NCBI RefSeq assembly: GCF_000186245.1
Contig: NC_014935.1
Coordinates: forward strand, 682,001-746,000
Source: Nitratifractor salsuginis DSM 16511
GTDB taxonomy: Bacteria; Campylobacterota; Campylobacteria; Campylobacterales; Sulfurovaceae
Direction of reading: 5' to 3'
Length of the DNA: 64,000 bases
Part shown: one piece after another, positions 1 to 64,000 of the stretch
Layout of the letters: each line of letters opens with the position of its first letter
How positions within the stretch are numbered: the stretch's first letter is position 1
The notes under the pieces: model-generated
Told to the model about the DNA's origin: nothing
What the model saw: the letters and a program-made list of their open reading frames with translations, nothing else
The model's database searches: none
Position numbers and translations under genes: made by a program

Positions 1-71
1 CCTTTTTCTTGTTGTTAGGTGTTTATTGCGTCATTGTAGCGGAACTTTGGGCCTTCTCGGGCCCTCATCCC

Positions 72-989
72 TTACTTGTGAAGGGTTTTGACCGCTTTCT
101 CTTCGAACTCTTTGAGTTTGGCGATCAGATTTTCGAAGAGTTTTTCCGCTTTGTTCTTGCCGCGGATCTCTTTTTCGATCTTCTCGATGGCTTCATTGAG
201 CATCTTGTAGGTCGTGTCCGAAGTACTGGTGTATCCCAGAGCTTCGGCTTTTTTCAGAGCGGCTTTGGCCGCATCGAGGTACGCCAGGGCCAGTTTCTTG
301 TCGGTTTTGGCGACTTTGCTGGCTGCGACGATGAGATCCTGTGCCTCTACGATACCCAGAGGAGTGACCACATCCACCTCGACGAAGGTACTCAGAGCCG
401 TGGCGAGCACTTTTTGTGCCTCGGCGACCTTGCCTTCATGCAGGAATCTCGCCGCCAGTTTCAACGCGGCAGGGTAGGAAGCCAGAGGCATATTGATGGT
501 GATGAGGTCGATTTCGTCTTTCAGAGTCTGGACGATGATCCGGGCATCCTGAACACGCTTTTTCTCCAGCAGGGCGATGGAGGTGATGACGGCATTTTCC
601 ACGTCATAGGCCGTACCGGGAAATTCGCTGACGACTACCGATGCGTTCAGAGGCAGAAGGGCCGGAGCGTTGGGATGGCTCAGGACCACTTCCATTTTGC
701 CGATGGCTTTTTCCAGAGACTTGATGGCTTCATCTTTTTTGTTCTGGCTCAATTGCACCAGGGTCTGCTGGGTCAAAGCGACTGCTTCGACGGCCTCTTT
801 GACGATCTTGACATCCGCTTTTTGGGCGTTGGCCCGGGCTTTGGCATTGCGTACCGCAGCGTTCTTGACGCTTTGGCTGCTCGCTTTTTGTGCGACTTGG
901 GCTTTGGGCGCCGCTTTGGTCTCGGCGGCCGAGAGACCGCTGCTCAGCAAAGCCAGGGCAGCGACCGAAGAGAGAAGAACCTTTTTCAT
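72..989 (-). CDS. YfdX family exported protein
   Basis: 305 aa. Residues 1-22 form a signal peptide (Lys-Lys, a hydrophobic core, then LSA before Ala-Glu), so the product is probably periplasmic. An Ala/Lys-rich linker (about 25-60) is followed by a helical region that resembles the YfdX family, with repeated hydrophobic helices and the pattern LASYPAALKLAARFLHEGK; the C-terminus is strongly charged. YfdX proteins are stress- or acid-linked in enterobacteria, but their biochemical role is not settled. The start is set by AGGAGG just upstream of the ATG. It is monocistronic and divergent from the next gene. It is longer than enterobacterial YfdX because of the linker and tail. Confidence 0.75.
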   Translation of the reverse strand: MKKVLLSSVAALALLSSGLSAAETKAAPKAQVAQKASSQSVKNAAVRNAKARANAQKADVKIVKEAVEAVALTQQTLVQLSQNKKDEAIKSLEKAIGKMEVVLSHPNAPALLPLNASVVVSEFPGTAYDVENAVITSIALLEKKRVQDARIIVQTLKDEIDLITINMPLASYPAALKLAARFLHEGKVAEAQKVLATALSTFVEVDVVTPLGIVEAQDLIVAASKVAKTDKKLALAYLDAAKAALKKAEALGYTSTSDTTYKMLNEAIEKIEKEIRGKNKAEKLFENLIAKLKEFEEKAVKTLHK

Positions 990-1057
990 TTGATACCTCC
1001 TGGGTAATTTTTTGATTTTTCTACTCTGAAAGTTTAGTCTATCTCACTAATCTAGAA

Positions 1058-1073
1058 TGCTACACAGGTAGCA
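1058..1073. repeat. Short inverted repeat upstream of the YfdX-type gene
   Basis: TGCTAC and GTAGCA are perfect inverted arms separated by ACAG, about 70-85 bases upstream of the start of the exported-protein gene in a divergent intergenic region. This could be a regulator site or a small hairpin. Nothing in the window identifies a cognate regulator. Confidence 0.35.
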
Positions 1074-1186
1074 AACTCTCAAAAGTCGCATCGAAAATTG
1101 CCAAAAAGCTTCAGGGGTTAAAAAGAGATAAAAAGAGAGTGTATAATAGTTGCGATCAAGCAAAAAAACGAAAAAGAGGAGTTCCT

Positions 1187-1438
1187 ATGATTGAGTTTGT
1201 AAAAAAGATGACCGAGTGGATGCTGGAAAAAGAGGGTGAATTGGCGAAGAAGTGCGCCATCGATCCTCAGGTGATCGAGCAGCAGATCGAAAAGATCGAA
1301 GCCAAGAAAGAGGAGCTCCACCGCCAATGCCAGGAGAATGAGGAAGAACTCGAACACATCCTCACCCGGCTCAAATGGCTCAAGGCCGAAGCGCTCAAGT
1401 GTGATGTGAAACCGAACGAGAATACAGGCGGAGCGTGA
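1187..1438 (+). CDS. Small coiled-coil protein, unknown function
   Basis: 83 aa, soluble, with no recognised family. Residues 20-65 are rich in Glu, Lys and Gln with a heptad-like hydrophobic pattern (IEQQIEKIEAKKEELHRQ), so a coiled coil is likely. The ATG at 1187 is preferred over an in-frame ATG at 1139 because AGAGGAG lies 6-12 bases before it. A TATAAT at 1143-1148 suggests a promoter directly upstream. Its stop is four bases before the next gene, so it probably starts a three-gene operon with two membrane proteins. No function can be assigned. Confidence 0.7.
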   Translation: MIEFVKKMTEWMLEKEGELAKKCAIDPQVIEQQIEKIEAKKEELHRQCQENEEELEHILTRLKWLKAEALKCDVKPNENTGGA

Positions 1439-1442
1439 GACG

Positions 1443-2426
1443 ATGGCGAGCATTTACGGTATTTTCCATCGGAGCCTGAGAGATCTGATCCGTTGGCCGG
1501 TGTTGCGGGAAGTGCTGGTGACCGGATTGCCACTGATGCTGATCTGGCTGGCCATCGGCTGGGTCGTCTGGACCCCGTTGCTGCATGTGAGCACCTGGAT
1601 CATCAGTTGGGTCCCTTTCAGTATCGTCAAAGCCAACGGAGCCCTGTTGATCCTCTTTTTGATCTGGGCTCTGGCGGTCCTGGTCTCCTATGCGTTCATT
1701 ACGGCAATGATCGCTCCGATCTTCTTCCGGAAGATGAAGCGGGGGTATTACTACTACTCTTTTGGCGTGCTGTTGTTGCTTGCCGCCGGATGGGCCTGGC
1801 TCATCATCGCCAACTGGGGGCTTCTCAACAAAGCCATCGCCGACAAACTCCTGGTCTGGCTCCCCTTTCAGACGGTGGCGGAGGGGAGTGCGATGCTGCT
1901 CAACTTCTACATCCTCTACGGCTTTTACATTTTGAGCCTCTTTCTGGTCCTTTCGTTGTTCCGGAAAGATTTTCTCGAAACGGTCCGCGAGATCAATTAC
2001 CCCGATTATGAACCTCCTGTCGAGAAGATCAAAACGCACCACGGGACGGTGGCGCTGCGGGATGCCGCACTTTTCGTGCTCCTGACGGTACTGCTCTTTC
2101 CCCTGCTGGTGATCCCGATCGTCAATGTCCTGATCCAGCTCTTCCTTTGGGCCTGGCTCTACCGGGACGCCACCTTCCGGGGAACCTGTCGGCTCTACTG
2201 CACCCAGGAGGAGTTCACCCGGCTCAAACAGCATCGTTTCGTCATCTGGAGCATCGCCTTTTTCGCTTCGATGCTCAACTTCGTGCCGATCATCAATATG
2301 TTTACTCCCTTTTTCGTCCAACTGGTCCTCTTCCACTGGATTATGGCCGAAAAGGGCATTGCTCCGGCTTCCGCGGATGAGCGCGAAGAGATCGAAAAAG
2401 GACTGGAGGCGAGTGATGGAGAGTGA
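1443..2426 (+). CDS. EI24/CysZ-like integral membrane protein
   Basis: 327 aa with about six hydrophobic segments (near residues 25-50, 65-90, 105-125, 150-170, 215-240 and 268-295). The overall organisation and the DATFRGTCRLY / LNFVPIINMFTPFF motifs resemble the EI24 domain family, which includes the sulfate permease CysZ. Sulfate transport is a possibility only; no cysteine-synthesis genes are adjacent. It follows the coiled-coil gene by four bases and overlaps the next small membrane gene by 11 bases, so translation is probably coupled. Confidence 0.65.
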   Translation: MASIYGIFHRSLRDLIRWPVLREVLVTGLPLMLIWLAIGWVVWTPLLHVSTWIISWVPFSIVKANGALLILFLIWALAVLVSYAFITAMIAPIFFRKMKRGYYYYSFGVLLLLAAGWAWLIIANWGLLNKAIADKLLVWLPFQTVAEGSAMLLNFYILYGFYILSLFLVLSLFRKDFLETVREINYPDYEPPVEKIKTHHGTVALRDAALFVLLTVLLFPLLVIPIVNVLIQLFLWAWLYRDATFRGTCRLYCTQEEFTRLKQHRFVIWSIAFFASMLNFVPIINMFTPFFVQLVLFHWIMAEKGIAPASADEREEIEKGLEASDGE

Positions 2427-2613
2427 AGAAAAAAAGAGGGTCATCATCTCCGGGCTGGATATCCCCTTTTGGGATCTGGTCTGGTTTATGGTGAAATTGG
2501 CGCTTGCCTCCTTCCCCGCGGTCTTTATCCTCTATCTCTTTGTGGTCTTGTTTACGATGCTTTTCGGAGCGGTGAGCGATCTTTTCATCCCCGGATTCGG
2601 GATGGTTCACTGA
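2416..2613 (+). CDS. Small membrane protein, unknown function
   Basis: 65 aa with one long or two short hydrophobic segments between residues 18 and 55 and a charged N-terminus (MESEEKKRV). The ATG lies inside the 3' end of the EI24-like gene, out of frame, behind a GAGG-type ribosome site. No family is recognised. Overlap with its neighbour suggests a shared role at the inner membrane. Confidence 0.6.
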   Translation: MESEEKKRVIISGLDIPFWDLVWFMVKLALASFPAVFILYLFVVLFTMLFGAVSDLFIPGFGMVH

Positions 2614-2648
2614 TTCTGGGCATTGTGCCTTGTGATCATTTGTGTCCG

Positions 2649-2668
2649 GAGGGCGCATTTTTGCCCTC
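2649..2668 (+). terminator. Hairpin after the EI24 operon, weak terminator
   Basis: GAGGGC and GCCCTC form a 6-bp stem around GCATTTTT, between the small membrane gene and the stress-protein gene. The U-tract after the stem is poor (TTGTC), so termination may be partial. A -10-like TATACT at 2685-2690 then precedes the next gene. Confidence 0.4.
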
Positions 2669-2723
2669 TTGTCGGAATATGGTATATACTGCGTAAAACC
2701 CGTAATTTATTAGGAGATAGAAG

Positions 2724-3560
2724 ATGATGCGACGTCTTTTGGCACTCTGTAGCGAAGTGGAGCAGGCTCCCGAGCTGATCGGGAAGACCCGCGAACTCTC
2801 CGATCGATTGAAGGCCGGTGTGACCCTGGTCTATGTGAAGGAGGAGGGGCTTTTTGAACTGCCGATCTACGAAGGCAGGGAAGAGAATATGGAAGCGGTG
2901 CGTGAGCATCTGGAGGAGCTGCTCCGCAAAGAGGGGCTCGAGGAGTGGGCACTGCTGATTTACGAGAATGATCTGGTTGACCACGCCGTGCTGGAGTCGG
3001 ATCGGGAAGATTCCCTCCTAATCGTCGCCAATCAGCACGAGGAGCTCGGCAAACTTTTGCAAAAGAGTGACCGTCCCCTCTATGTCATCGTGCCCGAAGC
3101 GGAGCACCATCCTGTCAAGGGACTCTATGTCCCCGATGTCGTGGGGGATCCCGCTCCCTGCTTCCATATGGTGAAGCGCCTGGAGCCAAAAGTGGGCTGG
3201 GAAGCCTATATGGATTATCAATTCTTCCCTTCAGCCGATGATGCGATGATCGATCCGGTCATGGGGACTATGACTCCCGAGATCCTTATCCAGGAGGAGT
3301 CTCAGGTCATCGAGAGTACCCGGGAGCGTTTCGAAGCCTTTTGCAAGGCGGAAGGGATCCCAGGGCATTTTGAGATCGGCGAATCGGGGATCGAGCAGGA
3401 TGTTCAGGACGCACTGGAGCGCAGCGGAGCCGATCTGCTGGTCTTCGCCCCGACGGACAGGGAGACGATCCTGGCCGAGGGGGCCAAGGGCCTTTTGGCA
3501 AATACCGATGTGGATGTGTTGGTCTGCTTTCAAGTGAGGGCGGCCTCTTTGGAGCTTTAG
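2724..3560 (+). CDS. Universal stress protein family, two USP-like halves
   Basis: 278 aa, soluble. Two halves (about 1-135 and 145-270) each look like a USP alpha/beta fold. The second half ends with the typical pattern GADLLVFAPTDRE, a variable loop, then ANTDVDVLVC. The clear ATP-binding GxxGxxxxGS motif of ATP-type USPs is not intact, since the loop reads ILAEGAKGLLANT; nucleotide binding is therefore uncertain. USP proteins act in stress survival. The start follows TAGGAGATAG. The next gene begins nine bases after the stop. Confidence 0.7.
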   Translation: MMRRLLALCSEVEQAPELIGKTRELSDRLKAGVTLVYVKEEGLFELPIYEGREENMEAVREHLEELLRKEGLEEWALLIYENDLVDHAVLESDREDSLLIVANQHEELGKLLQKSDRPLYVIVPEAEHHPVKGLYVPDVVGDPAPCFHMVKRLEPKVGWEAYMDYQFFPSADDAMIDPVMGTMTPEILIQEESQVIESTRERFEAFCKAEGIPGHFEIGESGIEQDVQDALERSGADLLVFAPTDRETILAEGAKGLLANTDVDVLVCFQVRAASLEL

Positions 3561-3569
3561 GTCCCGCAG

Positions 3570-3893
3570 ATGAGAGAACGCCTCAGAAGCGCGGCCCGAA
3601 GAGCCGCGGAGAATCCCGTATTGCGCCAGAGCGCCCGCTCCCTCAAACCCACTCCCAATCTCTGGGGAATACTGGGAGTACTCTTTTTCTTCATCCTTCC
3701 CGAGGTCATCGGATTTTGGCGGGGAAAAGCCATCGCCCAGTGGGCCCATGCCCGGATGCTTCAGGAACCCGACTTTATGGGGCGCAAAGTCTACTGGATT
3801 TTGGAGAAGCTCTTCGAAGACGGCGGCAGCTGGGTCAATCTGGGGATCGGGATCGCTCTGCTGGTCTGGATCTTTTATGAATGGCGGCACTGA
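3570..3893 (+). CDS. Small membrane protein, unknown function
   Basis: 107 aa. An N-terminal basic amphipathic stretch (about 1-25) is followed by a hydrophobic segment near 30-50 and another at about 88-103, ending in EWRH. No family is recognised. It lies nine bases behind the stress-protein gene and is probably co-transcribed with it. Confidence 0.6.
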   Translation: MRERLRSAARRAAENPVLRQSARSLKPTPNLWGILGVLFFFILPEVIGFWRGKAIAQWAHARMLQEPDFMGRKVYWILEKLFEDGGSWVNLGIGIALLVWIFYEWRH

Positions 3894-4022
3894 AGCCTCG
3901 GTAAATTCTCCAACCGGGCAGTGTCGTTTCCGACCGCTTCGATATGGATAATTTGCCCCTTTTCTCCCATATCCTTCTGCTATAATCTTTACAATTTTTA
4001 TTACCACACCAAGGGATGGCTT

Positions 4023-4736
4023 TTGATAAAAGATCCTGCCTTCAAAGCCGCGTTGAAAGCCTCGATGCCAGTGCTGATGGGCTACAGCGTCCTGGGCTTC
4101 GCCTTCGGTTTGTTGATGCGCTCTCAGGGCTATGCCTGGTATCTGCCGGTGGCGATGTCGCTGCTCATCTATGCCGGGACCCTGCAGTTTCTGGCTCTGG
4201 AGTTTTTTCGGGCCAAGGCGGGGATGTGGGAAATTTTCGTCGCGTCGATCTTCATCAATATCCGTCAAGCCTTCTACGGACTCTCCCTGCTCAAGCAATT
4301 CCAAAAGACCGGCCGTTTCAAACCCTATCTGATCTTCGCCCTCACCGATGAGACTTACGCATTGATGACCACTCTGAAGCCCGATGCCAGGATCGATCAG
4401 AGGCGTTACTACTTTTACCTGGCGGCACTGAATCAGAGCTACTGGGTTTTGGGCACGGTGGCCGGGGTGCTGGTGGGAGGCGTAATGCGTTTCGATACCC
4501 GGGGGCTCGATTTTTCCCTGACGGCCCTTTTTGTGGTGCTGGCTATGGAGCAGTACCGTCAGCGCAGAAATCTCCTTCCCTTTCTGATCGGAGCGGGCGC
4601 TTCCCTGGCGGCTATGGTGCTGGTCAGCCGCGACCGGATGCTGATCACCGCCATCGGCCTGGCGCTGCTGGGGATGCTCGCTTTGCGGGGGAGATTGAAT
4701 GAGGATGAGGAGGCTGAGGGTGGAACAGGTGAATGA
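4023..4736 (+). CDS. azlC: AzlC family branched-chain amino acid exporter, large subunit
   Basis: 237 aa, polytopic. It shows AzlC hallmarks: PVLMGYSVLGFAFGLL near the N-terminus, then MSLLIYAGTLQFLAL, the IFINIRQAFYGLSL helix and FALTDETYAL. AzlC with AzlD exports branched-chain and related amino acids across the inner membrane. The TTG at 4023 is chosen because AAGGGA lies 6-11 bases upstream and family members start near this point. An in-frame ATG at 3921 would add 34 non-conserved residues. It overlaps azlD. Confidence 0.85.
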   Translation: MIKDPAFKAALKASMPVLMGYSVLGFAFGLLMRSQGYAWYLPVAMSLLIYAGTLQFLALEFFRAKAGMWEIFVASIFINIRQAFYGLSLLKQFQKTGRFKPYLIFALTDETYALMTTLKPDARIDQRRYYFYLAALNQSYWVLGTVAGVLVGGVMRFDTRGLDFSLTALFVVLAMEQYRQRRNLLPFLIGAGASLAAMVLVSRDRMLITAIGLALLGMLALRGRLNEDEEAEGGTGE

Positions 4737-5049
4737 AGCATGGATCTGGCAAGCCGTCTTCGTCATGGCCCTAGCCAACCTCCTTACCCGTGCGGCTCCT
4801 TTTCTCTTCTTCTCCCGGCACCGTCCGCCCAGGCTCGTGATCTTTATCGAGCAAAATTTTCCGCCGGTCATTCTGACGATCCTGATCCTCTATACCCTCA
4901 GCGGCGTCGATCTCACCCAGGCCCCCTACGGGATCAGGGAGCTTTTGGGGATCGCGGTGACGGTTTTGCTGCATTGGAGATGGCGGAACTATTTGGTTTC
5001 TATTTTCGGTGGGACGGCTTTTTATATGGTATTGGTGCAGGGGGGTTGA
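4720..5049 (+). CDS. azlD: AzlD family branched-chain amino acid exporter, small subunit
   Basis: 109 aa with four hydrophobic helices. The motif ANLLTRAAPFLFF and the terminal RWRNYLVSIFGGTAFYM are typical of AzlD, partner of AzlC. The GTG at 4720 is preferred because AGGAGG sits at 4708-4713; ATG 4699 is also possible. The gene overlaps azlC by 17 bases. Its last 155 bases are repeated downstream at 8649-8803, on the far side of locus A. Confidence 0.8.
   Translation: MEQVNEAWIWQAVFVMALANLLTRAAPFLFFSRHRPPRLVIFIEQNFPPVILTILILYTLSGVDLTQAPYGIRELLGIAVTVLLHWRWRNYLVSIFGGTAFYMVLVQGG
4895..5049 (+). repeat. azlD 3' direct repeat, left copy
   Basis: The last 155 bases of azlD match 8649-8803 in the same orientation, with no insertions or deletions and about 11 substitutions by eye (about 93% identity). 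The two copies bracket the AT-richer locus A. Both end exactly at the azlD stop codon. Confidence 0.9.
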
Positions 5050-5077
5050 AGCGGGTTTGATACTTGAGCCCTGTCAG

Positions 5078-6007
5078 TCATTTTTTTGAAGACGTAGTTA
5101 AAAGATCCATAATCGTATCGTACACTTCTTCTAGCCGTGAAAGTTCCCATGGGATATGCAGGCGATAAACGGGGAGCGACTCTGCCATTTTGGCGAAATA
5201 AAAAAAACGTTGGATTTTGGTGAATTCAAAGGGGGCGAAGGGTGTATAGTGAAGAACTTTATATTTTTCGATTCCTATCAGCTTCTCGACGGCAACGGGG
5301 GCATCGGGTGAGGCCTTTTGGAGGCTAAAGAGGGCGGTGATGGGTAAAGGTTTCCGTTTGAAATTTTCCACCCTTTTGCCCAGGGTTTCGGCTTTTCTAA
5401 AAGGCCGCAAAAAAGGGTAGGAAGGGATGGCATAGTAGTCGGAAGCCTTTTGAAGTATCCCCAGAGTGTCATCTGAGAGCAAGGCATGCCCCCTCCGAAC
5501 GAAGTAGTCTGTCAGCGTAGACTTTCCCCCGTAGGAGAATGCTGAGAAGAGGAGTGCTTTTTCGTTTATTTCTACAGAACCAACGTGTAAAATATGATAA
5601 ATGCCTTCCAGCTCAAGTATCTGAGGTAAAAAAGTGTGATAGACCCAATAGCGCAAGCGCTCGGGAGTGAAGGCTTGATGAGGAATGTATTCAATACTAT
5701 GTGTTTTGTGCCGCCACATCAGTGTCAGCACTCCTTCCACTTCAATCCCCCAGTCGATGTTCTTTTTTTCCGTTTGATCGAAAGAGACGGTGCTGAGATA
5801 GCGGAAGGATCTTTTCTGACTCTCTACCTTTTCACTGACATAAGGGGCTTGCAGCTTTTTCTTACCGCTTCGGTATATACGGATATACCGCTGATCGTCG
5901 TAAGCCGTAATGGGTAAATCATACGCTTCATTGAGCTGGGGCTCTTCTTCAAATAGGATATGGTGGCCAAAAACAGATGTCATATTCTTATATTCTTTAT
6001 AATCCAT
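5078..6007 (-). CDS. HprK-like P-loop kinase family protein (locus A)
   Basis: 309 aa, soluble. Residues about 155-185 hold a Walker-A-like SAFSYGGKSTLTDYF and then LLSDDTLGI, the order seen in HPr Ser kinase/phosphorylase relatives (P-loop followed by an Asp-Asp motif). It lacks the HprK signature and N-domain, so HPr is not the assumed substrate. A clear paralogue lies at 62815-63726. HprK-related proteins are known partners of PqqD-like proteins and peptide modification, for example lasso-peptide kinases; a role on the adjacent mini-protein is inference. It is divergent from that gene. ATG 5983 (MTSVFGHH) is an alternative start supported by alignment with the paralogue. Confidence 0.7.
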   Translation of the reverse strand: MDYKEYKNMTSVFGHHILFEEEPQLNEAYDLPITAYDDQRYIRIYRSGKKKLQAPYVSEKVESQKRSFRYLSTVSFDQTEKKNIDWGIEVEGVLTLMWRHKTHSIEYIPHQAFTPERLRYWVYHTFLPQILELEGIYHILHVGSVEINEKALLFSAFSYGGKSTLTDYFVRRGHALLSDDTLGILQKASDYYAIPSYPFLRPFRKAETLGKRVENFKRKPLPITALFSLQKASPDAPVAVEKLIGIEKYKVLHYTPFAPFEFTKIQRFFYFAKMAESLPVYRLHIPWELSRLEEVYDTIMDLLTTSSKK

Positions 6008-6061
6008 TTGTAATCGTTTAAAAAATAAATCAATTTCTTGATAATTTAAAGCTCAATTCTA

Positions 6062-6091
6062 TTGAATTTTATATGTTGACCGTATTATAAT
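6062..6091 (+). promoter_or_regulatory. Sigma70-type promoter for the locus A mini-protein
   Basis: TTGAAT (6062-6067) and TATAAT (6086-6091) are 18 bases apart in the AT-rich gap between the divergent kinase-like gene and the mini-protein gene. The mini-protein ATG follows at 6123 behind AGGAAGGGG. Confidence 0.55.
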
Positions 6092-6122
6092 ATGAATATT
6101 TCAGACAGGAAGGGGATTCATA

Positions 6123-6308
6123 ATGCCAGAGAAAAAGATGGACTCTTTTGTTGAATCTAAAAAGGAAAAGGTTGAAGGTTCGGAGCGTAGAACATTTATT
6201 AAAAAAGCGTTCTACTCCACTCCTGTACTGGTGGGACTGGGTCAAATGGTCAAACCAAGCTCTGCCCATGCGGATAGTACGACAATCCCCCCGCATCCGG
6301 ATCGATAG
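6123..6308 (+). CDS. Tat-signal mini-protein with an 11-residue exported tail (locus A)
   Basis: 61 aa. After a charged leader (1-24) it carries a twin-arginine stretch ERRTFIKKAFYSTPVLVGLG, a hydrophobic core, and an AHA cleavage site near residue 50. Only DSTTIPPHPDR would remain after cleavage. Strong ribosome site AGGAAGGGG. Paralogous in layout to the 58-aa protein at 61899-62075 (RRNFLKKAAYSAPSIMVLG). Each lies in a locus with an HprK-like protein and homologous exported proteins. The tail is too short to fold, so it is either a peptide product, a modified peptide or an anchor. Function unknown; the Tat-like leader is seen directly. Confidence 0.7.
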   Translation: MPEKKMDSFVESKKEKVEGSERRTFIKKAFYSTPVLVGLGQMVKPSSAHADSTTIPPHPDR

Positions 6309-6320
6309 AAAGGAAATGGT

Positions 6321-7754
6321 ATGAAGATGACACTCAAATATGCTACGGTACTCCTCCTTTCGGGCACACTTTCTTCATTGAACGCGGCACCGAGTTGTCT
6401 CGAAGTCTGGGGAAGTGGACTGGAAGCAGGCTCTGACAACTCGACTGCCTTCGATTTTGATACGAACTCCCCTATACCGCGGCTCTATGACTGGGTCAAC
6501 TGCAGGCTCATAGGTAAGGACAAAAGTGGTGATATGGAGTGCCGCGACAGCAATAACAATATTGTAGCCAACGTCGATGTCACCGGTTATGAACGCACGA
6601 CGATCAGTGATTCCACTCCAGGCGGTGAAGACCTGGTGGTCAACGAGAACGAGACGCTGACTCTGACACCGGGGCAAACCTATGACTATAATTCGATTCA
6701 AGTAAGTGAAGGTGGAAAAATTTTAGTGGGCTCCGGTAACGGAGTGGTGTATATCCGCGTAAGCGGCGATGTCAAACTCGATAAGAATGCATTTATCAAC
6801 TGCAGCTCATATCCGGGCAACGACGGAGACACCAACGGTTTCGGCGATCCTCAGAAACTGGTGATATACACCAATGGTCAATTTCAGTTTGGAGGGGAGC
6901 AGGCTTGTATCTCAGGGTTTGTATATGCCAAGGGCAAGATAGATTTCAATGATGATGCTCGGGTAATGGGGTCTGTCTCAGCGGACTATTTCGACAATGT
7001 CAAATCGGGGACCGAAATCCATGAAAGACAGCCAAGCGGTGACTTCTCGCCACTCTGTGAACCGGGAGCTGCGGCGGAAGACGGTTGGCATTTTGTAGGT
7101 ATACCCGCCGATACCTCGGCTGATTCCGCGACGGTGGATGACATTTTTGGGGATAATTTCGGGACACTCAGATATTCGACGAGCGGGCCCGGCTGGACTT
7201 TATACCGTCGTGACTTTAGTACAACGGACAATAGCAGCAGTTATACGACAATGGATATTAACGATACGCTTGAGACAGGCAGGGGCTATTGGCTATATAC
7301 TGATACCAAGCGCATATGGGATGTGGAACGTGCAAGCCCAATAAACTGGAACATTGCCAAGGGAACGGATGGCTGCCAATCTGATAACGGCTGTATCGAA
7401 TATCGCCTGCCCGTGCCAGTCCAGGATTGCGCCACAGCACCGGCCTCGGATCGGTTCAGGAACGTGATGGTCGGTTATCCGGGTAAAAGCAATGCGGATT
7501 GGAAAGATTACCGTTTCCTTCTCGATGGTTCAACAGTATATACCCCCTCTGAGGCAGAAACGGCGGGTTATGCCCTGAAAAAGATCCACCAGTATGACAG
7601 GGCGGCGGATGACTATACCACCTGTGACGATACCGATCAAACACCGGGCGCCTGTGTCACCAAGCCTTGGGAAGGGATATGGGTACAGGTCGAATGTGGT
7701 ACGGCGGGACATACACTCGATCTTGTCATTCCCAACGGAGGAGCACAACAATGA
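6321..7754 (+). CDS. Exported beta-rich surface protein (locus A)
   Basis: 477 aa with a signal peptide (1-22, ending LNAA). Residues about 105-240 are a repetitive beta region (GNGVVYIRVSGDVKLDKNAF, ISGFVYAKGKIDFNDDARV, MGSVSA) reminiscent of MshQ/PilX-type adhesin and polymer-forming repeats. Residues about 254-477 form a domain shared with the 804-aa protein of locus B: GWHFVGIP, GRGYWLY, the MVGYPGK segment and KPWEGIWVQVE. Several Cys residues could form disulfides outside the cytoplasm. It lies 12 bases after the mini-protein and shares an ATGA overlap with the next gene. Probably a cell-surface or secreted structural protein; ligand unknown. Confidence 0.7.
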   Translation: MKMTLKYATVLLLSGTLSSLNAAPSCLEVWGSGLEAGSDNSTAFDFDTNSPIPRLYDWVNCRLIGKDKSGDMECRDSNNNIVANVDVTGYERTTISDSTPGGEDLVVNENETLTLTPGQTYDYNSIQVSEGGKILVGSGNGVVYIRVSGDVKLDKNAFINCSSYPGNDGDTNGFGDPQKLVIYTNGQFQFGGEQACISGFVYAKGKIDFNDDARVMGSVSADYFDNVKSGTEIHERQPSGDFSPLCEPGAAAEDGWHFVGIPADTSADSATVDDIFGDNFGTLRYSTSGPGWTLYRRDFSTTDNSSSYTTMDINDTLETGRGYWLYTDTKRIWDVERASPINWNIAKGTDGCQSDNGCIEYRLPVPVQDCATAPASDRFRNVMVGYPGKSNADWKDYRFLLDGSTVYTPSEAETAGYALKKIHQYDRAADDYTTCDDTDQTPGACVTKPWEGIWVQVECGTAGHTLDLVIPNGGAQQ

Positions 7755-8590
7755 AACGATACAGCAAAATATTGACCCGATCCATAGCGGCGACAAGTTT
7801 AATCGCTCTGATGACGAGTTCGCTGGAAGCCAGACTTCAGACCGGTCCTATCGTGAATCACGAGGTTCAACAACATAGAATCGAAAGGTTGGCAAAACAC
7901 AAAAGAGTCAGAGTCGGGGCTATGTGGGCAATGACACTCTATGCCGAAGATGCTGACAGCAAACTCAAAAGCGTAGAGACGCGATTCGGTCAGATCAAAA
8001 AGGCCAAAAAGGGTGTCGATGCCTATGATCAGGAATCCTTTCCCAGTTGGCCGAAGCTCGCCGTCAATTTCGAGGCTGATGGACCCGGGAGCAAATATAA
8101 GGGAGACTACCATAACATCACGAGATGGAGAGGTGACGAATGGAATTTCGTCGTAACTTCCAGCGATGTCAACAGAGCCGTAACGCTTCGATGGTCTGAA
8201 CTCCAGAAAGTGGTATTGCTCAAAAGTAAAGCTCAACCAAGACCCTACAAACGCATCGAAGCACCCGGAGCCAGAAAACTTCGCCGACTGCTGCTTATCG
8301 ATCTCAAGACCGGTGAAAAGATCCCTGCTGTGATCGACGGAAAGCTGCAGAGCTATACGTTCAATATGGAGGGGGAAAAGACTCGTAGATTCAAATGGAA
8401 GTTTCTTTCGGTTAGAGAGTATTTCAAAAGTAGAAGATTGGCCCATCGTAATATGAGAGCAAAACGCAGATTGGAAAAGATATACGCCAAAGAGCTCGCA
8501 AAAAGCCTAAGAGCGGAAAAGAGAGCGAAGAGGCACTCGTCACATCATACTCCTCCACCGGCTGGAAAGAAAGAGATTATTGAAGAGTAG
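7751..8590 (+). CDS. Exported basic protein, homologous to the locus B lipoprotein
   Basis: 279 aa. A signal peptide (about 1-26, ending SLEA) precedes a domain (about 60-220) that matches the 61081-61803 lipoprotein in order: a GDYHN/GDYWS block, RGDEWNF/ERAVWTF, then LIDLKTGEKIPAVIDGKLQ versus LVDVDNKQTYSVDELDKIN and FKWKF/FRWVRG. The C-terminal 60 residues are very rich in Arg, Lys and His, unlike the paralogue. ATG 7751 overlaps the preceding stop (ATGA), implying translational coupling. No known family; likely a periplasmic or surface partner of the preceding protein. Confidence 0.65.
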   Translation: MKRYSKILTRSIAATSLIALMTSSLEARLQTGPIVNHEVQQHRIERLAKHKRVRVGAMWAMTLYAEDADSKLKSVETRFGQIKKAKKGVDAYDQESFPSWPKLAVNFEADGPGSKYKGDYHNITRWRGDEWNFVVTSSDVNRAVTLRWSELQKVVLLKSKAQPRPYKRIEAPGARKLRRLLLIDLKTGEKIPAVIDGKLQSYTFNMEGEKTRRFKWKFLSVREYFKSRRLAHRNMRAKRRLEKIYAKELAKSLRAEKRAKRHSSHHTPPPAGKKEIIEE

Positions 8591-8648
8591 TCTCTTTACT
8601 CTCGGATAAAAGATTATATTTCTCCTCCATTAAAAATCCCCAATCCTT

Positions 8649-8803
8649 CCCTCAGCGGCGTCGATCTTACCCGGGCCCCCTACGGGATGAGGGAGCTCCT
8701 GGGGATCGCGGTGACGGTTTTGCTGCATTGGCGATGGCGGAACTATTTGGTCTCTATTTTTGGTGGGACGGCTTTTTATATGGTTTTGGGGCAGTGGGGT
8801 TGA
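8649..8803 (+). pseudogene. Headless azlD 3' fragment (right copy of the direct repeat)
   Basis: Translates in the azlD frame as LSGVDLTRAPYGMRELLG and onward to the normal stop, giving the last 50 or so residues of AzlD with a few substitutions and no start or N-terminal helices. It lies 58 bases after the locus A genes. As it is not a gene by itself, it marks either an insertion boundary or an ancient duplication. Confidence 0.85.
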
Positions 8804-8828
8804 GAATGGGATCGAAGAATAACCGGTC

Positions 8829-10136
8829 TCACTTCTCCCCAAAAAGCCTTCGCTCTTTTTCGGGGCGGAAGGTGAACCAGGCCCACAGCACCGTGCCGTA
8901 GACGAAGATCGAAAGGATCACTACGCCGACGGTGACCGATTCGAAGAGTTCCCGATGGGGGTAGTCGGCGGGGATCATATGGACCAGGATGATCGAGAGG
9001 GCTCCCTTCATTCCCGAGAAGGTGAGGATGAACCACCCCTCGGCACCCACCGGTTTGATGGCGGAGAGCTTTTGGCCGAACCAGGCGAATTTGGCCATGG
9101 AGAGGGCGCGAATGAGGGTGGTGGCGACAAACATCGCCAGGATTTCCCTCCGATATTCCCAGAGCTTGTGCAGGTCCACCATCTCCGCCAGCACGAAGAA
9201 GATCACCACCGCGGCGATGTAGCCGAATTCGCTGGCCATCTCATAGATATACTCCAGCCGCTCCCGTGTCGTGGCCAGGACCCCCTCCAGACGGAGGCGT
9301 TGGACGAAGCTGCGCCGTTTGCGCTCGAGTTGTCGCTCTTCGATTTCGATATCCCGGTCGATCCAGGCTTTGGTGGAGACGATGGCGACGATGAGGGTCA
9401 GGATGCCGCTGAGGTGGAAATGCTCGCCCAGCAGATAGGCGGCGTAGGCTTCGATGACGAAGGTGAAGAGCTCTCCGCGTTTGTCGGAGTAGAACTTCAT
9501 CAGCCAGTAGAATCCGTAGCCAAGCCCCAGACCGATGAGGGTGCTGAAGGCGAAGACCCTCAGCGCTTCGAGGGCGGCGTCGTCCGCTTCGATGGAGCCC
9601 TGCATCATCCAGGGCAGGCCGATGAAGAAAAAGGCGATGACGGCGGTGGCGTCGTTGCCCAGGGATTCGCCCTCGATGAGGACTTTGACATCGTGGGCTA
9701 CCCCTTTGAAGCGGGAGAGGACCGATTGCACACTCACGGCGTCGGTGGCCATATTGATGGCGAAAAGCGCCACATAGCCTCCCAGGGTGATCTGGGGAAA
9801 AAGATCGAAGGCGTAGAGGCTGGCTCCGGCGATGATGGAAAGGGCCACCGCTACCACCGCCAGGTAGAAGATCCCCCAGCCATGCCTTTTGAGGTCGGCG
9901 AACTTCAGATGCAGGGCATCCCCCATAAAGATCAGCGGGATACAAAAGAGAATGACGCTGTCGAAGTGCTCTTTGAGATCGATGGGGATCGCGGCGGGGA
10001 AGTAGTGATAGACCAGATAGGAGCCCAGCAGGAGCAGAAAGACCGAAGGGATCCTCAGCCGCAACGCCAGGGCATCAGCGAGGACCACGAGGGAGAGAAT
10101 GGTGATCAGGACGATCTCAGGGGCGAAATGGTGCAT
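8829..10136 (-). CDS. CPA1/NhaP-type cation:proton antiporter
   Basis: 435 aa, polytopic with about 12 hydrophobic segments. The sequence FAINMATDAVSVQSVL and LIEGESLGNDATAVIAFFFIGL contain the conserved acidic ND pair of the CPA1 Na+/H+ exchanger family in helix 5-6. It exchanges Na+ or K+ for protons at the inner membrane for pH and ion homeostasis; the cation cannot be told from sequence. An alternative is the K+/H+ branch, but no RCK domain is attached. It faces locus A tail to tail, 25 bases from the azlD fragment. Confidence 0.8.
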   Translation of the reverse strand: MHHFAPEIVLITILSLVVLADALALRLRIPSVFLLLLGSYLVYHYFPAAIPIDLKEHFDSVILFCIPLIFMGDALHLKFADLKRHGWGIFYLAVVAVALSIIAGASLYAFDLFPQITLGGYVALFAINMATDAVSVQSVLSRFKGVAHDVKVLIEGESLGNDATAVIAFFFIGLPWMMQGSIEADDAALEALRVFAFSTLIGLGLGYGFYWLMKFYSDKRGELFTFVIEAYAAYLLGEHFHLSGILTLIVAIVSTKAWIDRDIEIEERQLERKRRSFVQRLRLEGVLATTRERLEYIYEMASEFGYIAAVVIFFVLAEMVDLHKLWEYRREILAMFVATTLIRALSMAKFAWFGQKLSAIKPVGAEGWFILTFSGMKGALSIILVHMIPADYPHRELFESVTVGVVILSIFVYGTVLWAWFTFRPEKERRLFGEK

Positions 10137-10193
10137 CAGCTATTTTCCTTTTGCTTGGAGTTGCGTAACGATACCCGAAGGGGGCTGAAAAAG

Positions 10194-11471
10194 CTAGAGC
10201 TTCGGCAGGTCGATGCAGATTCGGTAGAGCTCGAATCCCAGAGGGTCTTGGCCCATTGGATCGTCCCCGCCCAGCTCACGTATCTTGCCCTCTTTCTGAC
10301 CGATTAGATGATAGTTGAGGCAATAATATTCATTCTCCACAGCAGGCTCGAAGCTGAAGTGCAACTCCAGTGGTTCGTAAGAGGAGCTTGAGCTGCTTTC
10401 GGCTTGGAGAATGGGGTAGGGGGCGGCGATTTTCTTTCGTTTCTTAGGCGTGTGGATTGGAGTGCCCTTGGGGATGAAGCGCACCTTTTCAAAGCCGCTG
10501 CGCTCAAGAACGTGAATAGGATATTTCGATGGGGCCAGGGGCTGGGGGAAGCCGAAAGTGAGCCGGAGCTGGCGGTAGTCCCGGCTTGGAGTGAATGTCG
10601 CTTTTACTTCTACCTGTTTTCCTTTCTGTTCCAGATCCAGGATGAGCTCATCCGCATCATTTTCTCCCAGAGTGATTTTTCGGTGGACTTTCGGGGGCTG
10701 GAGATGGATTGGCCGGGTCAGGGGTATTAGGGCGGCATTGGGGGCGGTTAGGGGGCGCAGGGCGTAGTAGGGGATGGTCCAGACACTGTAGCCGTAGACG
10801 TAAGCCCTGGCTTCATAAGGGCTGTAGAGGGCCAGAAGACCCTTTTCGGTGACCGCCAGGTTCTCAGGGATTACGAAGCCCTCGGCGATCCAGCCGTAAT
10901 CCTCCAGCGGTTCGTCGGGCAGGAGTCCCGCTTTGATGCGGAAATACTTTTCGGCCACTTTGGCAAAGGCCTTTTCCCGTCCGGGACCGATCAGGTCCGC
11001 GAGTTTCAGCTCTTTGCCGTCCTTTTCCCGAAAGAGGCGCAGCTCCACGGAGCTGTTGGGGTGGGCGCCCCCCGTGTAGCCGTAAAGATAGGCCTCCAGC
11101 GTCACGATCCCGGCGACATAATCATAGAATTCCAGGGAGGTCTGCTGAATCCATTCGGGAGCGCCGATCAGATCATCGGGATCGACATCGGCGAGGAGCT
11201 CACGCGGCTTGTCCTCGTTATAGCCGGACAAATAATAGGCGTTGAAGCCCTCGACGATGCGCCGCAGGGAGGGTTTGAGAATGGCGCTGTCGATAAGGTC
11301 AATCTTTTTAGTATAGCAAAGCTTCGCTTTTTTGCCCTGGACGCAGGTGCTCTGTTTTAGGGTGCGGCTTTTGAGCCGATAGGAGGATTGGGGGAGATCC
11401 CCGTCCATCGCCTGCAAGAGCCCGCCGAAGAGTAAAAGGGAGATCAGGGGAATTAAAAGGCTTTTTATCAT
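10194..11471 (-). CDS. Exported RsiV/DUF3298 domain protein
   Basis: 425 aa. Signal peptide 1-21 (LLLFGGLLQA). Residues about 70-240 contain the DUF3298/RsiV pattern, including YLYGYTGGAHPNSSVELRLF and a C-terminal strand segment. RsiV-like domains bind lysozyme or carbohydrate in some bacteria, but most members are uncharacterised. Residues 260-425 form a second, unrecognised beta-rich region. The start at 11471 is set by AGGAGGTGCCCAATG; the upstream in-frame ATG 11492 has no such site. It follows the gamma-glutamyltransferase gene closely. Confidence 0.65.
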   Translation of the reverse strand: MIKSLLIPLISLLLFGGLLQAMDGDLPQSSYRLKSRTLKQSTCVQGKKAKLCYTKKIDLIDSAILKPSLRRIVEGFNAYYLSGYNEDKPRELLADVDPDDLIGAPEWIQQTSLEFYDYVAGIVTLEAYLYGYTGGAHPNSSVELRLFREKDGKELKLADLIGPGREKAFAKVAEKYFRIKAGLLPDEPLEDYGWIAEGFVIPENLAVTEKGLLALYSPYEARAYVYGYSVWTIPYYALRPLTAPNAALIPLTRPIHLQPPKVHRKITLGENDADELILDLEQKGKQVEVKATFTPSRDYRQLRLTFGFPQPLAPSKYPIHVLERSGFEKVRFIPKGTPIHTPKKRKKIAAPYPILQAESSSSSSYEPLELHFSFEPAVENEYYCLNYHLIGQKEGKIRELGGDDPMGQDPLGFELYRICIDLPKL

Positions 11472-11488
11472 TGGGCACCTCCTATGGA

Positions 11489-13009
11489 TCAAAGAACTTT
11501 CTCCACCGCACCGCCCCGGCGGGAGTCGGCTCCGCCCTCGAAACGGCCGGTGACGGCGTTGACCCCGCCGAAAAAGAGGCTCTTCTCTTCGAAGAGGGTG
11601 GTCTTGTAGCGGGCATTGACCGCTTTGACGATCTCGGGGTCGTAGCCGGGTTCGAAGAAGACTTCTTCTTTTTCGTAATGGACCCTCGGGGCATCGACGG
11701 CTTCCTGGATTCCTTTGCCGAAGCGCAGGGTGCGTTCGATCACTTCGGTGATGGCGCTGCGGATGCGGTTGGAGCCGGCGCTGCCCAGGATGAGCACCGG
11801 TTCGTTTCCTTCGTCGAAAGCCATCGTGGGAGCCATCATCGAGGGGAGCCGCACTCCCGCGGGCCAGCGGAAAAATCCGTGGGGGTTGAGATCCTCTTCG
11901 CCCAGCATATTGTTGAGCATGATCCCCGCGCCGTGGACGACGATGCCGCTTCCTTCGCCATTGGTGGAGGTGACCGATGCGGCATGGCCCTCACGGTCGA
12001 TGACACTGATGTGGGTGGTGTTGCCCCAGAGGTTCAGACGGCTCTGGAGGCTCAGGAGGTAATGGGCGAGCAGATCGCCGTTGTCCAGGATATCGCGCAG
12101 TGCCTCATCGTGGAGGTGGGGGTCCACGTGGGTCCGGCGAAACTCCGCCGTTACCGCCATCGCTTCGATGAGGTCCCGCACATACTCCAGGGTGTAGGAG
12201 CTTCGGGCTTTGGAACCCTCCAGCATTTTGAGGGTAAAGGCGATGAGGATGCCCCCGGCGGAGGGGGGAGGGTTGGTGGCGATTCGGTAGCCCCGGTAAT
12301 CGAAACTGAGGGGCTCACGCAACCGGACTTGGTAATTTTCCAGATCCTCCCGGCGCAGGAGGCCGCCGTGCTCCCGATAGTAGCGGTCGATCTCCGCGGC
12401 GATCTCCCCGCGGTAGAAGAGATCGGCTCCCTCTTTGGCGAAGGCTTCGAGAAAGTCGGCGTAGTCGGGATTGCGAACGATCTTTTGATGATCGATCAGC
12501 TCACCGTCCGGGGCGAAGAGGGCCTGGGAGCCTCCGGTGGAGCGGAGGATCGGCTCGAGAAGTTTGACAAAGCTCGCCTGCAGTTGGCTGAGCCGGATCC
12601 CCTCCCGGGCATACTCCACCGCCGGGGCGATGACCTGCTCCATACTCAGCCGCCCCCGTTCCCGGTGGAGCCGGTCGATGCCGGCGATCATTCCCGGTAC
12701 GGCTGTGGAGCCCGCACCAATATGAAACTCCTGCACCGCTGTGCCGAAATCGACGTAGATGGGGAAAAAGTCGGGCTCTTCGACCCGCTGGGGCGGCACA
12801 TCCACAAAAAAATCGTAGAGCAGAGGCTTTGTCCCCGGAGAGTGGGCCAGGAGGAAGCCTCCCCCGCCCAGGCTGGTAAGCATCGGTTCCGCCAGAGGAG
12901 CCGCCAGCATCGCCGCACACGCCGCATCGAAAGCATTGCCCCCTTCTTGGAGGATCCGTGCCCCCGCTTGTGCCGTCAGCCGATCTCCTGCCGCAATAAT
13001 CCCTTTCAT
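11489..13009 (-). CDS. ggt: Gamma-glutamyltransferase family protein
   Basis: 506 aa. Family motifs are GGNAFDAACAAMLA near residue 24, GSTAVPGM, PPPSAGG, the autoprocessing and catalytic Thr in GNTTHISVID (about residue 331), and SMMAPTMAF with ILGSAGSNRI. The enzyme cleaves and transfers gamma-glutamyl groups, for example from glutathione. No signal peptide is visible, unlike periplasmic GGT of Helicobacter; the chain starts directly at MKGIIAAGDRLTAQAG, so it may act in the cytosol or be a GGT-like acylase. It sits with a glutamate-cysteine ligase and glutamine synthetase. Confidence 0.8.
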   Translation of the reverse strand: MKGIIAAGDRLTAQAGARILQEGGNAFDAACAAMLAAPLAEPMLTSLGGGGFLLAHSPGTKPLLYDFFVDVPPQRVEEPDFFPIYVDFGTAVQEFHIGAGSTAVPGMIAGIDRLHRERGRLSMEQVIAPAVEYAREGIRLSQLQASFVKLLEPILRSTGGSQALFAPDGELIDHQKIVRNPDYADFLEAFAKEGADLFYRGEIAAEIDRYYREHGGLLRREDLENYQVRLREPLSFDYRGYRIATNPPPSAGGILIAFTLKMLEGSKARSSYTLEYVRDLIEAMAVTAEFRRTHVDPHLHDEALRDILDNGDLLAHYLLSLQSRLNLWGNTTHISVIDREGHAASVTSTNGEGSGIVVHGAGIMLNNMLGEEDLNPHGFFRWPAGVRLPSMMAPTMAFDEGNEPVLILGSAGSNRIRSAITEVIERTLRFGKGIQEAVDAPRVHYEKEEVFFEPGYDPEIVKAVNARYKTTLFEEKSLFFGGVNAVTGRFEGGADSRRGGAVEKVL

Positions 13010-13052
13010 TCCACTCCTTTTTTTATGTTTTTCGAATCATACAAATAAATTT

Positions 13053-13087
13053 CTAGTTACTAGTTACTCGTTTCTAGTTACTCACTC
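13053..13087. repeat. 7-bp-periodic degenerate repeat
   Basis: Five consecutive 7-base units read CTAGTTA, CTAGTTA, CTCGTTT, CTAGTTA, CTCACTC. The last unit contains the stop codon of the YbdK-like ligase gene on the minus strand. One of several heptad-periodic runs in intergenic DNA here. Confidence 0.75.
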
Positions 13088-14185
13088 AATTAGCTCTTCT
13101 TCGATCACCTTTTTGAAGTCCCCTGTCTCTTCATAAATACGACGGAGTTTACGGGCGATAGTCTCCCGCTCGATGAGCTCGTGTAGGGCGGGGACATCTT
13201 GCTGGGTGCCCAGGGCTTGGAAGGAGCCGGAGCGTTCGATCTGATCCACCAGCTCGTGGGCCTTTTGGCGAATGCCGACGACCCGGTCCCCTTCGATGAA
13301 ATTCCCCTTCATCCCGTGGCGGGCGGCATTCCATTTGTTCTGCTTGGCGATCTGGGTAAAGATGCGCCCCACGGGATATTGGGTGATGTGATGGAGCAGG
13401 CCCTGATAGAACATCACGATAAGTCTCAGGCGTTCCCGGTCGTAAAAAGCGTCACAGACCCGCAGCTCTACCGTGCCGAAACCCTGATGGATCCGTACAT
13501 CCCACCAGACATCCTTGGCACTCTGGATCGTGCCGGTAGTGTAGAGCTGTTCCATCAGTCGGCAATAGGCGGGATAGCTGTCGAAGTATTCGGGGATGCC
13601 TGCCCTGGGGAGGCGTTCGAAGATCTTGGTGCGGTAGGATTGCAGGCCCGTATCTTCTCCCAGATGAAACGGAGAGTTGGCCGAGAGGGCCAGAAAGATG
13701 GGCAGATAGGCGATGGTGGCGTTGTAGGCGCGGATGGCGGCTTCGTCGGTGGGCATCGCCACGTGGATGTGGAGCCCACTGATGAGGAAGTTGCGCAGGA
13801 CGATCTGCAGCTCTTCGGCGAAGGCGTCATAGCGGGGGTCTTCGAAACGTTCGTTGTCCTCTTTGCGCTCGAAGGGATGGGTGGCCAGGGCGGCCAGGCG
13901 GATCCCCTCCTTTTCGCCGATGCGGGTAAGTTCGTGGAGTGCTTTCATCACAAAATCCGCTGCCTCTGTGGGGTTTTGGCAGACGGGGGTGACGATCTCC
14001 ACCATCGATTTGAGCAGCTCTTTGTGAATATTGGGGCGCAGGTTTTCGGGAATATTCTCGAAGAGGTAGGGAGAGCGGTTGGCCGGCTTCATCGTGGCGG
14101 CGTCGATGAGCCGCACCTCCAGTTCCACTCCCAGGCTCCAGGGGGTATCGGGATGAAAGATCGTGGGATCGCAATGGCCGGCCAT
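13082..14185 (-). CDS. YbdK-type carboxylate-amine / glutamate-cysteine ligase
   Basis: 367 aa, matching the GCS2 (YbdK) family length. Motifs: SLGVELEVRLID at the N-terminus, SMVEIVTPVC, SGLHIHVAMPTD with catalytic metal-binding residues, and VDVRIHQGFGTVELRVCDAF-type sequence (here WWDVRIHQGFGTVELRV). Members join glutamate and cysteine weakly or other amine acceptors; true glutathione synthesis would also need a gshB, not seen here. Neighbours (GGT, GlnA) suggest gamma-glutamyl metabolism. The C-terminus runs into a heptad repeat. Confidence 0.8.
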   Translation of the reverse strand: MAGHCDPTIFHPDTPWSLGVELEVRLIDAATMKPANRSPYLFENIPENLRPNIHKELLKSMVEIVTPVCQNPTEAADFVMKALHELTRIGEKEGIRLAALATHPFERKEDNERFEDPRYDAFAEELQIVLRNFLISGLHIHVAMPTDEAAIRAYNATIAYLPIFLALSANSPFHLGEDTGLQSYRTKIFERLPRAGIPEYFDSYPAYCRLMEQLYTTGTIQSAKDVWWDVRIHQGFGTVELRVCDAFYDRERLRLIVMFYQGLLHHITQYPVGRIFTQIAKQNKWNAARHGMKGNFIEGDRVVGIRQKAHELVDQIERSGSFQALGTQQDVPALHELIERETIARKLRRIYEETGDFKKVIEEELIE

Positions 14186-14241
14186 ATTCGCTCCTTCCTC
14201 ACTCTATAGGAATGATTTTAGCGAAAAGAGAGCTTTTTATT

Positions 14242-14318
14242 AATGGAGAATTGAGAATGGAGAATGGAAGACAAAATAATGAGGAGTGAGGAGTGAGTAA
14301 CCGAGCAATGGAGAATGG
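14242..14318. repeat. 7-bp-periodic degenerate repeat block
   Basis: AATGGAG, AATTGAG, AATGGAG, AATGGAA run at 14242-14269. A second run at 14277-14318 reads TAATGAG, GAGTGAG, GAGTGAG, TAACCGA, GCAATGG, AGAATGG. It occupies most of the 254-base gap between the ligase and glnA, which holds no gene. Confidence 0.75.
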
Positions 14319-14411
14319 AATGATGGAGAAATAAAATCTCTTAACGCGCAATACTCAATGCTCTCCGGAAAGATAGAGTTGATTTTTTGAAATGGAATGT
14401 GAAGAAGATCG

Positions 14412-14435
14412 TTAAAAGAAAAGGGGCAAAGCCCC
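14412..14435 (-). terminator. glnA terminator
   Basis: On the minus strand, just after the glnA stop, GGGGC-TTT-GCCCC is followed by TTTTCTTTT. A standard rho-independent structure. Confidence 0.8.
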
Positions 14436-14439
14436 TGCT

Positions 14440-15870
14440 TTAGCAGCTGTAGGTGGAGCTGAATTCGAAGGCGGTAGGCCGGGCTTCGTCAGGCCAAACC
14501 TGGGTTTCGAATTTGTAGTGCTGATAAGTATCGACGAAGAGCTCGGTAAAGACCGGCTGGAGGAAGTCGTGATCCTTGATCAGCGCTTCGAGGCCCTCGC
14601 GGAGAGTGTGGGGCATCTGGGGAATGTTTTTCTCCCGGATCTCGTCAAGGGTGAGCTCGAAGAGGTCGATATCCATAGGCCCTACAGGCTCATATTTGTT
14701 TTTGATTCCGTCGATTCCCGCCATCAGCAGCGCGGAGAAAGCGAGGTAGGGGCAGGCGCTGGAGTCGGGGAAGCGGGTCTCGATCCGGGTCGCCATTTCA
14801 CCGGCACCATAGGGGATCCGGCAGGCAGCGGAGCGGTTCTGGCTGGAGTAGGTCAGAATGCTGGGCGCTTCGAATCCGGGGATGAGCCGCTTGTAGGAGT
14901 TGGTGGTGGCGTTGGTGAGGGATGCGACGGCATGGGCATGCTTGAAGACTCCGCCGAGATAGTGAAGGGCGGTTTCGCTGAGGTTACCGTATTCACCCTC
15001 TTTGTAGAAGAGGTTTTTGCCGTCTTTCCAGAGAGACTGGTGGACGTGCATGCCGTTTCCGTTGTCGCCGTAGAGGGGCTTGGGCATGAAAGTAGCTGTC
15101 TTGCCGTTGAGGTGGGCGACCATCTTGACGACATACTTGTATTTCTGGACATTGTCGGCCGCTTCGATCAGGTTGCCGAACTTGATCCCGATCTCACCCT
15201 GTGCCTGGGCGACTTCGTGGTGGCCGAGGACGACCTCCAAGCCGATCTCTTCCATTACCTGCATCATCTCGGCTCTGAGGTCTACCATAGAGTCGGTGGG
15301 CATGGTGGGGAAGTATCCTCCCTTGGTGCCGGGGCGATGACCGATGTTGGGCATATCTTCGTAGTTCTTGTCGTAGCTCCACTCACCCTCGTCGGAGTCT
15401 ACTTCGTAACCGGAACGGTTGATTCCGGTCCAGATCCGGACATTGTCGAAGATGAAAAACTCATTTTCAGGCCCAAAGTAGGCTTCGTCGGCGATCCCCT
15501 GCTCTTTCATATACTGCAGCGCTTTTTTGGCGATGGAGCGGGGGCACTTCTCATAAGGCTGCCCTTTGTAGATATCGAAGACGTCACAGATGACGACGAT
15601 GGTAGGATCGGCGGTGAAGGGGTCCAGGAATGCGGTGGGAACGTCGGGCTTGAGAATCATATCGGACTTCTCGATCGGCTGCCAGGCATCGACGGAAGAG
15701 CCGTCGAAGGGGATTCCGTTTTCGAGCATTCCCTCATCGATCGCACCCAGGCGGTAGGTGATGTGGTGCCACGCCCCTTTGATATCGGTGAAGCGGAAGT
15801 CGACGAACTCGACTTCGTTGTCTTTGCAGAACGCGAAGAACTCTTCAATATTGTTGACAAATTTACCCAT
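14440..15870 (-). CDS. glnA: Glutamine synthetase type I
   Basis: 476 aa, normal for GSI-beta. It makes glutamine from glutamate, ammonia and ATP. Motifs: the latch-like N-terminus ([18 protein letters not shown]), [10 protein letters not shown], the ATP region [12 protein letters not shown] and NRSAACRIP. At about residue 399, where enterobacterial enzymes have NLYDLP with the adenylylated Tyr, this protein reads DLFELT; the Tyr is Phe, so adenylylation control should be absent. The start is preceded by AGGAGGATTACC. A -10-like TATAAT lies on the minus strand at 15901-15906. Monocistronic with its own terminator. Confidence 0.95.
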
Positions 15871-15994
15871 AGGTAATCCTCCTGAAAAATTGATGGCTTC
15901 ATTATACTCCCACTCTCTGAGAAAAAGGAAAGGGGAACTGCCTAAATTTTAAGCAGTCATTTCGCTTTACTTCAGAGCCGTGGAGATCATTTGC

Positions 15995-16774
15995 CTAAAA
16001 TTTCAGCAGGCGGCGTTCTCTTCGGTGAAAATCGGCCGCCTCGCTGTATCCGGCTTTCCGGGCCAGGGCGTGCAGTTGGCCCATCTTGTAGCCTACCTGC
16101 TCCGGTTTGTGGGCGTCGGAGGCGAAGGTGATTGGGATTTTCCGGTCGTGGGCCATACGGAGCAGGTCGAGGGATGGGTAAGCCTCCGCGACCGGTTTGC
16201 GCCAGCCAGCGGCGTTGAGTTCGAGCGTCATATCCGCAGAGGCGATGGCGTCCAGGGCCCCCTCGGCCAGGGTTCGGATGTCGGAGCGGGGTTTGTAGTT
16301 GAAGACTTTGATGAGATCAAGGTGCCCGACGATATCGAAGAGGCGGCTTTGGGCCATCGCCTCGACCGCTTCGAAATATTCCCGCCAGATGGTATCGAGG
16401 TCGGCATTTTCATATTCACCGATGAATTCGGGATTGTCAAAGCCCCACTCGTCGATGAAATGGACCGAGCCGATGAAGTAATCCACCTCGGCGTTCAAAA
16501 CCCGTTCGTCCATATGCCCGGGGAGGTAATCCACCTCATAGCCCAGGCGCAGGGTGATCTTGTCTTTGTAGCGCTCGGCCGCTTCCCGTACTTCTTCCTC
16601 GTAGCCGCTCATCTCTTCGAAAGCCATACGGTATTTTTCGTCGAAATCCATCGGGGCGTGGTCGGAAAAGCCGAAAATGTAGATCCCTTTGGCAAGGGCC
16701 GCTTCGATGTATTCGTCGATACTTCCTTCGGCGTGGTTGCATCGGGGTGTATGGTTGTGCAGGTCGATGGTCAT
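15995..16774 (-). CDS. hisJ: PHP-family histidinol-phosphatase
   Basis: 259 aa. PHP-domain metal ligands are visible: DLHNHTPRCNH at the N-terminus, FSDHAPM, GYEVDYLPG, GSVHF, DIVGHLDLIK and ITFASDAHKPE. These fit HisJ/HisK-type histidinol-phosphatase, the penultimate step of histidine synthesis, in the cytosol. A broader PHP hydrolase role cannot be excluded. It lies alone between glnA and aroE, on the opposite strand to aroE. Confidence 0.8.
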   Translation of the reverse strand: MTIDLHNHTPRCNHAEGSIDEYIEAALAKGIYIFGFSDHAPMDFDEKYRMAFEEMSGYEEEVREAAERYKDKITLRLGYEVDYLPGHMDERVLNAEVDYFIGSVHFIDEWGFDNPEFIGEYENADLDTIWREYFEAVEAMAQSRLFDIVGHLDLIKVFNYKPRSDIRTLAEGALDAIASADMTLELNAAGWRKPVAEAYPSLDLLRMAHDRKIPITFASDAHKPEQVGYKMGQLHALARKAGYSEAADFHRRERRLLKF

Positions 16775-16928
16775 AGTTCGCCTTTTCGAGAAACTTCAAT
16801 GATTGGAGATTACCCAATTTTTAGGGGAGGGGCAAGGGAATAATCGAGTCGGGTGCTCCGGGCTGTGGCTTATGAGGGGAGATTGGATAAGATTTGGCTC
16901 AAAATAGAGAGGAAAAGGATGCTGACCG

Positions 16929-17729
16929 ATGGATAGAGAACTCTTTGCAATTTTCGGGAATCCCGTGGCCCACTCCCGCTCACCGCTGATGCACAACTAT
17001 ACTTTCCAAACCCTCGACTACCCTGCCTGCTATGGACGCTATCGGCTGGAAGAGGGGGAACGGCTGAGGGAAGTATTTTTGAAGTTGGGGCTGAAGGGGG
17101 CCAACATCACGGTTCCGCATAAAGAGCACGCCTACCGGGCCTGCGATGAATTGGACGATTTCGCCCGAAAAGTGGGGGCGGTCAATACCATCGTCCTGCG
17201 CGATGGAAAGCTCCACGGCTACAACACCGACGCTCCCGGCTTTTTGCGGGTCGTAGAAGAGTTCGGCGGGGGCAAAAGGGTGCTCTTCCTCGGAGCGGGC
17301 GGTACGGCGGCATCGACGGCGATGATTTTGAGGGAAGCGGGCTATGAGGTGACAATCCTTAACCGCAGCGCAGGGAGGCTTGAGTCTTTCAAGGAGCAGG
17401 GTTTCGCCGCCTATACCTGGGAAGAGTTTGCCCCCGGAGCGTATGACCTGATCGTCAATATGAGCTCCGCCGGATTGGAGGATGAGAGCCTCCCGGCGCC
17501 GAGAGAGATCCTGGAACCACTATTGCGCCGCGCGTCGGGAGCCCTGGATGTGATTTACGGCAAAGAGACTCCCTTTTTGCGTCTGGCCCGCTCTCTGGGG
17601 GTGCGGAGCAAAGACGGAAGCGAAATGCTCCTCTACCAGGGAGTGATCGCTTTCGACTATTTCACCGAAGGGCATTTTGATCTCGAAAAGATAGAAAAGG
17701 CTATGCGGGAGAGTTTCTTTCTGGATTAA
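16929..17729 (+). CDS. aroE: Shikimate dehydrogenase
   Basis: 266 aa. Reduces 3-dehydroshikimate with NADPH in the chorismate pathway. Substrate motifs: NPVAHSRSPLMHN at residues 9-21, NITVPHKE with catalytic Lys, and NTDAPGF. The NADP loop is FLGAGGTAAST (about 120-130), followed by LNRSAGR. The ATG follows AAAAGGATG. It ends in a 4-base convergent overlap with the toxin gene. Confidence 0.93.
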   Translation: MDRELFAIFGNPVAHSRSPLMHNYTFQTLDYPACYGRYRLEEGERLREVFLKLGLKGANITVPHKEHAYRACDELDDFARKVGAVNTIVLRDGKLHGYNTDAPGFLRVVEEFGGGKRVLFLGAGGTAASTAMILREAGYEVTILNRSAGRLESFKEQGFAAYTWEEFAPGAYDLIVNMSSAGLEDESLPAPREILEPLLRRASGALDVIYGKETPFLRLARSLGVRSKDGSEMLLYQGVIAFDYFTEGHFDLEKIEKAMRESFFLD

Positions 17730-18082
17730 AAAGTTCCGACTCCCAGATGGAGGCAGAGTTTTTGTTCCACCTCTTTGAGCTCCCGGGGAGTCAGGACAGT
17801 CAGGCATCGGCTCAGATCGATGCGGCTGAGATCCAATGTGCAGAGTTCGTTGATGCATATTTCGCTGTCTTGAAGCAGATGGTCCCTTGCCTTGAGGACC
17901 ACCCGCAGGGAGCCTCCGCTGATCCAGCTTGTCAGAGGAAGGAGGGTTACCCCTTTGAAAGCCACTTTGTCGATAACTCTATTGGCGATATCGTTTTGAA
18001 TGATCAGTGCAGGCCGGACCTTGCCAAATTCACTGTTGTATTTCTTTCCGAAATTAACCAGATAGATTTCGCCTCGTTTCAT
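17726..18082 (-). CDS. PemK/MazF-type toxin
   Basis: 118 aa. Starts MKRGEIYLVNFGKK and carries GKVRPALIIQND, the MazF/PemK fold signature; toxins of this class are ribosome-independent or ribosome-linked endoribonucleases. The antitoxin gene precedes it with a 4-base ATGA overlap, the usual type II order. The 3' end overlaps aroE by four bases. Activity is inferred from family only. Confidence 0.8.
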   Translation of the reverse strand: MKRGEIYLVNFGKKYNSEFGKVRPALIIQNDIANRVIDKVAFKGVTLLPLTSWISGGSLRVVLKARDHLLQDSEICINELCTLDLSRIDLSRCLTVLTPRELKEVEQKLCLHLGVGTF

Positions 18083-18330
18083 CGACCGAGATCCTCCGCC
18101 ACACTTTCAATCTCCAAAAACTCTTCATAAGCTTCCTCGTTGAGCGCTTGGGCATTTTCCAGCAGGTAGAGCTCCTCTTCGAGTTTGCTGCGAAGCTGTT
18201 TATAGAGGGCATAAGGAATGACGACACTCTTGGCGATATGCCGCTTGGCGTCTTCGATCAGGGTTACTTCGGTAGCGTTGGTTACGATCGACGGCTTCTT
18301 CACTACGTCACTTACGGTGATATATTTCAT
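18079..18330 (-). CDS. Putative antitoxin of the PemK/MazF pair
   Basis: 83 aa. The N-terminal half (MKYITVSDVVKKPSIVTNA) looks like a small DNA-binding or Phd-type fold; the acidic C-terminus (residues 50-83, LNEEAYEEFLEIESVAEDL) is suited to wrapping the toxin. No precise family is recognised. Assignment rests on size, overlap and position directly before the toxin gene. It probably autoregulates from the AT-rich stretch at 18335-18366. Confidence 0.65.
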   Translation of the reverse strand: MKYITVSDVVKKPSIVTNATEVTLIEDAKRHIAKSVVIPYALYKQLRSKLEEELYLLENAQALNEEAYEEFLEIESVAEDLGR

Positions 18331-18366
18331 CGTTTTACCTTTTTATTCTTTGTATATATTATACCA

Positions 18367-19275
18367 TTATTTATGTTTTTCTTTGAGGATCCCGGAGAGA
18401 GGATAGAGCTGCGGGATCTCGCCCTTTTGAAGCATTTTCAAAAAGAGATCCACCCCTTTGGGTTCATTGCCGTTTCCGTGTACCAGAATGATGGAGCCAG
18501 GCCTGGGCCTTTGGCCCTTGGCCAGCCAGGCATTGCTGCCAATGGTGATGAGCCCGAGTCGGGTAACCGTTTCGACGCTGCGCCGATCGGAAACCAGCCC
18601 GGGGAAACGGAAGAAAATCGAAGGGGTGACGCCGTGCTCCAGCAGGCTCTTTTCGAGGGTCAGCACATCCTCCGTCAAATTCTCCTCGGGTGAGAGGACG
18701 AAATTCTCTCTCATAGGCTTGCCGGGATGGTAGTGGTGCCAGGCGGTGTGGTTGCCCCAGGTGATCGCCAGGTCGCCCTTTTCTTTCCAGGATTTGAATT
18801 GCGCGAAGGCATTCGGATGTTTGTCAATCCAGCGCTTGGTAATGAAAAGGGTCACCGGCACCGGATGGGGGAAACGGTCGATGAGGGCTTCATAGAGCCG
18901 CTGCTCAAAACCCTTTTTGGACGAGGGGCAGAGATCGGTCGTAAGATAGAGCCCGTTTTGAGCGTGGGTAATGCCGTCGTTTTGCAGGGGATGAGGCGGG
19001 GCGGATGCAGCCCTCAGGAGGCGATGGTAGCGGGAGTCGGCGGGGCAGGGAACTCTGTGTATATCGTTCTCTCGGAGCACACGGGTTTTGAGCGTCTCGG
19101 GATGCACCGTCAGAAGCATCGGACGGCCCTGGAGCTGAAAGCTTCTCAGGGCTTCCAGCACCGTTCCTTCTTGTCGAAAACAGAAATGCGTAGGCTTGTA
19201 ATGGGTGACAGACACTGCTCCAAGCGATGAGAGAAGGAGCAAAAGGATTGTAAACGTTTTGATGGGAGGCTCCAT
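18367..19275 (-). CDS. Exported polysaccharide deacetylase-like protein
   Basis: 302 aa. Signal peptide about 1-20 (MEPPIKTFTILLLLLSSLGA). The fold resembles NodB/polysaccharide deacetylases, with LYLTTDLCPSSKKGFE (Asp in the usual first motif), LAITWGNHTAWHHYHP (GNHTxxH-like), FFRFPG and ILVHGNG. Such enzymes remove acetyl groups from glycans, or act on carbohydrate esters, outside the cytoplasm. The ATG at 19275 was chosen because a signal peptide begins there; upstream frame is open but not conserved. Divergent from the U32 gene. Confidence 0.7.
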   Translation of the reverse strand: MEPPIKTFTILLLLLSSLGAVSVTHYKPTHFCFRQEGTVLEALRSFQLQGRPMLLTVHPETLKTRVLRENDIHRVPCPADSRYHRLLRAASAPPHPLQNDGITHAQNGLYLTTDLCPSSKKGFEQRLYEALIDRFPHPVPVTLFITKRWIDKHPNAFAQFKSWKEKGDLAITWGNHTAWHHYHPGKPMRENFVLSPEENLTEDVLTLEKSLLEHGVTPSIFFRFPGLVSDRRSVETVTRLGLITIGSNAWLAKGQRPRPGSIILVHGNGNEPKGVDLFLKMLQKGEIPQLYPLSGILKEKHK

Positions 19276-19326
19276 TTGGATAAAATATCCCAATTTTATC
19301 ACGCCTGAGCGCAAGAGGGAAAATCT

Positions 19327-20661
19327 ATGGACAAAGTGGAACTGCTCGCCCCCGCGGGCAATCTGGAAAAACTCAAAATCGCCATCAACTACGGGGCCGA
19401 TGCCGTCTATGGCGGCACGAGTACCTTCAGCCTGCGGATCCGCAGCGGCAAAGAGTTTGACCTGGACTCTTTCAAAGCCGGCATCGACTATGCCCACGAA
19501 CGGGGCAAGAAGGTCTATGTCACCATCAACGGCTTTCCTTTCAACTCCCAGCTGAAACTTTACGAAAACCATTTGGCCAAGATGCGTGAACTGGGGCCTG
19601 ACGCCTTCATCGTCTCCAGCCCCGGCGTGATCCGGATGGCACGCAAAGTCGCCCCCGAGATCCCCATCCACCTCTCCACCCAGGCCAATGTGATGAATGC
19701 GATGGATGCGGCGGTCTACTACGATATGGGGGTGCGCCGGATCATCGCGGCACGGGAGATCAGCCTAAAAGATTGCGAAGCGATCAAAAAGGAGCTGCCG
19801 GATCTGGAGCTGGAGATCTTCGTCCACGGCTCGATGTGTTTCGCCTACAGCGGGCGCTGCCTTATCTCGGCCCTGCAGACGGGGCGGGTCCCCAACCGGG
19901 GCAGCTGCGCCAACGACTGCCGTTTTCCCTACGAGATCTACGCCCACAATCCCGAGAGCGGCACCACCTTCAAACTCGAAGAGGAGACAGAGATCGGCAC
20001 CTACATTATGAACGCCAAGGATATGAACCTGGCGAGCCATATCGACGAGATCCTCTCCAGCGGCGTCATCGATTCGCTCAAGATCGAGGGGCGGACCAAA
20101 TCCCCCTATTATGTGGCCACCGTCACCCGGGCCTACCGCCAAGCGATCGACGATTACTACGCCGGCGTCTTCGAGGCGGAGCGCTACCAAAAGGAGCTGC
20201 ATACCACTCAGAACCGGGGCTTCACCGACGCTTATCTCATCAGCCGCCCCTTCGAGCGCCACGATACCCAGTCCCAGGGCTTCACAATCCAGGAGGGGAC
20301 CCATCAGGTGGCGGCGCTGGTGGGCGAAGAGGGAACCACCTGGCGCTGCAAGGACAAGACCTGTGTCGGCGACCGGCTGGAGATCGTGCTGCCGGTAGGC
20401 GCGACCCTGCAGGAGGTGGAGAACGAATACGGCAAGGTCGAGCTGGGAGAAGAGGGCAAATGGTGGCTGACGATCAAAAAGATCGTCGCCCTTTCGGGTA
20501 AAGAGTTTGAGTGCATCCACAGCGGCGATCTAAATGATATAATACTGCCGACGAAATTCCCGGGATATACGATTTTGCGCCGGGACATTCGGGAAGCCCG
20601 GGCTAAAAAGGGTTTGACCCCCGAGCCTCAAGCCATTCAGCGACGGGAAGAGAAGTACTGA
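19327..20661 (+). CDS. U32 family peptidase / tRNA hydroxylation protein (TrhP/YegQ-like)
   Basis: 444 aa. N-terminal LLAPAGNLEKLKIAINYGADAVYGG and STQANVMN are U32 signatures. Four Cys in GSMCFAYSGRC and RGSCANDC fit the Fe-S cluster reported for U32 proteins that work with tRNA or rRNA hydroxylation (TrhP, RlhA) or ubiquinone hydroxylation (UbiU/V). The length and the C-terminal barrel fit the YegQ/TrhP type, linked to 5-hydroxyuridine synthesis at tRNA U34. Protease activity is doubtful for this group. It is followed by purE after 23 bases. Confidence 0.8.
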   Translation: MDKVELLAPAGNLEKLKIAINYGADAVYGGTSTFSLRIRSGKEFDLDSFKAGIDYAHERGKKVYVTINGFPFNSQLKLYENHLAKMRELGPDAFIVSSPGVIRMARKVAPEIPIHLSTQANVMNAMDAAVYYDMGVRRIIAAREISLKDCEAIKKELPDLELEIFVHGSMCFAYSGRCLISALQTGRVPNRGSCANDCRFPYEIYAHNPESGTTFKLEEETEIGTYIMNAKDMNLASHIDEILSSGVIDSLKIEGRTKSPYYVATVTRAYRQAIDDYYAGVFEAERYQKELHTTQNRGFTDAYLISRPFERHDTQSQGFTIQEGTHQVAALVGEEGTTWRCKDKTCVGDRLEIVLPVGATLQEVENEYGKVELGEEGKWWLTIKKIVALSGKEFECIHSGDLNDIILPTKFPGYTILRRDIREARAKKGLTPEPQAIQRREEKY

Positions 20662-20684
20662 AGAGATAAAAAAGAAGGATAGTA

Positions 20685-21179
20685 ATGAAATTCGTTTCCA
20701 TCATCATCGGGAGCAAGAGCGATTACGAAGTGATGAAAGAATGCGCCGAGACCTTCAAGAAATTCGGCGTACCCTACGAGCTGATCATCTCTTCGGCCCA
20801 CCGCTCTCCCGAGCGGACCAAGCATTACATCAAAGAGGCGGAAGAGAAGGGGGCCCAGGCCTTCATCGCCGCGGCGGGTATGGCGGCTCATCTGGCCGGA
20901 GCCGTAGCGGCGGCGACGACCAAACCGGTGATCGGTGTGCCGATGGCCAGCGGAGAGCTCCGGGGCGAGGATGCCTTGCTGAGCACCGTGATGATGCCCG
21001 CCGGTATGCCCGTAGGCACCGTCGCCATCGGCAAAGCCGGAGCCGTCAACGCCGCTTATATGGCCATCCAGATCCTAGCACTCAGCGACGACGAACTGCG
21101 GGTCAAGCTCCAGGAAGACCGGGTGAGCAAAGCCAAGAAGGTGGAATTGGATTCTAAGGAGATCGAAGTCATTTTGTGA
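20685..21179 (+). CDS. purE: N5-carboxyaminoimidazole ribonucleotide mutase
   Basis: 164 aa, the class I PurE length. Moves the carboxyl group of N5-CAIR to carbon 4 in purine synthesis. Motifs: [22 protein letters not shown] with catalytic His, [14 protein letters not shown], and VPMASG. Ribosome site AAGAAGGA precedes the ATG. A terminator with a 7-bp GC stem follows. purH is elsewhere in the window. Confidence 0.95.
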
Positions 21180-21192
21180 CTTCGATCTCCTT

Positions 21193-21234
21193 GAATGAGG
21201 AATGAGTAATGAGTAATGAGGAACGAGGAATTTA
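21193..21234. repeat. 7-bp-periodic repeat, left arm
   Basis: Units GAATGAG, GAATGAG, TAATGAG, TAATGAG, GAACGAG, GAATTTA directly after purE. The right arm at 21303-21330 is a near inverted complement, so the whole gap can fold as one nested palindrome around the terminator. Confidence 0.8.
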
Positions 21235-21240
21235 GGATTG

Positions 21241-21264
21241 CCCGGGCCTAAGCCCGGGCTTTTT
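21241..21264 (+). terminator. purE terminator
   Basis: CCCGGGC, loop CTAA, GCCCGGG, then CTTTTT. A second hairpin, GCTTTAC-GACA-GTAAAGC (21274-21291), follows it. Confidence 0.8.
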
Positions 21265-21302
21265 ATAATAAAAGCTTTACGACAGTAAAGCCTACAATAA
21301 TT

Positions 21303-21330
21303 CCTCATTCTTCATTCCTAACTCCTCATT
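21303..21330. repeat. 7-bp-periodic repeat, right arm
   Basis: Units CCTCATT, CTTCATT, CCTAACT, CCTCATT. Roughly the reverse complement of the left arm at 21193-21234. Confidence 0.75.
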
Positions 21331-21353
21331 TATTCGACTGAAAGGAGAATACT

Positions 21354-21611
21354 ATGGAAGAGAAGAAAAAGCCCTCCAAAACCGTTGTGCTCTTTACCTC
21401 TCCGAGCTGCATCTGGTGTACGCGGGCGAAGAATCATTTCCGCAAGCACAAGGTGCGTTTCAAAGAGATCGACATCACCAAAGACCGCAAAGCGGCCAAG
21501 GATTGTGAACGCCACAGCTGCCGCGGGGTGCCGGTGGTCCTCATCGGCAGTCAATGGATCTGCGGATTCGACCAGGCCAAAATCGACAAACTTTTAGGAA
21601 TAGCATCATAA
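21354..21611 (+). CDS. Glutaredoxin-family protein
   Basis: 85 aa with a thioredoxin-like pattern: [19 protein letters not shown] gives a CxxC active site at about residues 17-20, then [17 protein letters not shown] with the cis-Pro. A glutaredoxin/NrdH-type dithiol reductase in the cytosol is likely. Extra Cys residues at about 50 and 55 are unusual. The stop shares its last base with the glyQ ATG. Confidence 0.8.
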
Positions 21612-22504
21612 TGAACCCCAACGCCATCACCTTCTCCGACCTTCTCCTCAAGCTCCAGCAATATTGGGCGGCCCAGGGCTGCACCATTGTCCAACCCTAT
21701 GACCTGCCCGCCGGGGCGGGGACCTTTCATCCCGCCACGCTGCTGCGCTCGCTTGACTCGACTCCCTGGGCTACCGCCTATGTAGCCCCCAGCCGCCGTC
21801 CCACCGACGGGCGCTACGGGGAGAACCCCAACCGTCTGGGCGCCTATTACCAGTTCCAGGTGCTCATCAAGCCCTCGCCTGATAATATCCAGGATCTTTA
21901 CCTCAAATCCCTGGAGTATCTGGGGCTCAGGCTCCAGGATCACGACATCCGCTTTGTCGAAGACAACTGGGAATCCCCGACGCTGGGGGCCTGGGGCTTG
22001 GGCTGGGAAGTCTGGCTCGATGGAATGGAAGTGACCCAGTTTACCTACTTCCAGCAAGTCGGCGGTCTGCCCTGCGATCCGGTGGCCGTGGAGATCACCT
22101 ACGGTACCGAGCGCCTGGCGATGTATCTGCAGGGGGTCGAGTCGGTCTTCGATATCGTCTGGAACCGCAAAGGCGACGAAGTGGTCACCTATGCCGACGT
22201 CCACAAAGAGAGCGAATATGAATTCTCCAAATACCATTTCGAAGTGGCCGATACCGAGATGCTCTTCCGTCACTTCGACGATGCCAGCAACGAGTGCCGC
22301 CGCTGCCTGGAGGCGGGGCTGCCCCTGCCGGCTTACGACCAGTGTATGATCGCTTCGCATACCTTCAACGTCCTCGATGCCCGTAAAGCGATCAGCCAGG
22401 CCCAGCGCCAAAATTACATCCTCAAGATCCGGGACCTGGCCAAGGGGTGTGCCGAGCTCTATAAAGCCCAGGAACCGGAACGTTTGAAGAGAGTTAAGAG
22501 CTGA
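21611..22504 (+). CDS. glyQ: Glycyl-tRNA synthetase alpha subunit
   Basis: 297 aa. Catalytic subunit of the bacterial heterotetrameric GlyRS, which charges tRNA-Gly; the beta subunit gene glyS is at 34451-36505. Motifs: [56 protein letters not shown] and [13 protein letters not shown] are highly conserved. ATG 21611 fits conserved starts. The 3' end is followed by a heptad run. Confidence 0.95.
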
Positions 22505-22522
22505 GCGTCGAAGTAGATGATA

Positions 22523-22550
22523 GATTTTGGATTATGGATTTTGAATTGGA
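22523..22550. repeat. 7-bp-periodic degenerate repeat
   Basis: GATTTTG, GATTATG, GATTTTG, AATTGGA in the 55-base gap between glyQ and the Nif3-like gene. The periodicity extends a little upstream (AAGTAGA, TGATAGA in the shifted phase). Confidence 0.7.
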
Positions 22551-22559
22551 AGCGGTTTT

Positions 22560-23282
22560 ATGAAAATTCGTGACATTCTCGACTATCTGAATGAACTGAG
22601 TCCTCTGGAACTCCAGGAGAAATGGGACAACAGCGGCCTGATCGTCGGGCATCCGGAGCGCAGCGTCGAAGAGGTCGTGGTTTCCCTGGATCTGGATGAT
22701 GCAATGATCGATTCGGCCCCGGAGAGGGCGCTTTTTGTCGTACACCATCCCCTGATCTTCGGGAAATTGACGGATCTCGATTTTCGCCGTTATCCCGCCG
22801 ATCTGATCGAGAAGCTTATCCGCAAAGGGCAGTCGCTCATCGCGATGCATACCAATTTCGACCAGACCCATCTCAACCGCTATGTATTTACCGAGGTTCT
22901 GGGCCTGGAGCCAGAGCGGGAAGAGCCCTTTTTGTGTGAAGCGCGGGTGGATTGGAGCCTGGAGGAGCTGCAGGGGCGCTTGCGGGAAGCCTTCGGCCTG
23001 AAGGTGCTGCGGATGGTCGCCCCCAGAGAGCGAATCGGCTCGGTGGCCCTCTGTACCGGGTCCGGAGCTTCGCTGATGGACCGGGTGGAGGCCGAATGTT
23101 TCCTGACCGGCGATATCAAATACCACGATGCGATGAAAGCGATGAGCCAGGGGCTGATGATGGTGGATATCGGCCATTGGGAGAGCGAACGTTTTTTCGC
23201 CGAACTTATGGCGGTACAATTGAAAACTCTGCCGATTTCGGTTATAATCTCGCCATCGAAAAATCCGTTCACCCTCGCGTGA
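22560..23282 (+). CDS. Nif3-like dinuclear metal centre protein (YbgI family)
   Basis: 240 aa. KWDNSGLIVGHPERSVEEVV, FVVHHPLIF with paired His, HTNFDQTHLNRY and the C-terminal LTGDIKYHDAM and MVDIGHWESE match the Nif3/YbgI family, a cage-like hydrolase with two metal ions per subunit. The physiological substrate is not established. Adjacent zinc-ribbon and waaA genes are typical Campylobacterota neighbours. Confidence 0.85.
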   Translation: MKIRDILDYLNELSPLELQEKWDNSGLIVGHPERSVEEVVVSLDLDDAMIDSAPERALFVVHHPLIFGKLTDLDFRRYPADLIEKLIRKGQSLIAMHTNFDQTHLNRYVFTEVLGLEPEREEPFLCEARVDWSLEELQGRLREAFGLKVLRMVAPRERIGSVALCTGSGASLMDRVEAECFLTGDIKYHDAMKAMSQGLMMVDIGHWESERFFAELMAVQLKTLPISVIISPSKNPFTLA

Positions 23283-23330
23283 GCGTAGAGCGGAATCCAC
23301 TGCAGAACCTCCCATCCAAAAGGATAACCA

Positions 23331-24056
23331 TTGAACCAACATCTCAAAGAGCTGATCGAACTCTCCCGTATCGACAACGAGCTTGATCGTTTTGCCCCTC
23401 AGATCGAAGCGGCACAGAAAAAAGTCGCCAAAGAGGAGAAAAAGGTCGAAGCGGTCCAAAACGAGATCGACACCCTCCGCCAGCAGATCCAGGAGAGCCG
23501 GGACAAGATCGCCAGCTATGAAGAGCAGATCAGCGCCCTGAGCCAGCAACTCCAGGATATTCAGAAAAAGGGAAAGGATATCTCCACCGAAAAGGAGATG
23601 AAAGCCCTTCAGATCGAAGAGGAGATTGCCAAGGAGAAGCTCACCTTCGCCAACGAGGAGATCGAGCGCCTCAATAAGGTGATCGAGACCAAAAGCGCCC
23701 TGCTCGAAGAGAAAGAGGCGGAACTGGCCCAGCTGAGTGAAGAGCTCGAATCGGTCAAAGCCGACGTCGATCAGGAGCTTCAAGCGATCGAGAAGGAGAA
23801 GGAAGGGCTCTACAAAGCCCGTGAAGAGATCATCCGCAAGATGGATCAGAAGATCCTCTCCTTCTATGAGAAGATCCGCAAATGGGCCGGTAACAGCGCC
23901 GTGGTTCCCGTGCGCAAGCAGGCGTGCTATGGCTGCTACCTCAAGATCAGCGACAAGACCTACTCCGACGTGATCCGCGGCGAAGAGATCGTCACCTGCC
24001 CCCACTGCGGACGGATTCTCTACCTGGAAGAGGTGGAGGCGGCCCCCGAGGCCTGA
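23331..24056 (+). CDS. Coiled-coil zinc-ribbon protein (HP0958/FlgZ-like)
   Basis: 241 aa. Residues about 20-170 are an almost continuous coiled coil with many Glu/Lys/Gln. Residues about 200-232 form a C4 zinc ribbon: CYGCYLKI then CPHCGRILY. The architecture matches Helicobacter HP0958, which stabilises RpoN and aids flagellar expression, though the DNA- or RNA-related role may vary. It starts with TTG behind AAAAGGATAACCA. It is immediately followed by waaA. Confidence 0.8.
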   Translation: MNQHLKELIELSRIDNELDRFAPQIEAAQKKVAKEEKKVEAVQNEIDTLRQQIQESRDKIASYEEQISALSQQLQDIQKKGKDISTEKEMKALQIEEEIAKEKLTFANEEIERLNKVIETKSALLEEKEAELAQLSEELESVKADVDQELQAIEKEKEGLYKAREEIIRKMDQKILSFYEKIRKWAGNSAVVPVRKQACYGCYLKISDKTYSDVIRGEEIVTCPHCGRILYLEEVEAAPEA

Positions 24057-24063
24057 TGCGGCC

Positions 24064-25230
24064 TTGTTCACCTGCTGCTATACGCTGCTGAGCGCCATTC
24101 TCTGGCTCGCGGCACTCCCTTTTTTACTTCTTTTCTCCTTCAAAAAGAAATACCGACGATCGATCCCCGCCCGCTTTTTTCTCTGGAAAAACCCGCCTCT
24201 GCGGGAAGGGGGGATCTGGTTTCACGTCTGCAGCTTCGGTGAAGCGAGGGGCGTAGCCCCTCTGGTGGAGCGCTTCGCTCCCGAGCTGCGCCGGATGAGT
24301 GCGACGACCCAGACCGGGTTTGAGAGCATCGCCTCCCTGGCGCCGGAGCAGAGCCGTTATTTGCCCTTCGAACCGCTGCTCTGGCTCTGGGTCAAGCCCC
24401 AGAAAGCCTTGGTGGTGATGGAGGCGGAGCTCTGGTATCTCCTCTTTACCGTGGCCAAGAGGCGGGGTGCGCCTACCTTTTTGATCAATGCCCGCATCAG
24501 CGACCGCTCCTGGCCCGGCTATCGGCGTTTTGCCTGGTTCTACCGCCGTATCTTCGCCCGCATCGACCGCATCTTCGCTCAGAGTGAAAAGGACAGGGAA
24601 CGTCTGGAAGCTCTGGGGGCACGCAATGTGGAGGTGACCGGCAACATCAAACTGGCCCAGAGGCCGCAGCCGACAAGGCAGCTTCCCAAGCCCGAAGGCT
24701 ACCTGGTCTGCGCCGCCAGTACCCACGAAGGGGAGGAGGGGGCGGTTCTGGAAGCTTTCAGGGAGCTCAAAGCCCTGCGCCCCGAGGCGAAATTGCTCGT
24801 CGTTCCCCGTCATCCGGAGCGTTTCGACAAGGTATGGCGGATGATGGAATCCTTCGCTAAGCTCCAGGCGTGGCAGGCGCGACGCTTCAGCCAGGGAGAA
24901 TCCCTGGAGGCCGATCTGATCCTGATGGATCGGATGGGGGAGCTGATCAACTGTTACGCCATCAGCGATCTGGTGGTCCTGGGCGGGGCCTTCGAACCCA
25001 TCGGAGGGCACAACGCCGTCGAAGCGGCCCAATTCGGTATGCCGATCATCAGCGGGCCCCACTATTTCAATCAGGAAGAGCTATTCGCCGGGATCGAAGG
25101 GATCACGATCGCTCCCAAAGAAGAGCTGGCTGAAGTTCTGCGCTACCCCAAACTCCTGGAGCCGACCCGCCTCAAAGTCCGAGGGGATGCTCTGGAGCGT
25201 ATCGAAAAGGAGATCCGAAATGTTTTATGA
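24064..25230 (+). CDS. waaA: 3-deoxy-D-manno-octulosonic acid transferase
   Basis: 388 aa. Transfers Kdo from CMP-Kdo to lipid A at the inner membrane. An N-terminal hydrophobic anchor (2-27) precedes WFHVCSFGEARGVAPL, AELWYLL, FLINARISDRSWPGY, VTGNIKLAQRP, and the C-terminal glycosyltransferase segment LGGAFEPIGGHNAVEAAQFG. The only in-frame start before the anchor is TTG 24064, eight bases after the preceding stop. The 3' end overlaps the DUF167 gene. kdsB, which makes the donor, is also in this window. Confidence 0.9.
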   Translation: MFTCCYTLLSAILWLAALPFLLLFSFKKKYRRSIPARFFLWKNPPLREGGIWFHVCSFGEARGVAPLVERFAPELRRMSATTQTGFESIASLAPEQSRYLPFEPLLWLWVKPQKALVVMEAELWYLLFTVAKRRGAPTFLINARISDRSWPGYRRFAWFYRRIFARIDRIFAQSEKDRERLEALGARNVEVTGNIKLAQRPQPTRQLPKPEGYLVCAASTHEGEEGAVLEAFRELKALRPEAKLLVVPRHPERFDKVWRMMESFAKLQAWQARRFSQGESLEADLILMDRMGELINCYAISDLVVLGGAFEPIGGHNAVEAAQFGMPIISGPHYFNQEELFAGIEGITIAPKEELAEVLRYPKLLEPTRLKVRGDALERIEKEIRNVL

Positions 25231-25516
25231 GATCAGAGGAGAGCTTGCCTCCCTCAAAATCAAAGCCCAGCCCGGCGCCAGCCGCAGCGAATTCGCCGGG
25301 CTTTACGGTGATGAAGCGATCAAAGTGCGTATCGCCGCGGCGGCGGTGGAAGGAGCGGCCAACAAGGAGTTGGTCAAGTTCCTTTCCAAAGCCTTCAAAG
25401 TGCCTAAAAGTTCCATCCGTTTCAAAAGCGGGGAGACGGCGAAGATCAAGGTGGTGGAATTTCCTTATTCTGAGAAATTCAAAGAATTTCTCGAAAAATT
25501 AGAAGATAGAAATTAG
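25220..25516 (+). CDS. DUF167/YggU family protein
   Basis: 98 aa. KIKAQPGASRSEFAGLYGDEAIKVRIAA and AANKELVKFLSKAFKVPKSSI match the DUF167/YggU family, whose function is unknown. ATG 25220 overlaps the waaA stop. The last residues (KLEDRN) are encoded by a 7-bp-periodic run, so the C-terminus may have been extended or replaced by repeat DNA. Confidence 0.85.
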   Translation: MFYEIRGELASLKIKAQPGASRSEFAGLYGDEAIKVRIAAAAVEGAANKELVKFLSKAFKVPKSSIRFKSGETAKIKVVEFPYSEKFKEFLEKLEDRN

Positions 25517-25528
25517 AAATGAGAAATT
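25501..25528. repeat. 7-bp-periodic repeat spanning a stop codon
   Basis: AGAAGAT, AGAAATT, AGAAATG, AGAAATT. It begins inside the DUF167 coding end and runs past its stop at 25514-25516. Confidence 0.75.
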
Positions 25529-25535
25529 TTGGTTT

Positions 25536-25556
25536 GCGTTGCTTGGCAACGCTTTT
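25536..25556 (+). terminator. Hairpin terminator after the DUF167 gene
   Basis: GCGTTGC-TTG-GCAACGC followed by TTTT. The same stem sequence recurs at 26396-26412, after the next gene. Confidence 0.7.
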
Positions 25557-25619
25557 ACTTGCGACGTGAGGGGCGAAGCCCTGTGCTCGCGACTTGCGAC
25601 TAATATTTGAAGGATTTTT

Positions 25620-26351
25620 ATGGAAAAAGCGTATAAACTTTTGGCGGCTCAGGAGGGGATCTCCAACAAAAAAGCCAAGGAACTCATCGATCGGGGCCTG
25701 GTCTATGTGGGGGATCAAAAGGTCCGTATCGCCCGGGCGGAGATGCCCGAAGAGACGAAGTTCCGTATCGAGGAGCCGGCGGATGTGAAGATCATCTATC
25801 AGGATGAGCAGGTGGTGGCGGTCAACAAACCGGCCTTTATCGACAGTTACGAAATCGAAGAGGCGATCGAGGGGGCGCAGCTGCTTCATCGTCTCGACCG
25901 GGATACCAGCGGGGTCTTGCTGCTTGCCAGGGATGAAGCCTTCGCCAAAAAGGCGATCGAGGCCTTTCGTCAGCGGAAAGTGCACAAAGAGTATGTCGCC
26001 TGGGTTGAGGGGGTCGTCGTGGAGCCCTTCGAGATCGATCTGCCCATCCACACGATCAAAAAAGGCAAGGCCTTCTCCAAGATCGATAAAAAACTGGGTA
26101 AACCGGCTCTGACGAAGGTCTGGCCCGATGAGGTCCAGGGCAAAAAGTCCAAAGTCCGCATCGAGATCGAGACGGGCCGGACCCATCAGATCCGGGTTCA
26201 CCTGGCTCACGTCGGCCATCCCATCGTAGGCGACGAACAATACGGCAGCCCCACCCGGGCCAAACGCCCGCTGCTGCACGCCAAGAAGATCACTCTACTG
26301 GGACGAAGCTACGAAGCGCCGGAACCGAAGGACATTCAACGCTATAAATAG
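25620..26351 (+). CDS. RluA-family pseudouridine synthase
   Basis: 243 aa. An N-terminal S4-like RNA-binding segment (about 1-50) is followed by the catalytic motif HRLDRDTSGVLLLA with the essential Asp near residue 92. RTHQIRVHLAHVGHPIVGDEQYG is the classical family motif. The target uridine (rRNA or tRNA) cannot be told. It stands between two repeat-and-hairpin spacers. Confidence 0.85.
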   Translation: MEKAYKLLAAQEGISNKKAKELIDRGLVYVGDQKVRIARAEMPEETKFRIEEPADVKIIYQDEQVVAVNKPAFIDSYEIEEAIEGAQLLHRLDRDTSGVLLLARDEAFAKKAIEAFRQRKVHKEYVAWVEGVVVEPFEIDLPIHTIKKGKAFSKIDKKLGKPALTKVWPDEVQGKKSKVRIEIETGRTHQIRVHLAHVGHPIVGDEQYGSPTRAKRPLLHAKKITLLGRSYEAPEPKDIQRYK

Positions 26352-26360
26352 CGTTGGATT

Positions 26361-26388
26361 GAAGATTGAAGATGGAGGATTGAGGATG
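26361..26388. repeat. 7-bp-periodic degenerate repeat
   Basis: GAAGATT, GAAGATG, GAGGATT, GAGGATG exactly in register, in the gap before ffh. Confidence 0.8.
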
Positions 26389-26395
26389 TTGGTAA

Positions 26396-26419
26396 GCGTT
26401 GCTTTGCAACGCTGTTTTT
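26396..26419 (+). terminator. Hairpin terminator before ffh
   Basis: GCGTTGC-TTT-GCAACGC then TGTTTTTT. The stem is identical to that at 25536-25552. Another small hairpin, GTCGCC-GTA-GGCGAC, follows at about 26427-26441. Confidence 0.75.
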
Positions 26420-26452
26420 TATATTCGTCGCCGTAGGCGACACCTTGTTATA

Positions 26453-26487
26453 CCAACGACCAACAACTGACGACTAACGACTAATTT
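26453..26487. repeat. 7-bp-periodic degenerate repeat
   Basis: CCAACGA, CCAACAA, CTGACGA, CTAACGA, CTAATTT in register, ending about 40 bases before ffh. TACCAAC at its left edge pairs with GTTGGTA at about 26388-26394, enclosing the two hairpins. Confidence 0.8.
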
Positions 26488-26529
26488 CGCTAAAATCTCA
26501 ACAACTATTTGACGAACGGGGAAAGAAAG

Positions 26530-27885
26530 ATGTTCGATACATTGACCGACAGTTTCAAAAACGCCATCGGGAAGATCCGATTTCACGATGATGAGAAGGC
26601 GCTGAAGAAAGCACTGGCGGAGCTGAAGAAAGCACTGCTCAAGTCCGATGTCCACCACAAGGTGGTCAAAGAGCTTATCGTCACCGTCGAAAAAGAGACG
26701 AAGGCCGCCGGTATCGGCAAAGAGAGCTTTATGAAGGCCTTGCAGGATGAGCTGGTGCGGATCCTGACCGCCAAGGGCAATCAAGGATTTGTTTTCGCCT
26801 CGCGGCCTCCGACGGTGGTGCTGATGACGGGTCTGCAGGGATCGGGTAAGACCACCACGACCGGCAAGCTGGCCTATATGCTCAAAGAGCAGAAGAAGAA
26901 AAAGGTCCTCATCGCCGCGGCGGACCTCCAGCGTCTGGCGGCGGTGGAGCAGCTGCGTCAGATTGCCGAGCAGATCGGGGTGGATCTGGTGGCCGACGAG
27001 AATGCTACGCCCGACGAAGTAGTCAAGCGGGCGCTTAAAAAGGCGGAAGATGAGCTTTATGACGTTGTGCTGATCGATACCGCCGGTCGCCTGGCCATCG
27101 ACGAGGAGCTGATGGAGGAACTGGCGCGGATCCGGGATCTGGCTCAGCCCGACGAGATCTTCTACGTCGCCGATGCGATGACCGGGATGGATGCGGTGCG
27201 CACTGCCCAGACTTTCAAGGACAAGATCGGCATTACCGGGGTGATCCTGAGCAAATTCGATGCCGACAGCAAAGGGGGCGTCGCCCTGGGGATCGCCCAT
27301 CAAGTGGGTGTGCCCCTGCGCTTCATCGGTAGCGGGGAAAAGATGCCCGATCTAGAGCCCTTCATCCCCGAGCGGATCACCTCCCGCCTGATGGGGGCCG
27401 GGGATATCGAGGGATTGGCGGAGAAGACTGCCGCCGTGATCGACGAGAAGACCGCCAAGCGGGTAACCCAGAAGATCAAAAAAGGGAAGTTCAACTTCAA
27501 CGATTTCCTGGAGCAGATGGAGCAGATGAAGAAACTGGGTTCTATGAAATCCCTGATCGGGATGATCCCCGGTATGGGCAATATGGCCAAACAGTTGGGG
27601 GATTTGGATCTGGAGAATTCCAAAGAGGTCAAACACATCAAAGCGATGATCTCCTCCATGACCCCCAAGGAGCGGGAGAATCCCGATCTGCTCAACAACA
27701 GCCGCAAGCGCCGGATCGCCCAGGGGGCGGGGCTGAGCCAGATGGAAGTGAACCGGGTGATCAAACAGTTCAAAAATGCGGCGAAGATGGCCAAGAAGCT
27801 CTCGGGCAAGGGCGGGATGAAACAGATGCAGGATCTGATGAAGCAGATGCAGGGAGGGGGAGGCTTCCCCGGAATGCCCCGCTGA
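26530..27885 (+). CDS. ffh: Signal recognition particle protein Ffh
   Basis: 451 aa. GTPase that binds SRP RNA and signal sequences and hands ribosomes to FtsY. N domain 1-95; G1 loop GLQGSGKTTTTGK near 100-112; DTAGRLA; a degenerate G4 (SKFDADSKGG). The M domain (about 300-440) is rich in Met and Gly with GMGNMAKQ and the RNA-binding SRKRRIAQGAG. ATG 26530 follows GGGGAAAGAAAG. No SRP RNA gene was seen nearby. Confidence 0.95.
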   Translation: MFDTLTDSFKNAIGKIRFHDDEKALKKALAELKKALLKSDVHHKVVKELIVTVEKETKAAGIGKESFMKALQDELVRILTAKGNQGFVFASRPPTVVLMTGLQGSGKTTTTGKLAYMLKEQKKKKVLIAAADLQRLAAVEQLRQIAEQIGVDLVADENATPDEVVKRALKKAEDELYDVVLIDTAGRLAIDEELMEELARIRDLAQPDEIFYVADAMTGMDAVRTAQTFKDKIGITGVILSKFDADSKGGVALGIAHQVGVPLRFIGSGEKMPDLEPFIPERITSRLMGAGDIEGLAEKTAAVIDEKTAKRVTQKIKKGKFNFNDFLEQMEQMKKLGSMKSLIGMIPGMGNMAKQLGDLDLENSKEVKHIKAMISSMTPKERENPDLLNNSRKRRIAQGAGLSQMEVNRVIKQFKNAAKMAKKLSGKGGMKQMQDLMKQMQGGGGFPGMPR

Positions 27886-27957
27886 GGCTCTTTTTTGAGC
27901 CCTGACTAAGCTAAAGCTCGATATAATCACGGCAAATTAACTCAAAAAGGGAAGCGA

Positions 27958-28680
27958 ATGGAAGGTGTATTTACCTTTATCGGTGCGATCTTGGGCGAAG
28001 GAAGCGGACAGGTGGTCGGACACCTGCTCCTGGTTGCGATCATCATTATGTGGCTGGCGTTCAAAGCGGTCAGCAATCTTAAAGCCGTTCCCGACGGGAC
28101 CCAGAATGTCATGGAAGCCTATCTGGGCGGTGTCATCGCGATGGGCAAGGATGTCATCGGAGAAGAACTGTCTCGGAAATATCTCCCCCTTGTCGCTACC
28201 ATCGGCCTGTTCGTTCTGGTTTGTAACCTGATCGGAATCATTCCCGGTTTCGAGTCTCCCACCAACAACATCAACGTCACCTTGCCTCTGGCGCTGGTTG
28301 TTTTCATCTATTACAACTACGAGGGGATCAAAAAGCAGGGTGTCGTTCACTATTTCGCCCACTTTGCAGGACCGGTCAAGGCTCTCTCGCCTCTGATGTT
28401 CCCTATCGAAGTCGTCTCCCATATCTCCCGGATCGTTTCGCTCTCCTTCCGTCTTTTCGGTAACATCAAAGGAGATGATCTTTTCCTCTGGGTCCTGTTG
28501 ATGCTGGTCCCTTGGATCGTGCCTCTGCCCGGCTTTCTTCTGCTGACCTTCTCGGCTCTGTTGCAGACTTTCGTCTTCATGATCCTGACCTACGTCTACC
28601 TGGCCGGTGCCGTAGCCTTGGAGGAGGAGCATCCCGAAAAAGCTCCCGAGCCGGTTGTCGATACCTTGGGTGCCGTTTAA
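27958..28680 (+). CDS. atpB: F0F1 ATP synthase subunit a
   Basis: 240 aa, five or six helices. The proton-channel helix carries the essential Arg in [17 protein letters not shown] (about residue 165), with [11 protein letters not shown] after it. It stands apart from the other atp genes, as is normal for Campylobacterota. Ribosome site AAAAAGGGAAGCG. A small membrane protein gene follows. Confidence 0.93.
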
Positions 28681-28696
28681 GGTTCCCTCACCCCTT

Positions 28697-28978
28697 ATGC
28701 GCCTCAAATCCCGAACTCTTTCTTTTCTCATCAATTTTCTTTTGGGTACTTTCTGGGCCGTAGCGGTCCTGGGTGCTCTTGCCGCTTTTTTTCGCCATAT
28801 CGATGTGGGGTTCTTCTATGCTCTGGCAGGTATGATCGTCTGGGCGATTCCTGGGCTCTTCGGTGTGCTTTTGATGGAGGTTTTCCTGGCTGCTTTTGAA
28901 CGGACCGAAGAGCTTCGCCATCAGACCCGCCTCCTCAAAGAGATCAAACAGCGCCTCGATTCCCGTTCGGATCGATGA
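28697..28978 (+). CDS. Small membrane protein next to atpB
   Basis: 93 aa with two hydrophobic segments (about 9-30 and 38-62) and a charged C-terminal tail (about 65-93). No family is recognised. The ATG is 16 bases after atpB, and its end overlaps the thiE-like gene by four bases. Position might suggest a respiratory or ATP synthase accessory role, but nothing shows it. Confidence 0.6.
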   Translation: MRLKSRTLSFLINFLLGTFWAVAVLGALAAFFRHIDVGFFYALAGMIVWAIPGLFGVLLMEVFLAAFERTEELRHQTRLLKEIKQRLDSRSDR

Positions 28979-29517
28979 TCCTCTACGCCATTACCGACCC
29001 TTCCATCCTCTCTTTCGAGACCCTTTCCTCTGACCTTCATCGCATAAAAGCACGTGGTGCTTCGATGATCCTTTACAGAGATAAAAAAACCGCCGAGTAC
29101 GAAAAACGGGCCGAAAGATTCGTTGAAGCGGCAAAAGAGGCCGGTTTCGGGAAGATCATCCTCCATAACACACCGCAACTGGCGCTTCGATTGGGTGCCT
29201 GGGGAGTCCACTGCTCTTCCGACGCATATGGGCTGATTTCCGAGGGGAAGCGACTGGGATTGAAAACGGTGGCGAGCACTCATTCCCTGGAGGAGATAAA
29301 GAAAGCGGAAGAAGCGGGAGCGGATATGGTGACCCTCAGCCCCCTTTTTGTCTCTCCCGGGAAAGGAAAGCCTCTGGGAGAAAAGGGCTTCACCCGAATA
29401 GTTCAGGAGGCGAAGGTTCCCATGATTGCACTGGGAGGAATCACCGATAAAGAGAAGATCCGTCGTGCCATGAGCTGTGGTGCATCGGGAATCGCTTCGA
29501 TTCGTTATTTTGCGTAA
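28975..29517 (+). CDS. ThiE/TenI family protein
   Basis: 180 aa, a TIM-barrel of the thiamine-phosphate synthase superfamily. LYAITDPS, GASMILYRDKKT, HCSSDAYGL and MVTLSPLFVSPGKGKPLG match the family; the end VPMIALGGITDKEKI is a phosphate-binding loop. It is shorter than canonical ThiE (about 210 aa) and lacks the full substrate motif, so it may be a TenI-like isomerase or a divergent ThiE. Confidence 0.7.
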   Translation: MILYAITDPSILSFETLSSDLHRIKARGASMILYRDKKTAEYEKRAERFVEAAKEAGFGKIILHNTPQLALRLGAWGVHCSSDAYGLISEGKRLGLKTVASTHSLEEIKKAEEAGADMVTLSPLFVSPGKGKPLGEKGFTRIVQEAKVPMIALGGITDKEKIRRAMSCGASGIASIRYFA

Positions 29518-29764
29518 ATGAGAAAGTGAAAGGGTCAGAATATTTATATCGTTAAACAAGCATCCCGGATTTTATAGCTTTCCAAAATGTTTGCCGTAGA
29601 GCTCAAGCGTATCCGAATCGATACCTAAGAACATCAGGCCCTAGAAAAAAATCTATAACCGGCTTAATGACAGATAGAATGGAGTCTTAGAGCTGACGGG
29701 GTTAAAACGGTATAGGATATAATATCCCTCTTATCAAAACCTGACCTCAAAGGACAGAATAAAT

Positions 29765-31198
29765 ATGTTTGAAACCGTTATAGGCCTGGAAGTTCATGTC
29801 CAGCTCAATACCCGATCCAAGATCTTTTGCTCTTGTCCCACCAGCTTCGCGGAGCATCAGAACAAAAACACTTGCCCGGTTTGCCTGGGCTTGCCCGGTG
29901 CACTGCCGGTGCTCAACAAAGAAGCGGTGAAGAAGGCGATGAGCTTTGGTTTTGCCGTCAACGCCACCGTCAATCGCCGCTCCATCTTCAACCGCAAGAG
30001 CTACTTCTATCCCGACAGCCCCAAAGCGTATCAGATCAGTCAATTCGATGTTCCCATCGTACAGGATGGAGAGCTCTTTATCGAAGATAAAAAGGGGGAG
30101 CGTAAGCGGATCGGCATTACCCGGGCCCACCTGGAAGCCGATGCCGGCAAGAGCCTCCACGAAGGGTCGATCTCCAAGGTCGACCTGAACCGGGCTGATA
30201 CTCCGCTGCTGGAGATCGTCAGTGAACCCGACCTACGCTCCAGTGACGAAGCGGTCGCCTATCTACGCAAGCTCCATGCCATCGTCCGCTATCTCGATAT
30301 CAGCGATGCCAATATGCAGGAGGGTTCTTTCCGCTGCGATGTCAATGTCTCGATCCGTCCCAAGGGGCGTGAAGAGTTCGGGACCCGAGTGGAGATCAAG
30401 AACCTCAACTCTTTCCGTTTCATCAAGCAAGCCATCGAATATGAGGTGGAGCGCCAGATCGAAGCCTGGGAAGATGGAGTCTATGACGAAGAAGTATGGC
30501 AGGAGACCCGGCTCTTCGATACCGAGGCGGGAGAGACCCGCTCCATGCGGGGCAAAGAGGACAGCGCCGACTACCGCTACTTCCCCGATCCCGATCTGCG
30601 TCCGGTCATCGTCACCGATGAGATGATGGAAGAGGCGAAGAAGATCCCCGAGCTACCCGATGAGAAAGTGGCCCGTTATGCCCAGGAGCTGGGGATCAAG
30701 CGGGAGGATGCTCTGGTCATTACCGCCGTCAAAGAGATGGCGGCCTATTTCGAGGCGATGATCGCGGCAGGGGCTCCTGCCAGAGCGGCGGTGACGTGGC
30801 TGACCAGTGAATTGCAGGGACGGCTCAACAAGGCAGGCCTCGAGATCCAGAATTCTCCGGTGAGCGCCGAGACGCTGGGGCAGGTCATCGCCCGGATCGA
30901 GGATGGGACCATCTCCGGCAAAGGGGCCAAAGAACTCCTGGATTATATGATGGAGAATGAAGAGCGGAATGTGGATGGACTCATCGAGAAGCTGGGCCTC
31001 AAACAGCTCAGTGACGACAGTGCCATTCTGGAGATGATCGATCAGGTGCTCGCCGCCAACAGTGACAAAGTCGAAGAGTACAGAGCCGGTAAGGAGAAGC
31101 TTCTGGGCTTCTTTGTCGGGCAAGTGATGAAAGCTTCCAAAGGTACCGCCAACCCGGGTAAAGTCAATCAACTGCTAAAAGAACGTCTCAGCTCATGA
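29765..31198 (+). CDS. gatB: Asp/Glu-tRNA amidotransferase subunit B
   Basis: 477 aa. Works with GatA and GatC to convert misacylated Glu-tRNA-Gln or Asp-tRNA-Asn. Motifs: [20 protein letters not shown] with zinc-binding Cys, [31 protein letters not shown], and a C-terminal YqeY-like helical domain (about 330-477). gatA and gatC are not in the window. The 247-base gap before it shows no gene or RNA. A -10-like TATAAT lies at about 29718-29723. Confidence 0.95.
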
Positions 31199-32775
31199 AG
31201 CTTGGCTTCCTGAAACAGCTTGAAGAGCGGATTCTTCGCTGGGCGATTACCCTTCACCGATCCCAACGCTATCAGCGCTGGCGCAAAAAGGTGACGGATC
31301 TGCTGGAAAATGAACACAACCCCTATAAAAAAACTTTCGACGGTTTTATCATTTTTCTTATTTTCAGCTCCGTCTTTATTCTGATTTATGAGGTTAAGCA
31401 TCCCGTCCCGGTCTGGTTGGATTATTATGATATCTATTTTGTCTCTCTGGTCTTTTTGATCGAATATATTCTGCGTCTTTGGATCTCCAGCGACCTGACC
31501 GGAGATCTGGTCCATGAATACGAACAGGCGACCATCGTGGGAAGGGAGTATAAACTCTGGCCGGCACTGGCCCGGGCCCTGAAGAAGAAACTGGCCTATA
31601 TGGTCACTCCCGCGGCGATCGTGGATCTGCTGGCGATTCTGCCGGCTTACCGCCCTCTGAGGGTTTTGCGGATTTTCGTACTCTTTCGTTTCCTCAAACT
31701 TCTACGTTATACGCGAAGTATCAATCAGTTCGTCGAAGTGCTGGCCACCAAACGCTTCGAACTGCTGACTCTACTCGGATTGCTCTTTTTTGTCACCTTC
31801 ACGGGGGCCATCGCCATTTATGTCCTCGAAGATACCCACAATCCCAATATCAACAACATCTTCGATGCCATCTACTGGTCCCTGGTGACCATTACCACGG
31901 TCGGTTATGGAGACATCGCTCCCGTCTCGGACATGGGACGGGTGATCGCGATGATCATCATCCTCTTCGGGATTGCGATGATCTCCTTCGCCACCTCGGT
32001 GATCGTCTCGGCTTTTTCCGAAAAACTGGAGGAGCTCAAAGAGGAGCGGATTGTCGAAGAGGTCAACCGGAGCGACTCCTTTCTTATCATCTGCGGGTAT
32101 GGGCAGATGACAAAGATGTTCTTCCGGCAATCAGAGGCCAAACAGTATCGCTATATCATTCTCGACAGGGATCCCGCCAGAGTGCAGGAGGCGTTGCACG
32201 ACGGGTATGATGCTATCGTCGACGATGCCAGCCGCCACGCCACCCTTTCGCGATTCAATATCAAAGGGGCCGATGTGACGGTTCTGTGTATGTCCCACGA
32301 CGATGTGGAGAATATCTACATCACCCTCAATGCCAAGAGCATTGACCCCAGGATCCGTGTCATCGCCCGGGCCAGTTCCCCCAAGATCGTCAGCAAATAT
32401 GAACGGGCCGGGGCGGACCATGTGCTCCTACCCAATCAGGTGGCGGGGACGATGATGGTCACCGCGATCCTCAAGCCGGTTATGTATCGGGCGATCCACG
32501 CGATTTTCACCGGTCAGAATGTCGCTTTGCTGGATGAGGTGAAGATCCATTCCCACAGCAATCTGATCGGGGCAACACTGGGAAGCATCGATTTCAAAAC
32601 TTACAAGCTGGTGCTGATCGGTGTGCACAAGGCCAAAGAAGAGCGCTTCATTTTCAATCCTGAAGACTCTGTGATCCTGGAAGAGGGGGATGTCCTGCTG
32701 GTGATGGGACATAAGGCAAACATCGCCTATTTTCTTGAGAGAAGTTGCACGGAAGGAAAACGATGCTTGAGTTAG
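31195..32775 (+). CDS. Kv-like six-helix potassium channel with RCK domains
   Basis: 526 aa. A voltage-sensor-like part (about 40-200) has an S4-style helix with spaced Arg residues ([20 protein letters not shown]). The pore contains the selectivity filter TITTVGYGD at about 233-241. The rest holds a TrkA-N nucleotide-binding region starting [15 protein letters not shown] (about 298) and a TrkA-C region near the end. It lets K+ pass the inner membrane, gated by ligand or voltage. It overlaps gatB by four bases and the next gene by 13. Confidence 0.85.
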
Positions 32776-33485
32776 GAGGATCGAAACGGGTCATTCTCTT
32801 CGGTTACGGCAAGTTCGGTGAGAGTATTGCCGATGCACTTTTGAAAAGTGAAGCGACCGTAACCCTGGTGGAGTCGGATGATGAGAAATACCAGAAAGCA
32901 TTGAAAAAAGGCTTCGCGCGCTGCCTGCATCTGGACGTGACCGATGACGATGCCCTGGCGGATTTGCCTGTGGAGAATCGGGATCAACTGGTCTGTGTCA
33001 TGGACGATGACCATTTGAACGTTTTCCTCGTCCTCTCCCTGCGGGCGCTCTATCCCGAAAACAGGATCCTGGCCCTCTCCGATTCGATCCATGCTACCCG
33101 CAAGCTCAAAAGGGCCGGAGCCGATCAGGTTATCGACCTCTATGCGGTCAGTGCCAACCGGATCCACAATATTCTCAGTAAACCGATTGCGACCCGATTC
33201 CTCGAGGGCTTTCTCGATACCAACCATGAATACAGTTTCCGGGAGATCGTGATCCCTGAGGGTTCGTTCCTCCACGGACACAGTCTGGATGAGGTGGACT
33301 TTCGGCGTTACAGAGTGATTTTCGTCGGAATGATAGACGTGGAGCTCGGGAACAGCTTTATCTTTGTTACGACGGGTCTAGAGCACAATCTCGATGCCGG
33401 GGACATCATCGTCTGTATCGGCCGTGATGACGATTTGGACCGTTTCGAAAAATTGATCAAGGAATCGGAGGAGCCCAAAGAATGA
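32763..33485 (+). CDS. TrkA-N/TrkA-C potassium regulatory protein
   Basis: 240 aa. [18 protein letters not shown] is a Rossmann dinucleotide loop; [11 protein letters not shown] and [12 protein letters not shown] follow the TrkA-N pattern, and residues about 155-235 form a TrkA-C domain. Probably a regulatory subunit working with the channel encoded just before it. ATG 32763 ([10 protein letters not shown]) lies inside the channel gene; an earlier in-frame ATG (32745) is less likely. Confidence 0.8.
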
Positions 33486-34372
33486 AACTGGCGATCATCG
33501 GTGCCGGCAAGTGGGGGCAGGCGCTTAACCATGCCTTTTCTCAGAAGAACGATGTGGTGATCACGTCGCGCCATCAACAAGATCTTCCCAATTTCGTCTC
33601 CGAGGAGGAGGCGCTTGAGCGGGAGTATCTGGTGCTGGTGATCCCGGCGCAGTCGATCCGGGGCTGGATGGAGGAGCACTTTGTGGATCGGGGGCAGAAG
33701 ATTCTCGTGGCGGCCAAAGGGATCGAGATCTCGAGCGGAGCACTGCTCAATGAGGTTCTGGAATCTTTTCTTCCCGCCGATAGACTGGCTTATCTTTCAG
33801 GCCCCTCCTTCGCCGCGGAGGTGATGCGTTCACTCCCGACGGCTCTGGTGGCCAGTTCCCTCAACCGCCAGCTGGCCGAAAGCTATGTGGAAGCCTTCCC
33901 GGATTTCATCAAAGGGTATGTGGACGATGACATCGCCGGAGCGGAAGTAGGCGGCGCTTACAAAAATGTCATCGCTATCGCCTCGGGAGTCTGCGACGGT
34001 CTGGAGTTGGGCAACAATGCCAGGGCGGCTCTGATCTCCCGGGGGTTGGTGGAGATGGCCCGATTCGGCATCCATTACGGTGCACGGGCGGAGACTTTTC
34101 TCTCCCTGGGAGGGGCGGGGGATCTCTTTTTGACTGCGAGCAGCAAACTCTCCCGCAACTACCGTGTGGGCCTGGGCCTGGCGGTAGGGAAAAAGCGGGA
34201 GGAGATCCTCCAGGAGCTGGGCGAAGTAGCCGAGGGAGTGCCGACGGCTCAGGCGCTCCATCGCCTCGCCCAAAAAGAGAAGCTCTACCTTCCCATCGCC
34301 CGGGAGGTTTACGCTATGCTTTATGAAGAGAAATCCCCCCAAACGAGCCTCGAGGACCTTCTTCGGCGCTGA
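33482..34372 (+). CDS. gpsA: Glycerol-3-phosphate dehydrogenase (NAD(P)+)
   Basis: 296 aa. Makes sn-glycerol 3-phosphate for phospholipids. Motifs: [12 protein letters not shown] at the N-terminus, [16 protein letters not shown], the catalytic Lys in [29 protein letters not shown] and [10 protein letters not shown]. Starts in the stop of the TrkA-like gene (ATGA). Confidence 0.95.
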
Positions 34373-34450
34373 GCTGCCTTCCTTTCACCCCTTTTTCGAT
34401 AAAATCATCTTATCATTTTCCCGCGAAGTCGGGCAGCAAGGAAGCGTCAC

Positions 34451-36505
34451 GTGAGTACACAACCCCTATTGATCGAAATCGGAGTGGAGGAGCTGCCCGC
34501 TCTTCCACTGCTCAAGATACTTGACCGGATCGAAGCCTCCTGGAAGAAGGTCCTTCAAGAGCATCAACTCTCCTCGGACTTCAGCTTCGATTACACCCCC
34601 AGACGGCTGGTCCTGCGTCACAATGCTATACCCCTGGCCCAGGAAGATCGGGTAGAGGAGCTGGTAGGCCCCCCGGTGGAGATCGCGATCAAAGAGGGCA
34701 AGCCTACCCCTGCAGGAGAAGGATTCGCCCGGAAGTGCGGTGTCGCTTTCGAACAACTCGACCGTACGCATAAGGGAAACCGGGAAGTGCTCTATTATCG
34801 GAGGGAAGTTCCCGGATCCCAGACTCGGGATCTGCTGCCGGAGATGATCCGGGAGTGGGTCGCTTCGATGAACTTCGGCAAGATGATGCGCTGGGGTGAT
34901 CGGCACGATGAGTTCATCCGTCCGGTTCGCTGGCTTCAGGTACGTCTGGGGCAAGAGTCGGTGCCTGCGGAGCTCTTCGGTGTCGCCTCCGGGACTCGGA
35001 CCTTTGTCCACCGTATGGTGAGCTTCGACCCGGTAGAGGTTCCGGATCCTGCAAAATTCGAAGAGATCCTGCAAAAGGGAGAGGTGACACTCCGCGCCGA
35101 TGAGCGCCGCCGAAGCATCCTGGAGGATTTCGATACCATCGAAGCGGAGAGCGGCTTGAAGATCGAACGCGACGGTGCCCTTCTCGATGAGGTCGTAGCG
35201 ATCACGGAGCATCCCAAAGCGCTTCTTGGGACCTTTGACGAGAAGTTCCTGGAGCTTCCCCCCGAAGTGATCATGACCTCGATGAAAGAGCATCAGCGCT
35301 ACTTTCCAGTTTTTGACGGGGAGGGGAGACTCTCCAACCACTTCGTCGTTGTGAGCAATGCGGTGACGGAAAATTACTCCCAGGTGATCGCCGGAAACGA
35401 ACGGGTTTTGCGCCCCCGCCTGGAAGATGCCCTCTTCTTCTACCGCAACGACCTCAAACGGGGACTCAGTATCGAAGGCTTGGAGAAGATCCAATTCATC
35501 GACGGCCTGGGAACTCTCAAGGACAAGGTGGATCGAGAACGCAACATCGCACTGCGGCTTGCAGGGATCTATATGGATAAGTTGGAGCAGGAGACAGGCC
35601 GTAGCGCTCTGGAGATCGAGGAGCTGATGGATCGGGCGGTAACTCTGGCCAAAGCCGACCTGCTGACGGAGATGGTTTACGAGTTTACCGAGCTGCAGGG
35701 GCTGATGGGTTACTACTATGCCAAAGCGCTTGGAGAAGACCCCCTGGTCTGCACGGCGATCAAAGAGCAGTATCGCCCCGAAGGGGAGGGGGCAGAGCTT
35801 CCCTCAACGATCTTTTCGTCGATCCTGGCGATGGCGATCAAGCTCGATACTCTGTTGGGGCTTTTCAGCGTGGGCAAGATCCCTACTGGTTCCAAGGACC
35901 CCTTCGCTCTGCGCCGGGCGGTCAACGGTATCATCCGAATCGTGACCCGTTACGATCTAAGCTTTGACATTCCCAAGATGATGGAACTTCTAGCTGATCA
36001 ATACGCTCCTTTCGATGAAGAGAAGCTCGAATCCTTCATCCTGGAGCGGATTTACAAATCCCTCAAAGCCAACCCCTCCATCATTGCCGCCGTTTTGGCG
36101 ACGGGGGAGCGAGACGTCAACGAGATCGCCAAGAAAGTGGCTGCGCTGCGGGCGATCCTGGAGCAGGAGGGGGCACGGGAACTCTTCACTACCTTCAAAC
36201 GGGTCGCCAACATCTCTGCGGAGGTGGATCTCGATGGAGTGCTCGAGGTCGATCCGGAGCTTTTCGAGGCCGAAGAGGAGCGAAAGCTCTGGGAAGCCTT
36301 CCGTCGGACCCGAGAACGTGAGTATGGCGATTATCAAGAGGAACTTCAAGCCCTCTTCGCCCTGAAACCGCTGCTCGATGCCTTCTTCGATTCGGTGCTG
36401 GTCAATGCCGAGGAAGAGAAGCTACGCCTCAACCGGCAGGCGATGGTCGCATCTATCTATAAAACCTTCCTCAATATCGCCGATTTGAAAGAGATCTCCG
36501 TATGA
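34451..36505 (+). CDS. glyS: Glycyl-tRNA synthetase beta subunit
   Basis: 684 aa. tRNA-binding partner of GlyQ. Motifs: LLIEIGVEELPALPL, DYTPRRLVLR, GPPVEIA, HPKALLGTFDEKFLELP, MKEHQRYFPV and a C-terminal anticodon-binding DALR-like part (about 570-684) with FDSVLVNAEEEKLRLNR. Starts with GTG after AAGGAAGCG. Overlaps era by four bases. Confidence 0.95.
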   Translation: MSTQPLLIEIGVEELPALPLLKILDRIEASWKKVLQEHQLSSDFSFDYTPRRLVLRHNAIPLAQEDRVEELVGPPVEIAIKEGKPTPAGEGFARKCGVAFEQLDRTHKGNREVLYYRREVPGSQTRDLLPEMIREWVASMNFGKMMRWGDRHDEFIRPVRWLQVRLGQESVPAELFGVASGTRTFVHRMVSFDPVEVPDPAKFEEILQKGEVTLRADERRRSILEDFDTIEAESGLKIERDGALLDEVVAITEHPKALLGTFDEKFLELPPEVIMTSMKEHQRYFPVFDGEGRLSNHFVVVSNAVTENYSQVIAGNERVLRPRLEDALFFYRNDLKRGLSIEGLEKIQFIDGLGTLKDKVDRERNIALRLAGIYMDKLEQETGRSALEIEELMDRAVTLAKADLLTEMVYEFTELQGLMGYYYAKALGEDPLVCTAIKEQYRPEGEGAELPSTIFSSILAMAIKLDTLLGLFSVGKIPTGSKDPFALRRAVNGIIRIVTRYDLSFDIPKMMELLADQYAPFDEEKLESFILERIYKSLKANPSIIAAVLATGERDVNEIAKKVAALRAILEQEGARELFTTFKRVANISAEVDLDGVLEVDPELFEAEEERKLWEAFRRTREREYGDYQEELQALFALKPLLDAFFDSVLVNAEEEKLRLNRQAMVASIYKTFLNIADLKEISV

Positions 36506-37410
36506 ATCAAGAACAGAATCACGAGCAGCCTATGAAGGCGGGTTTCGTCGCCGTAGTCGGACGTCCCAATGCCGGCAAGAGCACCCTGCTCAATCATTTG
36601 GTAGGGGAAAAACTTGCGATGGTCTCCAAAAAGGCCCAGGCGACCCGCAAACGGATGAACATTATCGTTATGCACGACAATGCCCAGATCATCTTTGTCG
36701 ATACTCCGGGTTTGCACGAGAAGGAGAAACTCCTCAATAAGTTCATGTTGGAAGAGGCCCTCAAAGCCATCGGTGATGCGGATCTAATCCTCTTCATCGC
36801 TCCGGTGAGTGATTCTACGGCGGAGTATGAGCGCTTTTTGAAGCGGATCGAGAAAAAGAAGACGCCTCATATCGTTGTGTTGAGCAAGATCGATCAGGCT
36901 TCCAATGAGAAAATCCTGTCCAAAATCGCCGAATATCAAAAGTTTCAGGAGCACTTTGTCGCGCTGATCCCCTATTCGGTCAAGAAAAATATCGGCCGAG
37001 AGGAGCTTCTCGACGAAATCGTCAAGCATTTGCCCGAGCACCCCTGGCTCTTCGATCCCGAGATCCTCACGACCGAAAACATTCGGGACATCTACCGGGA
37101 ACTGATCCGTGAAGCCCTGTTCGAGAAACTCAGCGATGAGATCCCCTATGAAAGCGATGTCGTGATCGATCGCATCGAAGAGGAAGAGTTAATCGACCGT
37201 GTCTACGCCACTATCGTCACTGAAAAAGAGACCCAGAAGCGTATGATTATCGGCAACAGAGCTGAAAGTATCAAACGGGTAGGGGCCTATGCCCGAAAGT
37301 TGATGGAAGAGTTTTCAGGGAAAAAGATTTATTTGGATTTGCACGTAGTTGTTCGCAAAGGATGGAGCAAAAACAAAAAGAGTTTGGAAGAGATTGGGTA
37401 TGTTTTTTGA
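36502..37410 (+). CDS. era: GTPase Era
   Basis: 302 aa. G1 GRPNAGKSTLLNHL at about 18-31, G3 DTPGLHEK, G4 LSKID. The C-terminal KH domain (about 205-290) ends with DLHVVVRKGW. Needed for 30S subunit maturation through 16S rRNA. Overlaps glyS (ATGA). The MSHA operon follows after 98 bases. Confidence 0.95.
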   Translation: MNQEQNHEQPMKAGFVAVVGRPNAGKSTLLNHLVGEKLAMVSKKAQATRKRMNIIVMHDNAQIIFVDTPGLHEKEKLLNKFMLEEALKAIGDADLILFIAPVSDSTAEYERFLKRIEKKKTPHIVVLSKIDQASNEKILSKIAEYQKFQEHFVALIPYSVKKNIGREELLDEIVKHLPEHPWLFDPEILTTENIRDIYRELIREALFEKLSDEIPYESDVVIDRIEEEELIDRVYATIVTEKETQKRMIIGNRAESIKRVGAYARKLMEEFSGKKIYLDLHVVVRKGWSKNKKSLEEIGYVF

Positions 37411-37508
37411 TCGATTGGTCTTTTCCACAGTATAAATAGAAAGTTAATAAGGTTATTTTAATATTATAACATATACAATCAGGGTAAGGGAACGGAAGGA
37501 AAAGCACG

Positions 37509-39032
37509 ATGGGAAAGAATAAAGAGAAATCGTTTCAGTCCATAGTGACGATCGATAACTACAATCATCGCTCCTATATCTTCAAATCGGATGTGATGCG
37601 TCCGCTGGAGAAGTTGCAGTTTAAAAGCCACAACTACTATACAACCTTCATCGCCAACAAAGATCTGATTATTGCGCCGTTATCCATCAGCCGGAACATC
37701 GAGGATGAGGATGTTCCCGGCGCTTTGGAAGACAAAGCGTACGATGAGTTAGGTTTGGATCCGGCGACAGAATATCTTTTTCAATATCAAGAAATTGCAG
37801 GCGATGGCGAAGGCCGGGTTTTTCAGGTTTTTATTCTCGAGCGTGTTCGATATGAGGAGCTTTTTGAGAATTTGCGCCAAACGATCAAATATGTTGATTT
37901 GATCGTCCCGGCACCACTGCTTTATCAATCATTATACGATCGCAATCTGCTTGAAAATAAAAAAGTTCATTGTTTTCTCTATTTTACCCATTACGATACA
38001 ACACTGACCTTCTATCGGAATGGAGAGTACCTCTATAGCAAGTCGGTACAGTATTCGCTTAAACAGATTTATGACCGTTATTGTGAAATTGCTGGAAAAA
38101 CAGTTGATGAGAAACAATTCTTCCGTATTTTCCAAAAAGAAGGCGTAAAAACCACTCATTTGGAGTTTCAACAGAATCTGAGTAAGCTCTTCAATGAAAT
38201 TTTCATTACCATCAACGATATCGTTATTTATACGAAGCGTGCCTATAAAGTCGATGTGATCGATGTTATGTATATCGGTAGTGAATTGGGGCCGATCAGT
38301 GGGGTTGATGAGTATGCTCAGAATTACTTGGGACTATACTCAAGGCCTTTTCTTTTCGATTTCAAGGTTAAAAGTGATGAATGGTATGTAGATCAATATC
38401 ATTATATGCTTGCCGATACGGCCAAAAGATATTTGGAAGATCCGGAAAGCATCGTCAACTTCACTCAAAATCCACGTCCTCCGGTATTCTATAAACGTGC
38501 GAGTGGGCAATTTATCCTGAGCCTTATTGCAGGAATCCTTTTGGCATCGGCTTATCCCGTCTATTATTTGGTGGGATCCTATATTCTTGATCTCAAAAAT
38601 TATCAGTTGACCAAAGAAGAGAAGCAGTTGGATACCGAAGTTTCGAAATACAAAGCGATTCTCGGTAAGAAAAAGGCTGAAATGAAACACCTGGATAGTC
38701 AGATTGCCCAACTCAAGAGAATCTATGAAGGAAAAGAGAGAACACTGATTTCGGTTTACAATAAAAAGGTAAATTACCGTCTCAAGTCCAATCAGTTGGC
38801 TGCTTTGGCTGAAGAGCTTTCAAAATATGGATTGAATAGTGACGAAATGATGAGTCACAACGATCGTTTTGCCGTATCCCTTATTGCCAACAGTGATCGA
38901 AATATCACCAGTTTGGTGAAGGACGTAACGAATAAATATGCATCCGAAATCAAAAGGATCGACATAGAGCATATATCCGCAGATGAAAACAGTTCACTCT
39001 ATAGAGGAGTGCTAAAGGTGGATTTCAAATGA
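37509..39032 (+). CDS. MSHA-type pilus assembly protein (MshI/PilM-PilN-like)
   Basis: 507 aa. Residues about 60-300 resemble a PilM/GspL-type actin-like fold; a single transmembrane helix at about 337-360 is followed by a coiled coil (about 370-425) and a PilN-like periplasmic domain. This fused PilM-PilN layout suits an inner-membrane platform that connects the cytoplasmic ATPase to the periplasm. First gene of an eight-gene run with overlapping stops and starts. Assignment is by position and topology rather than clear motifs. Confidence 0.6.
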   Translation: MGKNKEKSFQSIVTIDNYNHRSYIFKSDVMRPLEKLQFKSHNYYTTFIANKDLIIAPLSISRNIEDEDVPGALEDKAYDELGLDPATEYLFQYQEIAGDGEGRVFQVFILERVRYEELFENLRQTIKYVDLIVPAPLLYQSLYDRNLLENKKVHCFLYFTHYDTTLTFYRNGEYLYSKSVQYSLKQIYDRYCEIAGKTVDEKQFFRIFQKEGVKTTHLEFQQNLSKLFNEIFITINDIVIYTKRAYKVDVIDVMYIGSELGPISGVDEYAQNYLGLYSRPFLFDFKVKSDEWYVDQYHYMLADTAKRYLEDPESIVNFTQNPRPPVFYKRASGQFILSLIAGILLASAYPVYYLVGSYILDLKNYQLTKEEKQLDTEVSKYKAILGKKKAEMKHLDSQIAQLKRIYEGKERTLISVYNKKVNYRLKSNQLAALAEELSKYGLNSDEMMSHNDRFAVSLIANSDRNITSLVKDVTNKYASEIKRIDIEHISADENSSLYRGVLKVDFK

Positions 39033-39682
39033 GCTATTTACAAGACAAAATGGAGGAAATGGATCAATACTTTTCCAAAAAAAGCGAAACGGAGAAGTGG
39101 TTGATTATTCTAGTTATCGCCAGTGTTATCGGTTATATAGTCTATCTTGAACTAATTCCCTATGCTGTGGATCGATACAAATTCAGCCTTCTTACCCAGA
39201 AGAAACTCAAGAAGAAAATTGCCGAGGAAAAAACCTATTTGCATTCGATTACTGTCAATGGAGACAGGAATTTTTATATCAAGAAGTTCGATAGAGAGAT
39301 TGCTCAGAAGAAAAAAGCGATCAAGAATTATAAAGAGAGGATTGCTTTGCTGGACAAAAGTTTCCAAAAACTCTCCGAAGTTCTCTTCAATCGTCACAAT
39401 TGGTCGATTTTTCTCGATTCAATTACAAAAAGAGCCCACGCAAATGGCGTGAAAATTTTGGATTTGACCAATCAGTACATTAATGATAAGAAAAACTTTG
39501 GTCATGTTTTGGAGATGGGAATCAAATGTGAAGGGAAGTTTCAAAGTATTATGTCTTTCATCAATGACTTGGAACAGAACAAACTCGTAACCGATGTATA
39601 CAGCACTGATCTACAAGTCGATCCAGAATCCAAAGAGATTGTGGCAGATCTCAATGTATCCGTCTGGGGAGTCAATAGATGA
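39029..39682 (+). CDS. PilO/MshJ-like platform protein
   Basis: 217 aa. One transmembrane helix at about 26-44, a coiled coil at about 55-115 and a small periplasmic domain to the end. This is the PilO/GspM arrangement. Overlaps both neighbours by four bases. Pairs with the MshI-like protein in the alignment complex. Confidence 0.6.
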   Translation: MSYLQDKMEEMDQYFSKKSETEKWLIILVIASVIGYIVYLELIPYAVDRYKFSLLTQKKLKKKIAEEKTYLHSITVNGDRNFYIKKFDREIAQKKKAIKNYKERIALLDKSFQKLSEVLFNRHNWSIFLDSITKRAHANGVKILDLTNQYINDKKNFGHVLEMGIKCEGKFQSIMSFINDLEQNKLVTDVYSTDLQVDPESKEIVADLNVSVWGVNR

Positions 39683-40089
39683 AAAGTATAATAATGACCA
39701 TTTTAATACTTTGCTATCCTCTCTACGCTGAACTCACTGTTAAGAGGATCGATGCCATGGTCGAGCAGATTCAGGGGAAGCGTCAGAGCAAGGTCAAGGT
39801 AGATTTTGAGAAAGTCGTTTCACCTTTTGCTTCATTTGTTCAAGAAGATGTCAATGCCACTCCAATTCTAAAACCGGTTCGTCAAGAAGCTAAGTTTAGC
39901 CTTGATGCAATTGTGAACGACAAAGCTTTAATCAACAATCATTGGGTGAGAGTCGGAGATGTGCTTGAAGGATATAGAGTAGAAAGCATAGCGGAGGATC
40001 ACGTGGTGCTGAAAAAAGCCAACCGGAGTGTGGAGGTTTTCCTTCCCAAGCCGAAAAAAATTCTACAATTCCAAATCACCGAGGGGTAA
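39679..40089 (+). CDS. MshK/PilP-like small exported protein
   Basis: 136 aa with a signal peptide (about 1-16, LCYPLYA). Residues 75-120 (DAIVNDKALINNHWVRVGD) resemble the small beta domain of PilP/GspC-type proteins that touch the secretin. No Cys lipobox. Overlaps the PilO-like gene; the secretin gene follows in five bases. Confidence 0.55.
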   Translation: MKSIIMTILILCYPLYAELTVKRIDAMVEQIQGKRQSKVKVDFEKVVSPFASFVQEDVNATPILKPVRQEAKFSLDAIVNDKALINNHWVRVGDVLEGYRVESIAEDHVVLKKANRSVEVFLPKPKKILQFQITEG

Positions 40090-40094
40090 AAGAG

Positions 40095-41630
40095 ATGATC
40101 ACGAAAATATTAAGAAATTCTTTTTTGGCATTTATGCTTTCAGGGATCTTTGTGAATGTCGTGTCTGCAAAAGGGTGTATGGACAAGTTGTTTACCGTTA
40201 CTATTAATAATAGTCTCAGCATTGCAGATGCAATAGACAACCTGGCCGAAACTTGTGGATTGACAGTTGTGGTTAAAGATGCAGGAGCCCGACAACGGTT
40301 AAATAAGAAACTTTATTATGTAAAGCTGAATAACGCTTCATTAAAAAGTTTCTTGGACACGTTATTGAAGGATAATGATCTGAGTTATACTCTTAAAGGA
40401 AACAAACTCTCAATATCCTATCTTGTTACACGTACATTCAAAGTGCATTATGTTACAGGACAGAGGAAGGGGACAAGTAATGCCAATGTTCAAGTTGCAG
40501 GTGGCAACTCAAATATTGATTCGAACGATAAGACACCTGGTGGATCTACGATTTCCATAGAAACAAATCAAGAGTTTCAATTCTGGTCGACAGTGAAAAA
40601 TGAAATACACCATATCTTGAATACTGCAGGAGATGGAAGTGTTCATTTTACGAAGGTGGGCGATGAGTGGATTGGGCCGGATGGTCAAAAATGGGAATAT
40701 AATCCTCTGGAGCCGGTGGTCAATCCTGAAGCCGGAATGATTACCGTAACAGGTACTGCCCGACAGGTTGAGAGAGTCAGTCGTTATCTCGCAGCCCTTA
40801 CACATCAACTTAAGACCGAAGTAATGATCGATGTCCGTATTATCGATGTAAGAATAAACAATAATCACTCTTACGGTATCGATTGGAATAAAATTTTTAA
40901 TACTTCGATAAGATTTACCGGAGATGTCACTCACGGAACTACAAATTCCGTTACTCATAACGTCTCTCTTAAAGACGGAAGTGATATTGGTGACTACTTG
41001 CCTGGTGGCGGTATCAGCTTTACCTTCAGTGGTGATTTGACCGAAGTTTTGAAATTCCTCAAGACCCAGGGAGATGTAACCGTTGTTTCGAGTCCTCGTG
41101 TTATGACCCTAAACAACCAACCGGCTATGATCAGTGTCGGTCAAGAGATTTATTATAAATTGACAACCACAAATAAAGTGGGAGGTTCAGATACGGCAAC
41201 TTCAGAAAACGAAGAAGTAAAATCGGTTTTTGCCGGTATTCTACTGGATATTACTCCGGAGGTTGATGAACGTGGAATGATCACTTTGAAAATCAATCCA
41301 TCCATTACTGCACTGGCTAATGAAGAGGATGCCAAGAATCTGCAAGGTGTACGGACTATGCCCCCGGATATCAAAAGAAGACAGATAGCATCTGTTATCA
41401 AGATAAAAGATGGTGACCATGCTATATTGGGTGGATTGATCACAAGAGGGCATGGAACCAAAGAAGAGGGCCTTCCTGTTTTGGAAAATATACCCATTTT
41501 GGGATATGCTTTTAAAAAGGAACAGAAAATCGATTATACGGATGAACTGGTGCTGATCATCACACCTCACATCATACGCAATAATAGAAATGTTACCTTG
41601 AAAGATCTTGGTTATAGAAATCTGAGATGA
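40095..41630 (+). CDS. mshL: Secretin, MshL/PilQ family
   Basis: 511 aa. Signal peptide 1-26. N-terminal secretin/TonB short domain (about 30-110, LNNASLKSFLDTLLKDNDLSYTL type). The secretin barrel region lies at about 270-505 with DVTVVSSPRVMTLNNQPAMI, and the family end pattern GLPVLENIPILGYAFK. It forms the outer-membrane pore for pilus or substrate exit. No lipobox. Gene symbol by family resemblance. Confidence 0.8.
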   Translation: MITKILRNSFLAFMLSGIFVNVVSAKGCMDKLFTVTINNSLSIADAIDNLAETCGLTVVVKDAGARQRLNKKLYYVKLNNASLKSFLDTLLKDNDLSYTLKGNKLSISYLVTRTFKVHYVTGQRKGTSNANVQVAGGNSNIDSNDKTPGGSTISIETNQEFQFWSTVKNEIHHILNTAGDGSVHFTKVGDEWIGPDGQKWEYNPLEPVVNPEAGMITVTGTARQVERVSRYLAALTHQLKTEVMIDVRIIDVRINNNHSYGIDWNKIFNTSIRFTGDVTHGTTNSVTHNVSLKDGSDIGDYLPGGGISFTFSGDLTEVLKFLKTQGDVTVVSSPRVMTLNNQPAMISVGQEIYYKLTTTNKVGGSDTATSENEEVKSVFAGILLDITPEVDERGMITLKINPSITALANEEDAKNLQGVRTMPPDIKRRQIASVIKIKDGDHAILGGLITRGHGTKEEGLPVLENIPILGYAFKKEQKIDYTDELVLIITPHIIRNNRNVTLKDLGYRNLR

Positions 41631-42439
41631 AGCATAGGTTTGAAGAAGCAAAAAAAGTATTCATCGATGAGGTTGTGGCAGATGAATATATAGAGTTGGA
41701 GAGCAGCACGAAGGCTTATCTTCAACTGGAACAAAGTTTGAATAAATCTTCGAAACTCGTTCTTCTCTTTGGCGAACCGGGAACGGGCAAAACGATGCTT
41801 CTTTCCCGACTTTACTCGCAACTCAAGCATCAGATGGACCTTCATCTCATCGATACGCCTTCCGGTACACGTCGAGAATTCTACGAAAAGCTTTTTTATA
41901 TTTTCACCGGCCAAAGGATGCCATCCGGTTCGACGATCAATTTGGAAACTTTTGTCGAATATGCAAAAAAGGTCAAAGAAGATCGTCGTGTTATCATTTT
42001 ACTGGATGAAGCACAGATGTATCCTACGGAGATGTTGGAAGAGGTACGTATTCTTTCAGATACGGGAAGTATCAAATTTGTTATCTCATTACATAAAACT
42101 GTCGATGAAGATGTCATTGCCAGAAAACATTTTCAATCGAGAATATGGGAGACGATTGAGTTGAAAAACGCTGATCGAGACGAGTTGCGGGCCTATATTT
42201 ACAAAAGGTTGATCAAACATAACCAAATGGCACTTGCCGACCAATTCAAGGATCGCCATTTCAAGTTGATCCATCGGCTGACGAAGGGGAATTTCCGGGA
42301 ATGCAATAAGCTGCTATATACTACGTTTGATATCGCCGATTATTACGATCGTCACAATCCCAAAAAAATCCCGCATAATCAGCTACCAATGAAAATTATT
42401 GAGATGGCGGCAATCAGGTCAGGATTGATCGATGTATGA
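41627..42439 (+). CDS. AAA ATPase, MshM/ExeA-like
   Basis: 270 aa. Walker A LLFGEPGTGKTMLL near residue 46 and Walker B VIILLDEAQMYP near 122. ExeA/MshM ATPases help place secretins in the envelope, usually with a peptidoglycan-binding partner; this one lacks a membrane helix. Overlaps the secretin gene by four bases and the next gene by eight. Confidence 0.75.
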   Translation: MKHRFEEAKKVFIDEVVADEYIELESSTKAYLQLEQSLNKSSKLVLLFGEPGTGKTMLLSRLYSQLKHQMDLHLIDTPSGTRREFYEKLFYIFTGQRMPSGSTINLETFVEYAKKVKEDRRVIILLDEAQMYPTEMLEEVRILSDTGSIKFVISLHKTVDEDVIARKHFQSRIWETIELKNADRDELRAYIYKRLIKHNQMALADQFKDRHFKLIHRLTKGNFRECNKLLYTTFDIADYYDRHNPKKIPHNQLPMKIIEMAAIRSGLIDV

Positions 42440-43142
42440 TATTGAATCATTGGAACGTAAATGGCAGAAATACCGTCGTAAGCGAATGATCAGAATCGCT
42501 GGATGGAGTTTATTGATCATTGTTATTACAACGGCTCCTATGGCTATTTATTACTACAGTATTAATACCGAACACGCTGTCAGCAATGGTCCCAAAGTTT
42601 CCAATAAGAGCATTGAGGTTTCAGCCGGGGTGTCAAATACAGTGAATAAAAATAAAAAGACTACCTCTGCTCCATCTCCAAAACAACAGGCGATTTTGGC
42701 AAATGCGTCTGTTGAATCACAGGCGAAAAAAACTCATACCAATATGCTGATCCAAGTCAGTGATAAAAGTGGAAAGGTTGAAAAAAATGTTGGTATTCCT
42801 TCCAAAAAGAAAATAAATTTAGAAGTCCATGATGCCAAGAGTACTCAAGTCATTAAAGAGATTGAAGCCCGATTTCCCTATACTAGAGAATATGACGATA
42901 CGATTTATTTAGCGAAATATTATTACAGTAAGCACCAGTATCGCAAAGCTGAAAAATGGGCGATGCAGGCAAATACGATCGACAGCACTCAGGAAGAGAG
43001 TTGGATCCTCTATGCGAAATCGAAAGCCAAGCAGGGGCATCGTGCTGCAGCATTACGTATTTTGCAGGCTTATTATGATCAAACAGGCTCATTACATGTT
43101 AAGATGGTCATTGACGATATTAGAAAAGGTAGAGAATTTTGA
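42432..43142 (+). CDS. MshN-like membrane protein with TPR-type helices
   Basis: 236 aa. A cytoplasmic tail (1-20), one transmembrane helix (about 21-42), a Lys/Ser-rich linker and a C-terminal helical-repeat region (about 140-236, LAKYYYSKHQYRKAEKWAMQ) that looks like TPR units. In Vibrio-type MSHA clusters MshN holds this place. Its role is unclear. Confidence 0.55.
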   Translation: MYDIESLERKWQKYRRKRMIRIAGWSLLIIVITTAPMAIYYYSINTEHAVSNGPKVSNKSIEVSAGVSNTVNKNKKTTSAPSPKQQAILANASVESQAKKTHTNMLIQVSDKSGKVEKNVGIPSKKKINLEVHDAKSTQVIKEIEARFPYTREYDDTIYLAKYYYSKHQYRKAEKWAMQANTIDSTQEESWILYAKSKAKQGHRAAALRILQAYYDQTGSLHVKMVIDDIRKGREF

Positions 43143-43185
43143 AAAGCCGTTTCTATAGAAAAATGCACGGAGAGAGGAAAATATC

Positions 43186-44943
43186 ATGGAAAATATGATG
43201 GCTAAACTTACCGAGCAGTTAATTAGAGACGGTATTGTATCGAAAGGGGATGTCGCCAAACTTGTTCGTCGCAGGCCTCCTCTGAAAATTACGTTGGCAA
43301 ATATGATCAGTGAAAATGTCATTGATCTGCAGAGACTAGAAGAGTATGTGGCAAGAAAAGTTCGTACGGGAGATATCTCCTTTTTTCAGCTCAGAGCTCT
43401 GGAAGATGAAGGATTGAAAATTGAACCTATCATCCGACGGGTTGCCGAGGAACTTCACGTCCAATACGTCGATCTCGATGAAAAAGAGATCGACGTAGAG
43501 CTTTTCAGTAGAGTCCCTTATAACCAGCTTTTGCGTTACCACGCTATCCCGGTAGAAGAGAATGATTTGGGGATATTGATCGTCTTTGAAGATCCCCTGG
43601 ATATGGGGGCTCAGGATGCATTGCAGAGACTCTTTCCAAGAAAGCCGATTCAGGTAGGGACATCACTTCCCCGAAAGATTGAAGAGGTCCTCCAGCGTAT
43701 GGAGGTAAGTGAAAGCCTCAAGGAATATATCGATGAGATCCGTCGCGATCTGAAAGATGGGGGCGGGGAGAAGGAAGAGGGAGAATCTCCAGCCGTTCTC
43801 AAGTTGATCGATCTTATCTTCAAAAATGCCGTAATCAATCGGGCCAGCGATATTCATATTGAAGCGACAGAGAAAAGCTGTGTTGTCCGGGACCGTATTG
43901 ACGGGATGCTCACGCAATCCTTCATTTTCGATAAAGATATCTTTAGCCCTCTAGCTTCCCGAATCAAACTATTGGCGAATCTTGACATCGCTGAAAAAAG
44001 AAAACCGCAGGATGGAAGGATCACCACCCAGGTATCTGGGCGGGAATTTGATTTCCGGGTTTCGACACTGCCCACACTCTTGGGGGAGTCTATCGTCCTG
44101 AGGATCCTGGATAAAAGCAAAGTCCTTGTCAAACTTGAAGAGGCGGGGATGAGTGAATTCTGCTATAACCGTTTCACGGAAGCCATCAAGGTTCCCTATG
44201 GAATCGTTTTGGTGACTGGACCTACCGGAAGTGGTAAAACGACGACACTTTACGGTGCATTGAATGCTATTAAGGATGTCAAAGACAAGATCATTACGGT
44301 CGAAGATCCGGTGGAATATCAGATGCCGGGGATTCAGCAGGTCCAGGTCAATCCTCATGCCGGATTGACTTTTGCCTCGGCTCTTCGCTCTATTTTGCGG
44401 CAGGACCCGGACAAGATTATGATCGGTGAGATCCGGGATACCGAGACACTGCGGATTGCCATTCAGGCGGCACTCACGGGCCACCTCGTTCTTTCGACCC
44501 TTCACACTAATGATGCCATCAGCGCCGTAACCCGTATTATTGATATGGGAATTGAAAGTTATCTGGTCAGTGGAGCTTTGGTCGCAATCCAGGCACAACG
44601 ATTGGTGCGGAAAATTTGTCCTTATTGTAAAACGACAGAAGTGCTGACTCCTCATGTTATGGAAGAGATCCGTCCTTATATTAAAACAGATCGTCCTGTT
44701 TTCTATCATGGAGCGGGTTGCAAAGAGTGTAACAATACCGGTTATCTCGGACGGGAGATGATCTCTGAAGTTCTGCCGATCAGTGATAAACTCTCACGGA
44801 TGATCGCAGCCAATGCCTCCAAAGAGCAATTGACGGAACAGGCAATGAAGGAAGGATTTATTACTATGTTCGAAGATGGGATCAATAAGGCATTGGCCGG
44901 TGAGACAACGGTGGCCGAGATCTTCAGGGTAGCGAGGTTGTGA
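43186..44943 (+). CDS. mshE: Pilus assembly/secretion ATPase, MshE/GspE family
   Basis: 585 aa. An N1/N2 GspE domain (about 20-160) precedes the motor: Walker A GPTGSGKTTTLYGAL at about 345, Asp box VEDPVEYQ, Walker B IMIGEIRDTETL and HTNDA. Four Cys (ICPYCK and CKECNN, near 480-525) form the zinc site of this family. It powers pilin insertion. GspE N-domains of MshE type can bind c-di-GMP; the N-domain here is compatible, but the residues were not checked. Confidence 0.88.
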   Translation: MENMMAKLTEQLIRDGIVSKGDVAKLVRRRPPLKITLANMISENVIDLQRLEEYVARKVRTGDISFFQLRALEDEGLKIEPIIRRVAEELHVQYVDLDEKEIDVELFSRVPYNQLLRYHAIPVEENDLGILIVFEDPLDMGAQDALQRLFPRKPIQVGTSLPRKIEEVLQRMEVSESLKEYIDEIRRDLKDGGGEKEEGESPAVLKLIDLIFKNAVINRASDIHIEATEKSCVVRDRIDGMLTQSFIFDKDIFSPLASRIKLLANLDIAEKRKPQDGRITTQVSGREFDFRVSTLPTLLGESIVLRILDKSKVLVKLEEAGMSEFCYNRFTEAIKVPYGIVLVTGPTGSGKTTTLYGALNAIKDVKDKIITVEDPVEYQMPGIQQVQVNPHAGLTFASALRSILRQDPDKIMIGEIRDTETLRIAIQAALTGHLVLSTLHTNDAISAVTRIIDMGIESYLVSGALVAIQAQRLVRKICPYCKTTEVLTPHVMEEIRPYIKTDRPVFYHGAGCKECNNTGYLGREMISEVLPISDKLSRMIAANASKEQLTEQAMKEGFITMFEDGINKALAGETTVAEIFRVARL

Positions 44944-44944
44944 T

Positions 44945-46195
44945 ATGTATTTCAAAGTAACATTAATGGAGCGTGGGCATCGAACGACGAAAGTCTATGA
45001 AGCCCCCAATAAGCGGGCGGCTGCAGCTAAGGCGAAGCGGGAATTTCCCCGTGCCGTTGTCGTCCAAACGGTAGAGACAGCAGCCCCCATCGAGGAAGTT
45101 TTCAAGAAGATCGGTAAGGATCTTCAGCGCTATACCAAGGGCAAGATCAAAATTGATGACAAGATTGCAACGATCCGTCAAATTGCCGTTATGACCGATG
45201 CAGGGATTCCGATTCACGATACGTTGGAAGACGTGGCGGCCAACACGAGCAATAAACGTCTTCGGGAAATCTATCATAACATTGCGGCGGACATCAATGC
45301 GGGAAAAAGCATGTCCCAGGCCATCAAGCCATATTCCGAAGAGTTTGGTCATGTAGCGATCGCTATGACCAACCTCGGTGAAAAAACAGGGAATTTCCCG
45401 GAATCCTATCACAAACTCGCCGATATTCTGGAAAATATTCGGGACAATACCGCCAAGTTCAAAAAAGCGTTGCGCTATCCTTTGATCACTTTGACCGCTA
45501 TGGCGATCGCCTTTGTCATTTTGATCATGTTGGTCGTTCCCAAATTCCGCGCCATCTTCGAGGAATTCCATGCGGAACTTCCCGTCCCCACGAAGATCCT
45601 GCTTTCGTTGGAGTATGCCTTTAGCCATTACGGGCCCTATATACTTATTACTCTGGCCGTAGGCATCTATGCTCTGATTTTTATGTATAAAAACAATAAT
45701 AAGTTTAAATTTCAGATGGACAAGCTGATGGTCCATCCAAAGTTCTATCTCATCAACCGGGTCATTTTCCTTTCATCGATGTATAACTATACGTTGGTCT
45801 TCGGTGAGCTGGTACGAGCCGGAATCCCGGTCTCCGAAGCCCTTCAGACCGCGGTCAATATGGTTAACAATGATTATATACGGGAAAAACTGGAAACGGT
45901 CAATGCCAACATCGGACGGGGTATGAGCCTGACGGAAGCGTTTGAACAGACCGGATTGTTTGAGAATATGCTGCTTCAGATGATCAAAGCGGGAGAAGCG
46001 AGTGGTCAGTTGGACAAAATGTTGCAGAAAGTGACCGACTATTACAATATGCGTTTCCAGGATATCATCGACAACCTCTCCAGCTATATCGAACCGATTA
46101 TGCTTTTCTTTATCGCGGGATTGGTCCTCTTGATGGCTCTGGGAATTTTCCTGCCGATGTGGGATCTGGGCCGCGCCGTCAAAAACGCGCCCTAA
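44945..46195 (+). CDS. mshG: Inner-membrane platform protein, MshG/GspF family
   Basis: 416 aa. Two repeated GspF domains (about 75-195 and 275-400), each ending in hydrophobic helices; KIRQIAVMTDAGIPIHDTLED-type sequence with FKKALRYPLIT, and GELVRAGIPVSEALQTAV in the second. Core of the pilus machine. Two bases after mshE. Pilins and the prepilin peptidase are not in the window. Confidence 0.88.
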   Translation: MYFKVTLMERGHRTTKVYEAPNKRAAAAKAKREFPRAVVVQTVETAAPIEEVFKKIGKDLQRYTKGKIKIDDKIATIRQIAVMTDAGIPIHDTLEDVAANTSNKRLREIYHNIAADINAGKSMSQAIKPYSEEFGHVAIAMTNLGEKTGNFPESYHKLADILENIRDNTAKFKKALRYPLITLTAMAIAFVILIMLVVPKFRAIFEEFHAELPVPTKILLSLEYAFSHYGPYILITLAVGIYALIFMYKNNNKFKFQMDKLMVHPKFYLINRVIFLSSMYNYTLVFGELVRAGIPVSEALQTAVNMVNNDYIREKLETVNANIGRGMSLTEAFEQTGLFENMLLQMIKAGEASGQLDKMLQKVTDYYNMRFQDIIDNLSSYIEPIMLFFIAGLVLLMALGIFLPMWDLGRAVKNAP

Positions 46196-46197
46196 GA

Positions 46198-46225
46198 GAG
46201 CGTAGAGCCTGGAGCGTTGAGAGCT
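46198..46225. repeat. Weak 7-bp-periodic repeat after mshG
   Basis: GAGCGTA, GAGCCTG, GAGCGTT, GAGAGCT follow the mshG stop by two bases. Only the first positions of each unit are well kept. Confidence 0.5.
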
Positions 46226-46251
46226 CGGCTCATTATTTACCGATATCCTCT

Positions 46252-46971
46252 TTACAAGAGGTGTTTCTTCATCACCTTCTGCAAATCTTCAGGCATATCG
46301 ATGCCGAAGCTCTCCGTTTCGACCTTCACCATCGCCACCCGATATCCGTGGGCCAGAATGCGTAACTGCTCCAGCTTCTCCACCTCTTCGAGCTTCGCCG
46401 GTTCCAGCTCGCAAAATGTCTTGAGCGATGCCATGGTATAGCCATAGAGACCCAGATGGCCTTTATAGGTATCGAAGTGGTGATCGCGGGGGTAGGGGAT
46501 CTTGGCCCGTGAAAAATAGAGTGCTATGTCGTGATCGTCGGTGACTACTTTCACCAGATTGGGATCGTCGGCTTCGGGATTGCTGACGATCTTGTAGGCA
46601 CTGCAGGCCAGGATGGAAGGATCGGAAGCGTTTTGACGGGTGAGTTGATAAACCTTTTCCACCACCTCTTCTTCGATAAAGGGTTCATCGGCCTGGACAT
46701 TGATGATGATTTCGTCATCGGGCAGTTCGAGAATAGTAGCCGCTTCAAAGATCCTGTCGGTTCCGGATTGGTGTTCCGTCGAGGTCATGACGGCTCGGAT
46801 CCCGTATTCCTCCGCAAGCTCGAGTACTTCCACGCTGTCTGTCGCGATGGTAACCGCATCCAGTGGGGCGACTGCCTGGGCGGTGCGAATGACCATAGGG
46901 ACCCCAAGAATATCTGCCAGGACCTTACTGGGAAAGCGGGATGAGCCGATACGTGCCGGGATAATGATCAT
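46252..46971 (-). CDS. kdsB: 3-deoxy-manno-octulosonate cytidylyltransferase
   Basis: 239 aa. Makes CMP-Kdo, the donor used by WaaA. Motifs: IIIPARIGSSRFPSKVL, DILGVPMVIRTAQ, ATDSVEV, STEHQSGTDRI, VQADEPFI and HLGLYGYTMASLKTF. Convergent with mshG and divergent from purH. Confidence 0.95.
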   Translation of the reverse strand: MIIIPARIGSSRFPSKVLADILGVPMVIRTAQAVAPLDAVTIATDSVEVLELAEEYGIRAVMTSTEHQSGTDRIFEAATILELPDDEIIINVQADEPFIEEEVVEKVYQLTRQNASDPSILACSAYKIVSNPEADDPNLVKVVTDDHDIALYFSRAKIPYPRDHHFDTYKGHLGLYGYTMASLKTFCELEPAKLEEVEKLEQLRILAHGYRVAMVKVETESFGIDMPEDLQKVMKKHLL

Positions 46972-47078
46972 AATGCTTGCCTCTCTTTTTTGAACGATTA
47001 TAGACTCTGGGCCTTTAACTTTCGCCTCTTTTACCCCTCCTGGGATATAATTAGTCCCAAATATTCATAAGGATGACT

Positions 47079-48611
47079 ATGCGTGCCTTGTTGAGCGTAA
47101 GTGACAAAAGCGGAATTGTAGAGTTTGCCAAGGGTTTGGCCGATATGGGATGGGAGATCGTTTCGACGGGGGGTACCTATCGGACGCTCAAAGAGGCGGG
47201 AATTCCGGTAACAGAAATCGACGAAGTGACCAAATTCCCCGAGTGTTTCGAAGGGCGGGTCAAGACACTCAACCCCTATGTCCACGGGGGAATTCTCTAC
47301 AAGCGTGGAGACGAGGGCCATCGGAAGCAGGCCGAAGAACTCGGAATTACGGGGATCGACCTGGTCTGTGTCAATCTCTATCCCTTCAAAGAGACGATCG
47401 AACGGACCGATGACTTTGACGAGATCATCGAAAACATCGATATCGGCGGCCCCACGATGGTTCGATCCGCGGCCAAGAACTTCCAGGATGTGCTGATCGT
47501 GACCGATGCGGCGGACTATGCACCTGTCCTCGAGGCACTGCGTGAGGGGAAGGACGATCTGGCCTTCCGTCGCGATCTGATGATCAAGGCCTTCGAGCAT
47601 ACCGCGGCCTACGATGCGATGATCGCCAACTATATGAACCAGCGTTTCAACGAAGGCTTCGGGCGTTATCAGTTCATTTCCGGCAAAAAAGTCTTTGATA
47701 CCCGCTACGGTGAGAACCCCCATCAGCAGGGAGCACTCTATGAATTCGGGGATTTTTTCACCAAAAATTTCCATACCCTCAAAGGGGAGGCGAGCTTCAA
47801 CAACCTGACCGATATCAACGGAGCGGTAAAGATCGCTTCCTCTTTCGGTGACGAGCCGGCCGTTTGTATCGTCAAGCACGGCAACCCCTGTGGATTCGCC
47901 ATCAAATCCGATCTGCTCGAGAGCTACACCGAAGCGCTCAAATGTGATCCCATCAGCGCTTTCGGCGGAGTGGTCGCCGTCAACGGAACTGTGGATAAGG
48001 AACTGGCCGAGAAGATGAACGAGATCTTCCTCGAAGTGATTATCGCGGCTGATTTCACTCCCGAAGCGGTAGAGGTCTTCGCTCCCAAAAAGCGGATCAA
48101 ACTCTTTTCCCAGAAGAGCGATCGCCTGCACATCGCCGGAGACCGGCATGATTTCAAACATATCGAGGGAGGCTTCGTCTACCAGACGGCGGATTGTATT
48201 TGCGACAACGAGGTCAAACAGGCCAAACAGATGAGCGAGACAGTAGCGACTCCCCAGGAGATGAAGGATCTGGAGATTGCCTGGAAGGTTGCTGGCCTGA
48301 CCAAGTCCAACTGTGTCGTCTATGTCAAAGACTCCGCAATGGTCGCTGTAGGAATGGGGATGACTTCCCGGGTTGATGCCGCCCAGTGTGCCCTGAAGAA
48401 AGCCAAAGAGGTGGGTCTGGATGTCAGCGGGGCTGCAATGGCCAGTGAAGCCTTCTTCCCCTTTAGAGACAGTGTGGATGCCGCGGCTGAGGCGGGAGTC
48501 CGTGCGATTATCGAACCGGGGGGAAGCATCCGCGACGATGAAGTGATCCAGGCGGCCAACGAGCATGGGATTGCACTCTATTTCACCGGGGTCCGTCATT
48601 TCCTGCATTGA
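47079..48611 (+). CDS. purH: AICAR formyltransferase / IMP cyclohydrolase
   Basis: 510 aa. Last two steps of IMP synthesis. The N-terminal cyclohydrolase shows [28 protein letters not shown] and [21 protein letters not shown]. The C-terminal transformylase shows [23 protein letters not shown] and [14 protein letters not shown] 47079 has AAGGA at a good distance; the ATG at 47073 is too close to it. Confidence 0.95.
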
Positions 48612-48620
48612 TAAGATTGA

Positions 48621-48656
48621 TTGACATAGACTAAAGTATTTTGATATAATAGTCTA
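48621..48656 (+). promoter_or_regulatory. Promoter with overlapping inverted repeat for cbpA-hspR
   Basis: TTGACA (48621-48626) and TATAAT (48645-48650) are 18 bases apart. TAGACTA (48627-48633) and TAGTCTA (48650-48656) are perfect inverted arms that start right after the -35 box and end across the -10. This is a likely operator; HspR, encoded two genes on, is the natural candidate, though the sequence is not an obvious HAIR motif. Confidence 0.6.
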
Positions 48657-48716
48657 AAAATTAGAAGAGCCCTGTCGAAAAGAGTGCGAAAAGACCGGGC
48701 TTCAAGGAGCAGGTAA

Positions 48717-49604
48717 ATGGCGAAGAGTCTATATGAAACATTGGGTGTCAGTGAAAACGCTACACCCGAAGAGATCAAAAAAGCTTATAGGAAACTGGCG
48801 AGGAAATACCATCCGGATATCAACAAAGATCCGGAAGCTCAGGAAAAATTCAAAGAGATCAATGCCGCTTATGAAGTTTTGAGCGATCCCGAGAAGAAGG
48901 CCAAATACGACCAGTTCGGCGACCAGATGTTCGGTGGACAGAACTTCAGTGATTTCGCCCGCAGCCAGGGAGGCGAAGTGGATCTCGAAGAGATCCTGCG
49001 GGCGATGTTCGGCGGAGCCGGCGGGTTTGGCGGCGGAGGTTTCCGCAGCAGCCGAAGCAGTTATGGCGGAGCCGGCGGGTTCGGAGGCTACGGCCAGCCC
49101 GATCTGGATACGCGGGCACGGATCACCGTCCCCTTCAACGTCTCCATTACCGGCGGGAAACACCATATCACCACTTCAGAGGGAGAGAGCTTCGATATCA
49201 AGATTCCGGCGGGGATCAAGAGCGGAGAAACCCTGCGTGTACGCGGCAAGGGCCGCAGTTGGCAGGGGCGGCGGGGCGATCTGCTGATCACCGTAGATGT
49301 GGCTCCCTCCACCGAGTATGAGCGTAAAGGCAACGACCTCTACAAAAAGATCGATGTCCCCCTCAAATATGCCCTCTTCGGCGGGAAGATCAAGGTTCAG
49401 ACCCCGGAGAAAGAGGTGACGCTCAAGATCCCGAAAAACACCAAAAACGGCCAGAAGTTCCGCCTCAGAGAGATGGGGATTCCCGATCGCAAAACCGGAA
49501 AGCGGGGAGACCTCTACCTGGTGGCCAACGTCGTCCTTCCGGATGTGGATTCATTGCCGGAGGATCTGAAGAAAATATGCGAAGAGAAGTTGCCTGAAGC
49601 CTAA
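48717..49604 (+). CDS. cbpA: DnaJ-family co-chaperone CbpA
   Basis: 295 aa. J domain 1-70 with the HPD triad in [11 protein letters not shown], then a Gly/Phe-rich linker (about 80-130, GGAGGFGG repeats), and two C-terminal beta domains (about 135-290) that bind clients. The zinc-finger domain of DnaJ is absent, giving the CbpA type. With hspR directly after it, this reproduces the cbpA-hspR order known in Helicobacter and Campylobacter relatives. An imperfect GCCC/GGGC hairpin lies in its leader at about 48668-48700. Confidence 0.9.
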
Positions 49605-49615
49605 GGAGGTGAACG

Positions 49616-49990
49616 ATGCACAGTTATGACGAGCCGGTCTATTTGATCAGCGTGGTGGCCAATATGCTCAATATCCATCCCCAGACCCTGCGTCAGTACG
49701 AGCGGGACGGTTTGATCCAGCCCGCCCGTACGCAGGGGCGGATGCGCCTCTACTCCCAGCGGGATATCGACCGGATGAAGATGATCCTGCGCCTGACCCG
49801 GGATATGGGGGTCAATCTGGCCGGAGTCGACGTCATTCTCCGGCTCAAAGAGCAGATGGAGAAGATGGAGCAGGAGTTGGAGTATCTCCGCGAAGAGTTG
49901 AGCAAAGTCAACCGAAACGGTGTAGTCCCCGCCGGCAAAGCGGTGGTTCGCAAGAGCCGATACGATCTGGTGATCTTCGAGGATCAATGA
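49616..49990 (+). CDS. hspR: MerR-type heat-shock repressor HspR
   Basis: 124 aa. N-terminal winged helix: YLISVVANMLNIHPQTLRQYERDGLIQPAR, written here from several conserved parts, then RLYSQRDIDRM. A coiled coil at about 75-105 would dimerise. HspR represses chaperone genes; its position after cbpA predicts autoregulation at the inverted repeat upstream. Eleven bases separate it from cbpA. Confidence 0.88.
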   Translation: MHSYDEPVYLISVVANMLNIHPQTLRQYERDGLIQPARTQGRMRLYSQRDIDRMKMILRLTRDMGVNLAGVDVILRLKEQMEKMEQELEYLREELSKVNRNGVVPAGKAVVRKSRYDLVIFEDQ

Positions 49991-50021
49991 TCCCTGGAAC
50001 ACCTTCTGGAAGGAGCCTTAG

Positions 50022-50372
50022 ATGAAAAGATATCTCGGTAAGAAAAAGGTGATGCGGATCTACCTGGACAATTCGGATACCTACGAGGGCAAGCCGCTCT
50101 GGCAGCAATTGCTCCGCCGGGTCAAGGACGAAGGGATGGCCGGCGCAACGGTCTTCAAAGGGGCTGCCGGGATCGGTGCCCATACGGAGCTGCACACCTT
50201 CGAGATCTGGGCTCTGGCCCAGAAGCTTCCGGTGATCATTGAAGTGATCGAAGATGAGGAACGGATCCAGGCTTTCCTGGATAAATACGACACGATGATC
50301 GGAGAGGGGTTGGTGACCCTCTGTGATGTGGAGGTCCTCCGCTATAAGAACGCTGTCTACGACAGGAATTGA
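50022..50372 (+). CDS. DUF190 family protein
   Basis: 116 aa. KVMRIYLDNSDTYEGKPLWQ and the GMAGATVFKGAAGIGAH segment fit DUF190 (PII-like fold). These proteins commonly sit beside crcB genes, as here, and are suspected regulators of the fluoride channel or ion transport. 31 bases after hspR and two bases before crcB. Confidence 0.85.
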   Translation: MKRYLGKKKVMRIYLDNSDTYEGKPLWQQLLRRVKDEGMAGATVFKGAAGIGAHTELHTFEIWALAQKLPVIIEVIEDEERIQAFLDKYDTMIGEGLVTLCDVEVLRYKNAVYDRN

Positions 50373-50374
50373 TT

Positions 50375-50758
50375 ATGGGCTTTCAAATGATTCTGGCTGT
50401 GGCACTGGGAGGTGCGATCGGTGCGACGGCCCGCTTTCTCATCGCTACGGGAGTACACAAAATCGTCGGTGCCGGTTTTCCCTACGGTACGCTTACTGTC
50501 AATGTGTTGGGAAGCTTCATCATCGGCTTCCTCTACCTCTATTTCGAACAGACCATCGCCCCCTATCAAAAAGCGCTTCTGGTGACGGGAATGCTGGGGG
50601 CATTGACCACCTTCTCCACCTTCTCTCTGGAGACGATGCTGATGCTGCATCAGGGGTTGGCCGCCAAAGCACTCGCGAACATTCTGCTCAATGTCACCCT
50701 CTGTCTCGCCGCGACGATGGGAGGGATGGCCCTCTTTCGCAAACTCTACGGCCTTTGA
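50375..50758 (+). CDS. crcB: Fluoride channel CrcB/Fluc
   Basis: 127 aa, four helices. GGAIGATARFLI, GTLTVNVLGSFIIGF and GALTTFSTFSLET are the Fluc family motifs (the Asn and the TFSTFS track line the F- pore). It exports fluoride as a dual-topology dimer. ATG 50375 has AGGA at 50364-50367. No fluoride riboswitch was seen upstream. Confidence 0.92.
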   Translation: MGFQMILAVALGGAIGATARFLIATGVHKIVGAGFPYGTLTVNVLGSFIIGFLYLYFEQTIAPYQKALLVTGMLGALTTFSTFSLETMLMLHQGLAAKALANILLNVTLCLAATMGGMALFRKLYGL

Positions 50759-50813
50759 TGTCATTGTGACATCTATCGGGATCTCCCCTCTGGAGATCGG
50801 ATAGAATAACTCT

Positions 50814-52409
50814 ATGAAATTCTTCTTTCTTCTTTTTCTGTTTTTGCTGACGTGGCAGAATCTCCATAGCCGCACGATCAAGATCGCCAGCTGGAATGTA
50901 GAGAATCTCTTCGATATGCACTATCAGGGAACGGAGTATGAAGAGTATGTTCCCGGACGTCACGGATGGTCCGAAGCGATGCTGCGAAAAAAACTGGAGC
51001 ACACCGCCCAAGTAATCTGCGATCTGGATGCCGATGTGATCGGGCTTCAGGAGATAGAAAACGATGAAGTCCTCTCGCGGCTCCAGAGACTTTTGAAGCG
51101 GGTGGGGTGCCCCTATCCCTACCGAGCCGTCACCGGGGGCAGGGCACCGGTCCACACGGCTCTACTCAGCCGTATTCCTCTGGCGAAGGTACGGGATCTC
51201 CCCGTGACCCGCTACGGCCGGCAGCGGCCTATTCTCGAAGCGACCCTCCGTCTCGATCCCTCTCTCAAGATTTTTGTCAATCACTGGCGCTCCAAACGGG
51301 GGCCCGAAAGCGAGCGGATCCTCTATGCGAAGGCTCTGCGCAAACGGTTGATGAAACTTCCTCCCTCGACCGAGTACCTCCTGCTGGGGGATTTCAACAG
51401 TGATTGGGAAGAGTTTCGCATTATCGACCCAAAGCTCAACGACACCGGCGGGATCACCGGGATCAATCAGGTGATGGCAACCACCCGGGACGGACGGATG
51501 GTACGCTACCGGGATTTGAAAAGAGGGCAGAGGGAGTTTCTCCACTATAACCTCTGGCTCGATCTGCCGGCTTCCCAGCGATGGAGCCACAATTTTTACG
51601 GCAACAAGGAAGCGATCGATGCGATGTTGATCCCTCCCTCTCTGGCCGATGGACGCAGATGGGAGTATGTCCGGGGGAGTTTTGGCGTTTACCGCCCCTC
51701 TTATCTTTTCGGAATACACGGGGAGATCCTACGCTGGGGCTATCGCCACGGCAAGCACACCGGCAAAGGTTTTTCGGACCATTTGCCCATCTACGCTCGT
51801 TTTCAGACTCTGCCTGATCTGCCTGTCAAAACCTCCGCCCCCGAGGCCAAAAAGCCTCTCCCGCCCGGCAGGCTTCAATGTCACAAGGTCACCATCACAC
51901 AATTGCAAAAGGCAGAATCTCCGGCTTTGCCGCTCTGTCTCGATAATGCGGTCGTCACTTTCAAACGGGGGCCCCACGCAGTATTGCAGGAGGAAGGAAA
52001 AGGGCCGACAATCCTGGTCTATGGGGCGGCTGCGGCTCTGAAAGAGGGGCATCGCTACCGCATCGAGGTCGAGGGCTTCAAACGTTATCACGGGCTCCCG
52101 GAGATTGTCGACCTGGAGCCACTGAAGGATCTGGGGCGTGTCGATCTTGCTCCTTACATCCCGGCCTTTCGACCGGAAATGATGAATGACCCCGCTGCTC
52201 GCTTTCGGGTGGTCCGAGATTTGGAGGGGATCTATCGGCATCGGCAGCTTTGGGTGAGACAACACGCGTGGCCGATTCATTTTCGCAGCAGGCGTTGGAA
52301 GCCGAAAGAGGGGAGCCGCCTTAGGATAAAGAGAGCTCAGATTGGTTATTATAAGGGCCATCCGGAACTGGTCATCTGGGATCGGAACGACTTCGAAACA
52401 GTGAGGTAA
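50814..52409 (+). CDS. Exported endonuclease/exonuclease/phosphatase family protein
   Basis: 531 aa. Signal peptide about 1-19 (LLFLFLLTWQNLHS). EEP fold motifs: KIASWNVENLFDMHYQG, IGLQEIENDEV, FVNHWRSKRG, LLLGDFNSDWEE, and the final GKGFSDHLPIYARF. A possible OB-like C-terminal domain at about 345-531 is not identified. Probably an extracellular nuclease or phosphodiesterase. hemJ follows by two bases. Confidence 0.8.
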   Translation: MKFFFLLFLFLLTWQNLHSRTIKIASWNVENLFDMHYQGTEYEEYVPGRHGWSEAMLRKKLEHTAQVICDLDADVIGLQEIENDEVLSRLQRLLKRVGCPYPYRAVTGGRAPVHTALLSRIPLAKVRDLPVTRYGRQRPILEATLRLDPSLKIFVNHWRSKRGPESERILYAKALRKRLMKLPPSTEYLLLGDFNSDWEEFRIIDPKLNDTGGITGINQVMATTRDGRMVRYRDLKRGQREFLHYNLWLDLPASQRWSHNFYGNKEAIDAMLIPPSLADGRRWEYVRGSFGVYRPSYLFGIHGEILRWGYRHGKHTGKGFSDHLPIYARFQTLPDLPVKTSAPEAKKPLPPGRLQCHKVTITQLQKAESPALPLCLDNAVVTFKRGPHAVLQEEGKGPTILVYGAAAALKEGHRYRIEVEGFKRYHGLPEIVDLEPLKDLGRVDLAPYIPAFRPEMMNDPAARFRVVRDLEGIYRHRQLWVRQHAWPIHFRSRRWKPKEGSRLRIKRAQIGYYKGHPELVIWDRNDFETVR

Positions 52410-52411
52410 AA

Positions 52412-52843
52412 ATGGAATATTACACTTGGGTATTGGCTTTTCACGTTATGAGTTTCGTCAGTTGGATGGCGATGCTCTTCTATCAACCCAGACTCTACGT
52501 CTATCATGCCGAGCACGCCGACAATCCCGGATTTGTGGAGGTGGTGAAGATCCAGGAGTACAAACTCTATAAATATATCGGAGTGCCTGCTATGTGGGCG
52601 ACGGTTCTATCAGGGGGGACGATGCTCTGGCTCAATCCCGTATTGTTGAAAATGCCCTGGATGCATGCCAAGCTTCTTTTTGTCGCGCTTCTGATTGCGT
52701 ACCATTTTTCTCTGGAGTATCACCGCAAACGCCTGATCGAGAATCCCCACTACAAGCCGGGGAAATTCTATCGTTTCTACAACGAAGTCCCCACACTCTT
52801 GATGATCGGGATCGTGATCTTTGTCGTCGTCAAACCCTTTTAG
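52412..52843 (+). CDS. hemJ: Protoporphyrinogen oxidase HemJ
   Basis: 143 aa, four helices. FHVMSFVSWMAMLFYQPRLYVYH is the HemJ signature with the heme-ligand His; MPWMHAKLLFVALLIAYH carries the second conserved His. It oxidises protoporphyrinogen IX in heme synthesis. Length is normal. Confidence 0.88.
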   Translation: MEYYTWVLAFHVMSFVSWMAMLFYQPRLYVYHAEHADNPGFVEVVKIQEYKLYKYIGVPAMWATVLSGGTMLWLNPVLLKMPWMHAKLLFVALLIAYHFSLEYHRKRLIENPHYKPGKFYRFYNEVPTLLMIGIVIFVVVKPF

Positions 52844-52890
52844 CGACCTCTCTGATATAATGGAGCCATAATTTTTTCCAAGGAGTAATT

Positions 52891-53643
52891 ATGGCTCTTC
52901 CCGCTGTATCGATCCCTTCATTTCCTCTGCCTTTTTCTGTCCCTGTGGAGGTGCATCCCTGTATGGTGCACCTGGCAGTAGCGCTGCCTTTGGTTATCCT
53001 GCTGCTGGAATTGGTCAACCTGGTCGCCAAAAAAAGAGCTCTGGGCGTCTTTAGCTTCGTTTTGATGGTTCTCTTGGCGGTGATTCTCTTCGGTGCTTAT
53101 CTGACGGGAATGGCTGATGCCAAAGAGGCGGGAGATGTTCTCAATGCGGGTCCGGCTCATGATCTCTTTGAAGCTCACAAAATTCAGGGGATCTATCTGG
53201 TCTACAGCGCCCTAGTCCTGGTCGTGATCAAACTCCTCAGCGTGCTCGTCCGCAAGACACCCATACGCGTCTTCTTTTTGATCTTCCTGATCGCCTTTAC
53301 CGCTTTGACGATCAATACGGCCCAAAAGGGCAAAGAGTTGGTCTTCGACTATGGCGTCAATGTCAAGGCGACAGCAGCCAAGGAAACTCCGGTCAAAGAA
53401 GAGGCAACTCCCGCTGCAGCGCCTGTAACTACCGAAAAAAATGAAATGAAATCGGAGAGTAAGACATCGGAGGAGGTAAAACAATCTGCAAGTCCCTCAG
53501 AGACTCCGGCAGCGAAGACTTCTTCCCCCGCCGAAGAGAAAACTCCTGCTAAAGTGGCACCTGAAAAAGCCGCTGAGCCTGCTGCTGCGACTGAGAATAG
53601 CACGGAGAAAACGACCGAAGGAAATCAGAGCAAAGCCGAATAA
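52891..53643 (+). CDS. DUF2231-like membrane protein with Ala/Glu/Lys-rich tail
   Basis: 250 aa. Four hydrophobic helices (about 20-45, 50-75, 88-110, 125-145), with HPCMVHLAVALPLV as the conserved DUF2231 entry containing His. From about 158 to the end the chain is low-complexity (Pro, Ala, Glu, Lys, Thr), likely a disordered tail. Function unknown. Confidence 0.7.
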   Translation: MALPAVSIPSFPLPFSVPVEVHPCMVHLAVALPLVILLLELVNLVAKKRALGVFSFVLMVLLAVILFGAYLTGMADAKEAGDVLNAGPAHDLFEAHKIQGIYLVYSALVLVVIKLLSVLVRKTPIRVFFLIFLIAFTALTINTAQKGKELVFDYGVNVKATAAKETPVKEEATPAAAPVTTEKNEMKSESKTSEEVKQSASPSETPAAKTSSPAEEKTPAKVAPEKAAEPAAATENSTEKTTEGNQSKAE

Positions 53644-53781
53644 GCCTTCCCTCCGGCCCTCTCTAAGAAATAGAGAAGTTATTACCTTGATGTATTAATC
53701 ACCATATCTCACTGTGTTATCCAATAAAAGCTCGTTAAAATCAAACCGATTCTCACGAAACAATACAAAAAATGTGATAAG

Positions 53782-53818
53782 AAAAAAAGGGGAAAGGCAG
53801 CCTCGGAGAGAGGCCTGC
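53782..53818 (-). terminator. ppa terminator
   Basis: On the minus strand GCAGGCCTC and GAGGCTGC pair with one bulge around TCTCC, followed by CCTTTCCCCTTTTTTTC, directly after the ppa stop. Confidence 0.7.
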
Positions 53819-53825
53819 GGAAGTT

Positions 53826-54347
53826 TTACTTGTTGTAGTTGGCGATGGCGGCGTCGAGAATTTGCTTCGCTTTCTCTTTGCCTTCGAAACCGGTTACTTT
53901 GACCCACTTGTTGGGTTCAAGCATTTTGTAGGTTTCGAAGAAGTTTTTGATCTTGTTGAGGGTATGCTGGGGCAGATCGTCGATCTCCCGGATATCCTTG
54001 TAGGTAGGATCGATTTTGTCGGCGGGAACGGCGATGAGCTTTTCGTCGATACCTTTTTCGTCCTCCATCATCAGAACCCCGATGAGACGGCTTTTGATGT
54101 AGCAACCGGGGTAGAGGGGGTATTCGCTGATGACGAGGATGTCGGCCGGGTCACCGTCGTCGCTGAGGGTATTGGCGACGAAGCCGTAGTTGGCGGGGTA
54201 GAACATCGCCGAATACATTACCCGGTCCACTTCGATGGCGCCGCTCTCTTTGTCCAACTCATATTTGACGTTGGAACCGTAGGGGACTTCGATGATCGCT
54301 TTGACTGCATCGGGGTTTTCACCCGGTCCGATTTTGCTGATATCCAT
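53826..54347 (-). CDS. ppa: Inorganic pyrophosphatase
   Basis: 173 aa, bacterial type I. EVPYGSNVKYELDKESGAIEVD, YPANYGFVANTLSDDGDPADILV with catalytic Asp residues and DPTYKDIREIDDLP. Hydrolyses PPi. Good terminator downstream. A six-base hydrophilic leader before the queD gene separates the two. Confidence 0.95.
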   Translation of the reverse strand: MDISKIGPGENPDAVKAIIEVPYGSNVKYELDKESGAIEVDRVMYSAMFYPANYGFVANTLSDDGDPADILVISEYPLYPGCYIKSRLIGVLMMEDEKGIDEKLIAVPADKIDPTYKDIREIDDLPQHTLNKIKNFFETYKMLEPNKWVKVTGFEGKEKAKQILDAAIANYNK

Positions 54348-54406
54348 AGTTGATCCTTTGCAAAGTTTTCCGGAATTTTACCATAGGCGGAGAGTGCCCG
54401 AGCTTG

Positions 54407-54976
54407 TCAGGAGCCCGCCGTGGAGCGCTCAACCCGGCAATGGGATTTGGGTGTCTCCCAAAACTCCACTGCTTCGACGACGATTCCGAGCTTTTCCATC
54501 CGTTCACTGACGATCTCGAGGATCCAGGCGGTGAGGTTCTCGCTGGTAGGGACGAAATTCACAACGACCATCCCTTCGTACTTTTCAATCAGCGCCTCGG
54601 GAGCATCCCCCAGCTTCTCGAGCCTCGGGGTCCAGTATCCCTCTTCGTGGTAAAAGAAGGAGGCTTCGTCCATTTGGCCCTTTTCATCGACGTAGTGGTG
54701 CATCAGGTCACCGAAAAGCGGATCGTGGCGGTCGAGGATGAAGCGGTGGTCCAAAGAGGCATCGAGCCAGGCTTTGAACCAGTTAAGATGTTTGAAGTCG
54801 GTCACCATACCGTCGATCAGGCTTTCGGAGCTGAGAAAGATTTTAATTTTCCCCTGATGGCCGTGAAGATGCCGGCACATCAGGCACTCATCCAGGCTGT
54901 ATTCTTTGTCGAGATTCTGGGACCACACCCGATGCCCGTAACAGAAGTCGAAGGATTTATCGATGATCCAGCGCAT
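54407..54976 (-). CDS. queD: 6-carboxytetrahydropterin synthase QueD
   Basis: 189 aa, longer than the usual ~120-140 aa because of inserts. The zinc His residues are in CYGHRVW and RHLHGHQGKIKIF, and the Cys is in CLMCRHLHG. Converts dihydroneopterin triphosphate towards queuosine. The His motif and the middle DFKHLNWFKAWLDASLDH fit the family. Divergent from mscS. Confidence 0.85.
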   Translation of the reverse strand: MRWIIDKSFDFCYGHRVWSQNLDKEYSLDECLMCRHLHGHQGKIKIFLSSESLIDGMVTDFKHLNWFKAWLDASLDHRFILDRHDPLFGDLMHHYVDEKGQMDEASFFYHEEGYWTPRLEKLGDAPEALIEKYEGMVVVNFVPTSENLTAWILEIVSERMEKLGIVVEAVEFWETPKSHCRVERSTAGS

Positions 54977-55009
54977 AGTTGCTCACTTTGATTTGATAGG
55001 CTGGAGAAG

Positions 55010-56278
55010 ATGATAGCAGATTTCTCTGAATGGTTTTATGGGGAGTTTGGCTACAATCTCCCTATGGAGCAGCTGATCAATCTTATCAACCACCGTCTGC
55101 CGGAATCCCTTTTACACTATACCTTGTGGCTCCACGTGACGCCGGGGGAACTCCTGGTGGCTCTGGGGCTGGTGCTGGCGGCTATTACGCTCAACTGGTT
55201 GCTGAGACGCCCCCTCCTGCGCTGGGCTAAACATCGGCTCTACCGCCATCGTAGGGAGAGCTTTTACCGTCTTCTCTATCGCCGGCTTGAAAGTATCTTC
55301 CGGCCTTTGCGACTGCTGCTGACGGTTTATCTCTTTAAAAAAGCGGTGGAGATCTTCGTGGCGGGGGGTTGGATCGATACTCTCTTTTTCGTTCTCTATT
55401 GGCTTTTTCTCTTCTGGTGGCTCTATGAGATCACGAAATTCCTGCTCTATTTGACTCTTTCGGCGAAGATCAAACGTCAAAAAGAGGCCCGCGCGGAGCT
55501 CTATAACCTCTTTCTCAATATTACGCGGGTCTTTTTGGCCTTTTTGTTCATCATCCTGGTGCTCTCCCGTCTCGGGGTCGATCTGACGGCGTTGATCACT
55601 TCCCTGGGGATCGGCGGTGCGATCATCGGATTGGGAGCCAAGGATACCATTACAAATTTCCTCGACTCTGTTCGCCTTGTCAGTGAAGATGCTTTTCGCC
55701 AGGGGGATTGGATCGAAACCGATAAGGTCGAAGGTTTCGTCACCGAAATGGGGCTGACTTCCACCAAGATCCGCACCTTTGATAATGCCCTGGTCACCGT
55801 GCCCAACAGCGTTTTGGCCAATACCTATGTCAAAAATTGGACCCGGAGGATGGTGGGACGGCGGATCAAATTTTACCTACGCCTGAAGCTCACCACCGAC
55901 ACACGGGAATTGGAGCGGGTGATCTACGAGATCCACGAAATGCTCGACAGCCATCCCGATATCGTCAACAAAAACAAGCTTCGCTACATCCGTCGAATGA
56001 AACGTACTTACGAAAACGGTCTTTTCAATCTCGAGGATCGTTACGGAGTGCGTCGGACGCTCCTGGTCTATCTGGACGAAATCGGCGAATATTCCCTCAA
56101 TATCCTCGTCTATGCCTTCTCCATCTCCGTCAACTGGGAAGAGTGGCTTCGGGTCAAGCAGGATGTGATCAAAAAAATTCTCAAGATTGTTGAAGAGTCT
56201 TCCCTGGAGTTGGCTGTTCCACGGGAGGAGATTCTCCTGGAGACGAGGGAAAAGGAGGACGGTTCATTCTCTGTATAG
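55010..56278 (+). CDS. Small-conductance mechanosensitive channel, MscS family
   Basis: 422 aa. Three or four hydrophobic helices to about 190, then the pore helix and beta domain: ITSLGIGGAIIGLGAKDTITNF, VSEDAFRQGDWIETDKVEG and VPNSVLANTYVKNWTR. It releases solutes on hypo-osmotic shock. ATG 55010 follows GGAG at 3 bases; ATG 55064 (MEQLINL) is a fallback start. Confidence 0.85.
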   Translation: MIADFSEWFYGEFGYNLPMEQLINLINHRLPESLLHYTLWLHVTPGELLVALGLVLAAITLNWLLRRPLLRWAKHRLYRHRRESFYRLLYRRLESIFRPLRLLLTVYLFKKAVEIFVAGGWIDTLFFVLYWLFLFWWLYEITKFLLYLTLSAKIKRQKEARAELYNLFLNITRVFLAFLFIILVLSRLGVDLTALITSLGIGGAIIGLGAKDTITNFLDSVRLVSEDAFRQGDWIETDKVEGFVTEMGLTSTKIRTFDNALVTVPNSVLANTYVKNWTRRMVGRRIKFYLRLKLTTDTRELERVIYEIHEMLDSHPDIVNKNKLRYIRRMKRTYENGLFNLEDRYGVRRTLLVYLDEIGEYSLNILVYAFSISVNWEEWLRVKQDVIKKILKIVEESSLELAVPREEILLETREKEDGSFSV

Positions 56279-56326
56279 CATAGTGTGCTAGGATTCTGTA
56301 AAAAAGAATAGTAGGGATCCGATTCG

Positions 56327-56782
56327 ATGTCTAAAAGAGTACTGTATGTATTGAGCGTTTTAATACTAGTGACAGGTATTGCACAAGCCAAGAAAAGTCC
56401 CCAAAAGCAGGGGATGGAAATCTTCCAAAGCAAATGTCAGCTCTGCCATGTCACCCATCCCGTCACGCCCGCCGAAAGGGCCAAACTTCTGGGCCCGCCC
56501 ATCGATGAGGTGATGCTCCGGGTCAAAGAGAAATACCCCATCAGCGAGAATGCCGTCGCTTTTATCGTCGACTATATCTTCCATCCCTCAATCGATAAGG
56601 TCCTTTGTCCTTCTATTGATACCTACGGCCTTATGCCTTCGATGGCTAAAAAACTCTCAAAAAAGGAGGCAGAAGCAGTCGCGCAGATGCTCTTCGAGAC
56701 TTTTCCTGTCCAAAAGAAGCGTAAAAACAGAAAGGATGATAATGTCAGTGTGAGAGGGAAGAGTCGTGATTCTTCTCACTGA
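56327..56782 (+). CDS. Exported c-type cytochrome
   Basis: 151 aa. Signal peptide 1-21 (LVTGIAQA). One heme-binding site CQLCH near residues 37-41, then LGPPIDEVMLR and a plausible Met ligand in YGLMPSM. A monohaem periplasmic electron carrier. The C-terminal 30 residues are basic and low-complexity. No partner enzyme adjacent. Confidence 0.8.
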   Translation: MSKRVLYVLSVLILVTGIAQAKKSPQKQGMEIFQSKCQLCHVTHPVTPAERAKLLGPPIDEVMLRVKEKYPISENAVAFIVDYIFHPSIDKVLCPSIDTYGLMPSMAKKLSKKEAEAVAQMLFETFPVQKKRKNRKDDNVSVRGKSRDSSH

Positions 56783-56851
56783 CAGGATGTGCCGGATCGG
56801 ATGAGAAGGAGCTAGTCAAGTATCTGAGTCTGAAATCTAAAAATCCAAGGC

Positions 56852-56876
56852 TTAAAAAGATTACCCCGAAGCGGGG
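56852..56876 (-). terminator. Terminator of the small exported protein gene
   Basis: On the minus strand CCCCG-CTT-CGGGG then TAATCTTTTT, 40 bases after the stop of the gene at 56917-57141. Confidence 0.75.
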
Positions 56877-56916
56877 CAATCGACGAGATGAAAGCTCCGG
56901 GATGGCGAAGGGAGGA

Positions 56917-57141
56917 TTACTTTTGAGTTTCAGGGGTCTTTGCTGTCTCTTCCTCTCCGGAACCTGCCGGTGCCTGCTTGGTCGCGTCTGTTGAGTTGGC
57001 CTCCTTCTGGACGGCCTGGTCGGCTTGTGCTGCCTGGGCTTGTGCTGCCTGGGCAGGGGCTGCTTTCATCGTTTCACCGGCACTGAGGAGAGTGCCGCCG
57101 AGCAGGAGTGTGGCTGCAGTGAGAATCAAAGTCTTTTTCAT
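56917..57141 (-). CDS. Small exported Ala/Gln-rich protein
   Basis: 74 aa. Signal peptide about 1-22 (LTAATLLLGGTLLSAG); the rest is low-complexity (Ala, Gln, Glu, Thr). No known family. ATG 57141 is behind AAAGGAAATTCC; an earlier in-frame ATG (57180) lacks this. Its own terminator follows. Confidence 0.65.
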   Translation of the reverse strand: MKKTLILTAATLLLGGTLLSAGETMKAAPAQAAQAQAAQADQAVQKEANSTDATKQAPAGSGEEETAKTPETQK

Positions 57142-57290
57142 GGAATTTCCTTTGTGGTGAATTGATCCAAAATGATTCATTGGACACCGCCATTCTAAAG
57201 GGAACTCCTTACCCGGGAATTACCGTTCGATGTCTTGTCACTCATTTCGTTGAGTCAGTTTCAGGATTTGAGAGAGGATAATGGGGGGAA

Positions 57291-57947
57291 TCAGTGGCGG
57301 TTTTTGTCAAAGTGTTGATAGTCTTTGATGGAGTGCCAATCCCCGCCCCAGCGCCAGCCCCGGCTTTTGAAGATTCTGACGATGGGGTCGTGGGGCGCGA
57401 TGAGGGCGCGGTCTTCGGGGTGAAAGGGATTTTTGTGTCTGCGGATACGATAGGGGAGGGAGGCACGGTGTGCGATATGGCCGCTACGGGAGATGTAGGG
57501 GTTTTCGATCGGGTTGATATCGATGGCTTTTCCATAGGCGTGGTTGGACCACTTTTTGCCGCCGGTAACGGCACGGCAGTTGAAAGCGGAGGTGTTGTCG
57601 GCCTCGATGGAGCGATAGTCGCTTCCGCCATAGTCACTGACCAGTTGCATTCGGCGGATGGGGTATTTCGCCCGATAGAGTTCACCGAAGATTTGCGTAA
57701 CCTCTTTGGCTACATCCTTGTGAACCACCATCTCTCCGGTATGGGGCTTTCCGTCGAAGCCCAGATAGTTCAGCCTTATGTACCTAAGATCCCGCAATTT
57801 GACCGGGCAGCCATCGCGATAGCTGTGTCCGGCCCGCATACGATGTTCGATCCGGGGGGTGATGGAAGATATTTTGGCGGTATAGCCGGCAACCACTATC
57901 GAAAGAAAGAGAGTTTGAAGAGTAAAGAGTAGATACAATCTTTTCAT
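57291..57947 (-). CDS. Exported M15-type D,D-/L,D-carboxypeptidase-like protein
   Basis: 218 aa. N-terminal hydrophobic signal or anchor (about 1-22). SNHAYGKAIDINP holds the first zinc His and Asp of the M15 peptidase family; WGGDWHSIKDYQHFDK holds the second His. Likely trims peptidoglycan stem peptides. ATG 57947 begins the signal; the upstream ATG 57980 adds a short non-conserved start. Divergent from the PqqD-like gene of locus B. Confidence 0.8.
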   Translation of the reverse strand: MKRLYLLFTLQTLFLSIVVAGYTAKISSITPRIEHRMRAGHSYRDGCPVKLRDLRYIRLNYLGFDGKPHTGEMVVHKDVAKEVTQIFGELYRAKYPIRRMQLVSDYGGSDYRSIEADNTSAFNCRAVTGGKKWSNHAYGKAIDINPIENPYISRSGHIAHRASLPYRIRRHKNPFHPEDRALIAPHDPIVRIFKSRGWRWGGDWHSIKDYQHFDKNRH

Positions 57948-58048
57948 AAATACATTATACATTATAAAGGTACAACTCATTCTGTTATACTTTTATTTAA
58001 ATTTAAGAAATTGAAATATTAAAAATCAGCAGAATGAAGGTGATAAAG

Positions 58049-58321
58049 ATGGATTTCTCCAAGAAAGTGATTTTTCCCGATTCTATATTCGCCCAGGAAG
58101 TGGACGGCGAGATGGTGCTGCTGGATATGAACACCGAAAATTACTTCGGTCTCGACAGCGTCGCCAGTGATATCTGGAAGCTGCTTCAGGAAGGTAAAAC
58201 GATCGGGGAGACATACGAGGCGCTTCTGGAGATCTATGAAGTGGACCCGGAGACACTCAGGAAAGATCTCGAAACCTTTATCGATAATCTCCTGGAAAAC
58301 AGGCTTGCTTTTATAGAGTAA
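58049..58321 (+). CDS. PqqD-like peptide chaperone/carrier (locus B)
   Basis: 90 aa. VDGEMVLLDMNTENYFGLDSVASDIWKLLQEGKTI matches the PqqD/RRE fold (an aspartate-containing beta strand, tyrosine-containing turn, then helices), and residues about 55-90 complete it. PqqD-like RREs hold a peptide substrate for a modifying enzyme. No radical-SAM, B2-type protease or PqqE gene is present; the HprK-like protein at the end of the locus is the only obvious enzyme. ATG 58049 has GAAGG upstream; ATG 58034 is possible. Confidence 0.75.
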   Translation: MDFSKKVIFPDSIFAQEVDGEMVLLDMNTENYFGLDSVASDIWKLLQEGKTIGETYEALLEIYEVDPETLRKDLETFIDNLLENRLAFIE

Positions 58322-58655
58322 AAATTTCTCCGGACACCTCTATCTCCAATCGATAAAATTTTCAGGAAACCTCAGTAGAGTAATTAAATCACCTTTTGCC
58401 TTGGCGGAATTTATATGAAAAATATCCATTCTGAAAGCGTAAAATCTAAAAATATTAGTAGGTTTGGCAATCTTTTGATATTTTTGGTTAAAATATAAAG
58501 CTACTAGAAAATGCCACCCCTGTTGCGAGGCAGGTTCGGAAAGCCATGGGTCTTTGATACTGTCACTTGGCAGTAAATGAGAAGATCGCCAGGTTGCCTA
58601 ATAGAAGAGTACGGATGAGTAAGCGGATATTCTCTTCCATAGCAAAGAGGCAATA
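58322..58655. other. 334-base intergenic region between the PqqD-like gene and the 804-aa protein gene
   Basis: No gene in any frame. The left half (58322-58500) is AT-rich and shows nothing clear. The right part holds the aptamer-like RNA at 58511-58599 and then a possible hairpin GAAGAG/CTCTTC (about 58604-58636) close to the ribosome site AGAGG before ATG 58656. Confidence 0.7.
58511..58599 (+). ncRNA. Candidate c-di-GMP-I (GEMM-I) riboswitch
   Basis: Visible parts in family order: a hairpin CCTGTT-GCGA-GGCAGG with a GNRA loop (58519-58534), then CGGAAAGCC followed by ATGGGTC, a long stem GGTCTT/AAGATC (58549-58554 with 58582-58587) carrying a second hairpin TACTGTC-ACTT-GGCAGTA, and GCCAGGTTGCC at the 3' end. 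The closing P1 helix is imperfect: a GC/GC pair, one mismatch, then ACC/GGU. GEMM-I RNAs often precede exported adhesins, as here. A covariance search is needed to confirm. Confidence 0.6.
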
Positions 58656-61070
58656 ATGGAAAAAATACATAAGCAATTGTTGAAGCGGTTTTTTGTTTTG
58701 GGGATGTTATTGCTCGGAAGTTTGGCATTCCCTTCAACATTCGACTGGGAGACAGAAGGATGGTCGCCTGATGGAGCTTTGAGTCAAAACTATACCAATG
58801 TAGATGATTCCGGAGTTAATGTCAGTATCACTGTGACAGGTGATACTGACAAATTGCAGGACAGTACTCCAAAGCTGGATGACGGTGGAGGGAGTCTTTC
58901 CAATGATAATCTGGAGTTTTATGCGGATTATGATGATACAACCCAGAAAATTACGGTAACGATAAAATTCTCTACGCCGGTTAAATTAAGTAATTTGAGA
59001 TTCAGAGATATAGATTATGCCGATGACGGTACATATGAGTTTAATGACAAAATTATCGTCACCGCACAAGATATTGATGGGAATACAGTTACTCCCAATG
59101 ATGTCCAATTGGGAGATTATGTCCAAAGTAATGCAGCAGGTGAATATGAATCTGATGAAAATCAAGACCACAATGGGGGGCCTGACAATACCGGGGCAAT
59201 GGTCACCCTGGGATTTACTGATGTATACGTAAGTGAATTGACTTTCGTCTATACTGATGGAGATATCAATACTGATAACCCTACTGGCCAGGCGATTTGG
59301 TTTGACAATTTTGATTTTGAAGCTCTCGATACTGATGGAGATGGTGTTGTAGATGTCAAAGATATCGACGATGATAACGATGGAATTTTGGATGTAAACG
59401 AGAGAACTCCTGTTGTGGCTCAGACAGTTTCCAATACAGATACAGGAACGATTCCTGATGATGGATATCCCGACAACTGTCTGGATCGAACATTTAACGT
59501 ATCAGATGGTGATGTTATCGACGATATAACGATTTTAGTAAAAATAGAACATTCATGGAGAGGAGATCTTGTTGTTCAACTCATTTCTCCCTTTGGAACA
59601 GTGATTGATTTGATAAGAGATGAAGGGGGGAATGCCCAAAATTTAAGTACCAATTTCTCCGATGCCGCGACGGAATCTATCGGTGATGATAGTGATGATC
59701 AAGATTTGGATCATCCGGTGTATAGAAAACCTGATCAGCCGCTGAGTACATTTAATGGAGAAGATCCGAAAGGCACTTGGACACTGCATATGTGTGATGA
59801 TGCGAGTCAAGATGAAGGAACCTTCAACGAGGCAGATCTTAATATCAGCACTTCGAACAATCGGGATAGCGACAACGATGGCATTCTTGATTCTGTCGAC
59901 CTCGACAGCGACAACGACGGCATTCCCGATAATGTGGAGGCGCAATCAACAGGGGATTACACTGCAACGAGTGGAACCGATGACGATGGTGATGGTTTGG
60001 ATGATGCTTATGACCAAAACACCTCAAGTGCCCCCGGAAGTATAGGGCTTGTTTCTCCTGATACCGACGATGACGGTATTCCCGACTACCTCGACAGTGA
60101 CAGTGATAATGATGGCTACAGTGACTGTGAAGAGGGAAGGAATAACCCTGAGTGTGATCCCAACCCGGCTGTAGAAAAGAACGGGCTGCCGGAATGGCTG
60201 CAAGTGGGCGATGGCTATGACAATGTGTCTGCCGGTATAACGGACCCTGATCCGGACGATGGAGGAAATATTCAGGATGAAGTTACCGGTAATCATGAAG
60301 CAGCCTACCGGGAGTTTCTCTGCGGAAAAAACCGAACCACACTGACCCATATGCAGTGGAAAATCATCAGCTTCAGTTGTGATACTGGGGCAAACTCCAT
60401 CTCTGATCTTTTGGGAGGTGACGACGGTTTGGGTGAATATGGTACTGACTGGGTGATGTACGAGCAGAGTGGTAGTGACAACTATGAGATCAACGGTACG
60501 ACCCATCCCAACACGGATAAACGGAAACTCAATGCTGGGGATACCGTCGTGCCGGGCAAGGGATATTGGATCATCGCCGACCTCGGAGGGACGGGGAATG
60601 AAAAGAATATCACTATTAATGAAACACTAGATGATATCAATCCAACATCGGTGGAAGATGCCTCTGCAGTCGGTATCAGTGATGGCAACTTTAGTAAAGT
60701 ACACGAATACCTGCTGCCTAAAAATGAAGTTAGTGATCCAGATACGGTTGATTACAAAAAATATATGGCAGGCAATCCATTCCCTTATGCCTTTCATTTG
60801 GCCAATCTCTATTTTAAACACAATGCAGATGGAATGACTTACCATCCGATGGGAGATATAAATAACGATGATTATATCAACAAAATTGTCTATAAGCATG
60901 ATAGCAATGAAACAGGTCCTGTTACCGGATATGAAGCGATAGATCCTTCGACACCTGGATTCGGCGGCTCCATCGAGCCGATGGAAGGGTTCTTTATCAA
61001 GATCGAGAAGAACCAAAGTGATAATTATGTCAACCATTTCGCCTATCCTCTGACCTACAGTAATGATTAA
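58656..61070 (+). CDS. Large exported protein with P domain, TSP3 calcium repeats and the shared locus domain (locus B)
   Basis: 804 aa. Signal peptide about 1-27. Residues about 30-225 form a beta domain. Around 225-250 and again at 400-500 lie thrombospondin type 3-like Asp-rich repeats (DTDGDGVVDVKDIDDDNDG, DLDSDNDGIPD), which bind calcium. Residues about 255-395 form a proprotein-convertase P domain (IEHSWRGDLVVQLISPFG, GTWTLHMCDDA). Residues about 566-804 match the C-terminal domain of the 477-aa protein in locus A (GKGYWIIAD, MEGFFIKIE). Probably secreted or surface-bound and calcium-stabilised. The upstream RNA may control it. Confidence 0.8.
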   Translation: MEKIHKQLLKRFFVLGMLLLGSLAFPSTFDWETEGWSPDGALSQNYTNVDDSGVNVSITVTGDTDKLQDSTPKLDDGGGSLSNDNLEFYADYDDTTQKITVTIKFSTPVKLSNLRFRDIDYADDGTYEFNDKIIVTAQDIDGNTVTPNDVQLGDYVQSNAAGEYESDENQDHNGGPDNTGAMVTLGFTDVYVSELTFVYTDGDINTDNPTGQAIWFDNFDFEALDTDGDGVVDVKDIDDDNDGILDVNERTPVVAQTVSNTDTGTIPDDGYPDNCLDRTFNVSDGDVIDDITILVKIEHSWRGDLVVQLISPFGTVIDLIRDEGGNAQNLSTNFSDAATESIGDDSDDQDLDHPVYRKPDQPLSTFNGEDPKGTWTLHMCDDASQDEGTFNEADLNISTSNNRDSDNDGILDSVDLDSDNDGIPDNVEAQSTGDYTATSGTDDDGDGLDDAYDQNTSSAPGSIGLVSPDTDDDGIPDYLDSDSDNDGYSDCEEGRNNPECDPNPAVEKNGLPEWLQVGDGYDNVSAGITDPDPDDGGNIQDEVTGNHEAAYREFLCGKNRTTLTHMQWKIISFSCDTGANSISDLLGGDDGLGEYGTDWVMYEQSGSDNYEINGTTHPNTDKRKLNAGDTVVPGKGYWIIADLGGTGNEKNITINETLDDINPTSVEDASAVGISDGNFSKVHEYLLPKNEVSDPDTVDYKKYMAGNPFPYAFHLANLYFKHNADGMTYHPMGDINNDDYINKIVYKHDSNETGPVTGYEAIDPSTPGFGGSIEPMEGFFIKIEKNQSDNYVNHFAYPLTYSND

Positions 61071-61080
61071 GGAGCTCCTG

Positions 61081-61803
61081 ATGCAAAGCAAAAATATTTA
61101 TAGATTTTTTTCTTTCCTGATATTATTCTCACTGGTCGGTCTGATGCAGGGATGTCAGGGGACTTCCCAGGATGGGTTGGGTTCCTCCGACAAAAAACAA
61201 GAGACAAATCCCGATACAGGGAAAGACTCCAAAGCCGGAGAAGGCGGATGGTATATGCGTACTCGAGTCTCTGCCACTGCAGAAGACGGGACCGTTTATC
61301 AGCATAATACAGCCGGGGTTTTCGGTCGGCTTGTTGACAGCTGGAATGGAAAAGACCGACACGATATCCCCGCCTACGGGCCGGCAGCACTCCAGGTGGT
61401 TTTTCCTCATTATAATTGGGGAGATAAGGAGAGCGGTGATTACTGGAGCGATTATCGTAGCTACCCGGAGAAGGGGTCGAATGAAAGAGCTGTCTGGACC
61501 TTCCAGGTCAAAAATCAAAAGAGTGTCGACCTCTCCAATGCGGATATTAGGATTAAACTTGATGACGCGAGGCGTGTGGACTTTGTCAAAATAGATGGAA
61601 ATATCCGGTATAAAGAGACCGGCCTCAACCAAGGAATGAAGAACCAATTTACTCTGGTTGATGTGGACAATAAGCAGACGTACAGTGTCGATGAACTGGA
61701 TAAGATCAATCTCAATATGGACGGTAAACACATCCGGACATTCCGATGGGTCAGGGGGCCGGTACTTGAGGAAGATTTTAAACCAGTCGTGCTGCCGAAA
61801 TGA
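61081..61803 (+). CDS. Lipoprotein homologous to the locus A exported protein
   Basis: 240 aa. Lipobox LVGLMQGC near residue 24 (Cys then acylated). The domain from about 60 matches the 7751-8590 protein: GDYWSDYRSYPEKGSNERAVW, then KIDGNIRYKETG, FTLVDVDNKQTY and RTFRWVRG. ATG 61081 follows GGAGCTCCTG just after the stop of the large gene; an in-frame ATG at 61063 overlaps that stop. A damaged second copy of part of this gene lies at 62125-62248. Confidence 0.75.
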   Translation: MQSKNIYRFFSFLILFSLVGLMQGCQGTSQDGLGSSDKKQETNPDTGKDSKAGEGGWYMRTRVSATAEDGTVYQHNTAGVFGRLVDSWNGKDRHDIPAYGPAALQVVFPHYNWGDKESGDYWSDYRSYPEKGSNERAVWTFQVKNQKSVDLSNADIRIKLDDARRVDFVKIDGNIRYKETGLNQGMKNQFTLVDVDNKQTYSVDELDKINLNMDGKHIRTFRWVRGPVLEEDFKPVVLPK

Positions 61804-61857
61804 CTTTTAGATTCAATAATTTATGTATGAATTTAATTATATTGATAGTGGTTTCGA

Positions 61858-61863
61858 TATAAT
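61858..61863 (+). promoter_or_regulatory. -10 element for the locus B mini-protein
   Basis: TATAAT 36 bases before ATG 61899, in the AT-rich gap after the lipoprotein gene. No good -35 box stands at 17 bases, as is common in Campylobacterota. Confidence 0.45.
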
Positions 61864-61898
61864 GATAAATATATGCAAAAGCATAGGAGAACTCCTAA

Positions 61899-62075
61899 AT
61901 GAATAAGCAAAAAAGAGAGAAGCTGAATGGCAAGATGCTTAATGCTCGCCGGAACTTTTTGAAAAAGGCTGCATATTCGGCTCCATCCATAATGGTGTTG
62001 GGCAGCTTGGCCAAGCCTACTAGGGCAAAAGCCGATCAATTCGGAGGACCACCAAGCGATCCATCTGGCTGGTAA
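61899..62075 (+). CDS. Tat-signal mini-protein with a 13-residue exported tail (locus B)
   Basis: 58 aa, below usual gene-calling length. A charged leader is followed by ARRNFLKKAAYSAPSIMVLG, a hydrophobic core, and AKA before the tail DQFGGPPSDPSGW. It parallels the 61-aa protein of locus A in leader, KKAxYSxP motif, core, cleavage site and a short Pro-rich tail. The ATG is behind AGGAGA. It lies between the lipoprotein gene and a broken copy of that gene. The tail, rather than a folded protein, would be the exported product; this is inference. Confidence 0.65.
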   Translation: MNKQKREKLNGKMLNARRNFLKKAAYSAPSIMVLGSLAKPTRAKADQFGGPPSDPSGW

Positions 62076-62124
62076 TAAGAAAGGGTCCTCTATCAAGATC
62101 GATAAAAATCAGAATATGATCAGA

Positions 62125-62248
62125 AGATGAGGCGTGTGAACTTTGTCAAAGTAAATGGAAATATCCGCTATACAGAAACCAATCTAACTAAAAAAGGATG
62201 GTAAACCGATTCATTCTAATGGATACGGACAATATAAACAGATATACC
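62125..62248 (+). pseudogene. Broken partial copy of the locus B lipoprotein gene
   Basis: 62125-62180 matches 61565-61620 with few changes (both contain GGCGTGTG, CTTTGTCAAA and ATGGAAATATCCG), translating as RRVNFVKVNGNIRYTET. After that the frame meets a stop (GGATGGTAA) and identity fades, although GACAATATAAACAGATATAC still parallels GACAATAAGCAGACGTAC. No start or upstream domain remains. Evidence of a duplicated module now decaying. Confidence 0.75.
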
Positions 62249-62296
62249 TTCCAATGCCGGATTCAGTAGCGTTTTGATAGAAAGGGACGAATATTT

Positions 62297-62716
62297 ATGC
62301 CGAAAAATCGAGCGATTTTATATGGAGTGATTCTTCTTGTGTTGGTAGTGGTCGCTTTTATGAGATTCAATACTGATAAAGTGAATCAAAAACCTGCCGC
62401 TACGGGCGCAGCGACAACCCAAACAGAGAACACATCCTCTGCCATAGATGCAAATGAGGCTCTGAACGCTGGAGTTGAGAGGGGATTTCACCCGAAAAAT
62501 TCCAATACCGAAGAGGAAAAGAACTCTTCGCTCAATGCGGAGAGAATGGAGAGCGCAGAATCTGGATCGAACGAAGATGAAGGAACCGGTGACGAAGAGG
62601 CCGAAGATGAAGCTTCCTATGTCAAAAGAACTCACCTCATAGGCGGTGCCGATGTGGTATGGGAACCGCCAAAACCCAAAGATTCTGAAGATAAGTTTGG
62701 AGAACCGCCTGAATAA
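62297..62716 (+). CDS. Small acidic membrane-anchored protein (locus B)
   Basis: 139 aa. One transmembrane helix at about 7-23, then an Ala/Thr/Asn/Glu-rich, strongly acidic outer or periplasmic part (about 60-110 is nearly all Glu, Ser, Asn, Asp) ending in ADVVWEPPKPKDSEDKF. Not recognised. Possibly a linker or tether of the locus B machinery. No similar gene is present in locus A. Confidence 0.55.
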   Translation: MPKNRAILYGVILLVLVVVAFMRFNTDKVNQKPAATGAATTQTENTSSAIDANEALNAGVERGFHPKNSNTEEEKNSSLNAERMESAESGSNEDEGTGDEEAEDEASYVKRTHLIGGADVVWEPPKPKDSEDKFGEPPE

Positions 62717-62814
62717 CCTGACAAAAAGAAAAACTGATTTTATAAAAAATCCGACACATATTCTATTGAGTTCACTGAATATCGTCAGATGTGGGGAGAA
62801 ATGAAGAAGTTTGT

Positions 62815-63726
62815 ATGATACATGGACATCAATTCCTCTTTGTCGATCAGCAAAGTTTGCAAGAAGAGTATGACTCTTTCAAATTTTCTCATTCCGGCAA
62901 CGATAGATTAAACACGATCGAAGTAAGGGAAATCGACACATATCAGGGGTTTGAGCGACGAAGCTCTCTGTTGTATCTGTCTGGACGTGGATGCTATTAT
63001 TTGAGCAACACTTCTCCTGAGAAGATTGAGCGAGATCATGACTGGGGATTGGAGATTGTAAATGTCTTGACCCTGGTTTGGGATGGCAAAAGTAGACGCA
63101 TCCTTTATGCAAAAGGAAGAGACTTTACCCCCCGATTACTTCAATTTTGGATTTATCATACTTTTTTCCCGATCGCGCTTGAATTGGAAAGAAATTACAC
63201 GATGCTTCATGTTGGGGCAGTGGAAATCGATGGAGGAGTGGTTTTCTTTTCTGCCCCCTCCTTCGGGGGGAAATCGACACTTACAGACTATTTCATTGGA
63301 CGCGGGCATACTCTTTTTGCGGATGATACACTCCCGATAAAGCAAGAAAACGGGGAATTTATTGTCTACCCTTCATTCCCTTACCATCGTCCCTATCGAC
63401 AACCGGAAACTCTGGGGCGTCGCGTGGAGAATTTTGCCGGGGAACCTGCCCTTCTCAAAGCCCTTTTTGAGTTGAGACAATGCGAACCGAACGATTCAAT
63501 CGACGTAAGGCCTCTGGAAGGCATTGAAAAGTTCAGGGCTTTTTATCAAAGTGTCTTTGTGAGTTTTTCTTTTATGAAGAAAGAACGCTTTGAATTTTTT
63601 GCGAAAATGGCGATGAAAACTCCCGCTTATCGTGTCTCAATACCCTGGGATAAAGAACGCTTGCCTGAAGTCTACAACGCTATTGTCAAACAGCTTCAGG
63701 ATCAGTCTCAAGTTTCTATAGTATAG
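62815..63726 (+). CDS. HprK-like P-loop kinase family protein (locus B)
   Basis: 303 aa. Paralogue of the locus A protein at 5078-6007. Shared blocks: YHTFFPIALELE, the Walker-A-like SAPSFGGKSTLTDYF near 145-159, LFADDTLPI, PYRQPETLGRRVENF, GIEKF and a common C-terminal region (FAKMA). HprK-type order but no HPr-specific motifs. With the PqqD-like protein it recalls HprK/PqqD pairs in peptide-modification loci; substrate unknown. ATG 62815 (MIHGHQFLF) aligns with the paralogue; GTG 62791 is an alternative. Confidence 0.7.
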   Translation: MIHGHQFLFVDQQSLQEEYDSFKFSHSGNDRLNTIEVREIDTYQGFERRSSLLYLSGRGCYYLSNTSPEKIERDHDWGLEIVNVLTLVWDGKSRRILYAKGRDFTPRLLQFWIYHTFFPIALELERNYTMLHVGAVEIDGGVVFFSAPSFGGKSTLTDYFIGRGHTLFADDTLPIKQENGEFIVYPSFPYHRPYRQPETLGRRVENFAGEPALLKALFELRQCEPNDSIDVRPLEGIEKFRAFYQSVFVSFSFMKKERFEFFAKMAMKTPAYRVSIPWDKERLPEVYNAIVKQLQDQSQVSIV

Positions 63727-63811
63727 CTAGGGGCATAAGGCAACATAGCGCTTTTGGAAAGTTCACATTACCAAGATGGTATAATCGCGTATTTCTCTAT
63801 AGAGGATATGT

Positions 63812-64000
63812 ATGGAAATACTCCTTTTCTTTGTCGGAATGGGGATCGGCACGCTTTCGGGATTTTTCGGGATCGGGGGCGGTACGGTGCTGGTGCCGGT
63901 GCTGCTGTTGATGGGCTTTGGCTTCAAGCACGCGGTCGGAATCTCCATTATGCAGATGGTCTTCAGCTCCGTCTACGGCTCCTATCTCAATATCAAGAAG
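63812..64000 (+). CDS. TauE/SafE family permease, 5' part only
   Basis: 63 codons to the window edge. Starts MEILLFFVGMGIGTLSGFFG and continues IGGGTVLVPVLLLMGF and KHAVGISIMQMVFSSVYGSY, the first helices and GGG motif of TauE/SafE sulfite/organosulfonate exporters. ATG 63812 follows AGAGGATA. Truncated by the window end. Confidence 0.85.
   Translation, partial: MEILLFFVGMGIGTLSGFFGIGGGTVLVPVLLLMGFGFKHAVGISIMQMVFSSVYGSYLNIKK

Follow-up and report, generated by a model that had tools for sequence, protein, structure and literature searches.

Mini-proteins with a combined Tat and lasso-type leader, encoded with HprK-like kinases and lectin-headed surface proteins in Nitratifractor salsuginis: candidate precursors of phosphorylated peptides

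Introduction

Are two loci of the vent bacterium Nitratifractor salsuginis, each encoding an HprK-like protein, a mini-protein with a Tat leader and two further exported proteins, copies of one system, and what is the mini-protein for? Both loci, A and B, lie in a stretch of 64,000 nt (the window). A sequence-only reading took them for an undescribed system in which the mini-protein is the substrate and the large exported proteins are its surface partners, and it linked the kinase to exosortase-associated sets. In this analysis we compared the loci with each other, with related loci in other genomes and with known peptide systems.

Layout of the loci

All genes named for loci A and B are open frames at the following window positions.

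5078-6007, minus strand: HprK-like peptide kinase of locus A (309 aa; frame, A-versus-B BLASTP, invariant catalytic residues)
6123-6308, plus strand: Tat-leader mini-protein A (61 aa), predicted core DSTTIPPHPDR (frame, leader motif, ribosome-binding site)
6213-6260, plus strand: RRE-type leader motif YSTPVLVGLGQMVKPS within mini A
6321-7754, plus strand: large exported protein A (477 aa) with a conserved C-terminal GYW domain
7751-8590, plus strand: second exported protein A (279 aa), C-terminal tail HTPPPAGKK
58034-58321, plus strand: PqqD-family discrete RRE of locus B (95 aa; Pfam PF05402, 69.6 bits)
58504-58602, plus strand: probable c-di-GMP-I-GGC riboswitch aptamer of locus B (RF03167, 53.7 bits)
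58656-61070, plus strand: large exported protein B (804 aa) with a P-domain, TSP3-like repeats and a C-terminal GYW domain
61063-61803, plus strand: second exported protein B (246 aa, lipoprotein-like) with a beta-rich domain
61899-62075, plus strand: Tat-leader mini-protein B (58 aa), predicted core DQFGGPPSDPSGW
61974-62021, plus strand: RRE-type leader motif YSAPSIMVLGSLAKPT within mini B
62081-62180, plus strand: relic of another large and second-exported gene pair (direct repeats, frames)
62297-62716, plus strand: acidic anchored protein of locus B (139 aa), C-terminal FGEPPE
62791-63726, plus strand: HprK-like peptide kinase of locus B (311 aa)

Each of the two mini genes has a good ribosome-binding site (AGGAAGGGG, AGGAG). 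The peptide DGTGGPPPPPFGGWLP is named beside the predicted cores of minis B and A. The relic consists of the ends of both genes, joined by deletion, and its direct repeats are 84% alike to 60985-61015 and 88% to 61569-61620. The two additions of locus B in the sequence-only reading, the PqqD-like and the acidic anchored protein, are borne out as open frames; homologues of the latter end in FGEPPL (L032) and FGEPPI (L033). In the profile searches, curated cut-offs were passed only by the Pfam match of PqqD and by one P-domain; lasso PqqD models also match PqqD of locus B, below their cut-off.

The riboswitch is the only Rfam match in the window and stops 53 nt ahead of the large exported gene. 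Its score (E 4.9e-12) lies below the gathering score of 59, and at five related loci (L036, L075, L076, L074, L033) the same family scores 62.6-66.3 bits. A c-di-GMP-I riboswitch was found upstream of the mini or adhesin gene at 11 of about 29 loci scanned, counting the probable one of locus B and ten others; loci A and C have none.

Conservation and spread of the system

In BLASTP comparisons of A with B, the similarity is clear for the kinases (42% over 310 aa, E 1e-82) and the minis (44%, E 2e-11), and weak for the C-terminal domain of the large proteins (22%, E 9e-5) and the second exported proteins (25%, E 0.02). The weak similarities are secured because a third copy, locus C, bridges A and B. 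It lies in the same genome at about 1,704,816-1,709,105 (G000:C1; 6817-11106 of L004), and its large protein matches those of A and B with E 2e-36 and 2e-7, its second exported protein with E 3e-16 and 2e-8.

The full set of kinase, mini and the two exported families is found at about 27 loci, mostly in Sulfurovaceae. Among 397 Campylobacterota genomes the kinase is present in 20, including all 12 that encode a mini (P 5e-18, a statistic that ignores shared ancestry). The minis are also conserved as proteins: among 12 pairs other than A/B, dN/dS is 0.21-0.43 in eight, and 0.53-0.72 in the remaining four, which are all close pairs. Judged by the co-occurrence of their families, loci A, B, C and their relatives are one conserved system. 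The view of A and B as two copies has thus stood up, since the shared families do co-occur in other genomes, the mini frames are kept at the protein level and a third copy exists.

Kinase and accessory proteins

The catalytic His, GGKST and DD of the kinase are invariant in 26 relatives (H140, K161, S162, D178, D179 in the alignment), and these His, Lys, Ser and Asp-Asp residues are those required in BsfK (PMC10368454). In the kinase tree, kinase B is the sister of a lasso-linked kinase; some kinases of this clade lie in lasso clusters, and at least three switches of kinase partner, mini versus lasso, are seen. The proposed link to exosortase-type systems is not supported: the kinases score 25.8 and 22.3 bits against the HprK_rel_A model (TIGR04352, exosortase-associated), whose cut-off is 200, and lie below the HprK_rel_B cut-off too. 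A literature search that combined 'HprK-related kinase' with either exosortase or PqqD returned nothing.

The discrete RRE is encoded in locus B and most relatives and is absent from loci A and C, which would therefore need the PqqD of locus B or the genome's lone second PqqD in trans. A PF14907 nucleotidyltransferase adjoins locus C, is found within Arcobacter-type loci and is absent at A and B.

Leader and core of the mini-proteins

The minis consist of a twin-arginine signal, then, at a constant distance, YxxPxLxxxG(x5T), an AxA site and a core of 8-18 residues; their consensus over the motif is YxAPxLxxLGxLxKPT. Leader motifs of this type are bound by the PqqD/RRE proteins of lasso peptides. 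The shorter RRE motif YxxPxL ([Y/W]xxPx[LVIFA]) occurs in 40 of 40 minis and in 0 of 24 ordinary Tat signals, and its distance from the RR is constant in 38 of the 40. With a lasso-leader PSSM the minis score 15.5 and other Tat signals 2.0; likewise hhalign aligns minis with lasso leaders in register at E 4e-4, against E 0.87 for Tat signals with lasso leaders.

The Tat side of the leader is also clear. RR is invariant in the alignment, a small residue-x-Ala precedes the core, the minis also match Tat signals in profile comparison, and TatC is encoded in the genome. Two minis (L125, L126) have charged residues inside the hydrophobic stretch, which is poor for a Tat signal. Where the mini profile weakly matched formate-dehydrogenase Tat proteins or long Tat enzymes (L115, L116, L118, L121; G381, G387), we took the matches for ordinary Tat signals.

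These features raise the question whether the mini is just a small Tat protein of the ordinary kind that remains as a subunit of the adhesin complex, tethered to the membrane or in the periplasm, with the kinase regulating another target (the adhesins or gene expression, for instance). Enzymes with small Tat targets nearby are indeed known, and one mini weakly matches formate_TAT. We consider this reading unlikely, as YxxPxLxxxG is near-fixed across the 40 minis and absent from the 24 ordinary signals, the mini strictly co-occurs with the kinase, and PqqD and the nucleotidyltransferase are found in the same loci without the large and second exported genes. We take the mini for the likely substrate, as the sequence-only reading had proposed.

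The cores fall into two classes with a recurrent Ser/Thr. Ser or Thr stands at predicted mature position 3 in 16 of 21 class I minis, and PPS or PQS is found in all 11 class II cores; one mini (L067) has a core with neither Ser nor Thr. The kinship with lasso peptides extends to the gene order. In two genomes (L032, L084) a lasso precursor, with its cyclase, takes the place of the mini, and the tail of the former, VPSDPGGW, resembles PPSDPSGW of mini B. A true lasso precursor, threaded and cyclised by enzymes encoded elsewhere, would fit the lasso-like leader and the lasso clusters next to this module in relatives (L032, L036). This seems very improbable, since the genome has no B2 protease above the cut-off, its sole strong Asn synthase lies outside any lasso context, the mini cores lack Gly1 plus Asp/Glu at 7-9, and most minimal loci have no cyclase.

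Surface partners

The heads of the large proteins vary across the loci (LamG, H-lectin, L-type lectin, Kelch, FG-GAP or P-domain in profile searches), and these variable lectin-like heads agree with the proposal that they are surface partners. The AlphaFold models of the C-terminal domain of large protein B and of the beta-rich domain of second exported protein B have pLDDT values of 86.8 and 83.7; a fold search of both against the PDB gave nothing significant.

The C-terminal tail of the partner lipoprotein, FG[L/E]PP, copies the class II mini core, and FGxPP tails of mini and partner go together (8/9 vs 0/21). This pairing could mean that kinase and RRE modify the partner tail (FG[L/E]PP or FDxxKPP), the mini being a decoy or carrier that mimics it. 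We find this quite unlikely: the partners have Sec or lipoprotein leaders with no YxxPxL, and their tails often contain neither Ser nor Thr (FGLPPM, FGEPPE).

Proposed mechanism

We favour, with moderate confidence, a reading in which the mini serves as precursor for a RiPP of the lasso/LPP type that is linear and probably phosphorylated. The leader of the mini would have taken on the second function of a Tat export signal, and the mini would be made together with lectin-headed adhesins. Phosphorylation, Tat export and adhesion are predicted here from gene content and motifs. Through the probable riboswitch at locus B, c-di-GMP would set how strongly adhesin, partner lipoprotein, mini and kinase are expressed. 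The PqqD-type RRE would bind, in the cytoplasm, the YxxPxLxxxG of the mini leader and present the core to the kinase, which would phosphorylate the fixed Ser/Thr: in class I mature position 3, in class II the FGxPPS serine. The nucleotidyltransferase, where present, may add a further group. Once off the RRE, the same leader segment would serve as Tat signal, leading to export and cleavage after AxA, with 8-18 residues left. Outside, we speculate, the modified peptide might act with the adhesin and the partner lipoprotein, whose FG[L/E]PP tail perhaps occupies the same binding site as the class II core.

Several observations count against the proposal: in BsfA, alanine changes in YxxPxL left phosphorylation going (PMC10368454); loci A and C lack a PqqD gene; the L067 core offers no Ser or Thr; the hydrophobic stretch of L125 and L126 is charged; the two exported domains match nothing significant in the PDB; and the riboswitch is below its gathering score at B and missing at A and C. 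A more specific version, possible but rather doubtful, is that the leader acts as both RRE dock and Tat signal so that the RRE, like a proofreading chaperone, does not let the precursor leave the cytoplasm before the kinase has done its work, and a modified peptide is supplied to a c-di-GMP-controlled adhesin.

No biological role of LPPs or phosphorylated lasso peptides is known, although the LPP authors noted the nearness of capsule genes (PMC13381572). Here the kinase and RRE logic is encoded in one operon with lectin-headed surface proteins, preceded by a probable c-di-GMP riboswitch; this suggests a part in attachment or biofilm and allows the role to be tested. If true, a leader serving both RRE and Tat would link peptide modification with export in a new way, and could be used to search for precursors overlooked by genome miners. 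Overall, the sequence-only reading is supported on one system with the mini as likely substrate and surface partners, and is not supported on exosortase; it had not seen the RRE motif in the Tat leader, the lasso/LPP kinship, the riboswitch, locus C or the shared FGxPP.

Comparison with known systems

Among known families, the HprK-related kinases A and B (TIGR04352, TIGR04355) show a weak likeness around the P-loop, far below cut-off. The formate-dehydrogenase-region Tat target (TIGR02811) is also a small Tat-signal protein, but the match is below cut-off, YxxPxL is missing and the gene neighbours differ (L118, L121). A literature search for lasso peptides with a Tat signal peptide returned one bacteriocin paper, apparently unrelated.

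Phosphorylated lasso peptides (paeninodin, pseudomycoidin, Bsf; PMC9266682, PMC10368454) share with our system the leader motif, the RRE family, a His/Lys/Asp-Asp kinase and NTP_transf_5. They differ in that this genome lacks both a B2 protease above the cut-off and any cyclase with a lasso context, the mini core cannot form the ring, and the mini has a Tat signal.

The closest known system is that of the LPP (linear polyphosphorylated peptide) RiPPs of Bacillota. Our system is undescribed as a variant; its predicted chemistry is of a known kind. Exporter genes were found only beside lasso clusters among the related loci, and inspection of the locus A, B and C ORFs by eye revealed neither an LppS-like SpI peptidase nor an MsbA-like exporter. 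The LPP signal-peptidase site (LppS) contrasts with the Tat signal and AxA site of the minis, which share only the Y, P, hydrophobic and T positions of the full LPP consensus YxxPxVLxHQxIxFETxxS. LPPs have a YxxP leader motif, a discrete RRE, an HprK-like kinase with conserved catalytic residues and no cyclase, and often lie near lasso clusters, all as here (PMC13381572). Some LPP loci also encode an NTP transferase (LppN); the PF14907 genes at locus C and in the Arcobacter-type loci are candidate counterparts. The LPP kinase modifies Ser3 of the core (PMC13381572), and a candidate site of this type is predicted in most class I minis. The LPP core of 45 aa belongs to Bacillota, whereas the minis, with cores of 8-18 aa, belong to Campylobacterota and are accompanied by adhesin partners and a c-di-GMP riboswitch.

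Distribution and genomic setting of the module

Open reading frames are present wherever the sequence-only reading had placed genes at locus A (5078-8590) and locus B (58034-63726), and the complete Nitratifractor genome (one contig of 2,101,285 bp, of which the window covers bases 682,001-746,000) holds a third copy, locus C, at about 1,704,816-1,709,105, with a divergent PF14907 nucleotidyltransferase and this gene order:

large exported protein
second exported protein
Tat-leader mini-protein (mini)
HprK-like kinase

Each of these four families (kinase, mini and the two exported proteins) is paralogous across A, B and C. That reading had also proposed that the families belong to one system, and a gene-neighbourhood count across Campylobacterota agrees: kinase, mini and exported families co-occur. 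Among 119 relatives, the kinase family is found in 20, the second exported domain in 12 and the mini in 12 (strong matches plus a variant in genome G016). With kinship ignored, a kinase is present in 12 of 12 mini genomes (P 1e-11), 11 genomes have both the second domain and a module-type kinase (P 4e-12), and among 397 good Campylobacterota genomes the 12 with a mini all fall within the 20 with a kinase (P 5e-18). A scan of named genomes, the named relatives being Sulfurovum and Nitratifractor, gave 45 kinase loci, about 23 of which combine large, second, mini and kinase genes, usually with PqqD; adding A, B, C and a locus of genome G042, the full set occurs at about 27 loci. Arcobacter, Sulfuricurvum and other distant Campylobacterota keep the mini, kinase, PqqD and a nucleotidyltransferase without the adhesin pair, that is, the two exported proteins, and the core is therefore the peptide set, with the adhesin pair as a partner specific to certain lineages. 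Some of these distant peptide sets adjoin polysaccharide genes.

Two module copies (L066 and L080) lie on contigs labelled Thermodesulfobacteriota and Methyloprofundus, reflecting either horizontal transfer or misbinned contigs. The Nitratifractor genome also has a second, lone PqqD-like gene (8751-8987 of L161) with no kinase beside it. Locus A lies between two copies of a 155-nt direct repeat (93%; 4895-5049 and 8649-8803, 3754 nt apart), which is the 3' end of an azlD-like gene. This arrangement would fit an insertion or exchange of the cassette at the repeat; no integrase gene was found inside the cassette. At locus B, 62081-62180, between the mini and the gene for the acidic anchored protein, holds remnants of two further genes, one large and one second exported, with their ends fused. 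They are what a deletion has left of another adhesin pair, as if locus B derived from a two-pair arrangement like that of L032.

The mini-protein leader and a candidate modification site in the core

In the shared layout of the minis, a variable start is followed by RRxFLKK and then YxAPxLxxLGxLxKPT, and the core, which is short, comes after a small-x-Ala cleavage site. YxxPxL, the RRE-binding motif of lasso leaders and of those of linear polyphosphorylated peptides (LPPs) (PMC13381572, PMC10368454), is found in 40/40 minis and in none of the 24 ordinary Tat signals taken from related genomes; in 38/40 minis it lies exactly 9 residues after the first Arg. A lasso-leader matrix derived from six lasso precursors of these loci gave a median score of 15.5 for minis and 2.0 for control Tat signals. 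Profile comparison aligned minis with lasso leaders in register (E 4e-4), against E 0.87 for ordinary Tat signals. Two relatives' minis (YEAPKLIILGEIVKP and YVAPKLIILG) have charged residues within this stretch, which fit the docking of an RRE better than they fit a hydrophobic signal.

In class I minis, which lack FGxPP, Ser/Thr occupies position 3 of the predicted mature peptide in 16/21 and position 2 or 3 in 20/21 (shuffle P < 5e-5). Core Ser3 is the residue phosphorylated by BsfK (PMC10368454) and by LppK (PMC13381572). All 11 class II minis (FGxPP or close) have a Ser after PP or PQ. Of all the minis, that of L067 is without Ser/Thr in its core. The kinase retains the His, Lys, Ser and Asp-Asp required in BsfK (PMC10368454), and two of its three P-loop glycines are replaced; at one of these positions the whole family has an invariant Ala.

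Link to lasso peptides

At locus L032 (genome G050) a lasso precursor takes the place of the mini, in the following order:

large exported protein
second exported protein
acidic protein
large exported protein
second exported protein
lasso precursor
cyclase
kinase
ABC exporter
B2
PqqD

Its B2 scores 102.8 bits (cut-off 33); lasso cyclase is the best NCBIfam match of its cyclase, below the model cut-off. The precursor ends VPSDPGGW, and the mini of locus B ends PPSDPSGW. Lasso-type clusters with an HprK-like kinase are found in Sulfurovaceae and other Campylobacterota:

L032, 5885-12095
L036, 8723-14565, where module and lasso-like cluster adjoin
L043, 6318-13183
L045, 6394-12093

L084 (2242-7906) likewise has a lasso precursor and cyclase, with an exported FG-GAP/C25 (gingipain-type) peptidase directly 5' of them. 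In the kinase tree the locus B kinase stands next to the lasso-linked kinases of L032 and L053 (100/100, four-row set). Roughly five changes of partner, from mini to lasso or the reverse, are needed to explain the tree, and well-supported branches force at least three of them. The Nitratifractor genome has no lasso B2 over the cut-off and no cyclase in a lasso context.

Exported partners and c-di-GMP riboswitches

No Pfam or NCBIfam name matches the shared domains of either exported family. AlphaFold gave confident beta-rich models of the second exported and large C-terminal domains (pLDDT 83.7 and 86.8), with no significant match for either in a PDB fold search. The C-terminal domain alone is common to all large proteins; the heads vary among LamG, H-type lectin, L-type lectin, Kelch, FG-GAP and P-domain, as adhesins would be expected to do. 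Second exported proteins often end FG[L/E]PP or FDxxKPP, and where the second lacks this tail the acidic protein often has it. The presence of an FGxPP tail in the mini is associated with its presence in the partner (8/9 versus 0/21, P 2e-6, kinship ignored). At L126 (7446-8774) and L128 (7370-8590) a DUF4214 domain precedes a fused second exported domain.

The only RNA family match in the 64-kb window is a c-di-GMP-I-GGC riboswitch (RF03167; 53.7 bits, gathering score 59, E 4.9e-12), which ends 53 nt upstream of the gene for the large protein at locus B. Neither locus A nor locus C has one. RF03167 also precedes the mini or large gene at L034, L036, L032, L035, L073, L074, L075, L076, L081 and L094, and several matches at related loci exceed the gathering score. 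L036 has a tandem pair of c-di-GMP-I riboswitches (4377-4475 and 4488-4585) 5' of an adhesin gene. At L033 a c-di-GMP riboswitch (6616-6689) lies 5' of the gene for a different, 396-aa exported protein, both flanked by a lasso-type kinase on one side and a module-type kinase on the other.

Comparison with known systems

Our best reading is that the mini is an LPP-like phosphopeptide precursor, its leader doubling as a Tat signal, made with c-di-GMP-controlled adhesins. The leader would be bound by the RRE, and the peptide may be phosphorylated, exported via Tat (TatC is present in the Nitratifractor genome) and cleaved, with a putative role at the surface. In one literature search on lasso clusters with HprK-like kinases in Campylobacterota, lasso peptides are not mentioned in the top matches. 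According to their 2026 description, LPPs occur only in Bacillota and have no known role (PMC13381572). The chemistry of the mini system is of an already known kind; compared with the LPPs of Bacillota, the Campylobacterota system adds a leader fused to a Tat signal, an operon with adhesins and c-di-GMP control, which, as far as our literature searches reach, are new.

Follow-up and report, generated by a model that had tools for sequence, protein, structure and literature searches.

Short Tat-leader proteins of Campylobacterota that may be RiPP precursors akin to lasso peptides and linear phosphopeptides

Two short proteins encoded in the window, a 64,000-nucleotide part of the complete 2.10-Mb genome of Nitratifractor salsuginis, are probably (at roughly two chances in three) Tat-exported RiPP precursors akin to lasso peptides and to linear polyphosphorylated peptides (LPPs), which would be docked on an RRE, phosphorylated, exported by Tat and cleaved by signal peptidase. 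This reading is built on what the sequences display: a hybrid leader, homologues, co-occurrence with a kinase and an RRE protein, the layout of the cassettes, a tail motif repeated on a partner protein, and a complete genome in which no lasso protease or cyclase was found.

An earlier note had singled out two tiny Tat-type ORFs in the window. Both are there exactly as it described (peptides 1 and 2, Table 1), and its reading of them as a Tat-type leader followed by a very short tail was borne out. Plausible Shine-Dalgarno sequences lie 5' of each (GGAG and GGAAGGGG, respectively), and the genome holds a third paralogue (match at G000:C1:1705750-1705893; 69 aa; tail DGTGGPPPPPFGGWLP). A search for the leader in related genomes, which the note had set beforehand as its check, recovered homologues in Sulfurovaceae and other Campylobacterales whose leader is near-invariant and whose tail varies; the best congeneric homologue scored E=2.6e-14, and a profile search added further ones at E=1e-6 to 4e-29. 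In 11/11 pairs of homologous peptide genes pN was below pS (e.g. 0.05 vs 0.20; 0.15 vs 0.48), the pattern expected of genes that are translated and under purifying selection. The short ORFs are real genes, not chance ORFs, and belong to a conserved system. Family scans placed neither peptide in a Pfam or NCBIfam family above cut-off, and tblastn of a plasmid collection gave matches at chance level only.

Table 1. Genes of the peptide cassettes (window positions unless a locus is named)
Feature	Coordinates	Strand	Remarks
Peptide 1	61899..62075	+	58 aa; Tat/lasso hybrid leader RRNFLKKAAYSAPSIMVLGSLAKPTRAKA, tail DQFGGPPSDPSGW
Peptide 2	6123..6308	+	61 aa; leader type as peptide 1; tail DSTTIPPHPDR
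HprK-like kinase, cassette 1	62791..63726	+	
HprK-like kinase, cassette 2	5078..6007	-	divergent to peptide 2
HprK-like kinase, paralogue 3 cassette	L006 6816-7784		
PqqD-family RRE	58034..58321	+	nearest solved homologue lasso B1 protein TbiB1; genome's only copy of its type
SURF, cassette 1	58656..61070	+	large secreted protein; P-domain, TSP3-like repeats
LIPO-family protein, cassette 1	61063..61803	+	C-terminal FGxPP absent
139-aa protein	62297..62716	+	N-terminal TM segment; C-terminal FGEPPE, like peptide 1 tail
SURF-family protein, cassette 2	6321..7754	+	
LIPO-family protein, cassette 2	7751..8590	+	C-terminus ...HHTPPPAGKKEIIEE

The leader is a composite, in which the Tat motif RRxFLKK is followed by the lasso leader consensus (Y0-P3-L5-G9-T15) and then by a signal-peptidase AxA site. 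With the conserved Tyr counted as position 0, we compared 37 Tat leaders with 10 classical lasso-type precursors from linked loci. Every Tat leader has Tyr or Trp at 0, Pro at 3, Leu, Ile or Val at 5 and Gly at 9 (37/37 each), with P14 and A19 in 36/37 each and T15 in 19/37; the classical precursors have Y0, P3 and T15 in 10/10 and G9 in 8/10. By these residue counts, the Tat leader is therefore the lasso consensus in unchanged register, with RRxFLKK set before it and a signal-peptidase site after it. The combination that marks a lasso leader, YxxPx[L/I/V] plus Thr at position 15, is present, this position being Thr in peptide 1 and Ser in peptide 2; T15 is the Thr at the last position but one of lasso leaders (PMC10368454); the Tat leaders keep it less strictly, and most of their genomes are without the lasso leader protease B2. 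The filling of the register is hydrophobic in the Tat type and polar in the lasso type (mean hydropathy of sampled leaders 1.3 vs -0.6), and YxxP is absent from 18 other Tat leaders of the window genome and its relatives. Among the hallmarks of a Tat substrate we found the RRxFLK motif, the hydrophobic region, the AxA site and a TatC gene in the genome, but not a folded or cofactor-bearing cargo, the tails being 13 (peptide 1) and 11 (peptide 2) residues long. An unfolded tail of 13 residues is an unusual Tat cargo and counts against the RiPP reading.

All three paralogues in the window genome have HprK-like kinase, SURF and LIPO-family genes nearby. The predicted kinase structure (mean pLDDT 92.7) has its matches among HPr kinase/phosphatases. 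Four of its residues, H132, K153, D170 and D171, do not vary among 28 sequences and appear, by motif, to correspond to the His-Lys-Asp-Asp set reported to be essential in lasso kinases (PMC9266682). Among solved homologues of the PqqD protein, TbiB1 ranks best (E 1.9e-14), with LppB and PbaB1 next; residues D70, F74 and V35 of LppB, which hold the leader Tyr and Pro (PMC13381572), align to identical residues in the window protein. A single PqqD for three cassettes counts against the RiPP reading, as does the draft assembly G010, which gave no PqqD match. A second PqqD-like gene of the window genome (L005 1408-1692, at G000:C1:1533792) was set aside, as it directly precedes an ATP-grasp-like ORF in a different context and probably belongs to another system.

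To gauge co-occurrence we surveyed 398 Campylobacterales genomes, using a peptide threshold of about E<=1e-6 and, because PF05402 alone is too coarse for the specific PqqD, adding a profile built on linked PqqDs. The peptide was found in 15 genomes, the kinase in 27 and the specific PqqD in 27. Kinase and specific PqqD are present together in 15/15 peptide genomes, a co-occurrence that spans three families, and the kinase in 12/383 genomes without the peptide (Fisher 3e-20, kinship uncorrected). B2 scored above cut-off in 4/15 peptide genomes vs 9 of the 12 with kinase and no peptide. Peptide and kinase lie on separate contigs in four genomes (G003, G005, G008 and G411), which counts against the RiPP reading, and co-occurrence alone is no proof of action on the peptides, since kinase and PqqD are common to lasso clusters too.

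Scanning 84,980 species genomes with a kinase profile gave 65 loci. A Tat-leader peptide stands at 33 of them, usually in the order SURF-LIPO-peptide-kinase-PqqD; loci of the Sulfuricurvum and Arcobacter types consist of peptide, kinase and PqqD only, with SURF and LIPO absent. Lasso B2 protease and/or cyclase genes accompany the kinase at 21 further loci, and a Tat peptide meets a B2 or cyclase match at only three (L085, L130 and L141, the match at L141 being short). On the kinase tree the two labels, Tat and lasso, cluster but also intermingle (8 and 9 changes; 23.6 and 19.7 on average after shuffling), and the kinase has therefore probably switched partner several times. Closest to the cassette-1 kinase is the kinase of L082, where lasso enzymes are present but no precursor was found.

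The earlier note had suggested that Ser or Thr in the tails could be modified by an HprK-like kinase. Both elements are in place: the gene of such a kinase lies beside the peptide gene, and 35/36 tails contain Ser or Thr. Counting from the predicted cleavage site, these residues stand at +3 in 16/32 short tails, vs 4.5 expected by shuffling (20,000 shuffles, maximum 14), and at +7 in 12/32. In LPPs, LppK phosphorylates core Ser3 and leaves Thr unmodified (PMC13381572). Peptide 2 has S2/T3 and peptide 1 has S8 and S11; a Ser at +8, neither +3 nor +7, counts against an LPP-like reading, while the paralogue 3 tail, with Thr only, and the L097 tail, with neither residue, count against phosphorylation.

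Tail motifs are conserved inside classes, and one class points to a partner. Wherever a peptide with an FGxPP-like tail has a complete neighbourhood, FG[L/E/Y]PP forms the C-terminus of the LIPO protein or, failing that, of the 139-aa TM protein (7/7), vs 1/20 with other peptide tails (Fisher 9e-6, kinship uncorrected; pairing scored by hand). In cassette 1 of the window the motif is on the 139-aa protein and not on LIPO; at L104, where two cassettes are adjacent, it is only on the LIPO of the FG peptide; and the sole gammaproteobacterial case (L144) shows the identical pairing. The pairing suggests, short of proof, that peptide tail and surface-protein tail may bind one common site. The LIPO family is predicted to adopt a beta-rich fold with conserved Trp, Gly and Asp, and its model (mean pLDDT 84) had no significant match in the PDB (best E 0.02, low probability).

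This pairing is also what one would expect if the peptides were unmodified Tat-exported ligands or regulators of SURF/LIPO, the kinase and RRE acting elsewhere, for example on the Tat leader or another cassette protein; the tails without Ser, or without Ser and Thr, fit that account as well. We nevertheless consider it unlikely, because Arcobacter- and Sulfuricurvum-type loci keep peptide, kinase and PqqD with no SURF or LIPO to act on, Ser/Thr is concentrated at +3, and the leader retains its RRE motif.

Less probable still is that the proteins are true lasso precursors with a decorated leader, their enzymes encoded elsewhere and the ring of FGxPPSD tails closing at Asp8/9. The leader consensus is indeed complete, and Asp at 8 or 9 is kept in most FG-class tails. 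Moreover, in the relative G007 (L039/L094) a classical lasso leader carries a closely similar tail, DFGGSPSDPQGGAWGQ, and the contig also encodes PqqD, B2 (NF033537, 83 bits) and a lasso-type cyclase; the FG tail is thus present on both leader types. Against this, the complete window genome gave no NF033537 match for B2 and no match to the G007 cyclase (E<=0.001), and B2 is missing from 11/15 peptide genomes; a weak PF13471 (B2) match in the window genome was rejected as spurious, since an ATP-synthase-b-like gene overlaps it in another frame. Asp or Glu occupies core positions 7-9 in only 11/36 tails (D9 in peptide 1, none in peptide 2), and neither the peptide 2 tail nor the SVPGPPVW tails could close such a ring. 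With neither B2 nor a lasso-type cyclase in the window genome, a linear product is expected.

That these are ordinary short Tat proteins, uncleaved anchors or accessory Tat peptides beside kinase and PqqD through shared history only, is very improbable: the leader does make up about 80% of the protein and NCBIfam TIGR02811 offers a precedent, but tail motifs are conserved inside classes, kinase and PqqD co-occur over three families, no family matched above cut-off, and the fixed spacing of the AxA-type cleavage-site Ala in 36/37 leaders leaves the earlier note's idea of a non-cleaved anchor unsupported.

If the peptides are Tat-exported RiPP precursors, their path might run as follows. In the cytoplasm, the YxxPxL of the leader would dock on the PqqD/RRE protein, and the HprK-like kinase would phosphorylate Ser/Thr of the tail, typically at +3 or +7. 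The docking motif begins right behind RRxFLKK, within the hydrophobic region, so the bound RRE may conceal the Tat signal until modification is complete, as NapD does for NapA; this masking is a hypothesis drawn from analogy. Tat would then export the precursor and ordinary signal peptidase would cut after AxA, freeing a linear peptide, presumably phosphorylated and about 8-18 residues long, that may act on the co-encoded SURF/LIPO/TM surface proteins, in the FG class on a target whose C-terminus bears the same FGxPP motif. Taken to its full extent, the scheme would make the RRE a Tat proofreading chaperone and a single segment both RRE dock and Tat signal, with only the phosphopeptide exported to control surface proteins of the same motif, and would define a new RiPP class; we offer this extension tentatively and think it rather doubtful as a whole.

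Of known systems, LPPs (Popov et al., Nat Commun 2026), restricted to Bacillota according to their authors (PMC13381572), are the closest. Both have a YxxP leader, a discrete PqqD-like RRE, an HprK-like kinase and no cyclase (here in the window genome), a conserved leader with a variable C-terminus, Ser at core position 3, and signal-peptidase-type cleavage (here predicted). LPPs employ a dedicated SpI-like peptidase, an MsbA-like ABC exporter and an NTP transferase, and the core in the studied case is 45 aa long (PMC13381572); family scans of the cassette proteins in the window turned up none of these three components. The present family has instead a Tat-signal leader bearing an AxA site, tails of mostly 8-18 aa, accompanying SURF and LIPO proteins and another host phylum, Campylobacterota. 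The HQ and FET of the extended LPP leader motif, YxxPxVLxHQxIxFETxxS, are absent; the Tat family would work like an LPP system without that motif. Phosphorylated lasso peptides of the paeninodin type share the Y0/P3/L5/G9/T15 register, a B1-like RRE and an HprK-like kinase, but here the window genome has no B2 or cyclase, the leader is hydrophobic and of Tat type, most tails are without a ring-closing acid at 7-9, and Ser is usually not C-terminal. The binding epitope of NapD on NapA overlaps the twin-arginine motif (PMC3712460), and here too a cytoplasmic binder of such an epitope could delay export until maturation, although this binder would be a winged-helix RRE gripping an extended peptide. 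Proteins of the formate_TAT family (TIGR02811) are likewise short and mostly Tat signal, but have no known link to a kinase or RRE; the window peptides did not match that family, and one homologue reached 13.3 bits vs a cut-off of 48.45.

Full-text literature searches, to which subscription papers were mostly inaccessible, returned no description of Tat-exported or Tat-leader RiPPs. If correct, the Tat-exported RiPP reading would add a route by which modified peptides are made and exported, one for which we found no earlier description, connect RRE-guided peptide modification to Tat quality control, and extend kinase-associated RiPPs to chemosynthetic Campylobacterota. The similar tail on both leader types would connect lasso peptides with linear phosphopeptides in evolution, the FGxPP motif common to peptide and surface protein is a pointer to a possible target, and the constructs are short and open to testing.

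Several loci vary the basic cassette. The window has, at 62076-62296, after peptide 1 and ahead of the 139-aa protein, a degenerate LIPO-like fragment (MRRVNFVKVNGNIRYTETNLTKKGW, then a stop), a partial duplication or pseudogene. The two cassettes of L104 (5147-5377 and 8920-9093) are complete and side by side, with different tails and separate LIPO C-termini. At the Sulfuricurvum-type loci L119, L121, L128 and L131, the Tat-leader proteins beside kinase and PqqD are longer (94-151 aa); some have GNGN-rich repeats, and some loci encode two. L130 is a hybrid locus, where a Tat cassette stands together with a lasso cluster made up of B2, a cyclase, PqqD, two kinases and a lasso-type precursor.
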